A stretch of DNA of 32,233 bases from a virus. Both the position numbers and the translations under genes were made by a program. Shown here in pieces: positions 1 through 32,233 of this stretch. Below the pieces are notes generated by a model. It searched no databases and was not told the DNA's origin. It saw only the letters and a program-made list of their open reading frames with translations. The stretch is from IMG/VR virus record IMGVR_UViG_3300012964_000038, positions 1-32,233 of that record. One strand, 5' to 3'. Position 1 is the stretch's first letter, and each line of letters begins with the position of its first letter.

Positions 1-1
1 G

Positions 2-391
2 GTGCTGGGTCGTAGTTCAGCGACCCTCACCGGCGGGGGGGTGACGGATTACTCCGCCGATTTGGATCTGGACGACACGTTCGACAGCGAAGTGACTGTC
101 GAAATCCAGGGCTCGACCGGAAGTCTGCAGAGCGTTCTGGTCCGGTACCACGCCGGGCCAGAACCCCTACCTGATGCATTCATGGTGGGCCCCATGGGGC
201 TCGAGGAAACGATCACCGAGGCTTCTTGGTCCAGGGTGATCACGCTGCAGGTGCATGCGCGGTACTTCCGGGTCGGGTTGACGGGCAACGGACAGCATCC
301 CGAGGGCTCTGACGCAGTCGTGACCTACTACTACCAACCGAACGTCGTGGTGCAGCGCATCATCGACGGAATTCCAAAACTCATCGCCTGA
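2..391 (+). CDS. phage structural protein, paralogue of next gene (possibly 5'-partial)
   Basis: The 129-residue frame opens at a GTG on base 2, so the true start may lie outside the window. It is clearly related to the following gene. Both carry an N-terminal D-Y-[SA]-A-D-L-D block, a central TEASW/TDATW block, an RYFRV segment and a YYYQPN motif near the C-terminus. The composition is beta-rich with no signal or membrane segment. Its place upstream of connector and neck genes suggests a virion component, perhaps a head decoration or similar accessory protein. I do not recognise a named family, so the role is inferred from position only. Confidence 0.75.
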   Translation: MLGRSSATLTGGGVTDYSADLDLDDTFDSEVTVEIQGSTGSLQSVLVRYHAGPEPLPDAFMVGPMGLEETITEASWSRVITLQVHARYFRVGLTGNGQHPEGSDAVVTYYYQPNVVVQRIIDGIPKLIA

Positions 392-401
392 AGGAACCGA
401 C

Positions 402-812
402 ATGGCATCCAGAACGACTCTCGCGGCCCGAACGACCGCGTTGCTCACGGGAAATGGCACCGTGGACTACGCGGCAGATCTCGACATGAACCTCACCCTG
501 GATGGGTGGGTAACGGTCGGGATCACGGGCACCAAGGGCAGCCTGACCAACATCATCACGGGCTTCTACGCGGGAGCCGCCGCTAACCCGACTCAGCCCA
601 TTGGGACAGGGTCCGCGATCCTGACCGAGACCCTGACGGATGCCACGTGGACGCGGTCCATCACGCTCCGGACAAACCACCGATACTTCAGGGTGTCGGT
701 TGCGGGGACCGGGGCTGACCCCGCGACATCGGACGCCGTCATCAACTACTACTACCAGCCAAACACCATCACGGGCGCCGTCAAGCAGGGCGTCAACGTC
801 CTGAGCACCTGA
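402..812 (+). CDS. phage structural protein, tandem paralogue
   Basis: This 136-residue protein follows its paralogue by 10 bases, with a GAAGGAACC Shine-Dalgarno-like stretch before the ATG. It shares with the upstream protein the blocks VDYAADLDMN, TLTDATW, RYFRVSVAG and YYYQPN in the same order and spacing, so the pair arose by tandem duplication. Threonine and glycine are abundant and beta structure is likely. By position between the off-window head genes and the neck genes it is probably a virion protein, but no family was recognised. Confidence 0.85.
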   Translation: MASRTTLAARTTALLTGNGTVDYAADLDMNLTLDGWVTVGITGTKGSLTNIITGFYAGAAANPTQPIGTGSAILTETLTDATWTRSITLRTNHRYFRVSVAGTGADPATSDAVINYYYQPNTITGAVKQGVNVLST

Positions 813-815
813 TCC

Positions 816-1430
816 GTGACGCTGTCGTCGGCCGAGATCGAAAGCCTGCGCTTTCACCTGGGATACGGGAATGTGGGGCTGGGAGCCCTCCCGTACACCC
901 AGGACGGGTACTGGTCGGTCTTCGACTCGATCGTCAGCCCGTATCTCGGAACCGGAACCGAGACCAGCGCCACGACCGCCATCACGGCCGGCAGCACGAC
1001 GGTCGTGACGCCGGCGGCCATGACGGGTATCGCGGTCTACGGACAGCTCGTCATCGACGTGGACGACTTGACGGAGGTCGTGACCGTCAAGGCCGCGACG
1101 ATCTCGACCTTCACGGCCACGTTTGCCAAGGCGCACGCCGACACCGGGTACCCGATCGCCACCATGTCGGGCAAGGCCCGCCTCAGGATGTTGCTCCGTG
1201 AGGCCGACGCGGCATGGCGCGAGGTATCAGGCGTCAGCATCGCGGCTTCCTCGGGGCTCAAGAGCGTCGACAAGGCCGACGTCGTCTGGCAGGATTCGGG
1301 GTCGTCCAACCCCGCTCTGTCCGGGCGTCTCTTCCACTACCGCACCGTCGTGTCCTCAATCTCAGCGCTGGTGCGCGTTCCGATTCGGGGCGCTGACCAG
1401 TACCACGCCGTCATGCTGGAGGCGTTCTGA
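816..1430 (+). CDS. putative head-tail connector protein
   Basis: The protein has 204 residues and starts with GTG three bases after the preceding stop. The N-terminus (LSSAEIESLRFHLGYGNV) is of a type often found in short phage proteins encoded just after the capsid genes. Residues about 50-110 form a beta-rich insert ending TFTATFAKAHADTGYPI, a module recurrent in phage neck and tail proteins. The C-terminal half has a helical stretch (RLRMLLREADAAWREV). Position before the neck and tail-completion genes supports a head-tail joining role. This is inference from context and motif style rather than a firm family match. Confidence 0.6.
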   Translation: MTLSSAEIESLRFHLGYGNVGLGALPYTQDGYWSVFDSIVSPYLGTGTETSATTAITAGSTTVVTPAAMTGIAVYGQLVIDVDDLTEVVTVKAATISTFTATFAKAHADTGYPIATMSGKARLRMLLREADAAWREVSGVSIAASSGLKSVDKADVVWQDSGSSNPALSGRLFHYRTVVSSISALVRVPIRGADQYHAVMLEAF

Positions 1431-1876
1431 TGCCGTCCTCGTTCAACCTTGCCACTGCCATCACGTTCACCTCTCCGGCAGCCGCTTCCACCGTAGTCCA
1501 GACCGGGACGTGGGACGACCTCGAGGAGTACGACTGGTTCACCCTGATCGGCATCCTGACGGGCGCCACGGGCGGGACACTGGACGTCTACCTGCAGTCC
1601 GAGATCAAGAGCGACGTGTGGGTCGATTGGGTCCACTTCCCGCAGAAGGCGGCGGCGTCGGCCGAGACCCGAACCGCCATCGACTGCAGGATGTCGGAGT
1701 CCGCCATGGCCACGACGGGCGGGGGCTCCACGGCGGCCCCGGGCGTGGCGCTGGCGGCCTCCAAGGTCGCGTTCTCCCATCCCGGGGGTAAGGTGCGGGT
1801 CGTGACGGTCGCGGGCGTTGGGACGTCCGCAGGGGCCGCCCAGACGCTGTACCTGCTCCGGTGGCGCCAGCGGTGA
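1430..1876 (+). CDS. hypothetical phage structural protein
   Basis: The 148-residue frame is coupled to the preceding gene by a TGATG overlap. The sequence is rich in Ala, Thr and Val, lacks a signal peptide, and has a tryptophan-rich patch near residues 61-68 (VWVDWVHF) and a basic end (LLRWRQR). Beta structure is likely. It sits within the head-tail joining block, so a virion or neck role is possible. I do not recognise it. Confidence 0.7.
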   Translation: MPSSFNLATAITFTSPAAASTVVQTGTWDDLEEYDWFTLIGILTGATGGTLDVYLQSEIKSDVWVDWVHFPQKAAASAETRTAIDCRMSESAMATTGGGSTAAPGVALAASKVAFSHPGGKVRVVTVAGVGTSAGAAQTLYLLRWRQR

Positions 1877-2310
1877 CGCTCGCCGAGGCGCTCCGCCCGA
1901 CGCTGTCGGCAGCGCGGGCCATCGCGGGGTCCCTCGGGCTTCATCCGTACCGGGTCTACATCCGCTCTGGGTCCTGGGCCGGGACCTACACGGGCGACGG
2001 TGCCGTGACCGTGACGGAGACCGAGGTCACGGAGAACGGGCAGCCCCCGAAGGTCAGGTTCGTCTCGGACGAGACCGTCGCGCTGGGCGCCGTCGCTCGA
2101 GGCTCCTGCACCATCGGCCCTATCACTCCGAGCCATTCGAGCGGCGGGACATCCATCGCGCTCCTCGAAGGTTCCTCCCTGGTGGTTGGTCAAACGTTGC
2201 ACGCTCGCCTAGTCCACTCGGATGGTTCGGAGACCCGATACCGCGTGACGGACGTCGCGAAGGATAGCGCGCTGCACTACACGCTGACGTGCGAACCGGT
2301 GGGTGAATGA
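1873..2310 (+). CDS. hypothetical head-tail joining region protein
   Basis: The frame can open at GTG 1861 or GTG 1873. I prefer 1873 (145 residues) because it makes the four-base GTGA overlap used repeatedly in this operon. The segment PYRVYIRSGSWAGTYTGDG resembles the 'YRV...W.GG..G.G' signature of a phage protein type commonly found between capsid and tail genes. The rest looks like alternating beta strands, with no membrane segment. A role in head closure or tail attachment is inferred from neighbours. Confidence 0.65.
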   Translation: MTLAEALRPTLSAARAIAGSLGLHPYRVYIRSGSWAGTYTGDGAVTVTETEVTENGQPPKVRFVSDETVALGAVARGSCTIGPITPSHSSGGTSIALLEGSSLVVGQTLHARLVHSDGSETRYRVTDVAKDSALHYTLTCEPVGE

Positions 2311-2552
2311 CCCAGCCAGTCCTGCTCCGACAATGGGTTGACCCACATGTGGTGGGACTTCTCGAGGAGATACTCGAACAGGCGAAATCTGGCGATGTTT
2401 CCGCGATAGCGGTGAGCATCATACGGCCAAACGGGTGCGTAGGTTACCGATTTAGATGGCAGAGCGGACAGGTTGGATCGCTTGAGCTTTTGGGGGCCAT
2501 TGAGTTGCTCAAAAGCAAACTCGTGGCTCGACATTTCGAGGATCAGGAGTGA
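2307..2552 (+). CDS. small conserved phage protein of unknown function
   Basis: The 81-residue protein starts at an ATGA overlap with the previous stop. It has an N-terminal helix (VVGLLEEILEQAKSGD), a strand-like AIAVSIIRPNGCVGYRF and a C-terminal helix (LLGAIELLKSKLVARHF). This layout matches a widespread type of small phage protein in which a helix is followed by a strand ending in PDG/PNG. The gene is visibly poorer in G+C than both neighbours, so it may be a late addition to the structural operon. Function unknown. Confidence 0.7.
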   Translation: MTQPVLLRQWVDPHVVGLLEEILEQAKSGDVSAIAVSIIRPNGCVGYRFRWQSGQVGSLELLGAIELLKSKLVARHFEDQE

Positions 2553-3280
2553 CCAGCTCGCTCTACCGTCAAGTCGGCGGCCACGTCTACCCGGCGCTCG
2601 CGTCGGACCTGGACGCCCAGGTCTCGCTCGACACCCTGGACCCGGCAAAGCGGCGGCTGCTGGCCCTGCTGAAAGCGGCCCTGAACGCGGAACTTGGAGG
2701 GGCCTGGACGGTCGTCTCGGCTGCAACGCGCCTCACGGGGACAACGCCGGTCCAGGACGCCTACCCGTACCGCCCGACCCCACAGCGTGTCCAGGAGCGG
2801 AAAGCGGGTTGGCCCGCGCTGTACCTCCACCGAGCCGGCAAGGCATCGTTTGACGAGTTCACGGTGGCGCTGCAGCGCAAGACGCAGCCCTGGCAGCTCC
2901 ACTACATCCTGGGCCCGCTCGAGATCGGGGACTCCGCGAAGCTCGAGGACGCGCTCTGGATGGCGGCAGACGTCGTGGCTTCCGTGCTCGAGTGCGGGTA
3001 CCACCCGGCCTACGAGAGCGGCGCCATGCAGTTCGGGTCCGACCAGGCCGGAATCGCGGTCGCTCGCATGACGGGTGCCGAGGTCGGGGAAGCGCTGTTC
3101 TCAGCGGGCGACAACGTCACCTACTACGCCTGCCTGATGGACCTTGAGACCGAGGAAATCGGGCGGTTCCGCGACGGCATCGCGACCCCGTACGACGGCA
3201 TGTCGGCGACGTACCACGTTGGCGGGTCAGAAGGTCTGGTCCCCGACTTGCTCCAGACCGACACCGACGACCACATCTGA
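2549..3280 (+). CDS. hypothetical neck/tail-completion region protein
   Basis: This 243-residue protein opens at GTG in a GTGA overlap. It has helical stretches near the start (LDPAKRRLLALLKAALNAEL) and a middle block, WQLHYILGPLEIGDSAKLED, followed by another helix. The C-terminal tail is acidic (TDTDDHI). There is no signal peptide or membrane segment. It lies directly upstream of the HK97 gp10-like gene, which suggests a tail-completion or tail-terminator function. I recognise no defining motif and keep the function open. Confidence 0.65.
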   Translation: MTSSLYRQVGGHVYPALASDLDAQVSLDTLDPAKRRLLALLKAALNAELGGAWTVVSAATRLTGTTPVQDAYPYRPTPQRVQERKAGWPALYLHRAGKASFDEFTVALQRKTQPWQLHYILGPLEIGDSAKLEDALWMAADVVASVLECGYHPAYESGAMQFGSDQAGIAVARMTGAEVGEALFSAGDNVTYYACLMDLETEEIGRFRDGIATPYDGMSATYHVGGSEGLVPDLLQTDTDDHI

Positions 3281-3753
3281 TGGGCCCCATCAGCATCCCG
3301 GAGGTCCGGGTCAAGCATCAGCGGTTCGAGCACGAGCTGGAGAAGATGGTCGACCGGGTCTCAACCCAGTCAGGAAACCTCGCCCGTCGCCACGTCTACC
3401 AGACCCCGCACTTCAAGCCCAGGACCGGGAACCTTCAGCGGTCGACGGACTTCCGAGTAGTTCGCCTCAAGTCTGGGCGTCGCGTCAAGATCTACAACAC
3501 GGCCCCCTACGCGGCCGCCATTGACCTCGGGGCTCGGCCCCACATCATCCGGGCTCGGAAGGCGCGGGCCCTGCACTTCAACTGGCCAGGGTTCTGGTCG
3601 GTGTCGACCAAGAGTCCCGAGTGGTTCCTGCGCTCCGTACACCACCCGGGCAACAAGCCCTACCGATTCCTCTGGCATGCCACCTGGGGCGCCTACCGGT
3701 TCGCCGGTGCTCGGCTCCGACACGGCATGACGCTTCTGGCGCGCAAGTTCTGA
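3280..3753 (+). CDS. HK97 gp10-like neck/tail completion protein
   Basis: The 157-residue protein shows the features of the HK97 gp10-type family. It has an early segment ending in a tract like PHFKPRTGNLQRST, a strand KIYNTAPYAAAIDLG with the conserved Tyr-Ala near the entry of a loop, then a basic stretch HIIRARKARALHF. In that family the protein closes the neck or caps the tail. A TGATG junction couples it to the preceding gene. About 30 bases separate it from the next start, where the tail-tube block begins. Confidence 0.75.
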   Translation: MGPISIPEVRVKHQRFEHELEKMVDRVSTQSGNLARRHVYQTPHFKPRTGNLQRSTDFRVVRLKSGRRVKIYNTAPYAAAIDLGARPHIIRARKARALHFNWPGFWSVSTKSPEWFLRSVHHPGNKPYRFLWHATWGAYRFAGARLRHGMTLLARKF

Positions 3754-3782
3754 CCGGCCTTCGCCGGGAAAGGCACAACCTC

Positions 3783-4127
3783 ATGATTCTCGCCGTATGC
3801 CCCTCTGGTTCCACGCTGGTGCCGCTCAAGCACCCCGCGGTGGGACAGCCGGTTCGGTACGTGGGCAGAACCTACGACCCGAAGCTGAATGGCTGGCCCG
3901 CTGACAAGGAGCCCATGCGGCTCGACACCTCGAAGGTTCCGCCGGCGCTGGTCGCGAAACTGAGGAAGCGCGCGGGGACGGGCGACATCCTCCCCCATGA
4001 CCCTGAGACGGCCGCCGCGCTCGGTGTGTCGTACTGCCCCGTCGAATGGGCTGAAGGCGAGTGGACCAAGTCAACCACCACGAAACCCCAAACGAAACGC
4101 GCTCAGGCCGCAGGAGGCGCTGAATAA
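3783..4127 (+). CDS. DUF2635-like small tail protein
   Basis: An open frame extends back to 3621, but that part overlaps the gp10-like gene. The ATG at 3783 gives 114 residues and follows a purine-rich GGGAAAGG tract. It lies immediately before the sheath gene, where Mu-type tails carry a short DUF2635 (gpK) protein. The pattern fits loosely: an N-terminal MILAVCPSG.. strand, a P-V-R-Y-V-G segment, then a G-T-G-D-I-L-P turn. A Thr/Lys-rich C-terminal tail extends it beyond the usual length. The assignment is positional and tentative. Confidence 0.6.
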   Translation: MILAVCPSGSTLVPLKHPAVGQPVRYVGRTYDPKLNGWPADKEPMRLDTSKVPPALVAKLRKRAGTGDILPHDPETAAALGVSYCPVEWAEGEWTKSTTTKPQTKRAQAAGGAE

Positions 4128-5695
4128 TGGCATCCATCCCCATCGAAGGCGTCAGCGATTCCTGGCTGGATCCTGGCACCTACATCGAACTGAACTTTGC
4201 CCAGGGGCCCGCTACGGCCTCTGCAGGCGAGAGGCCCATCTGCCTCGTTATGCCGGTCACGGCGTCCGGAACCTGGACGGCCAACACGATGTATCAGCCC
4301 AACGGTGAGGCTGAAGTCGAGGCCGGGGCAGGCGCGGGATCGATGCTGCACCGGGCCTACCGAGCCGCGGCACAGTCGGCTCCGGCGTCCAAGATCTACT
4401 GCGTCCCCTACGCCGCCACATCCGTGGGGGCCCCCGCGGCCGCGACGTTCGCCATCACGTGGGCGGGCGGCGCGAACCCGACGGCCAACGGACGAACGAC
4501 GGTGGAGGTCGGTGGTCCTGGGATGAACGGCGTCCTGGCGTCCTATGATTTCGACATCCTCGACACCCCCACCACGATCGCGGCCGCCATCAAGTTGGCC
4601 ATCAACTCGGCGACGTGGCTGCCCGTGACGGCCGACAACGCCGCCGGCGTCTTGACCCTGACGGCCAAGATCATGGGGGCCAGCCAGGGTACCGGCACCA
4701 TCAAGGGCATCCGGGTTCGGACCTACATCGACAGCGGCTGCACACTGACCATCACGGCCAGCGGGAACCTCGGAGACACCGTGGCGGGCGCCGATGGCAC
4801 CACGACGGAGGTCGCGAACTTCACGGCCGCGCTCGCCACCATGACGGGAGTCCGCCGGTATTGGCTGGGGTCCAGCTTGCCAGCAACGCTCGGTCACACG
4901 GCCCTCAAGGCTCACCTGGCCGCCATCTCGACCCCGCGCCCCGGATTCCGGAGCCAGGGCGTCGTCTGCTACACCGGCACCCAAGCAGCGGCCGAAACCG
5001 CCGCGGTGGCGCAGAACTACGAGCGCATCACGCTGGTCCACCAGACCGGTACCAACCACGACGCTGCCCACCTCGTGGGGTCCATCATCGGAACGCTGCA
5101 GAAGGCCTACGAGGCCGATGCGACGGCGAACCTCAATGGCATTGCGCTCCCCGGAATCGATGCGGCCTACGCGGTGGCGGACTGGCCCGACGGCGACGAC
5201 CGGAACGACGCCCTCACGGACGGCGTAACGTGCATCGGGTCGAACGAGGGAGGGGCCTACCTCGTCAAGCACGTCACGACCCGCAGCAAGACGACCGCCG
5301 GCGGGACCGTCCCGGACCTCAGGGCCTGGGCGGGTCACAAGGTCAGCGGCGCCGACCACTTCGCCGACACCGTGCTGGTCCGACATCAGCAGGCCTTCGC
5401 CGGCTACAAGCTGATCGACGATCAGCTTGACGCCAATGGCGCCGTCAACCCGAATCAGGCGTTGCCGCGCAAGACCACCACGCCGTTCTGGGTCAAGCGC
5501 TGGGTGGCTGGCATCTATGACGAGTACGGCCCATCGGGGCTGAACCACCTGCAGAACATCGAGGCTTCGAAGGAAGCGCTGCGGGTGGTGCGCGACCCGA
5601 ACCGGCCGCAACGCACGGAAGCCGCCCTCAAAATCGAGGTCATCGACCTCTACGACCAAGCCACTTTCAGGATCGACGAAGTGTCGGCCGGGTAA
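4127..5695 (+). CDS. contractile tail sheath protein (Mu gpL-like)
   Basis: At 522 residues this is within the usual size of contractile sheath subunits. It starts MASIPIEGVSDSW, like Mu-type sheath proteins. An alpha/beta central region ends with EVANFTAALATMTGVRRYW, typical of the sheath subtilisin-like core. The C-terminal domain contains a W-V-K-R-W.. strand and an R-D-P-N-R.. segment before a final beta strand for subunit linkage. The sheath surrounds the tube and contracts to drive it through the host envelope. The start shares one base with the preceding TAA, and the tube gene follows nine bases later. A 578-codon antisense frame here is a composition artefact. Confidence 0.88.
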   Translation: MASIPIEGVSDSWLDPGTYIELNFAQGPATASAGERPICLVMPVTASGTWTANTMYQPNGEAEVEAGAGAGSMLHRAYRAAAQSAPASKIYCVPYAATSVGAPAAATFAITWAGGANPTANGRTTVEVGGPGMNGVLASYDFDILDTPTTIAAAIKLAINSATWLPVTADNAAGVLTLTAKIMGASQGTGTIKGIRVRTYIDSGCTLTITASGNLGDTVAGADGTTTEVANFTAALATMTGVRRYWLGSSLPATLGHTALKAHLAAISTPRPGFRSQGVVCYTGTQAAAETAAVAQNYERITLVHQTGTNHDAAHLVGSIIGTLQKAYEADATANLNGIALPGIDAAYAVADWPDGDDRNDALTDGVTCIGSNEGGAYLVKHVTTRSKTTAGGTVPDLRAWAGHKVSGADHFADTVLVRHQQAFAGYKLIDDQLDANGAVNPNQALPRKTTTPFWVKRWVAGIYDEYGPSGLNHLQNIEASKEALRVVRDPNRPQRTEAALKIEVIDLYDQATFRIDEVSAG

Positions 5696-5704
5696 CGGAG
5701 CACC

Positions 5705-6091
5705 ATGGCAAATCAACAAGACGGCGCCAAACTTCAGGTTTTCATGGGGCTCGAGGGCGGTGCCCTCGTCTATCTCGAGATGTGCCAGTCGATCGAGAAG
5801 GTCACGGAGTCTGGCAACATCCGGGTCGATACCCTCCAAGGACTCGCTGGCTGGAGCGACGGCAGTGGAAGCGTGAAGCTGAATCTCACGTACTGGGTCC
5901 CAAAGGGCGGACCAGAGTTCCCGTTCCAGCAGGCGTGCGCGGCGAAAGCGTACGTGACGGTTCAGGTGGGGGTTGGGTCAGAGGCCTACGTAGGCTCCGG
6001 GAAGATCAACACCGAGACCGTATCCCAGTCGACCAATGCCGCCGTCGAGGGCAAGATCGAATGGGAGGGTGAACTCAAGGCCCGCGAGTAG
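5705..6091 (+). CDS. tail tube protein (Mu gpM-like)
   Basis: This is a 128-residue protein immediately downstream of the sheath gene, the standard place for the tube subunit. It looks all-beta with one short helix. It begins MANQQDGAKLQVFMG, contains a KVTESGNIRVDTLQGLAG loop, and ends in a strand IEWEGELKARE, in keeping with Mu gpM-type tube proteins. Subunits stack as rings inside the sheath. A GGAGCACC stretch precedes the ATG. A strong stem-loop follows 67 bases after the stop and probably sets tube expression above the genes behind it. Confidence 0.82.
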   Translation: MANQQDGAKLQVFMGLEGGALVYLEMCQSIEKVTESGNIRVDTLQGLAGWSDGSGSVKLNLTYWVPKGGPEFPFQQACAAKAYVTVQVGVGSEAYVGSGKINTETVSQSTNAAVEGKIEWEGELKARE

Positions 6092-6157
6092 TCATCACCC
6101 AGAAGGCTTGAAATCCCCGCGGAGCTGTGGACCGCGTTGGATTGACTATGAGCTAAG

Positions 6158-6200
6158 CGGCCCCGGGATCACTCACCACAGCTGGGTGGTTCCGGGGTCG
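6158..6200 (+). terminator. strong stem-loop after the tail tube gene
   Basis: The arms 6158-6174 and 6184-6200 pair over 17 consecutive positions, four of them G-U, around a 9-base loop, and TTT follows. It lies in the only sizeable gap of the tail operon, directly behind the abundantly needed tube gene. It could act as a partial terminator or as a 3' stabiliser that lowers expression of the chaperone and tape measure genes. Confidence 0.6.
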
Positions 6201-6212
6201 TTTCCGATCATC

Positions 6213-6299
6213 ATGACATTCGTGGAGTTTCTGAACGCAAACAAAGAGTACCTATTCGGCTTCATGGTCGGGATTCTGATCGTGTGGTGGACCAAGTGA
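6213..6299 (+). CDS. tiny putative membrane peptide
   Basis: A 28-codon frame starts at ATG 6213. It encodes a peptide whose second half is a single hydrophobic segment (LFGFMVGILIVWW) ending in a lysine. Its TGA overlaps the GTG at 6296 of the next gene in the GTGA arrangement common in this operon, which is the main support. No clear Shine-Dalgarno precedes it, and it could simply be leader sequence. If real, it may be a membrane peptide of unknown role or a translational-coupling leader for the chaperone gene. Confidence 0.35.
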   Translation: MTFVEFLNANKEYLFGFMVGILIVWWTK

Positions 6300-7066
6300 C
6301 GCCTCCGAAAGACGTGAAACCATCCGCCCTGTGGCTGAAGCTGCAGGAGACTCCGTGGCCATCTGACGTCATGGACTACCCGCGCAACGGCTGCGAGGCC
6401 CGCATCCGGATCCGCGTTCTCTCGCTCGAGGAACAGGACATAGCTAGATTCAAGGCTTTCGACCGCATCAAGGCGCGTCTAGAGTCCAGCGACCTGAATC
6501 TGTCGGTGATCCAAGACGGGGTCTACAGCGACTCGGTCGCGAAGGAAGTCCTGGCGCTCTGCTGTCTCGAGCCAGACCCCATTGACACCAACGCCGAGCG
6601 CCCCATGTACGCCCGCGTCTTCACCGACGGCGAGATGGTGGGGAAGCTTCCACCGGACGAGGTCCGAGCTCTCTTCACCGCGTTCGAGATGGTCCAGCAG
6701 AAGTTCAGCCCGGGCCCGCGCGACATGCGGAGCGACGCTGAACTAGACGCCTGGATCAAGCTTCTGGCCGACGGGGCCGGCTACTACCCTTTAGCGCGAC
6801 TTCCCTTGCTTCAATTGGCCGAGTTGGTCACGTCATTGGCGACAAGAGCGTTCGCTATTTCCGCTACCCTGGAGTCCCAGTTCTCGGACTTGCCCGATAC
6901 TTTGAAGTCAGGCCTCGCGCCCTACAATATCGGCACTGGCTACTTTGGCTCGCCGCCTGCCAGTGGGCCCAGCTCTACGACTCCGACGAGCCCGTTCGAC
7001 GCCATCCAGGATGACTCGATCGATCTGGCGGATGCTGTCGAGATCGCTAAGCGGATGAACCAGTGA
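6296..7066 (+). CDS. putative tail assembly chaperone
   Basis: The gene lies between tail tube and tape measure, where contractile and siphovirus-type tails encode the assembly chaperone. The frame opens at GTG 6284, but I prefer GTG 6296 (256 residues), which forms a GTGA overlap. The protein is mostly helical: residues about 45-75 (LSLEEQDIARFKAFDRIKAR), an MVGKLPPDEVRALF helix, and a C-terminal Ser/Pro-rich linker before an acidic helix. No signal or membrane segment is seen. I found no convincing slippery sequence, so a programmed frameshift product is not claimed. The assignment rests on position and helical content. Confidence 0.6.
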   Translation: MTPPKDVKPSALWLKLQETPWPSDVMDYPRNGCEARIRIRVLSLEEQDIARFKAFDRIKARLESSDLNLSVIQDGVYSDSVAKEVLALCCLEPDPIDTNAERPMYARVFTDGEMVGKLPPDEVRALFTAFEMVQQKFSPGPRDMRSDAELDAWIKLLADGAGYYPLARLPLLQLAELVTSLATRAFAISATLESQFSDLPDTLKSGLAPYNIGTGYFGSPPASGPSSTTPTSPFDAIQDDSIDLADAVEIAKRMNQ

Positions 7067-7095
7067 GTTCAGCGATGTTCTGGACACCTTAGCAC

Positions 7096-9534
7096 ATGCC
7101 CGAAATCCTCGAGTACGACTTCCGCGTCATCGGCCTGAACGCCGTCAACCGGGCCCTGGCCTCGGTCGAGCGGCGTTTCGTCGAGCACAACCGGAAGATG
7201 ACGACGCTCGGGGGGTCCGCGGGCGGTCTAGGTGGCAAGGGTGGAGGATTCCGGAAGACGGCAGCGCAGGAGTCCCGGGAAGCGGCCAACGCCCAGCGCA
7301 TGATGGATCGCGCCAACCGGGCCGCGGACCTGGAGCGCACCCGAGCGGACGTCGCCCGACTCCGGTCGTTCGAGCGCGCCGAACTCGAGAAAACCCGGAC
7401 GGTCGAGCGGGAGACCCGAAAGCGGGCAGCGGCAGAGGAGCGCGCGGCGCGGCAGTCGGCGGCGGCGGCCAAGGCGGCGGCTCGCAAGGACGAGGCTTCC
7501 AGAGCCCGGTTCCGCTCCCGCACCGCCGGGTCCGTGACGGGGGCGTTCGGGCACGCCGCGGGCACCGTGGGGCGCTTTGCCGTCGGGGCTGGCACCATCC
7601 TGGGGGGCATCGGGGCAACGGCTGCAGTGGGCAGCCAGATGCGTCTGCTGGGGCAAGCCTCAGCGCTGGCCAACCAGGCCGGCATGCCGGGACGCAAGGG
7701 CGAGATTTTGAACCGGGTGCAGGACATACGGGGCGTGACGGCCGAGAGCGGCATGGGGGCCCTCGAGGGGTGGCAGACCCTGACGGGCGAGCTCAACACG
7801 GGCCTGTCGATGCTGCCCCAGTTGGCCAAGACGGCGCTGGCGACGGGGTCCGACTTGACGGAACTCACGCAGGCCGCCGGCAACGCGTTCAACACGCTCG
7901 GCCAGGACATTACCGACCCGGTGGCCAAGATGGCCGCGCTCGACAACGTCATGCGCACCATCGCGGCCCAGGGCGCCATCGGGGCCGTCGAACTCAAGGA
8001 CCTCGCTCGCGAGATGGCCGGCATGGCGGCCACGGCCGCGCAGTTCGCCGGCGGGACCGAGCGGTCCATCCAGGTCATGGGCGCCATGGCGCAGGTGGCG
8101 CGGTCCAAGGGCGGCGCGGGGTCCGCGGCAGAGGCAATCACGAGCCTCGAGCGGTTCGCCAGCGACCTGGTCGAGAAGTCGTCGACCCTCAAGGCCATGG
8201 GGATCAACGTCTGGACCCCGAAGGGGCAGGGGCCGAAGAAGCTCCGTCGTCAGGAAGACATCATGGTCGACATCCTGACGAAGACGTCGGGCGACCCGGA
8301 GAAGATCGCCAAGGTGTTCGGCATCTACGGCAAGCGCGCCGTGGGCGGGTTCGGTCGCATCTACCAGGAGGCCGAGGCGAAGAAGCCAGGTGCCGGCGCC
8401 GAGGCCGTCAGGGCCGAGTTCAATCGGTTCCTCGACGTGCGCACGGGCGAGAAGGCCATCCAGGAGCGATACCAGAGCCGACTCGAGGACCCCGACATCA
8501 AGGCCGCCGAGGCCCTGAAGGAGTTCAACAAGCAGGTCGGGACGCAACTCCTGCCCGTCATCACCAAGATGATCCCGGAGTTCACAAAGCTCATCCCGCT
8601 GTTCACGAGCGCAGCCGAGGGCGTGGCGAAGTTCGTGGGATGGGTTGCCGAGAACCCCTACAAGGGACTCGGCGTCATCATTTCGGGTCTCGTGGCCAAG
8701 GACCTAGCAGCGGCTGGCATCGGCGCCATGGCGAAGGCCGCCATCGAGGTCGCGCTGACTACAAGCCTGGGCGGGGGACTGCTGGGGAAAGGCGCCACGG
8801 CAGCGGCGCCGGGACTCTTCAGCGTTGGGGGGGCCGGAACAGCGGCGGGGGGAATGAGCAAGGGGGCAGCGGCCCTGGGGACCGTAGGTCTATCGATTGC
8901 CGTTGGCACCGCCACGTTCGCCATCACGAGTGCCGTCATCAACGGAGCCTTTAGCCTCAAGGAAGAGGAGGAGCGGAAGGCTGGAGTAGAAGAGGGGCAA
9001 CGAGGAACGCTGATCAGCGAGGCTGAGGCCCAGAAGGAAGCCAAAGGCGAACTGTCAGGCGACATGAAGAAGCGCCTGAAGGCCGCGATCAAGAAGGAAG
9101 AGGACATCGCGGCCGGCAAGTCTACCACGACCGAATTCACGGGATGGCAGCCAGGACCCAACGGGACCATGGTGCCCACGATGGGCATGAAACCCGTCTC
9201 GGAGGCTGAGAAAGAGGACGCGCGACGCACAGCTGACCAGCTCCGCAAGACCCTGGAAACTCCCAGTGGACAGCTCCCGGACCAAGGGTTCGGGGTCCGC
9301 GACACCGAGTACGAAGGCGGTGGAGTCGCGACATCCCGCATGACGGAAGGCGAGTTGACGAAGAAGACGGCGGCCGAAACGTATGGAGACGCTGGGTTCG
9401 CTGACTGGATCGCCAACATGCAGGCGGGCTCTGACAGCATCGTCCAGCTGACCACGGCAGTCGAGAGCGCGGCCAAGAAGCTCAACGACCTCAACTCCCC
9501 GAACCGCAGCAACTCCCCCACGGTGCCACGGTGA
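7096..9534 (+). CDS. tail tape measure protein
   Basis: This 812-residue protein is the longest in the window and has tape-measure architecture. Residues about 55-135 form a highly charged Arg/Ala/Glu coiled coil. It is followed by a TP901-like region (SALANQAGMPGRKGEI, then TALATGSDLTELTQAAGNAF and VELKDLAREMAGMAA). Gly/Ala-rich hydrophobic segments lie around residues 515-620, and a charged tail follows. The protein fixes tail length and is ejected ahead of DNA. At about 0.15 nm per residue it would suggest a tail near 120 nm, a rule-of-thumb inference. Its stop overlaps the next start by GTGA. Confidence 0.9.
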   Translation: MPEILEYDFRVIGLNAVNRALASVERRFVEHNRKMTTLGGSAGGLGGKGGGFRKTAAQESREAANAQRMMDRANRAADLERTRADVARLRSFERAELEKTRTVERETRKRAAAEERAARQSAAAAKAAARKDEASRARFRSRTAGSVTGAFGHAAGTVGRFAVGAGTILGGIGATAAVGSQMRLLGQASALANQAGMPGRKGEILNRVQDIRGVTAESGMGALEGWQTLTGELNTGLSMLPQLAKTALATGSDLTELTQAAGNAFNTLGQDITDPVAKMAALDNVMRTIAAQGAIGAVELKDLAREMAGMAATAAQFAGGTERSIQVMGAMAQVARSKGGAGSAAEAITSLERFASDLVEKSSTLKAMGINVWTPKGQGPKKLRRQEDIMVDILTKTSGDPEKIAKVFGIYGKRAVGGFGRIYQEAEAKKPGAGAEAVRAEFNRFLDVRTGEKAIQERYQSRLEDPDIKAAEALKEFNKQVGTQLLPVITKMIPEFTKLIPLFTSAAEGVAKFVGWVAENPYKGLGVIISGLVAKDLAAAGIGAMAKAAIEVALTTSLGGGLLGKGATAAAPGLFSVGGAGTAAGGMSKGAAALGTVGLSIAVGTATFAITSAVINGAFSLKEEEERKAGVEEGQRGTLISEAEAQKEAKGELSGDMKKRLKAAIKKEEDIAAGKSTTTEFTGWQPGPNGTMVPTMGMKPVSEAEKEDARRTADQLRKTLETPSGQLPDQGFGVRDTEYEGGGVATSRMTEGELTKKTAAETYGDAGFADWIANMQAGSDSIVQLTTAVESAAKKLNDLNSPNRSNSPTVPR

Positions 9535-10418
9535 CCGACGTCCTCTCCCCGCTTCCTATCTCGAGTTGGCGCGGGATTGAGTTCCCCGTCACGGACCGGA
9601 CCGTCACGTTCGCCCACGACACCGTAGACCAGAAGATCCAGTTCCGCAACGGATTCCCCGTCGACATCACGGGGGCGCAGAGCATGCGGTTCCGCTACAC
9701 GGTACCCCTCGACGAGGGAATCGTACGCGGTCCGTTCAAGAACCTCTTCACTGCGACCCTCAAGAAGTTCTTCGATGCCGTCTACGACAAGACTCCGGGC
9801 GTGCTCGTGGACCCTGTGTACGGCGTCTTCACGTGCAAGCCCGTACTGTTCGACGAGAAGCTGCGGGCGCAGATCCGAAGCGGTACCGTTGTCGATGTCG
9901 AGTTCGTGCAGCACGTGGAGGTCACGGACGAGACTGAGCTCGAGCTCGCTACCCTGAAGTCCGCGGAGTCACAGGCGGGAGCTCTCGACCGGGAAGTGGC
10001 GTCCGCCCCTTGGCCGGAGGACGAGGAGTTCGAGCCATCGGTGGACCCGCTGGCGCAGATCGCGGGGTACGGCCGACAACTCGAGTTCATCGGGAATCGG
10101 TTCGTCGCGTTGCTCGACAAGGTCGCGTACCGGACCGAGCGCATCGAGGCCGCAGCTGAGGCTCTCGAGAGCCCAGACCGAGCCGGCATCATCCGCGCTG
10201 CTCGGCGCACCAGACTCGCGACCCTGAAGCTCAAGTCCCGTGGTACTAACCCTGGCAAGACGATCCGGCGCCTGCGCAAGAACGCAGACATGACGCTTTC
10301 GGCCATCGCGGCTGAGGTCGGGATGACGTTGGACGACCTGCTCAAGATCAACCCGATGCTGGCCACCAAGAGCGTCGTGGAAGCCGGCACGCCCGTCAAC
10401 TACTGGAAATCTACGTGA
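9531..10418 (+). CDS. Mu gp43/DNA circularisation-like baseplate protein with LysM-like C-terminus
   Basis: The 295-residue protein sits directly after the tape measure, where Mu-type phages encode the gp43 (N) protein of the 'DNA circularisation N-terminal' family. The N-terminal 130 residues are beta-rich and open with a W-R-G-I-E-F-P-V segment typical of that position. The middle is helical and acidic. The last 50 residues (DMTLSAIAAEVGMTLDDLL, then a KINPML turn and AGTPVNYW) look like a LysM fold, which in baseplates binds peptidoglycan or neighbouring subunits. It starts at GTG in a GTGA overlap and is coupled likewise to the hub gene. Confidence 0.72.
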   Translation: MTDVLSPLPISSWRGIEFPVTDRTVTFAHDTVDQKIQFRNGFPVDITGAQSMRFRYTVPLDEGIVRGPFKNLFTATLKKFFDAVYDKTPGVLVDPVYGVFTCKPVLFDEKLRAQIRSGTVVDVEFVQHVEVTDETELELATLKSAESQAGALDREVASAPWPEDEEFEPSVDPLAQIAGYGRQLEFIGNRFVALLDKVAYRTERIEAAAEALESPDRAGIIRAARRTRLATLKLKSRGTNPGKTIRRLRKNADMTLSAIAAEVGMTLDDLLKINPMLATKSVVEAGTPVNYWKST

Positions 10419-11668
10419 GTTTCGAAGGAGAGTCCTTCCAAGCGTCTGGATTCGAGACCCAGGCGATCAACGGATTCGAGGCCGAGCAGCCGCTGACGGT
10501 CTACTTCGAGACGCTGGACCTCTACACCAACCTGCTCAAGGATTGGTCGATCACTAGCGACTATCTGATGAGCACCGACGGGTTCAGCTTCACGCTCTAC
10601 GACCCTCGCCTGACGGAAGAATTCCGACTCGAGATGCAGGCCGTCGAGCTCACGCTGCTCGGAGCCCAACAGTTACTTGGCCGCATCGACGTCACGGAGA
10701 TCGGGGCCGTCGTGGGCGCCGTGGTGTGCCGGGGACGCGACTACCTGTCGGACTTAGTCGAGTGCAACGTCGACCCCGCGATGGTCATCAAGGCGTCGAT
10801 GACGCTCGAGGACGTGGTCAAAACGACGTCCTGCACCTGCGGCATCACGGACGTTCTGGGCTCCGACGACGTCCTGCTCAGGAACGTGCGCAGTGGGGCC
10901 AAGACCCGCAGTGGATCGCCGAAGGATTTCCGCTCGCTGAAGCTCGAAGACCTCAAGGTAGACCCCGGCACGGGCCAGTACGAGACCCTGAACCGCATCG
11001 TGGCCCGCCACGGCGCCACCATGCAGCCCGGGGCGAAGCGGTCGGAGATCGTCCTCGAGGCACCCAACTACGACCAGGAACCGCTCTACGCGATCCGCCG
11101 GTCGATGGACAACGCCAAGGGGGCGTCGAACAACGTCATCGAGGGCGTGGCGACCAGCGACTACTCGAGCTTTCCGACCCACACGCTCTTCCGCACCAAG
11201 ACGGGAGGAGGAGAAAAGGGCCTGACGTCCACCGAGTGCGCGCTCGACATCGCCGACATCGTGGATTCGATCGGTGGAGACTTGGCGGAAGTTGTCCAGA
11301 ACTCGACGGTAGCGGGGAGAAGACTTCCCAACACCAGCAAGTCGAAGGCGCTCGCCGGAGGTATGCTGTACCGGTTGCTCTACCAGCAGGACTCGGACTC
11401 CCGCACGAAAGAGCAACTCGAGCGGGTAGCGCGGCGGGCCCTCGGAGAGCGGCTGAAGGACACGCTGGTCTACCGGGCCACGCTCCGGGGTTCCTCGGAC
11501 CCGTTCGCGAGCGCCATCTGGTCTACCAACACGATCGTGGACGTCAAGGATGAGGTCGCGAAGGTCAACGAGCCTCTGTGGATCGCGTCCCGCGAGATCA
11601 GTTACCAACCGGGGCAGGGTGTCACGACCAAGATCGTGGCGTGGCGCCCGGGAGCGTTCGTCGTATGA
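10415..11668 (+). CDS. baseplate hub protein (Mu gp44 / gpD-like)
   Basis: The protein has 417 residues and is the third gene after the tube, in the gp44 position. The early part describes ligand-like strands (WSITSDYLMSTDGFSFTLYD) typical of hub proteins that start with a split barrel. It is followed by a VVCRGRDYLSDLVE segment, which corresponds to the G-R-D/S...D-L motif common to Mu gp44 and late-control-D proteins, then helix-rich and strand-rich blocks. The hub forms the centre of the baseplate and joins tube, spike and wedges. It begins at GTG (GTGA) and ends in an ATGA overlap with the spike gene. Confidence 0.8.
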   Translation: MSFEGESFQASGFETQAINGFEAEQPLTVYFETLDLYTNLLKDWSITSDYLMSTDGFSFTLYDPRLTEEFRLEMQAVELTLLGAQQLLGRIDVTEIGAVVGAVVCRGRDYLSDLVECNVDPAMVIKASMTLEDVVKTTSCTCGITDVLGSDDVLLRNVRSGAKTRSGSPKDFRSLKLEDLKVDPGTGQYETLNRIVARHGATMQPGAKRSEIVLEAPNYDQEPLYAIRRSMDNAKGASNNVIEGVATSDYSSFPTHTLFRTKTGGGEKGLTSTECALDIADIVDSIGGDLAEVVQNSTVAGRRLPNTSKSKALAGGMLYRLLYQQDSDSRTKEQLERVARRALGERLKDTLVYRATLRGSSDPFASAIWSTNTIVDVKDEVAKVNEPLWIASREISYQPGQGVTTKIVAWRPGAFVV

Positions 11669-12327
11669 GTTCGATCGACATCTGCCAGCTCGGCACAAGC
11701 CGCGTCGACCCCAAGACCAACGTCGTCAAGAGCCAGACGTCCCGCGGGCCCGAGGGCGAGGAGACGTTCGGCGAGCTCCCGCACTACCAGGCCCTGGGCC
11801 TGACGGCGGTTCCTTGGCCCCCCGACGACACGGGGGCTGCGGAGGGCGTGGTGGCCGAGGGCGCCGGGGGTCTCCCGGGAGTCATCATCGGGGGCCGAGA
11901 CAGCCGGACCAACGCCATCGTGGGCAACGCCAAGAAGGGTGACACCATCCTGCACACGACGGGGCCCGAGCAGTCCGCGCAACTTCAGCTCAAGGAAGAG
12001 AAACGACAAGCGGTCCTGGCCACCAAGGACACGAAGCAGAAGCAGATCGTCCTGAGCCTGGACGGGAAGTCCGATACCGTAACACTCGCCGCTTTCGGGT
12101 ATGTGATCCAGGTACAGCGTGAAGACGGCGTCAATATCTGTTCAAGGAACGGGAAGAACGGCATCACAGTGAACGACGATGTGGTTCACATCAGGGGCAC
12201 TGTTGTCCTAGGCGGGATGGCCCCGGTCCCTGGAATGGCTCTCATGATGGGCCCCGTCACGGGGTCACCGGGCGGACAGGCGTCGGTCCCGCTCATCGCC
12301 GCCAAGGGCGTGACGATCGGGCAATGA
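11665..12327 (+). CDS. baseplate assembly/spike protein (Mu gp45-like)
   Basis: I place the start at ATG 11665, overlapping the hub stop by ATGA, for 220 residues; an in-frame GTG upstream lies inside the hub gene. The N-terminal half contains a short OB-like region (ELPHYQALGLTAVPWPPDD). The C-terminal half is a chain of short strands and glycine turns (IVGNAKKGDTILH, then VHIRGTVVLGG), as in the triple beta-helix of gp45 spikes. The trimer forms the membrane-piercing needle. Position between the gp44-like and gp46-like genes is canonical. The next gene starts within its stop codon. Confidence 0.75.
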   Translation: MSSIDICQLGTSRVDPKTNVVKSQTSRGPEGEETFGELPHYQALGLTAVPWPPDDTGAAEGVVAEGAGGLPGVIIGGRDSRTNAIVGNAKKGDTILHTTGPEQSAQLQLKEEKRQAVLATKDTKQKQIVLSLDGKSDTVTLAAFGYVIQVQREDGVNICSRNGKNGITVNDDVVHIRGTVVLGGMAPVPGMALMMGPVTGSPGGQASVPLIAAKGVTIGQ

Positions 12328-12635
12328 ACTTTCGGAGCAAGTGCAGTTTCGTCCTGCCTTTCCCGGCGATTCCGATCCCGAGCTTCAGCATCCCTTTACC
12401 GAAACTCCCGTTCTTCACGCTCGACATCGACCTGCCGGGATTGCCCGCTCTGCCGCTGCCCAGCATCCCAATTCCGTCGTTCTCGCTGCCGCTACCGAAA
12501 CTCCCGTTCTTCACGCTCGACATCGACCTGCCGGGGCTTCCGTCGTTGCCTCTGCCTTCGATTCCTTTCCCGTCGTTCAACCTCCCCCAGCTTCCCAAGC
12601 TGCCAACCTTCTCCCTCACGTGCCCCCTGGACTGA
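12324..12635 (+). CDS. proline-rich repeat protein next to baseplate spike
   Basis: The 103-residue protein begins at an ATGA overlap with the spike gene. After a short basic start it consists of alternating Pro, Leu, Ile, Phe and Ser. A 32-residue unit containing LPKLPFFTLDIDLPGLP occurs twice, encoded by a 42-bp perfect direct repeat at 12398-12439 and 12494-12535. The end is a short TCPLD. Charged residues are almost absent except the repeated DID. Short proline-rich proteins with a similar C-P-L-D end occur next to phage baseplate genes, in my recollection. An extended, stiff, spike-associated structure is plausible but unproven. Confidence 0.72.
   Translation: MNFRSKCSFVLPFPAIPIPSFSIPLPKLPFFTLDIDLPGLPALPLPSIPIPSFSLPLPKLPFFTLDIDLPGLPSLPLPSIPFPSFNLPQLPKLPTFSLTCPLD
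12398..12535 (+). repeat. 42-bp direct repeat inside the proline-rich gene
   Basis: The identical 42-bp units lie at 12398-12439 and 12494-12535, 96 bases apart, so the reading frame is kept. They encode the P-K-L-P-F-F-T-L-D-I-D-L-P-G core. The surrounding codons are similar but diverged, so the 96-base unit was duplicated and then partly degraded, or is homogenised by recombination. Confidence 0.9.
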
Positions 12636-12637
12636 CC

Positions 12638-12826
12638 ATGGCCAAGACCAACTGGATCAAGAACGCAATCAAACACCCTGGAGCCTTATCGGCACAGGCC
12701 AAAGCGGCTGGCATGAGCACCGCCAAGTTCGTCGCCAAGGCAACCAAGAAGGGGAGCAAGGCGAGCGCCAAAACGCAGAAGCGAGCCAACCTGGCCAAGA
12801 CGCTGAGTACGCTTCGCAACAAGTAG
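12638..12826 (+). CDS. small basic conserved phage protein
   Basis: This 62-residue frame starts at ATG 12638, two bases after the preceding stop, and ends TAG. The open frame to 12341 upstream is only an alternative reading of the proline-rich gene. It begins WIKNAIKHPGALSAQAKAAG and continues with Lys/Ala-rich helices (KFVAKATKKGSKASAKTQKR). The tryptophan followed by A-I-K-x-P-G-A-L recurs in tiny lysine-rich phage proteins. Such proteins are often virion or nucleoid-like, but no function is established. It may bind DNA because of its charge; that is inference. Confidence 0.75.
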   Translation: MAKTNWIKNAIKHPGALSAQAKAAGMSTAKFVAKATKKGSKASAKTQKRANLAKTLSTLRNK

Positions 12827-12827
12827 C

Positions 12828-13268
12828 ATGGCCGGAATCGGCGACTCTCCTCTCGGGACATCTCCCGCTGGCATCGGACTGCCTGACGACGCCGCCACGG
12901 TGCCGTCTGGGGACTCGACGATGTGCCGGTCCATCGACCCCACGACCCGAGACTACACGGTCGATACCGTGACGGGCCACCTGTCGCAGACGACCCCGGT
13001 GCGGCAGCGCGTCTTCCTGCGGCTCCTGACTCTCAGGGGTTCGTCGACAGCGGTTCCGGAACTCGGGGCTGCGATACCGGGCAAGATGGACGAACGATTC
13101 ACGGCGCGGGTCGTCGCGGCAGTCCACGAGGCGTTGCGCCAAGAGGTCGATGTCGAACGGGTGATGGCGATCCTGTCGGTCGAGGTCCAGAGGAGCAATC
13201 GGAGGGCCGCAATCCACGTACGGTACCAGGACTTGACGACGGGTGAACCCGGAGATGTTACGGTCTGA
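12828..13268 (+). CDS. baseplate wedge protein, gpW/gp25-like (Mu gp46-like)
   Basis: The protein has 146 residues and starts one base after the previous stop. It has a Pro/Gly/Asp-rich N-terminal extension of about 35 residues. The body then matches the gp25/gpW-type fold: a short strand pair (YTVDTVTGHLSQ), a V-R-Q-R-V-F-L-R-L-L-T helix, the loop GSSTAVPELGAAIPGK, a helical ARVVAAVHEALRQE and final strands VMAILSVEVQR and AAIHVRYQDL. In the family it is the conserved baseplate wedge component that initiates sheath assembly. The gp47-like J gene follows at a TGATG overlap. Confidence 0.8.
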   Translation: MAGIGDSPLGTSPAGIGLPDDAATVPSGDSTMCRSIDPTTRDYTVDTVTGHLSQTTPVRQRVFLRLLTLRGSSTAVPELGAAIPGKMDERFTARVVAAVHEALRQEVDVERVMAILSVEVQRSNRRAAIHVRYQDLTTGEPGDVTV

Positions 13269-14764
13269 TGGCCATCTACACACCCCCCAACAGCAACGCG
13301 ATCCGCGCGGACTTCCTGAGCGACATCGAGCTCGAATGCCGGACGCTCGAAATCGATGACCCTCCGGTGCAGCCCGGAACCGACTGGTGGCTGCTCGGCA
13401 CCGCCATCAGCAAGATCGCGCTGGTCTGCTACGCCAACATCGAAGCCCGGGACGCAGCGGCGTCCGAACTGACGGCCACCGGGGACGCGCTGGATGCCAA
13501 GCGCGAAGCCCTGGGGCTGCCCGTGGTCGACGCCTCGCCGGCGACGGGGCGAGTCGTCCTGACGGTGGACGGCACCAGGACGCTGGTCGAGGGATCGCAG
13601 CTTCTCTACAACGGAATCCGGTACGAGGTCAGCCAGACCTACGTCGGTGTCGTGGATGATGACGAGGTTCTCGTCACGTGCCTGGACCGAGGAGTCTCGG
13701 GCAACCAGGTCGCCGGAACCGAACTGAAGTTCGTCTCCCCCCCGCTGGGCATCGAGGAGACCGCCATCGTGTCGAGTCAGGTCCCTCTCACGGGTGGGGT
13801 CGACGCCGAGGACCCCGAACGCAAGCGGTCCCGTATCCTGAACGTCCGTCGGTACAAGCCCGAAGGCGGAGCGGGAAAGATCGGTCATCTTCGAGAACTA
13901 GCATTCAACTCGCTGGCTTCCCTGCAGAACGTCTTCATCTACCCTGCGTTGGGCGGGCCATCGTCGTGCAAGGTCTCGGTGACGCGAAAGTACGACGCCG
14001 CAAACCGCAACTATACCCGTGCTTTGGACGACGCAGCCCTCGCGATCGTCCGGTCAGCAATTCACGCGGACGTTCCGTCACCCGATGAGTACGTCGTGGG
14101 AACGGTTGCCAACGAGGCCACCAACATCGCGTTGCAACTCACGATCCCGGACAGCGTCCTGATCGGTGGGGCGGGAAATGGGTGGTCCGACGCTGTTCCG
14201 TGGCCCCCGCTAGTCGTCGCAGACTCGGGCCGCGTGACGGTCTCGGCCATCACGGCCAACTCCGTCACGCTATCGGCCAACACCCTGGTGGTCCCCCTCG
14301 ATGGCATCACGCGCATTGCCTGGTGGTCCTCGGTGGACCAGATGTTCCGCACCTTCACGGTGGTATCGCATTCTGGGGCCGCTGGGGCTTGGGTTTGCGT
14401 TCTTGACCGGAGCCCCGTGGACAGCAATGGCACCGCCGCTGCCGTGGGTGACTACATCTCGCCTGCGATGGACAACGCAGCAGGGTACGGCGCAACCTGG
14501 CTCGAGTCGATGGAGGCCTTGGGGCCATCCGAGATGACGACGGACGCCGCCAGACTACCGAGAGCGTACCGCGAGCCACACCCGGATGTCGAATCCCCGA
14601 AGTCCGTCTCGATGTTGATGATCAAGCGCATGATCGACAAGCATCCTGAGATCACGGACGGCGACTTCGCCTACCGCAGCAAGACCAATCCGACGGTTCC
14701 CGCAACAGTTGACCTGCCTCCCAACGTCCTGGTGACGAACCACTTCGGGATCTACCCGCTATGA
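13268..14764 (+). CDS. baseplate J-like protein (Mu gp47-like)
   Basis: At 498 residues the protein shows the baseplate-J layout. An N-terminal helical region ends with ATGDALDAKREALGLPV, the hallmark 'L..lA..lGl.R' element. The strand-rich part holds TGRVVLTVDGTRTLVEGSQL and a cysteine-containing LDRGVSGNQVAGTEL loop. The following DAEDPERKRSRILNVRRYKP matches the conserved D-x-E-s-x-e-x-l-R-x-R stretch. The later region has helix and strand repeats (ALDDAALAIVRSAIHAD). It forms the wedges around the hub. It ends in an ATGA overlap with a gene of unknown role. Confidence 0.85.
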   Translation: MAIYTPPNSNAIRADFLSDIELECRTLEIDDPPVQPGTDWWLLGTAISKIALVCYANIEARDAAASELTATGDALDAKREALGLPVVDASPATGRVVLTVDGTRTLVEGSQLLYNGIRYEVSQTYVGVVDDDEVLVTCLDRGVSGNQVAGTELKFVSPPLGIEETAIVSSQVPLTGGVDAEDPERKRSRILNVRRYKPEGGAGKIGHLRELAFNSLASLQNVFIYPALGGPSSCKVSVTRKYDAANRNYTRALDDAALAIVRSAIHADVPSPDEYVVGTVANEATNIALQLTIPDSVLIGGAGNGWSDAVPWPPLVVADSGRVTVSAITANSVTLSANTLVVPLDGITRIAWWSSVDQMFRTFTVVSHSGAAGAWVCVLDRSPVDSNGTAAAVGDYISPAMDNAAGYGATWLESMEALGPSEMTTDAARLPRAYREPHPDVESPKSVSMLMIKRMIDKHPEITDGDFAYRSKTNPTVPATVDLPPNVLVTNHFGIYPL

Positions 14765-15294
14765 CGACACCCAACGGACATCCTGCGTGGATTCGCTCGA
14801 ACGATCACGCGACGTACGGTGGTGACCTCAACAAGCGCAACTGGCAGGGCCAGGGGGCCGTCAACGCCGAATCCGACGTCGACGCCCAGGGGTTCTGCCG
14901 ACTCGCCGAAGACCTCTCGGAATGCATCCGGACGGCGGCGTTCAGCGTCCTCAGTTGGACATGCAACGACACGGCTCCCGCGGCCCCGACCATCACGGCC
15001 GTCAACCAGATGACGGGGTATTCGACGACGTACGAGGGCGACGCGGCACCGTCGGGATACCCCAGTGGAGCCCGCAACGGAAACGGTGACTGCACGTTCA
15101 CATTCCCCGCGATCCCCACGGACGCCTACGGAGTGTCGGAGGCCCTGACGCTTAACCACGCGCTCCCTGGGTCCAGGACCCAGGGCGTGACGGGCACGTC
15201 CGTCATCAGTGGCGTAACGGTGCGGGTCAGGCTGATTGACGTCGGGACGGGCACAGCCTCGGTGGACCCCGACGGATCCCTCATGGTGGCCTGA
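14761..15294 (+). CDS. hypothetical baseplate/tail protein
   Basis: This 177-residue protein opens at an ATGA overlap with the J-like gene. It starts with MTTPNGHPAWIRSNDHATYG, has an early helix (FCRLAEDLSECIRTAAFSVL) and a beta-rich remainder with several Asn/Gly/Asp turns (SGYPSGARNGNGDC). Two or three cysteines are present, but no signal peptide. Position between the J-like and gp48-like genes suggests a baseplate or fibre-attachment protein. No family recognised. Confidence 0.7.
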   Translation: MTTPNGHPAWIRSNDHATYGGDLNKRNWQGQGAVNAESDVDAQGFCRLAEDLSECIRTAAFSVLSWTCNDTAPAAPTITAVNQMTGYSTTYEGDAAPSGYPSGARNGNGDCTFTFPAIPTDAYGVSEALTLNHALPGSRTQGVTGTSVISGVTVRVRLIDVGTGTASVDPDGSLMVA

Positions 15295-15743
15295 TGCCGT
15301 TCGGAGGATTCTGCCCACTTCCCATCCGCCTCGGAGGCGATGCCGAGACGGGGTGGCCGGCGGCCGGTCAAGCGAGAGCGTCCTCCGACATGGTGGCCCT
15401 GAAGCTCACGGCTCCGTTGGCCATCCTGACGTTCACGCAGGTCACGACGGCGGCCACGATCGATCATTGCCAAGCCCTGTGGGGCATCGGGGCATCGTTC
15501 AATCCGACGTTTTCCTACGGCGGCGGGGCTGGGATGTCGGTGTGGACATTCGCGAAGCTCCACCAGGACTCGTACGAAATCGAGGATCCAGTCACGATTC
15601 GGCACGCCATTGTTGGAGTCCACCACGTCGGAACGTGCCGGCACGCAACCGCCCGCATCATCCTCCCGAACCGTGTCGACGTCGACCTCTTCGACATCGC
15701 GGGTGCTGGGTGTGACGGAAAGGTGTCGTTGTGGCTGTGGTGA
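15294..15743 (+). CDS. hypothetical tail protein
   Basis: The 149-residue frame is coupled by a TGATG overlap. It shows alternating short strands and His/Cys residues (an IDHCQALWG segment, then IVGVHHVGTCRHA and a C near the end). These could bind a metal but lie in no recognised pattern. There is no signal peptide or membrane segment. It is co-oriented and overlaps the gp48-like gene by a few bases. It probably belongs to the tail tip, on context alone. Confidence 0.65.
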   Translation: MPFGGFCPLPIRLGGDAETGWPAAGQARASSDMVALKLTAPLAILTFTQVTTAATIDHCQALWGIGASFNPTFSYGGGAGMSVWTFAKLHQDSYEIEDPVTIRHAIVGVHHVGTCRHATARIILPNRVDVDLFDIAGAGCDGKVSLWLW

Positions 15744-16489
15744 TGGTTCCCTACGGAAGGCCCGTCTGGTCCCGCCAGGCCAGGATCGGGGACTATTGCG
15801 GGTCGCTCGACAAGCGCGACTGCCGCACCGAGACGATCCCGTACGCCTGGGGCGTCTACCGCGAACTTCGCGCCATGCGTGGCTCGGCCTACACCCAGAG
15901 CACGACGTCTCTGGTCCACGTCGAGCATCTGGCCATCGCGCGGATGTTCTGCGGAATCCTCCGAGCCGCCGAGAAGCTCGAGAGCAACTCGCTTCCCGGG
16001 ACCTCCGTCGACAACCTGGCCGAATGGGCCACGATTGAAGGTGTAGCGAGCTACTCCGGGGAAGAGCCCTGGCAGCTCCGGCTTCGCGCCGCGACCCGCT
16101 ACCGCATCACCGGTATCCCGACCCGTACGGTGGTCGAGGACGCCCTGAGACAGCTGATGGGGTCGGCGTTCTCCAGCGTACTGTGGTCCGACGGTGGGCT
16201 ACTCAGCACGCCTCCGAGCCCCACGTACTGGCCCGACATCAACGACGGACCCTTGGGTCTCGACTTGGGTGGGGGTACGTGGATGAGCCGCAGGGCTCAC
16301 CTGGTGGTCTACGTGACCCGAGACTTCGCGCTGAACAGCCAGGAGTTCGACAACCTGGTGCAGTTTCAGATGCGAGACTTGCTTCGCTACATGATGCCCG
16401 CGCACGCCACCTACGACTGGGCAGCCGTCGGTGACGGCAGCGACGGGTTCTACCTCGACATCTCACTCCTGAGCTACGACGCGCTATGA
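15731..16489 (+). CDS. baseplate protein, Mu gp48/tail-tip-like
   Basis: The start is ambiguous: GTG 15731 follows GGAAAGG at a suitable distance, while GTG 15740 or ATG 15743 would give GTGA or ATG starts next to the preceding TGA. I keep 15731 (252 residues). Helix-rich residues about 60-115 include ARMFCGILRAAEKLE and WATIEGVASYSGEEPW, then RLRAATRYRITGIPTRTVVED. That resembles the wedge-to-fibre linking protein encoded after the J gene in Mu-type tails. It lies immediately upstream of the first fibre gene, as expected for a fibre-anchoring baseplate protein. Confidence 0.6.
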   Translation: MAVVMVPYGRPVWSRQARIGDYCGSLDKRDCRTETIPYAWGVYRELRAMRGSAYTQSTTSLVHVEHLAIARMFCGILRAAEKLESNSLPGTSVDNLAEWATIEGVASYSGEEPWQLRLRAATRYRITGIPTRTVVEDALRQLMGSAFSSVLWSDGGLLSTPPSPTYWPDINDGPLGLDLGGGTWMSRRAHLVVYVTRDFALNSQEFDNLVQFQMRDLLRYMMPAHATYDWAAVGDGSDGFYLDISLLSYDAL

Positions 16490-17610
16490 GCTTCTCACGA
16501 GCAAAGCCTGTTGGGTTCGCGCCTGGCGATCGACTGCTGTCGACCGAGATCGAACAGATCGACGTCAACCAGAGCCGAGCGTTGGACACGTACGCCGGAG
16601 GCACCTACGCCACCAACGCCGGTCAGACGATCGGGATCACGACCCCCGTAAGCCTGACCGACTTTCGTGGCACCATCACGGCCACCAATGTCCTGACCGT
16701 GATGCCTGGGGCCTACATCGTCTGCCCCGGGTTTCTCAACATCTCGAACGGAGGACTCCAGGAAGTCCAGAACGGCGGGAACGTCAACGTCAAGGGCGGA
16801 GGACACGTTCACGTAGAGTCTGGAGGCGAGATAGACCTTGCGTCGGGTGGTATTCTGTACGGGGTATCCGGGTCCGTCGTCAACATCGAGGGGACCTTCA
16901 CAGCAGACAACATGGTGGACTGCCACGTCAAGACGGGGGAATACCTCGTCATCGACTCCGGAGGTGGGATCAACGCCTACGGCACCATCATCGTCCAGCT
17001 CAGCGCCAACATCGACGTTGAAGACGGTGGCGACATCGAGATCAAGTCCGGAGGCGACGTCAACCTGCAGAGCGGTGGCCACCTCCACGTCGCCGACCCT
17101 ACCAACATCATCGTAACGTCGTATACCAGGAACTTCTACCTGACGCCTTTGGGGGGCGCGGCGGACGGCCTGTACAATTTCGACGTCACGTCGGCATACG
17201 GGACGAACATTGGCTGGATTCAGGGAGCTGGCCCAGGCGCTGGAGACCACTTCCAGGTGGGGCTTCAGGGTATCAGCCGGCGAGCTGTCGTTACGGCCGT
17301 CGTGATGCATTGCAAAGCCGCTGGTGGGCATGCCGGTCTCCCTACCACGATGCCTGAGATCAGCTTCGGGCAGGAGAACGTCACGACCGGCGTCATCACC
17401 AACATTGGGAGTCAAGTCGATACATCTGCGACGACTGGGGTCTATCAGTCCTACCACGCGGTCGCCATCACGCCCCTGACGCAGTCTCTCTACACCAGCA
17501 ATCCATACGTCGTATCGGTCAAGGGAGAGTCGGGGACCAACGCGGTCGCGGGGTTCGAGGTCTACAGCATCGAGATTGTGTGCGCCTTCACTGCGATCGA
17601 GAACGGTTAG
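16486..17610 (+). CDS. tail fibre protein with short beta-helix repeats
   Basis: The protein has 374 residues and starts at an ATGA overlap. After about 75 residues it has runs of 6-8-residue units with paired glycines and alternating Val/Ile/His (GGNVNVKGGGHVHVESGG, later GGDIEIKSGGDVNLQSGG). This pattern suits a trimeric beta-helix or beta-solenoid shaft. The C-terminal 170 residues are a separate globular-looking domain (LYNFDVTSAYGTNIGWIQ). It probably forms a side fibre. The stop overlaps, in opposite orientation, the stop of the metalloprotease gene by four bases. Confidence 0.78.
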   Translation: MSFSRAKPVGFAPGDRLLSTEIEQIDVNQSRALDTYAGGTYATNAGQTIGITTPVSLTDFRGTITATNVLTVMPGAYIVCPGFLNISNGGLQEVQNGGNVNVKGGGHVHVESGGEIDLASGGILYGVSGSVVNIEGTFTADNMVDCHVKTGEYLVIDSGGGINAYGTIIVQLSANIDVEDGGDIEIKSGGDVNLQSGGHLHVADPTNIIVTSYTRNFYLTPLGGAADGLYNFDVTSAYGTNIGWIQGAGPGAGDHFQVGLQGISRRAVVTAVVMHCKAAGGHAGLPTTMPEISFGQENVTTGVITNIGSQVDTSATTGVYQSYHAVAITPLTQSLYTSNPYVVSVKGESGTNAVAGFEVYSIEIVCAFTAIENG

Positions 17611-18128
17611 CGGTAGACGTGGTCACACCCGCCAATGGCCTCACACCACATCAGGGCGTCGATGTCGGTAAGGTGTGAGATGGCGGGGTCTAGTTTGGCC
17701 GCCATGATGGCATCGGGGTGGCTCGAGTGGCCAATACCCAGATGATGGCCGATCTCGTGCAGCGCTATGGTCCGTAGCCGGTCTCCATCCATGACGTCGT
17801 AAGCTTCAGCTGTCGCCCAAATGTTGATCGTATGATCGGAACCCTGGAGAAGACCTTCGGTGTCGTACCTACCAGCGCAACGGATGTCGCCTGACGTACA
17901 GTCTGGTACCAGGATGAGTTTGTTGTCGGTCGAAAGAGCCTGAGCTGTCCATACGAGACACCTCTCGCCCATCGTGACGTCACACCACTCGTTGGCCGCG
18001 TCCCACAGGACGTCGATCCGAGACCGTGCCTCGGGTGAGACCCAGAAGAGGTCATCCTTGGCCGACCCGCATCCTGTCTCCAGGACGACCACCAGGACCA
18101 ACAGCGCTATCATGCTCCATCGTGTCAT
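17607..18128 (-). CDS. exported metzincin-type zinc metalloprotease
   Basis: The 173-residue protein has an N-terminal signal peptide: charged MTRW, a hydrophobic run of Ile/Leu/Val, then LETGC at residues 16-20, an imperfect lipobox because Glu occupies the -3 site. Near the C-terminus HEIGHHLGIGHS gives zinc ligands His124, His128 and His134 with catalytic Glu125. Met142 follows in a DAIM turn, together the signature of matrixin-like metzincins. Further cysteines suggest disulfides in an exported protein. It should cleave proteins outside the cytoplasm; the target is unknown. It is the only protease in the fibre region and lies opposite to all late genes, suggesting a cargo gene. Confidence 0.82.
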   Translation of the reverse strand: MTRWSMIALLVLVVVLETGCGSAKDDLFWVSPEARSRIDVLWDAANEWCDVTMGERCLVWTAQALSTDNKLILVPDCTSGDIRCAGRYDTEGLLQGSDHTINIWATAEAYDVMDGDRLRTIALHEIGHHLGIGHSSHPDAIMAAKLDPAISHLTDIDALMWCEAIGGCDHVYR

Positions 18129-18400
18129 GGCGCGAGCTCCTCGGCCATCGTGGTCCGCTCAGACCGCTCGACCTCGACCTCACACACCAGGGTCTCGAGG
18201 ACGCCATACCGACCATGCCGGATGGGGATCGCCACGAGCCTCCTCTCAGGACGGGCCACGCGGGCCATGGTGGCGGGGCGGAGGACGGCCGGGAGCGATG
18301 CCCAGGACTCCGCGGAGTGCCCTGTGCGGGCCACGTAGGAATACTGCGTGGGCGTGATGGGCCCCGGTGGAGGGGTCATCTGGGAGCGTCGGTCGGTCAT
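18125..18400 (-). CDS. hypothetical protein cotranscribed with metalloprotease
   Basis: The 91-residue frame ends in an ATGA overlap with the start of the metalloprotease gene, so the two probably form a minus-strand operon. The protein is Pro-rich at the start (MTPPPGPITPTQYSY), then has a Arg/Val-rich middle (RPERRLVAIPIRHGRYG) and an acidic-basic C-terminus (LVCEVEVERSERT). It has no signal or membrane segment. No strong Shine-Dalgarno precedes ATG 18400, so a later start is possible. No family was recognised. Confidence 0.6.
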   Translation of the reverse strand: MTDRRSQMTPPPGPITPTQYSYVARTGHSAESWASLPAVLRPATMARVARPERRLVAIPIRHGRYGVLETLVCEVEVERSERTTMAEELAP

Positions 18401-18469
18401 GCCCCAGTGGACGGTACGGACGCTGAGCCGGATAAGTCACACGCTGAAGATAGGTGAGATAAGGTAGGA
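18401..18469. promoter_or_regulatory. divergent intergenic region with GATAAG-like repeats
   Basis: This gap separates the minus-strand pair from the plus-strand fibre block, so it should carry promoters in one or both directions. The stretch nearest the plus-strand gene is richer in A+T and holds three related words, GATAAGT (18431), GATAGGT (18449) and GATAAGGT (18458), the last merging with the AAGGTAGGA Shine-Dalgarno. I see no convincing -35/-10 pair, so regulation is unassigned. Confidence 0.3.
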
Positions 18470-19540
18470 ATGTCGATCACCGTAACCCGAAATGTCAACC
18501 CGGTAGCCGGACAGCCGGTTAGCGTCACGCTCACGCCGACCACGGGCAACTACGTCCGGGTCTGGTGCAGCGCCGCTCCTCTTGGGTCCTCCGTCCAGAC
18601 CCGCATCGACGCCGAGGCCACCGAGCGCGTCCTGCTCCACCAGGGACCCTCCGCGACGCCCTGGGACGTCACGCTCGACCTGCCGGGACAGTACGTCCTG
18701 TCGCTCGAGGAGCTCACGGTGGGCGCCACGGACTACGGGGGAGGGTACTCCGGGTCGCCCGACAGCTACTCGACCGAGACCCTGCTGAGCACGACGGCCT
18801 ACAGCCTGACGGTGGGCCGGCGCCTGACCTGCCGAGTCGGGACGAGCCGTGACTCCGCGACCCTGGTGCTCCATGTGTGGGGAACGACGGTACAGGCCAC
18901 GACGCTGGCGGTGCATGGCGAGTCGAGCCCGGCGCTGATCGACCCCACGACGCCCCGGGCGTCCAACGCGATTCTGTCCGCCACGGTGGTCGCGCAGCTT
19001 GCGGCGCTGGCGGGCGTTGCGGCCACGACGTTGGCGGGGAACCCGACGACCGTGTTCGGCGACATCCGGACACAGTTCAACGCGCACCTGAGTCACGCGG
19101 GGCACGCCGCGTCCGACACCCACAATTCGGTCGTCGCGTCTTACGCCTCGCCGTCGGTGCCGGACCAGATGGCGACGTCCATCGGAGAACTCCAGCGTCG
19201 CCTGCGCCAGCACATGACGAATGACGACGGGACCGGGATCGGAAGTGACGTCTTCCACACGGCTGGAGACAACACGAACTCCCTGCTCGACACGACTCCG
19301 GGCGACATCCTGTCGAACGCCATCGCGCTGGCGGACTGCTGGCGAGCGTACGAAGCGCACAGGGTGATGCTGTCCAGCGTCCACTCGAGTTCGGATTCCG
19401 TCAACGACTGCGCCGCGCTTCCGGCGCTACTCAACCTGCATCGGCTCATTCTGGCCGAACTCGCGAAGCAAACCCCGACGGCAGCACCGACAGCGAACGC
19501 TGGCGGCGTCACCCTCGAAACCTTGATGGGAATGAGCTGA
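18470..19540 (+). CDS. fibre-associated protein with Ig-like N-terminus and FNAH...VH repeats
   Basis: The protein has 356 residues and a clear AAGGTAGGA Shine-Dalgarno. The first 150 residues look like strands of one or two Ig-like domains (VNPVAGQPVSVTLTPTTG). The remainder is Ala-rich and helical. It contains two copies of a pattern common in phage tail proteins: FNAHLSHAGHAASDTHNS around residue 203 and YEAHRVMLSSVHSSSDSVN around residue 293. This suggests a fibre or adhesin-bearing protein. It leads the second, plus-strand fibre block and is joined to the next gene by TGATG. Confidence 0.72.
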   Translation: MSITVTRNVNPVAGQPVSVTLTPTTGNYVRVWCSAAPLGSSVQTRIDAEATERVLLHQGPSATPWDVTLDLPGQYVLSLEELTVGATDYGGGYSGSPDSYSTETLLSTTAYSLTVGRRLTCRVGTSRDSATLVLHVWGTTVQATTLAVHGESSPALIDPTTPRASNAILSATVVAQLAALAGVAATTLAGNPTTVFGDIRTQFNAHLSHAGHAASDTHNSVVASYASPSVPDQMATSIGELQRRLRQHMTNDDGTGIGSDVFHTAGDNTNSLLDTTPGDILSNAIALADCWRAYEAHRVMLSSVHSSSDSVNDCAALPALLNLHRLILAELAKQTPTAAPTANAGGVTLETLMGMS

Positions 19541-20007
19541 TGGCTGGCATTTACGGCAACAGCGTATCGGTCGTGATGGTAGCGGGAGATACCGCTGCCG
19601 AGAACACGTGGGATGGTTTCCTCGTCGATGAGATGGTCACGCTCGCCGTGACTCCCGCGGGGACGTCCTACTCCTGGGGGATGTCGCTGCCGAACGGCGC
19701 TTCCTCGGTGAGGGCGGCCCTGAGTTCGACGACTGCCGCGGCCCCAACCTTCACGCCGGACGTAGCAGGGGAATGGGTTCTGACCTGCCTGGTAAACGGT
19801 GTCACGACCTACGTGCTGAGACTCGGCGTGACGGCAGTCGCAACCGTCACGATGCCACAAGTGGCCCGCCTCCAGGCCGTCGCAGACTCGGCCGTGAGCA
19901 ACCCGAGCGGCACGACGCTCGCCCTCTACAACTCGGCCACACACGGGCTCGTGGTCAAGACGAGTGCTGGAGTGATTTACACGATCAGCAAGGTGGTGGT
20001 CCCCTGA
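19540..20007 (+). CDS. putative Ig-like fold fibre protein
   Basis: This 155-residue protein starts at a TGATG overlap. Its middle (VTLAVTPAGTSYSWGMSLP, then TFTPDVAGEWVLTCLV) has the P-A-G-x-x-Y-x-W and D-V-A-G-x-W/Y-x-L-T pattern of PKD/Ig-like domains. A short region after residue 120 is strand-rich with a repeated V-V end. Neighbouring genes are also Ig-like or fibre-like. It likely builds part of the adhesion apparatus. Exact role unknown. Confidence 0.7.
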   Translation: MAGIYGNSVSVVMVAGDTAAENTWDGFLVDEMVTLAVTPAGTSYSWGMSLPNGASSVRAALSSTTAAAPTFTPDVAGEWVLTCLVNGVTTYVLRLGVTAVATVTMPQVARLQAVADSAVSNPSGTTLALYNSATHGLVVKTSAGVIYTISKVVVP

Positions 20008-20822
20008 TGGCATCCTCGAACTTCACGGTCAACGGCTCCTCGCTTCCAGCCGCAATCTCTACCACGTGGGGCGCGACCGTCACGTGCGCCCTGGTCAGCA
20101 CCCAGGGAGTCAACAGCGTCGCGTGGTCCGTGCTGGGCAAGAGCCGCTCGACGCTCGCGACGCCCACGCTGGTGAGTTCCGGCAGCCCTTCTGGGGCCAC
20201 CATGACGTTCACGTTCCCGGCAGCCAGCGGGTACGGTGCATACGGCGGGTCTCTCCTGATCCAGTGCGTCGTCACCTACAGCGTTGCAGGCGTGGCCAGG
20301 ACTCACACGACCAGGGCCGTGATCGGAGTTCCGATCCTAGGAACGACCATGGTTCCAGGTGCCCTTGGCGAGACTACTGAGCGAGGGACATACGGATGGC
20401 TCGACCTGCTCAACAACCAACTCGCAGCGTTGAGCGGACTGGTAGCGGCGGGGACGAGTGCGGATGTCGCCGTCACGGGCGGGGGTGGAGCGACGACGCT
20501 GTACGACTACCCACTGGCCTCCGTAGCATCCGAGGATCAGACGATCGAAGTAGACCTGCGAATCGAGGTCTGGCAGGCCGCAGACAACGACGCCACGGCC
20601 ACCATCCACACGACGGCCTACGTGCTCGTGAAAGCCGCTGGTTCGACGATTCTGAACGCCCCAGATACCGAGCAGACGGTGCTAGGTACTCTGACGGCGG
20701 GTGTGTCGGTAGCGTTCAGCATCACGTCCAACACGACCTTGCGAACATCCTGCACCAGCACCGTGACCAACATGAAGGCATCCGTGACGGTGGCCCACCT
20801 GTCAGCCAGGACCCGGAGCTGA
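20007..20822 (+). CDS. putative tail fibre protein, Ig-like with beta C-terminal domain
   Basis: I start it at ATG 20007, a TGATG overlap, giving 271 residues; the open frame further upstream lies in the previous gene. The first 110 residues are Ig-like (VTCALVSTQGVNSVAWSVLG, then FTFPAASGYGAYGG). A short helix LDLLNNQLAALSGLVAAG follows, possibly a trimerising segment. The C-terminal 120 residues are a strand-rich domain with many Thr/Ala/Val. The organisation fits a short fibre or attachment protein. Confidence 0.72.
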   Translation: MASSNFTVNGSSLPAAISTTWGATVTCALVSTQGVNSVAWSVLGKSRSTLATPTLVSSGSPSGATMTFTFPAASGYGAYGGSLLIQCVVTYSVAGVARTHTTRAVIGVPILGTTMVPGALGETTERGTYGWLDLLNNQLAALSGLVAAGTSADVAVTGGGGATTLYDYPLASVASEDQTIEVDLRIEVWQAADNDATATIHTTAYVLVKAAGSTILNAPDTEQTVLGTLTAGVSVAFSITSNTTLRTSCTSTVTNMKASVTVAHLSARTRS

Positions 20823-20824
20823 TC

Positions 20825-21619
20825 GTGAGTGTCTACCCCTTCCACGGGTTCCGGTTTGCAGATCCGAAGTCTGCCAAGATCCCTGGGTTGACGTTCGTGG
20901 GTTGGTGGTCGTGCCACCATGCCTACGGGCAACGGGTCACTACGGACAGCGGATCTGGAGAGGCTAGAGCGGCATCAATGGCGGCAGTTCAGTCTGCTGG
21001 GATTGCGCCATTGGCTCAGTCCGATGATGCGAAGCGCATGAGGTTCTACGACGTCACGATAGACGGCGTTACCGTCCTGCACGGAGAGGCGACTCGGAAC
21101 AGCGAGTTGATCTCGACGAACGCCACCTTGCTGGGCGCGGTCAGCGGAGATGATCCGTCGTTCACGATCTGCGGTGTTTGGGGCGGGACAGGGGTGTTCG
21201 CGTGCCCCATTTCTTGGACAGGCGCCGCGTTCTACGAGTACCCGATGCACATCAATGCGGCCGGTACAGGGCTTCGATCGTGGAGGTACGTTGGCAGTAC
21301 GTCGGGGCCCACGATCACGAACAGCGCGTCTCTGGTAGCAACTCCTGTGACGTGGTGCCTGTTCCGGAACGCGGACCGCACACAGGACACGTACATCGGG
21401 GGCCAGTACATCAGCACCGTGACCCACACAGATTTCGCAAGTGCAACGGCCGTACAGTGTTCTACGGGAGACGCAACCAGCGCCACCGGAGACAATACGC
21501 TTGCAGAATGGGCCATCTGGTCAGGTGTTCCCGACGGAGCTGGCCACACTGTTCGATATCGTGCAGTCCAGAGGATTGTTCGATCCATGGGGTCTAGGTT
21601 CGGCGGGCTAGCTGGGTAG
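20825..21619 (+). CDS. putative LamG/concanavalin-like fibre protein
   Basis: The likely start is GTG 20825, two bases after the preceding stop (264 residues). The upstream open frame lies in the previous gene. The sequence (VGWWSCHHAYGQRVT; SFTICGVWGGTG; LRSWRYVGSTSG; then NTLAEWAIWSGVPDGAG and a closing helix RAVQRIV) follows the strand order of LamG-like carbohydrate-binding domains, in which the A-E-W/I-x-I-W-x-G segment marks the last strand. Such domains bind host surface sugars. Its DNA is visibly less G+C-rich than the baseplate genes, as in the next gene, suggesting receptor-binding module exchange. Confidence 0.65.
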   Translation: MSVYPFHGFRFADPKSAKIPGLTFVGWWSCHHAYGQRVTTDSGSGEARAASMAAVQSAGIAPLAQSDDAKRMRFYDVTIDGVTVLHGEATRNSELISTNATLLGAVSGDDPSFTICGVWGGTGVFACPISWTGAAFYEYPMHINAAGTGLRSWRYVGSTSGPTITNSASLVATPVTWCLFRNADRTQDTYIGGQYISTVTHTDFASATAVQCSTGDATSATGDNTLAEWAIWSGVPDGAGHTVRYRAVQRIVRSMGSRFGGLAG

Positions 21620-21629
21620 CGGATGGGGC

Positions 21630-24029
21630 ATGGCCATCAAGATCACCACAAGACCATCGCAGACCCCTGGTGGATCTGCTGTATATTCAAACTACTTGAG
21701 GTCCAAAATGCGGATCGGTACTGGCACCGGGATCAATATGTCGACGGGGTCCCCGATGGTAACCATCACGTCTCCGTTGGCGGGGACGGTGTTCGTTGTA
21801 GGAATTGCAACGTCGGTGTCACTGGTGGGGAATGATCAGGACTACGAGTGCAGTTTCGATCCCGATTTCGCCAACATCCGTGGGACCATCACGGTCACGG
21901 GTAGAGTTGGAACCGGGGACGTCACGGCTGGAGTTGGCGACGCGGGGGAGCTCTCCCTCTACATCCGCGAAGTCGGCGGCACGACGGCCCGGGCCACGCT
22001 GGCGTGCACGGTCATCACAGCAGCTATCACGCTCGACCTTCCGGCTCCTGCGACCGAGCTCATTGCTGGCACCGTCACGACGTTCTCGGGAACGTGCACG
22101 ACGGGCTGCACCGTCGCGCTCTATCGTGCGACAGGTGAGTCGGACAAGATTGCCGACGCGGTAGTCGTGGGCGCAACGTGGTCGTACGATTACGCGCCGT
22201 CAATTGCCGACGTCGTGGCAGGCCTTACCGCGGTCTACGCGGTGGCGACCCTGGGTCCGAACACAGCCGAGGACTCTGTGGCCATCACGGTCGCACTGCC
22301 GGGTGATCCCGATGCCTTCCACTTCGCGGCTTCGGGAGCATCCTACATGACGCTTTCAGGTAGCGATGTCACTCAATGGCACGACCTTACCCGAAACACC
22401 AATCACGCCACGGATGGCACAACACGACCGGTGTTCACCGAACCAGGTGGGGGAGCGGACCCATATCTGGCATTCACGAAGGAGGACGCGGATCGACTGC
22501 TTATTCCTTACGCTTGGGCGAACGGACTTTCTGAATGTTCCGTGGCCGTGTCAATGCAGACGCCTGGCTCGGGCACCTACCACATGGTGTGGGACTTCTA
22601 CAACGGGCTGAAACTGGCATATCTGACGGATGTTCTGTTCATCTGGCATTCCTCGTCTCCCAGTAGCACCGTATCGCCAGTGGTCACGAACACCGACCAC
22701 ACGATCCTAGTAACGTACGATGGATCGATCACCGTAGTCGGTGACCGTGTGAAAGTGTGGGTTGACGGTGAACATCGACCATTGGAGTCAGTGGTGGCGT
22801 GGCCAGCTACGCTGGCTGCCAGTCATAGCGCGGGTCGGTTGGGTCAGCGTGGCGATGCTGCGTTCCCTCTCACGGGTCGCATGCACGCATTTTCGAGATG
22901 GAATCATGCTCTAGACGAGGCAGAGATTGCCGAGTTCTTTACGATGTGTCGAGCGGAACTTGCGTACACCAGCACATGGTCCGACACGGGGACAACGCTT
23001 ACGGAGCATTTCAACGCCTCGCCGACACTGGGGGCAGAACTAGCGCTGACAGCGTCAGGTCTCACTGTCACCCCTGGATCACCAGTCACTGTCTACGACA
23101 AGGCAGCGTTGCACGTAGCCTTCACGAGTCTACGCAAGCTGGACGCCACGACATACCGCGTGTATTTCCGCAATGGGGCGGAGCACGTAGAATCGACTGG
23201 CAAGATCCAATACTGTGAGTCCATCGGCGGCTATGCTGTGTGGGGGGTTCCGGTTGATATCGTCAACACGGTCGGCGTCGATGATCGCGACCCTAGAGTC
23301 TGTGATTACGATGGTACCGAGACGATTCTTTGGGTGAAGTACCCGGACGAGGGAACGCTCCAACTGTTCCGCCAGCCCGTTGCTGGCGGGGCGGTTACGA
23401 ACGTCTGCGGCTACCCTCAGGTAGCTGCTACGCAAGCAGTGTCCTCCCAAGGTCAGGCTGTCGAGGGGGAGGACATCATTGTCACCTATGGAGGTCCAAA
23501 CACCTACGTCGGGCGGCTGGGCACGGTGATTGCTGGCACAGACGTCTATTGGACGTCAGCACCCAGCGATGGCGGGGGCGATACATACAAGATTTACGAA
23601 CCTTCTGTACTGCGACTGGCCAGTGGGGATTTGCTGCTCGTGGCTCGCACGGGGCATCCGGCGTCTGCTACTGGACCGTGCTTGCAGTTGCGATCAGCTG
23701 ATGACGGCGTAACGTGGGCTAGCGCGCAGTTATTCCCGGCCACTCATGGAGGCGAACCGCTGGGCCTAGATTCTCCGTTCGTGTTCCAGATGTCGACGGG
23801 TACGCTGGTAGTAGTCGGGCGTCGAAAGTACGCGACTGGAGTCCCGCTCACGCTGCTCTACTCGACAGACGACGGGGCGACCTGGAGCGCTCCTGTGGAC
23901 CTGTTTGATTTGACGCAAGTTGACTCCGGCTACTGTGGCGTTGTGGAGATCGACAGCACACACATCCTGCTCAGCTACTACTACGACAGCGCGACGGAGA
24001 TCCGTGTTGTGCCCGTGACTATCTCATGA
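21630..24029 (+). CDS. large receptor-binding tail protein with LamG-like and sialidase-like domains
   Basis: The protein has 799 residues. After about 40 residues come two Ig-like segments (MVTITSPLAGTVFVVG; LDLPAPATELIAGTVTTF). A LamG-like domain spans roughly 225-440, with FHFAASGASYMTLSG and VTQWHDLTRNTNHATDG characteristic of its opening. The rest looks like a beta-propeller: EPSVLRLASGDLLLVARTG matches sialidase blades, and two Asp boxes, SADDGVTWASAQ near residue 688 and STDDGATWSAPV near 744, are clear. It may recognise or cut surface glycans; catalytic residues could not be assigned. It probably is the distal adhesin of the virion. Confidence 0.78.
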   Translation: MAIKITTRPSQTPGGSAVYSNYLRSKMRIGTGTGINMSTGSPMVTITSPLAGTVFVVGIATSVSLVGNDQDYECSFDPDFANIRGTITVTGRVGTGDVTAGVGDAGELSLYIREVGGTTARATLACTVITAAITLDLPAPATELIAGTVTTFSGTCTTGCTVALYRATGESDKIADAVVVGATWSYDYAPSIADVVAGLTAVYAVATLGPNTAEDSVAITVALPGDPDAFHFAASGASYMTLSGSDVTQWHDLTRNTNHATDGTTRPVFTEPGGGADPYLAFTKEDADRLLIPYAWANGLSECSVAVSMQTPGSGTYHMVWDFYNGLKLAYLTDVLFIWHSSSPSSTVSPVVTNTDHTILVTYDGSITVVGDRVKVWVDGEHRPLESVVAWPATLAASHSAGRLGQRGDAAFPLTGRMHAFSRWNHALDEAEIAEFFTMCRAELAYTSTWSDTGTTLTEHFNASPTLGAELALTASGLTVTPGSPVTVYDKAALHVAFTSLRKLDATTYRVYFRNGAEHVESTGKIQYCESIGGYAVWGVPVDIVNTVGVDDRDPRVCDYDGTETILWVKYPDEGTLQLFRQPVAGGAVTNVCGYPQVAATQAVSSQGQAVEGEDIIVTYGGPNTYVGRLGTVIAGTDVYWTSAPSDGGGDTYKIYEPSVLRLASGDLLLVARTGHPASATGPCLQLRSADDGVTWASAQLFPATHGGEPLGLDSPFVFQMSTGTLVVVGRRKYATGVPLTLLYSTDDGATWSAPVDLFDLTQVDSGYCGVVEIDSTHILLSYYYDSATEIRVVPVTIS

Positions 24030-24274
24030 CCCGCGCGCTAGCGCTCGGATTCCTCCTCTCCGCCTGCACCCCCTCGGCGCAGCGGGACGCGGCATTGGCT
24101 GCGGTCGTAGCCGGAGCCACAGCTTCAGTCGCCTGCGGCATCGCTAACGGGCAGACACACCACCAGTTCCAGCTCGGAGCCTGCGCGATCGTGGGGGGAA
24201 GCATCGCGATCGGTGGCGGGGTCGTACTGCACTCACAACTCGAGGCGGGTGACCGCCAAGGAGATGGTCGATGA
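24026..24274 (+). CDS. small outer-membrane-type lipoprotein
   Basis: The 82-residue protein begins at an ATGA overlap. It has a canonical lipoprotein signal: MTRALALGF followed by LLSAC, with the lipidated Cys at residue 14. The mature part has two Ala/Gly-rich hydrophobic stretches (ALAAVVAGATASVACGIA; ACAIVGGSIAIGGGVVL) and ends charged. It opens the lysis region, just before a holin-like gene. A spanin-like or lysis accessory role is possible, but it is too hydrophobic for a typical outer-membrane spanin. Function undetermined. Confidence 0.72.
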   Translation: MTRALALGFLLSACTPSAQRDAALAAVVAGATASVACGIANGQTHHQFQLGACAIVGGSIAIGGGVVLHSQLEAGDRQGDGR

Positions 24275-24945
24275 CTCAAGTACTCGCATTCATCAACACG
24301 CATCCGCTCGGAGTGTCGGCGTGCACCGTCGTGCTCGTCTTCGTGCTGCGGCTGCTGTCGCGCTCAGGATACCCGGAGTTCCTCCCGTTCCTGCCTGCGT
24401 GGGCAGACCTCACGACGTGGGGCAAGTGGGGATGGCCCGGGCGCATCGGGCAAGGCGTTGTGACCTGCCTGCTCTCGGGGGGCGTCGTGCTTGCCGCGGG
24501 GCTCGAGGACATGGTCCTCACCGACGCGGAACTGCAGGCCGCTGGTGAAGCGTGTCTCGGCGCGTTCGGGCTCTGGCACGGGCTGAAGAAGCTCGCTCCG
24601 GGGAAGGGGGCCAAGAAGGCTCCGATCACCCTGCCGTCCGTCACGCTTCTGCTGATGGCGCTGCCGGGTTGCGGCCTGCTCCAGAGCGCACCGGTCCAGT
24701 CAGGGCTCGCCGCGGCGGAGGCCGTGTGCACCAATACCCTTCTCCGCTCCCCCGACGTCCAGCGGATGCTGATCCAGTCCGGCGTCGTGCCCGAGTCGGT
24801 GGCGACCGTCATCGAGTCGGCGTGCGCGGTGCTGGCGGCGACGAAGCCAGGCCTCGAAAGTCTGCTCGAGCAAGCGGACAAGGCGCGGGCTCCCCGTGAT
24901 CGCGTCCTGTCGGCTGAGGCTAGGAGCCGAGGGCTACTGCCGTGA
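24271..24945 (+). CDS. holin-like membrane protein with internal lipobox
   Basis: The 224-residue protein has an AAGGAG Shine-Dalgarno and an ATGA overlap. The N-terminal 95 residues contain two membrane segments (VSACTVVLVFVLRLL; then GVVTCLLSGGVVLAAG) and a helix (EACLGAFGLWHGLKKL), consistent with a holin-type protein. A Lys-rich stretch then precedes SVTLLLMALPGCGLLQS around residues 122-138. This looks like a second signal peptide ending in a lipobox, and the rest is a mostly helical C-terminal domain. It may be a fusion or may carry a second internal start. It lies between the lipoprotein and the protease in the lysis region. Confidence 0.6.
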   Translation: MTQVLAFINTHPLGVSACTVVLVFVLRLLSRSGYPEFLPFLPAWADLTTWGKWGWPGRIGQGVVTCLLSGGVVLAAGLEDMVLTDAELQAAGEACLGAFGLWHGLKKLAPGKGAKKAPITLPSVTLLLMALPGCGLLQSAPVQSGLAAAEAVCTNTLLRSPDVQRMLIQSGVVPESVATVIESACAVLAATKPGLESLLEQADKARAPRDRVLSAEARSRGLLP

Positions 24946-25835
24946 CCCGACTCCTGATCACCCTGATGGCACTGGCCGCGCTCCTCGGGGCGTACTGCCA
25001 GAGGCCCCCGTCACCTCCCGGAACTGGCGGGACGGCCGGGTATGGAGACACTCCGGTCCTCACCGGTGGAGCCCAGGGAACGGGCGGCTCGGTGGCGGCG
25101 ACTGGTGGGGCGGCCAGCACTGGCGGGACGAAGGTCTGCGTCGCCGTCGAGCGGACCTCCCATGAGCCACGCACTCGATCAGTCAAGCCTCGGGTGATCA
25201 ACGGCGACGACGCGCCGGTCGGCGCCTTCCCATGGGTGTGCAGCCTGCAGACCGGCTCCGGGTGGCACTTCTGCGGTGGGAGTCTGACGGGACCCCAGGA
25301 GGTAACCACGGCCGCGCATTGCCAGGTGGACCCCGGGGACGTGGTGCTCTGCGGCCGGACCGTGCTCTCTGGCTCAGGCGGGGAGACGCGCCGGGTACTG
25401 GCTGTCCGCAGCAACCCAGGGTGGTCGGCGACCACAAGCGGCGACGACGTGTCTCTGCTTCGGCTCGATGCTCCGATCTCGACCATCACGCCCATCGAGC
25501 TCGGTCCGAAGGGAGTGGGTCCGGTCTACATCCTCGGATGGGGAGTGACCGAGTCGGGGACAGGAGCCACCCATCTGCAGATCGCCGAGGCCACGCTTCA
25601 GAGCTGCTACCCGTACGGATCGAGCATCGATGAGACCATGCTCTGCGCGAGCGGGGTATCCCCGTCGGGCGGAATCACCGATGGCTGCCAGGGCGACAGC
25701 GGAGGTCCTCTGCTGCAGAACGGGCGAGTGGTGGGGGTCACGAGCTGGGGTAACGGGTGCGCGCAGCCTGGATGGCCAGGTGTGTGGACCGACGTCGGAG
25801 CGGTGCTCCAATGGGTGGAGTCCTGTAGATGGTGA
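24942..25835 (+). CDS. exported trypsin-like serine protease (S1 family)
   Basis: The 297-residue protein starts at GTG in a GTGA overlap. It has an N-terminal signal (LLITLMALAALLGAYC) and a Thr/Gly-rich linker to about residue 62. The catalytic domain begins after Arg84, where R-V-I-N-G resembles the zymogen activation site. The triad is complete: His126 in TTAAHC, Asp169 in DDVSLL and Ser253 in DGCQGDSGGPLL. Asp247, six residues before Ser253, matches chymotrypsin Asp189 and predicts cleavage after Arg/Lys, so self-activation at Arg84 is possible. The C-terminal SWGNG and PGVWTDV segments are also S1-like. Lipidation is doubtful because Tyr precedes Cys19. It sits between holin-like and endolysin genes. 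Confidence 0.88.
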   Translation: MTRLLITLMALAALLGAYCQRPPSPPGTGGTAGYGDTPVLTGGAQGTGGSVAATGGAASTGGTKVCVAVERTSHEPRTRSVKPRVINGDDAPVGAFPWVCSLQTGSGWHFCGGSLTGPQEVTTAAHCQVDPGDVVLCGRTVLSGSGGETRRVLAVRSNPGWSATTSGDDVSLLRLDAPISTITPIELGPKGVGPVYILGWGVTESGTGATHLQIAEATLQSCYPYGSSIDETMLCASGVSPSGGITDGCQGDSGGPLLQNGRVVGVTSWGNGCAQPGWPGVWTDVGAVLQWVESCRW

Positions 25836-26590
25836 TCGGAGGACACGTGGCATCAGTACATGACGAAGCCAGAATCTACGCTTGCAACGCGGTGGGGACG
25901 CTCACTGGACAGGACCCACACTTCAACGCTACCCGCCACCTTGCTGGAGTCGGTCACCTCGAGACCAGTTACGGGCGTGGCTGGAAGGGGGCCGGCGTTG
26001 GGTCGTGGAATATCGGAGCGATCCAAGCCGGAGCTTCGTGGAACGGGGACGTGTTCGTCTACACGGACACGCACCCGAATCCTGACGGTAGTTCGACTCC
26101 CTACCAGGTCGCTTTCCGCAAGTACCCAACTCCGCAGGCAGGATGGGACGATCTGGCCCGAGTCATGTTCGTGGGGAGGAGACGCCCCGTGCTCATCGCT
26201 GCGAGTCGCGGGGACACGTATTGGGTCAGCGAACTGATGCGCGGGACGGGGTACTATGAGGGCTTTGGCCCCACACAGAACGACAGGATCCGCAATCACT
26301 ACCTGGCTCTGCGACGCGGCATCGTGGCCGCCGACGTTGCCCAAGGCATCGAGGTTCCGAAGGGCTCCCCGGTCGGAGTCCCGAAGACAGTGCGCCGCGG
26401 AGACCGAGGCGAGGACGTCAAGGTTCTGCAGCGCGAACTTGGACTCGCGGCAGACGGACTATTCGGTCCCGTCACGGAACGTGAGGTCAATGAGTATCAG
26501 CAGCTCGGAGGGCTCAACCCTGATGGCATCGTGGGCCCCGCAACGTGGACCGCGTTGTTCCAGGATGGGTTCGTGCCCGAGGAAGGATGA
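25829..26590 (+). CDS. endolysin: lysozyme-like domain plus peptidoglycan-binding domain
   Basis: The first ATG, 25829, gives 253 residues, but GTG 25847 has a GGAGG four bases upstream and may be the main start; both are in frame. The N-terminal domain looks lysozyme-like: GVGHLETSYG with candidate catalytic Glu45, NIGAIQAG, a Y-P-T-P-Q-A-G-W turn and MRGTGYYEGFG. Residues about 185-248 are a PG_binding_1-type domain (VRRGDRGEDVKVLQREL, then ADGLFGPVTEREV and DGIVGPATWTAL). It degrades cell-wall peptidoglycan for lysis. No signal peptide is seen, so export needs the holin-like protein. The gene overlaps the protease stop. Confidence 0.85.
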   Translation: MVIGGHVASVHDEARIYACNAVGTLTGQDPHFNATRHLAGVGHLETSYGRGWKGAGVGSWNIGAIQAGASWNGDVFVYTDTHPNPDGSSTPYQVAFRKYPTPQAGWDDLARVMFVGRRRPVLIAASRGDTYWVSELMRGTGYYEGFGPTQNDRIRNHYLALRRGIVAADVAQGIEVPKGSPVGVPKTVRRGDRGEDVKVLQRELGLAADGLFGPVTEREVNEYQQLGGLNPDGIVGPATWTALFQDGFVPEEG

Positions 26591-27120
26591 CGATGGACCC
26601 ACGACACCCTGAATCCGAGGCCCCCGAACCTGGAGCTGTTCCGCGCGAATCTGGGGGTATCAGCGCCCGAATCGCGCAGTACTGCGACCGCACCGTGTTC
26701 GATCCCGATCGAACGATCGACGCCCTGATGGCCCGTGAGACGGCCGATACCCTACGTCCACCGGAAGAGGACTCGGACCGTGGGACTCTTCCCCCGGGGA
26801 GCGACCCGATCGACGACCCGGCGCACCTGTCGCTTGTGGGGACGATCGAGTCAGGGTTGGACAAGCGTTTCGCCGACATCATGGCCAGCGTCCTGGAGAA
26901 GGTATCGGCTGTCCACGTTGAGCTCCGCTCACTCCGGACCGAGATCAACGCCTACGCGCGCCACATGGAGTTGCTCCAGCGGTCCGCAGAGCGTGCCGCG
27001 GATGCCATGACGGAGCTCGTGACTCGGGTCGAGCAACTCGCAGACCGTCTCGACAGGACCGAGCACATGTGCGCCCTGCGCCACGGAAACGGAGCTACGA
27101 TACCCCAGGTGATCGAGTGA
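26587..27120 (+). CDS. coiled-coil protein of lysis region
   Basis: The start at ATG 26587 (ATGA overlap, 177 residues) is preferred over an upstream GTG-type opening within the endolysin. The first 80 residues are Pro/Asp/Glu-rich and probably unstructured. From about residue 85 the protein is strongly helical with heptad-like spacing (LEKVSAVHVELRSLRTEI; MTELVTRVEQLADRLDRTE). There is no membrane segment. It may act with the next, membrane-anchored coiled-coil protein. Function unknown. Confidence 0.7.
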   Translation: MTMDPRHPESEAPEPGAVPRESGGISARIAQYCDRTVFDPDRTIDALMARETADTLRPPEEDSDRGTLPPGSDPIDDPAHLSLVGTIESGLDKRFADIMASVLEKVSAVHVELRSLRTEINAYARHMELLQRSAERAADAMTELVTRVEQLADRLDRTEHMCALRHGNGATIPQVIE

Positions 27121-27770
27121 CGAAGTGGGCCCCTGGTCTTCCGGGGGTTCCGCTGCCACCCAAGCCACCTCCGCGCCAGAGGACTCCCCTCGGCCTTACG
27201 GTCCTGACGCGAGAGGCCATCCGACGGGCCACGCCGCAGCCCGGCCGCAGCCTGACGCCTCACACGATATCGGCGTCCGGAGACAGGGACGACGGCACCA
27301 CCCCCGACTCGCCGGCGGCCATGTGCGCGGCAGAGCACGAGCAGCTGCGTGGCGCCATGCAGGGCCTCGAGGCACGGGCGTACCTGCACGCGGACTCGAG
27401 GGTGGAGCAGTGCCGCGCGAAGCGCACGGGCCAGACGGCCCTGTGGGTCACGCTTGGGGCGGCGGTGCTGGCTGCCTTCGGGTCGATCGCGACGGCAGTC
27501 GGAGTAGCGACCGTCGACAACGCCGGCGAGAAGGTGACGGCCCGCGCGCTCAACGAGACAGCGACCGCGACGGCAGGACTACAGGGCGAAATCGCGCAAC
27601 TCCGTCGTGACCTGCAGTCCATGCGGGAGGAACAGCGGCGCGACCGCGATGACCTGCTGGCCCGCATCGCGGCCCGTCCACTGCCGCGCGAGACCGACAC
27701 CGTCAGGCGCACGCAACCCGCGGCTCCCGTCCACCCTGAGATCGAAAGGCCTAACGACTATGGCTTCTAG
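27117..27770 (+). CDS. membrane-anchored coiled-coil protein, possible spanin/holin accessory
   Basis: The GTG at 27117 (GTGA overlap) gives 217 residues. The first 60 are Pro/Arg-rich (GLPGVPLPPKPPPRQR). A helix with conserved-looking Glu/Arg precedes one membrane segment, ALWVTLGAAVLAAFGSIATA. It is followed by a coiled coil (LQGEIAQLRRDLQSMREEQR) and a Pro-rich end. A single membrane segment followed by a coil is seen in several phage lysis proteins. It is the last plus-strand gene, and a hairpin lies 33 bases beyond the stop. Confidence 0.7.
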   Translation: MTKWAPGLPGVPLPPKPPPRQRTPLGLTVLTREAIRRATPQPGRSLTPHTISASGDRDDGTTPDSPAAMCAAEHEQLRGAMQGLEARAYLHADSRVEQCRAKRTGQTALWVTLGAAVLAAFGSIATAVGVATVDNAGEKVTARALNETATATAGLQGEIAQLRRDLQSMREEQRRDRDDLLARIAARPLPRETDTVRRTQPAAPVHPEIERPNDYGF

Positions 27771-27803
27771 AACCTGATTTCCCAGTAGTTTCCCAGATTC
27801 ATG

Positions 27804-27829
27804 CCCCGCTGCCCTCACGGGTGGCGGGG
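27804..27829 (+). terminator. convergent terminator hairpin ending the late operon
   Basis: Arms 27804-27814 and 27819-27829 pair over 11 positions (two G-U) around the loop TCAC, and AGTTTCTG follows on the plus strand. It lies directly after the last late gene. The stop codon of the opposing minus-strand gene sits in the loop, and its last codons form one arm, so the same hairpin could serve both directions. Confidence 0.7.
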
Positions 27830-28027
27830 AGTTTCTGCGTTCGGCTTGAGCTTCAGGATCGCATCTCGGATCCTTCGCCTATCCATGCATGCTTCGCAGA
27901 ATCGTGGGCACCCATCGCCCTCAAATGCATCTTGACTTCCAGGTAGCGCTTTGCATGTGTGATAGGGAGCCGCAATGCGGGCTGCGGCCAGCTGCGCTGC
28001 CCTGAAGCCTGCCTCATAGTCGGTCAT
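27815..28027 (-). CDS. small CxxC-containing phage protein
   Basis: The ATG at 28027 gives 70 residues; GTG 28033 is also in frame, but GAGGTGG sits better before the ATG. The sequence MTDYEAGFRAAQLAAARIAA is a typical opening of small phage proteins of unknown role. Three cysteines follow (YHTCKALPG; CPRFCEACMDRRRIRDAI), the last with a C-x-x-C pair that could hold zinc. The final codons form half of the convergent terminator. It is the last gene of the leftward set. Confidence 0.72.
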   Translation of the reverse strand: MTDYEAGFRAAQLAAARIAAPYHTCKALPGSQDAFEGDGCPRFCEACMDRRRIRDAILKLKPNAETPRHP

Positions 28028-28056
28028 GTCCACCTCGTCTCCGGCCTCTCAGTCGG

Positions 28057-28359
28057 TCACTTGACTCGCCCGGACCGTGCCAGCGCCCGCTGCTCACGCC
28101 TTCGCTCCGCCGCGGTCTCGCGGAGCCGCTCGCGGTTGATTCGGCGCTGGCGGGCGGCCTTGGTTTCCGCCGGTGGCTCCGGGGGCTCCTCCGGGACGAC
28201 CAGGGTTGACGCGGCGTAGGTGCGGACGGCAACCGGGATACCGCACACCGGGCACCGATCGCCTCTGAGGTCGATAGACGCGGTGGTCAGGCCTACGGTT
28301 GGCGTCGTGTCGACGGCGTAGCTGGAGTGCCAGCAATGCACGGTATCCCACGCCGTCAT
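28057..28359 (-). CDS. small zinc-ribbon-like protein with basic tail
   Basis: The open frame reaches 28482, but an AGGGAGGG Shine-Dalgarno precedes the ATG at 28359, giving 100 residues. The N-terminus has a C-W-H-S-S-Y element. CPVCGIPVAVRTY provides a C-x-x-C pair, with a second ligand pair not obvious. The C-terminal third is Arg/Glu-rich and helical (KAARQRRINRERLRETAAER). It starts at an ATGA overlap with the gene upstream in this orientation. It could bind nucleic acid; that is inference. Confidence 0.7.
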   Translation of the reverse strand: MTAWDTVHCWHSSYAVDTTPTVGLTTASIDLRGDRCPVCGIPVAVRTYAASTLVVPEEPPEPPAETKAARQRRINRERLRETAAERRREQRALARSGRVK

Positions 28360-28742
28360 GCGACCCTCCCTGACCCGCCGGCTAGGTACCGGCCGAGCGC
28401 CTGCCAGTTGCTGGGTAGTAACCCCAGCTCCCACGGAGCGAATTTGATCTTCGGTGGAAACACGCTTTTCTCCTCTGCGCACACAGTGAGGTCCTGCGCG
28501 AGTTCATTCCAGAGCGAGGAGGCTGGAGCGTCCCCAATAGACTCGAGGTATCCGGACACTGCCGCAGCCATGACAGCAGCGTCGTTCGTGGACTTCCTGG
28601 TGAGCCGCCGCGTTCTGTCGCGCATCATCAGGAGCCTCAGCACAGGGTCCACGTGGGACCGGTAGGCTCTGCCGCCGATATTCCGCAGAACAAACCGCTG
28701 TGCTGTGGCACAGTCTGCCCCGAGACGAAGCGCGGGCCTCAC
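28356..28742 (-). CDS. hypothetical phage protein
   Basis: The frame extends to 28850, but GTG 28742 makes a GTGA overlap with the upstream gene and gives 128 residues. A basic middle section (HVDPVLRLLMMRDRTRRLT) precedes helices (AAVMAAAVSGYLESIG) and a C-terminal KFAPWELGLLPSNWQALGRY segment. There is no signal peptide or membrane segment. It is part of a three-to-four gene overlapping block with 28057 and 28739. Not recognised. Confidence 0.65.
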   Translation of the reverse strand: MRPALRLGADCATAQRFVLRNIGGRAYRSHVDPVLRLLMMRDRTRRLTRKSTNDAAVMAAAVSGYLESIGDAPASSLWNELAQDLTVCAEEKSVFPPKIKFAPWELGLLPSNWQALGRYLAGGSGRVA

Positions 28743-28987
28743 GCGACCCGCCGCTTCCACACGGGCCAGGCCGCCACGCGCTTCTCGGCCCGCTCGGCCC
28801 CGGCCAGGACCTCGGCGAGCGACAGGGTCCGGGGGACGCGCCCGAGCCACACAGTGGCCTCCACCGTGTCCGCCAGCGCCTCCAGGACCTCGGTGTCCAC
28901 CTGCCTGGCCGCGGCTTCCACGGCTCCAGCCAGGCGGTCCAGGGCGGCGGTTCTGCGGGGGTCGTGGGATTCGTCTGTGTGGGCCAT
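28739..28987 (-). CDS. small helical phage protein
   Basis: The 82-residue protein starts at ATG 28987, preceded by AGGAGACC. It is almost entirely helical with acidic and Ala-rich faces (ALDRLAGAVEAAARQVDTEV; EALADTVEATVW; LSLAEVLAGAERAEKRVAA) and a basic end. It is the first gene after a sigma70-like promoter and a GC hairpin, and leads the overlapping block down to 27815. Function unknown. Confidence 0.7.
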   Translation of the reverse strand: MAHTDESHDPRRTAALDRLAGAVEAAARQVDTEVLEALADTVEATVWLGRVPRTLSLAEVLAGAERAEKRVAAWPVWKRRVA

Positions 28988-28999
28988 GGCGGTCTCCTG

Positions 29000-29015
29000 G
29001 GGCCCAGCGGGGCCC
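29000..29015 (-). promoter_or_regulatory. leader hairpin before 28987 gene
   Basis: GGGCCC at 29010-29015 pairs with GGGCCC at 29000-29005 around a CGCT loop, one base upstream of the AGGAGA Shine-Dalgarno. It is one of five similar hairpins located just 5' of the ribosome binding sites of minus-strand genes. Confidence 0.5.
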
Positions 29016-29038
29016 GGCTAGCGAGGGTACATGCCTGG

Positions 29039-29067
29039 AGTATGGGCCGAGTGTGCCGGCTGGTCAA
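29039..29067 (-). promoter_or_regulatory. candidate sigma70-type promoter for leftward operon
   Basis: On the minus strand TTGACC (29067-29062) and CATACT (29044-29039) are separated by exactly 17 bases, matching the sigma70 consensus at five and four of six positions. Transcription would start some 45 bases before the gene at 28987 and include its leader hairpin. The surrounding 28988-29233 gap has no supported gene. Confidence 0.55.
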
Positions 29068-29183
29068 GTGGGTGGCCAGTGGTAGACTGCCACCCTGGCC
29101 TCGCGACCACCGACGTCTCGCGTCCCGACCGCTGAGGGCCTGAGGACCGCCGGCCCGAAATGGAGGGTGGCTTCGACCCCGAA

Positions 29184-29210
29184 AGCCCGGGGCTCGTGGC
29201 CTACCGGGCT
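29184..29210 (-). terminator. stem-loop downstream of 29536 gene
   Basis: AGCCCGG at 29184-29190 pairs with CCGGGCT at 29204-29210. On the minus strand the arm is followed by TTTCGGGG, 24 bases or so after the gene ending at 29234. The short T-run makes this a plausible but weak intrinsic terminator. Confidence 0.45.
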
Positions 29211-29233
29211 GGGGTGCCGGGCGTTCCCAGTGC

Positions 29234-29536
29234 TCATTCGCTGGCGAGCCGCAGAGCTCGCTTGGAAACGTTTTCGAAGCCCTCTTGGATCTCGCCGTAC
29301 GACGGAGAGCTGTCTCCGTCGTCTCCGACGACCGCGATTCGGTCACCGCACCAGCTCCCGATCAGTCCGTCGTCATTGTCGTACCGGTCCGGATTGTCGG
29401 CGAGCAGGAAGGCAAGCGCCGCCATCGTGCCGTCGCTTGAGTGGCTGAACTCGCCGAGTTTCAGGCCGTCGTTGAACACGTGCGGGTGGAGGTATTGCTT
29501 CTTGTCCAGGTTCGCTACGACGAAATACTGTCCCAT
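29234..29536 (-). CDS. conserved protein of the 'MGQYF..NLDKK' type
   Basis: The start at ATG 29536 is chosen over a TTG at 29551 because AAGGAGA lies six bases before it (100 residues). The sequence MGQYFVVANLDKKQYLHPH, then FNDGLKLGEF and LIGSWCGDRIAVVGDDGD, resembles a conserved protein type that I recall from both phages and high-GC bacteria, of no known function. It is alpha/beta with no signal peptide. The gene stands alone between hairpins at both ends. Confidence 0.75.
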   Translation of the reverse strand: MGQYFVVANLDKKQYLHPHVFNDGLKLGEFSHSSDGTMAALAFLLADNPDRYDNDDGLIGSWCGDRIAVVGDDGDSSPSYGEIQEGFENVSKRALRLASE

Positions 29537-29560
29537 GGTGGTCTCCTTCAACTCCCCAAA

Positions 29561-29588
29561 CCCCCGGGCTCATTCGCGAGCGCGGGGG
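29561..29588 (-). terminator. stem-loop between 29843 and 29536 genes
   Basis: CCCCCG (29561-29566) pairs with CGGGGG (29583-29588) and GCTC (29568-29571) with GAGC (29578-29581), separated by single mismatches. On the minus strand GGGGGTTTGGGG follows. It can end the 29843 transcript and also lies 12 bases before the Shine-Dalgarno of the next gene. Confidence 0.55.
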
Positions 29589-29609
29589 CGGGACGGGGGT
29601 GGGCGGGGC

Positions 29610-29843
29610 CTACTTCACAAGCTCCAGGATCGCCTCAAGCTGCGCGGCCACCTCGTACCCAGCAGCCTCGAGGCATGCGGTCAGCTCCTCAGTCGTGCCG
29701 GTGGCCGTCGTCGTCTCCCCGTGCTCATCGTAGCGCACGCTGCGCGCCTCGGGTGGGAGGACCACCGCCAGATGCTGGACCCGCAGGTCGAAGCCCACGG
29801 ACAGCGGGGTGACGTCCAGGTCGGTGATTTGACGATTCGACAT
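29610..29843 (-). CDS. small hypothetical phage protein
   Basis: The 77-residue protein starts at ATG 29843 with a GAGGAGAG Shine-Dalgarno. It has strands at the start (VTPLSVGFDLRVQHLAVVL), a short Arg-Tyr-Asp-Glu turn, a Thr-rich loop and a C-terminal amphipathic helix (LTACLEAAGYEVAAQLEAIL). No motif was recognised. It is preceded by the structured noncoding region and a small hairpin, so its translation could be leader-controlled. Confidence 0.72.
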   Translation of the reverse strand: MSNRQITDLDVTPLSVGFDLRVQHLAVVLPPEARSVRYDEHGETTTATGTTEELTACLEAAGYEVAAQLEAILELVK

Positions 29844-29862
29844 GTGACTCTCCTCGAGTTGC

Positions 29863-29881
29863 GGGGCGCTCCTCGCGCCCC
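29863..29881 (-). promoter_or_regulatory. leader hairpin with GAGGA loop before 29843 gene
   Basis: GGGGCGC (29863-29869) pairs with GCGCCCC (29875-29881) over seven base pairs. On the minus strand the five-base loop reads GAGGA, identical to the core of the Shine-Dalgarno that follows seven bases later. It may stabilise the mRNA 5' end or compete for ribosomes. Confidence 0.5.
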
Positions 29882-29888
29882 GTCACCT

Positions 29889-30067
29889 CCGCATCGGGCA
29901 GCGTGTGGGGATTTCACCCACGGACTCCACCTACTGGACCCGACCTCGGTCGGTGGCGCTATTCGATGTGACCTCGTCGACCTCCGCCGGAATCGGCGGT
30001 CTTGACTTGGGGGTCGTCCCTCGTCTGGAGTTGGTCACTCTTGCCTAGCTCACGCTGCCCGATGCGG
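29889..30067 (-). ncRNA. candidate structured RNA closed by a 17-bp inverted repeat
   Basis: CCGCATCGGGCAGCGTG at 29889-29905 is perfectly complementary to 30051-30067. The 145 bases between hold no supported gene but several hairpins: CCGCCG/CGGCGG with loop ATTC, CCGAC/GTCGG with loop CGAG, and GTGGG/CCCAC with the seven-base loop TGAAATC beside the closing stem. The loop fits the U-G-N-R-A T-loop pattern. Minus-strand orientation is inferred because the flanking genes are leftward. It could be an autonomous RNA, a riboregulatory leader for the 29843 gene, or a DNA cruciform. Confidence 0.45.
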
Positions 30068-30118
30068 CGCTGAGTGAGGGGCCCCGCGGGAGGCCCCAGG
30101 CTCAGGGTCGGATCAGGC
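30061..30118 (-). repeat. 58-bp direct repeat, copy 1, with GC hairpin
   Basis: This 58-bp unit is identical to 30350-30407. It contains a hairpin, GGGGCC (30078-30083) with GGCCCC (30092-30097), inside an outer CTGAG/CTCAG pair (30070-30074 with 30101-30105). It covers the stop codon of the gene ending at 30113. Its first seven bases also belong to the right arm of the 17-bp inverted repeat. Confidence 0.9.
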
Positions 30119-30334
30119 GTTGGCCTCGATGTGCCGAGCCAACAGCTCAGCGACCTGGTCCCGGTCCGCGGCCGAGAGTCCGGCACACATAGGAGACGAC
30201 GTCACGTAATCCATGACGTTCCCAGCAAAGTCGACGAATTCCTGGGGGCTCTGACTGCCGACGTAGGTTTCCCATGCTTCGTTCTGGGTCATGTTGTCGA
30301 TGGTGTCGATGGTTTCGATCGGATCTGGAAACAT
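30113..30334 (-). CDS. small acidic phage protein
   Basis: The start at ATG 30334 (73 residues) is set by AGGAGAA five bases upstream; the longer open frame runs through the repeat and next gene. The protein begins MFPDPIETIDTIDN, has an aromatic and Gln-rich middle (EAWETYVGSQSPQEFVDFAG) and ends in helix (SAADRDQVAELLARHIEANA). It is acidic and soluble. Both ends are flanked by identical 58-bp repeats. Unknown function. Confidence 0.72.
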   Translation of the reverse strand: MFPDPIETIDTIDNMTQNEAWETYVGSQSPQEFVDFAGNVMDYVTSSPMCAGLSAADRDQVAELLARHIEANA

Positions 30335-30349
30335 TGTTCTCCTGTGGTT

Positions 30350-30407
30350 GATGCGGCGCTGAGTGAGGGGCCCCGCGGGAGGCCCCAGGCTCAGGGTCGG
30401 ATCAGGC
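30350..30407 (-). repeat. 58-bp direct repeat, copy 2, with GC hairpin
   Basis: This copy is identical to 30061-30118 over 58 bases and begins, in the leftward sense, directly after the stop codon at 30408. It supplies the leader hairpin 5' of the AGGAGAA ribosome binding site of the 30334 gene, and also could end transcripts of the 30614 gene. No T-tract follows the stem. Confidence 0.9.
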
Positions 30408-30614
30408 TCAGACGAGCTCGACCCTCCACTCGCGGCCAGACGAGTCGGTCCCCCAGGAGTCGTACCGGGTCTCGCCAGAGCCGGGCTCCGAGTCGTCCTC
30501 ACACTCGGCCGCCAGCGCGTCGCGGAGCTCGTCCGAGTACTCATCCGAGTAGGTCTCGCCGGAGGCGGCGGAACAGGCGATCAGGTAGGCTGCGCGGGTC
30601 TGGGATTCGGTCAT
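30408..30614 (-). CDS. small acidic Ser/Glu-rich phage protein
   Basis: The 68-residue protein starts at ATG 30614 after AAGGAGACC. It begins with a helix (TESQTRAAYLIACSAASGE), then a very acidic Tyr/Ser/Asp/Glu stretch (TYSDEYSDELRDALAAECED) and ends in a short strand with Trp (GREWRVELV). The strong negative charge is reminiscent of small phage host-takeover or DNA-mimic proteins, but that is speculation. No family was recognised. It is preceded by a GAGGA-loop hairpin and followed by the 58-bp repeat. Confidence 0.7.
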   Translation of the reverse strand: MTESQTRAAYLIACSAASGETYSDEYSDELRDALAAECEDDSEPGSGETRYDSWGTDSSGREWRVELV

Positions 30615-30628
30615 CTGGGGTCTCCTTG

Positions 30629-30643
30629 CCGGCTCCTCGCCGG
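30629..30643 (-). promoter_or_regulatory. leader hairpin with GAGGA loop before 30614 gene
   Basis: CCGGC (30629-30633) pairs with GCCGG (30639-30643), and the minus-strand loop is GAGGA. The AAGGAGA Shine-Dalgarno begins one base after the stem. The hairpin is nearly a copy in design of that at 29863-29881. Confidence 0.45.
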
Positions 30644-30896
30644 GTCTACTACGCCCTCAGGCCCGCGACCTCTCGGCCGCGAGCCCTGGGCGGCCCTGAT
30701 TCCCCGGGCCTCGGTAGCTGCCTGCGCGCCAGGCCTGCCTCGCGTCCACCCTGTCTAGCCCGGGTGGCCTCATCTGCCCGCTGTTCCCTCGGGCCCGGCC
30801 CCAGTTGCCGGGGACGCCTGGGGTATATGCATCGTGCGTGCCACACACAGAAACTAGCGCGGACCCCACAGGCCGGTGCTCTGTCTGGGTCATTCC
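30644..30896. other. GC-rich stretch without a supported gene
   Basis: A minus-strand frame of 78 codons at 30657-30893 starts three bases after the stop of the helix-turn-helix gene, behind TAAGGA. Its Pro/Gly/Arg-rich translation looks like noncoding GC-rich sequence, so I do not call it. The stretch holds several inverted repeats, for example CCCCAG/CTGGGG at about 30800-30822, next to a short A+T-rich tract (TATATGCAT). It may be a leader or promoter region for the 30614 gene. Confidence 0.35.
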
Positions 30897-31235
30897 TTAC
30901 CCACGGTTTTCCCGCGAAACATGGACTTTACCGGTCTTTCGTGGGTGGGTCACCGGAGCCCCCTGGTGGGTATCTTGTGACCCATGCTGCCACCGCGTGG
31001 TCCGGGTGACGTCAGAGCGACGGAGCCCGTGCTCCTGGAGGACGAGGGCCACCATGGGCTTGGCCTCAGCCGCCCTGTAGAGCGCGTCTCGGGTCGTGCC
31101 TAGCTCAGTGGCCACTCTAGAGAGAGAGCCACCGTGCGAGTCCAGGAGGCCGGCTAGCGTGCGCAGAGCGTCGTGCTCGCCAGCGCGGAGCCGGAGGAGG
31201 AGGATTCGGGTTTCGACGGGCTGGTGGTTGGCCAT
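30897..31235 (-). CDS. putative helix-turn-helix DNA-binding protein
   Basis: The ATG at 31235 gives 112 residues; a GTG at 31253 is the only longer option. Residues about 20-75 are helical. GSLSRVATELGTTRDALYRA reads like a Fis-type helix-turn-helix, with a glycine turn between helices, followed by VALVLQEHGLRRSDV. The C-terminal 35 residues are basic and His/Thr/Gly-rich. It could regulate the leftward genes. No Shine-Dalgarno precedes the ATG, but an extended -10 box lies eight bases upstream, so leaderless translation is possible. Confidence 0.65.
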   Translation of the reverse strand: MANHQPVETRILLLRLRAGEHDALRTLAGLLDSHGGSLSRVATELGTTRDALYRAAEAKPMVALVLQEHGLRRSDVTRTTRWQHGSQDTHQGAPVTHPRKTGKVHVSRENRG

Positions 31236-31243
31236 TGATGGGT

Positions 31244-31252
31244 AGTGTAGCA
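31244..31252 (-). promoter_or_regulatory. candidate extended -10 promoter for leaderless gene
   Basis: On the minus strand TGCTACACT combines an extended TGn with a TACACT hexamer, four of six matching the consensus. Eight bases separate it from ATG 31235, so a start at the usual distance would fall at or next to the initiation codon. No good -35 box is present. Confidence 0.35.
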
Positions 31253-31271
31253 CGAGCGAGGCACAGAGCGC

Positions 31272-31745
31272 CTACCGTGCCCGTGACGGCTGGGGTAACG
31301 GAAAAAGCTCCTCCCCGCTTCCGGGCCACCGCCGCTCGGCCTCGGCTCTGCATTCCTCTAGGTGCGTCCCGTATGGCCATCCGGCTTCCGAAGCTGTAGC
31401 CGCCAGCAGAGAGCAATACATGCGCCTCGCCTCGTCCCTCTCAAACAGCGCCGTCTGCAGGGCGCCCCACCGCTCGCCGGCCAGCGCGATCATGTGGGTC
31501 AGCTGCTGCTCGAGCTCAGCGATGCGGGATTCACGGGTAAGGGCACACGCTGGGCACAGGATCGGAATGAGTATCGTGGAGGCCGAGTGGCTCGGGAGGA
31601 CCACGTCGCTACTGCACCCGTCGCATTCGACAATCTGGTACTGCAATTCGAGCTCCTCCGCGTAGTCCCGCAGTTTGGCCACCACCTCGGGCGCCCTGTC
31701 GGTGCTGTGTGCCCAATCTGCCCATAGGTCGCGTGCTTTGCTCAT
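31272..31745 (-). CDS. zinc-ribbon and coiled-coil phage protein
   Basis: The ATG at 31745 follows GAGAGGA and overlaps the stop of the short upstream gene by one base (157 residues). The longer frame to 31886 covers that gene. After an N-terminal helical stretch (RDLWADWAHSTDRAPEVV) come two pairs of cysteines, ECDGCSSD and LCPACALTR, spaced as in a four-cysteine zinc ribbon. A helical region follows (RIAELEQQLTHMIALAGE, then ALFERDEARRMYCSLLAA). It probably binds nucleic acid or protein; exact function unknown. Confidence 0.72.
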   Translation of the reverse strand: MSKARDLWADWAHSTDRAPEVVAKLRDYAEELELQYQIVECDGCSSDVVLPSHSASTILIPILCPACALTRESRIAELEQQLTHMIALAGERWGALQTALFERDEARRMYCSLLAATASEAGWPYGTHLEECRAEAERRWPGSGEELFPLPQPSRAR

Positions 31746-31879
31746 CAGTTCATCCTCTCTCGTGCCAGATCCCGAAGCAATTCGTCGAGCTTCCGGCGCG
31801 CAGCTGGAGGCAGTGAGTCTCGTTCTCGAATGAGATCGGCCAGGATCTGGTCGAGCATTCTCTTGAGCCGAGGGTTCAC
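31745..31879 (-). CDS. very small helical protein
   Basis: This 44-codon gene is well supported by context: GTG 31879 overlaps the preceding stop as GTGA, and its TGA overlaps the next ATG as TGATG. The peptide is one or two charged amphipathic helices (RLKRMLDQILADLIRERD; PPAARRKLDELLRDLARERM). It resembles short coiled-coil peptides that act as adaptors, but no family is recognised. Confidence 0.65.
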   Translation of the reverse strand: MNPRLKRMLDQILADLIRERDSLPPAARRKLDELLRDLARERMN

Positions 31880-32076
31880 GACTCAACCCTCCGATTCCAC
31901 CTGCGCTTCGCCATTGACGTCGCTCGGGCTGAGGTTTGATGGTGAGTCACGATCTGTAACCCACACCCAGCACACTGCACCATCACCTCCCACAGGCTAG
32001 CAGGTATAGGCTCACGCACGACGACAGCCTTCGATCCGCAGCACGGGCATGGCTTGACACGCCGTTGATCTATCAC
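31876..32076 (-). CDS. Lar-like restriction alleviation / zinc-ribbon protein
   Basis: The 66-residue protein starts at GTG 32076 after GAGGTGGAG, in a GTGA overlap with the gene upstream. KPCPCCGSKAVVV, VMVQCAGCGLQIV and a C-terminal AKRRWNRRVES match the Lar-type pattern: C-P-F/C-C-G near the start, a second C-x-x-C-G and a final W-N-R-R. Four cysteines should bind zinc. Lar proteins of prophages modulate host type I restriction, but many members of the family are of unproven function. Confidence 0.78.
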   Translation of the reverse strand: MIDQRRVKPCPCCGSKAVVVREPIPASLWEVMVQCAGCGLQIVTHHQTSARATSMAKRRWNRRVES

Positions 32077-32233
32077 GACTCCACCTCGATTCCGAGCGCG
32101 CGAAGGTCTCCCGATTCGACTGGCCCACCATGGACAGCTCGGACGATCCTCTCCGCCTGATCCGAGCTGAGCACGACCGATCCCATCGGTACCACCATGT
32201 CTCCGGAGGGAACGATCTGCTCTCCATCCCGGA
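32073..32233 (-). CDS. partial gene running off the right edge
   Basis: Reading leftward, 52 codons from the edge end at TGA 32075-32073, overlapping the Lar-like GTG as GTGA. The visible part has VPSGDMVVPMGSVVLSSDQ, then AERIVRAVHGGPVESGDLRA and LGIEVES. The start may lie beyond the window, though an internal ATG is also possible. Strand and helix content look normal for a folded protein. No family recognised. Confidence 0.6.
   Translation of the reverse strand, partial: RDGEQIVPSGDMVVPMGSVVLSSDQAERIVRAVHGGPVESGDLRALGIEVES

Follow-up and report, generated by a model that had tools for sequence, protein, structure and literature searches.

The lysis operon of a contractile-tailed phage contains a gene for a trypsin-like serine protease zymogen, placed between a holin-like gene and the endolysin gene and overlapping both. 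The phage is represented by a 32,233-base IMG/VR virus-record fragment from environmental DNA, the whole of which is referred to here as the window. The protease gene (24942-25835, plus strand) begins with GTG and encodes 297 amino acids. Its closest relatives are the trypsins of three other phages (contigs L009, L010, and L086), with which it shares 39-49% identity. The enzyme family is an ordinary one; what is unusual is its location, its membership in a phage-only clade, and the possible exchange of one protease for another at the same position in related phages. In searches of the open-licence literature, no description of a phage lysis-cassette trypsin turned up. We propose, tentatively and at somewhat less than even confidence, that this phage-borne, Sec-exported, and probably anchored zymogen is an auxiliary lysis or release enzyme that acts in the host envelope. 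The lysis mechanisms known in phages rely on holins, on endolysins that cut peptidoglycan, and on spanins or disruptins that act on membranes. If the proposal is true, a protease dedicated to lysis would constitute a new kind of lysis step, would offer a way to test how the outer envelope is opened by phages without a recognised classical spanin, and would provide a compact, self-contained, membrane-tethered trypsin zymogen of phage origin.

Domain architecture of the protease

The Pfam Trypsin profile (PF00089) aligns nearly its whole length, positions 2-220 of 220, with residues 86-292 and scores 138.3 bits (gathering cut-off 20.6; E 4.3e-40), and the top relative in a search of PDB sequences is the Saccharopolyspora erythraea trypsin 4m7g (E 2.2e-42). 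The catalytic residues, all encoded on the plus strand, are His126 (25317-25319, equivalent to His57), Asp169 (25446-25448, Asp102), and Ser253 within GDSGGP (25698-25700, Ser195). Together with Asp247 of the S1 pocket (25680-25682, equivalent to the Asp189 of Arg/Lys specificity), they do not vary among the 28 sequences compared, which come from phages and bacteria. An AlphaFold2 model built with 28 relatives (pTM 0.75) displays the strand pattern usual for trypsins and a C-terminal helix; for most of residues 91-297, block-mean pLDDT lies at about 86-97, but blocks 201-210, 241-250, and 271-280 reach only 60-78, and confidence in the linker is low. A model made with four sequences (pLDDT 34) was set aside in favour of this one. 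The top Foldseek match of the model is also 4m7g (E 1e-19, TM 0.85 by target, 2.1 Å). A full-length Pfam domain, the triad residues, the Asp189 equivalent, and the modelled two-barrel chymotrypsin fold place the protein among the S1A (trypsin) proteases; the enzyme is apparently intact, and Arg/Lys-type specificity is predicted from its residues. The preliminary description of this DNA had claimed complete trypsin-like S1 landmarks and had named a structure without the double barrel as the outcome that would speak against them; Pfam, PDB, and fold searches agree with the claim, and the model has the trypsin fold. The S. erythraea enzyme (4m7g/5dj7) has the same catalytic domain, triad, and Asp189-type pocket and is 40% identical in the fold comparison, but it is a bacterial, secreted protein, whereas the signal and lipobox-like start, the Gly/Thr linker, the pattern of propeptide and C-terminal cysteines, and the lysis-operon setting belong to the phage protein.

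Export and an activation-like R-V-I-N-G site, also part of the preliminary description, are both borne out. The N-terminus contains a hydrophobic signal segment by hydropathy (LLITLMALAALLGAYCQ, residues 4-20, 24951-25001, plus strand), followed by a Gly/Thr-rich linker (residues ~26-63, 25017-25130, plus strand). This linker resembles the TGG linkers of the L010 and L086 trypsins and those of lipoproteins found at the same locus in two sister phages, L002 and L048. In the alignment, Cys19 lines up with the lipobox cysteines of the relatives; the window sequence G-A-Y-C, with a non-canonical Tyr at -1, does not match the lipobox pattern [LVI][ASTVI][GAS]C. The lipobox positions of L010 and L086 are also odd at -1 (Thr and Arg, respectively), and L009 has the canonical L-T-S-C. 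We infer that Cys19 would be the site of lipid attachment, with a lipobox that is degenerate in the window.

The propeptide extends from Cys66 to Arg84 (25137-25193, plus strand), with cleavage predicted after Arg84 in Arg84-Val85-Ile-Asn-Gly; the S1A domain begins at Val85. Leaving aside the cysteine at the lipobox position, the pro-region and domain contain ten cysteines. Three pairs are standard by position (111/127, 222/235, and 249/273). Cys100 and Cys137 are both found in the window and L009, and neither is found in L010, L086, or L050, a chromosomal trypsin of a Polyangiaceae MAG. Propeptide Cys66 and C-terminal Cys295 have counterparts in all five of these proteins. Cysteine totals are even in every case (10 in the window and L009; 8 in L010, L086, and L050), and from these even totals and the co-occurrence of the two residues we infer a Cys66-Cys295 disulphide, a bridge that would keep the activated enzyme on its stalk. 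In chymotrypsinogen-type zymogens, a Cys1-Cys122 tether holds the propeptide on the activated domain. The phage protein likewise has a propeptide cysteine able to tether the activated domain, but its partner is predicted in the C-terminal helix (Cys295) rather than at position 122. The cysteine plan shared by the phage clade and the Polyangiaceae relative suggests an autoactivating, tethered zymogen.

The lysis operon and its counterpart in sister phages

Overlapping plus-strand genes follow one another in the order small lipoprotein, holin-like gene, trypsin, endolysin, and two further small genes. The trypsin start at 24942 overlaps the upstream stop at 24945 by 4 bp (GTGA), and the endolysin ATG at 25829 overlaps the trypsin stop at 25835 by 7 bp. 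The endolysin (25829-26590, plus strand), recognised by Pfam, PHROG, and NCBIfam, consists of a FlgJ-glucosaminidase-like N-terminal part and PG_binding_1, and is 81% identical in L002. The holin-like ORF (24271-24945, plus strand) has two predicted membrane segments and a third, lipobox-like segment (LPGC); it has no match in Pfam, PHROG, or NCBIfam. The trypsin is thus co-directional with, and overlapped between, an endolysin gene and a holin-type gene. As to the flanking genes that had been claimed earlier, the overlaps and the endolysin stand, and “holin-like” is a designation by hydropathy and by synteny with L002 and L048 only. A consensus scan of 23900-26700 found neither promoter-like nor terminator-like sites.

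The first gene of the series (24026-24274, plus strand) encodes a small lipoprotein of 82 amino acids with an LSAC lipobox and two hydrophobic segments, identified by hydropathy and by its matches in the sister phages. It is 79-88% identical in L002 and L048 (81% in L048), and the holin-like gene beside it is just 31% identical in these phages. This lipoprotein is a unimolecular-spanin candidate for the window phage; were it a spanin, the trypsin would assist the spanin rather than replace it. The C-terminal half of the holin-like ORF is also lipoprotein-like, opened by LPGC or SGC, in the window (24271-24945), L002 (6433-7107), and L048 (10250-10924), possibly reflecting a fusion or an internal start. 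In L009 and L010, a small lipoprotein has a gene of its own, as opposed to the C-terminal half of the holin-like ORF elsewhere.

Neither sister phage has a match to the trypsin. Between their holin-like and lysin genes, L002 and L048 have two genes, one for a lipoprotein whose linker is of the same PP-TGG type and one whose product shows papain-like motifs. The L002 slot protein aligns end to end over 215 residues, with a weak E of 0.034, with the cysteine protease 3ois in the PDB, and its DQG-x-x-G-x-C, GH, and NSWG motifs (Cys, His, and Asn) are in register; it also has a weak match to a PHROG “peptidase” (E 0.005). The L048 slot protein belongs to PHROG 19005, a family of unknown function (E 2e-28), and has no PDB match; a related protein in MW202816, encoded beside an amidase, carries the deposited annotation “cysteine protease”. 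Pfam Peptidase_C1 matches neither slot gene, nor does it match in a dedicated search of phage records. We consider a papain-like enzyme likely in the case of L002 and plausible in that of L048. The two slot proteins have no meaningful alignment with each other and may be non-homologous. If unrelated proteases do share one slot, this would suggest that proteolysis itself is the selected trait; should the papain-like assignment be true, a kept place in which the protease type seems to change would be a good comparative argument that selection acts on proteolysis. By hydropathy, neither slot protease has a signal peptide; unlike the trypsin, they would exit with the endolysin via holin lesions. 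In L002, the slot protease gene is separated from that of the endolysin by a weakly HNH-endonuclease-like ORF (9252-9911, minus strand; Pfam HNH_3, E 4e-4, under the cut-off), perhaps a homing insertion.

Phage and bacterial relatives of the trypsin

In a tree of 57 trypsin domains, with limited bacterial sampling, the trypsins of the window, L009, L010, and L086 form one clade (support 99/90) that is separate from the trypsins of Myxococcota and other bacteria; the trypsins from 379 Myxococcota genomes fall outside it. A phylogeny had been proposed as a check on whether the nearest relatives are proteins of the host, for example of Myxococcota. In this tree, the nearest relatives are the phage clade, and the gene is not a lone acquisition from a host. 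The order of genes in L009 is holin (PHROG 13712, E 1e-18), a 65-amino-acid ORF, trypsin, and an NlpC/CHAP-like gene (motif only), and in L010 it is a holin-like gene (PHROG 1356, weak E of 0.003), a small lipoprotein, trypsin, and a lysozyme-like gene (motif only). No lysin gene was recognised beside the L086 trypsin. A small lipoprotein gene lies directly upstream of the trypsin in L010, in L011 (identical to L010 over 15,224 shared bases), and in L086. DNA similarity between L010 and L086 is restricted to this lipoprotein and trypsin pair (84% and 79%), and dN/dS between the two trypsins is 0.23; the pair therefore looks like a module that selection maintains. In the search of 8-kb flanks, the trypsin is the sole window gene that matches the L009, L010, and L086 contigs, and matches in a sheath profile search are confined to the window and the phage of L048. 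Phages of different backgrounds thus have the trypsin in common.

A further concern was that the assembly had joined host and phage DNA at this point. An assembly artefact of this kind, or a decayed passenger gene, has in its favour that the window is a fragment of a virus record from environmental sequence, yet we consider it hardly credible. The frames overlap both adjoining genes (by 4 and 7 bp) and three other phages have related trypsins in comparable places, which argues against a chimera; in addition, both flanking blocks are common to a sister phage, the catalytic residues are intact, and the clade is under purifying selection.

Trypsins are rare in cultured phages, as had been claimed: one of 50,697 records has a detectable relative, the serine protease gp109 of Rhodococcus phage Shagrat (OQ938576.1; tblastn). 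The Shagrat protein is also an S1 protease with a signal-peptide-like start, but it is 31% identical, has a very long branch, and lies outside any lysis cassette. From a set of 2.9 million environmental virus contigs, a first alignment query recovered at least 39 loci and a second query one more, counts that are lower bounds owing to a pattern prefilter and that may include some host-derived contigs. Used as single-protein queries, neither the trypsin nor the tail sheath had a match in the viral contigs, whereas alignment queries did. The claim of rarity is qualified by a second phage clade (support 100/99) comprising the lipoprotein trypsins of marine T4-like phages on about 20 contigs (L012-L032 and others). 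These trypsins are likewise phage-borne lipoproteins, but they form a clade of their own, often have a dockerin-like C-terminal extension, and occur among replication and nucleotide genes; clamp, clamp loader, and DNA polymerase genes are nearby, and lysis genes are not.

Outside phages, the nearest architecture is that of L050 (JAFGIS010000419.1), which has the same lipobox-like start, long linker, and C-terminal cysteine, and a propeptide cysteine about 20 residues ahead of Arg-Ile-Val-Gly-Gly (cleavage predicted after Arg). In contrast to the phage genes, it is chromosomal, adjoins glycine-cleavage genes and a subtilisin-like gene, is about 35% identical to the window protein, and falls outside the phage clade. 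The Gly/Thr-rich “TGG” linkers appear to resemble those of Polyangiales lipoproteins. These linkers and the cysteine plan of the Polyangiaceae trypsin are circumstantial pointers to a Myxococcota host. The contractile tail genes of the window include a sheath (PHROG 165, E 5e-50), Baseplate_J, and baseplate wedge proteins. By sheath, the nearest annotated genome is MW202476, an uncultured Caudoviricetes from Manatee Spring (43% identity over 100%), which has most of the structural module in common with the window at ~35-45% identity. A search of the 379 Myxococcota genomes for the sheath returned distant matches only and no close prophage. The best two of these matches (G374:C198:181812-183323 and G296:C27:15109-16632) each have one TGA inside the matched stretch.

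Possible roles in the envelope

If it serves lysis in an auxiliary way, the trypsin would be made late in infection, its translation coupled through the overlapping frames to that of the holin-like gene and the endolysin. It would then be exported by Sec and probably lipid-attached at Cys19, and the Gly/Thr-rich stalk would hold the catalytic domain off the membrane. A cut after Arg84 would free the Val85 N-terminus and activate the trypsin, with the predicted Cys66-Cys295 disulphide acting as a tether; since the enzyme has trypsin specificity, this could be a self-cleavage. Once the holin and endolysin act, the trypsin would cut envelope or periplasmic proteins after Arg or Lys and so remove protein links that slow outer-membrane rupture and release. 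In favour of the auxiliary-lysis reading are the intact domain with its full triad and S1 Asp, frames that overlap both lysis neighbours, a supported clade, and relatives whose neighbouring genes encode holins or small lipoproteins of lysis type. Several points count against it. The papain-like slot genes fail Pfam C1 and, lacking a signal peptide, would differ from the trypsin in their route to the periplasm; the downstream lysins of L009 and L010 are assigned by motif only, and L086 has no lysin next to its trypsin; and the trypsins of marine T4-like phages are not among lysis genes. No protease was seen in the lysis region of MW202476, which has a related structural module, so a protease is not essential.

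A broader proposal, more speculative and unlikely as it stands, is that lysis includes a proteolytic step in some phages with Gram-negative (perhaps Myxococcota) hosts, and that unrelated proteases of trypsin or papain-like type can be exchanged in a slot flanked by holin and endolysin. The trypsin, made as a zymogen that is tethered and activates itself, would break protein links in the envelope and so replace or help the spanin step.

Rather than opening the envelope, a late-made trypsin freed at lysis could cut receptors on debris, vesicles, and neighbouring cells (or matrix proteins), such that progeny avoid adhering to dead material. The late operon position, the broad specificity predicted for a trypsin, and a stalked zymogen suited to cell surfaces agree with such a function, and a surface role accommodates the marine T4-like lipoprotein trypsins, away from lysis genes, better than lysis does. 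We nevertheless regard it as unlikely: the predicted tether would hold the enzyme on the host's own membranes, and release by lysis needs no signal peptide. Envelope export and zymogen control would also suit a protease active during infection against envelope stress or host defences (e.g., one that cuts periplasmic defence proteins or host protease inhibitors), but the late position in the operon makes this very improbable. A role in virion entry was considered and is unlikely, given the signal peptide and operon position.

The trypsin could also be secreted cargo (a moron), a host-type exported protease that aids the lysogen or infected cell, for instance by digesting proteins of prey or competitors. 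Precedent exists in Bfp3, a C10 cysteine protease with a lipoprotein leader from the Bacteroides fragilis prophage Bfgi2, described as SpeB-related cargo, for which a location within a holin-endolysin operon is not shown (PMC2873492). Like the window trypsin, Bfp3 is borne by a phage genome and has a lipoprotein leader, but it belongs to another protease family. The chromosomal Polyangiaceae lipoprotein trypsin, with the same propeptide and C-terminal cysteines, is further consistent with cargo, as is a matrixin-type lipoprotein of the window phage itself, whose opposite-strand placement is typical of morons. In contrast, the trypsin gene is on the sense strand, its frames overlapped within the lysis operon and with no promoter-like site of its own, so that cargo would be made mainly near cell bursting; nor was an integrase seen within the 32,233-base fragment. 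Cargo is accordingly a doubtful explanation, and the auxiliary-lysis reading is preferred to it.

The matrixin-type (M10) lipoprotein lies among the tail genes (17607-18128, minus strand) and combines a Pfam Peptidase_M10 match above the cut-off (7e-9, 36.2 bits against 24) with the HExxHxxGxxH motif (HEIGHHLGIGH). The same kind of gene is found on the opposite strand amid the tail genes of L048 (2572-3174, minus strand) and L086 (3810-4235, minus strand), and in all three phages its placement is that of a moron. The window phage and the phage of L086 thus have two exported protease genes each. At the position of the matrixin lipoprotein of the others, L010 has a gene for a long TGG-repeat lipoprotein among its tail genes (1920-2822, minus strand).
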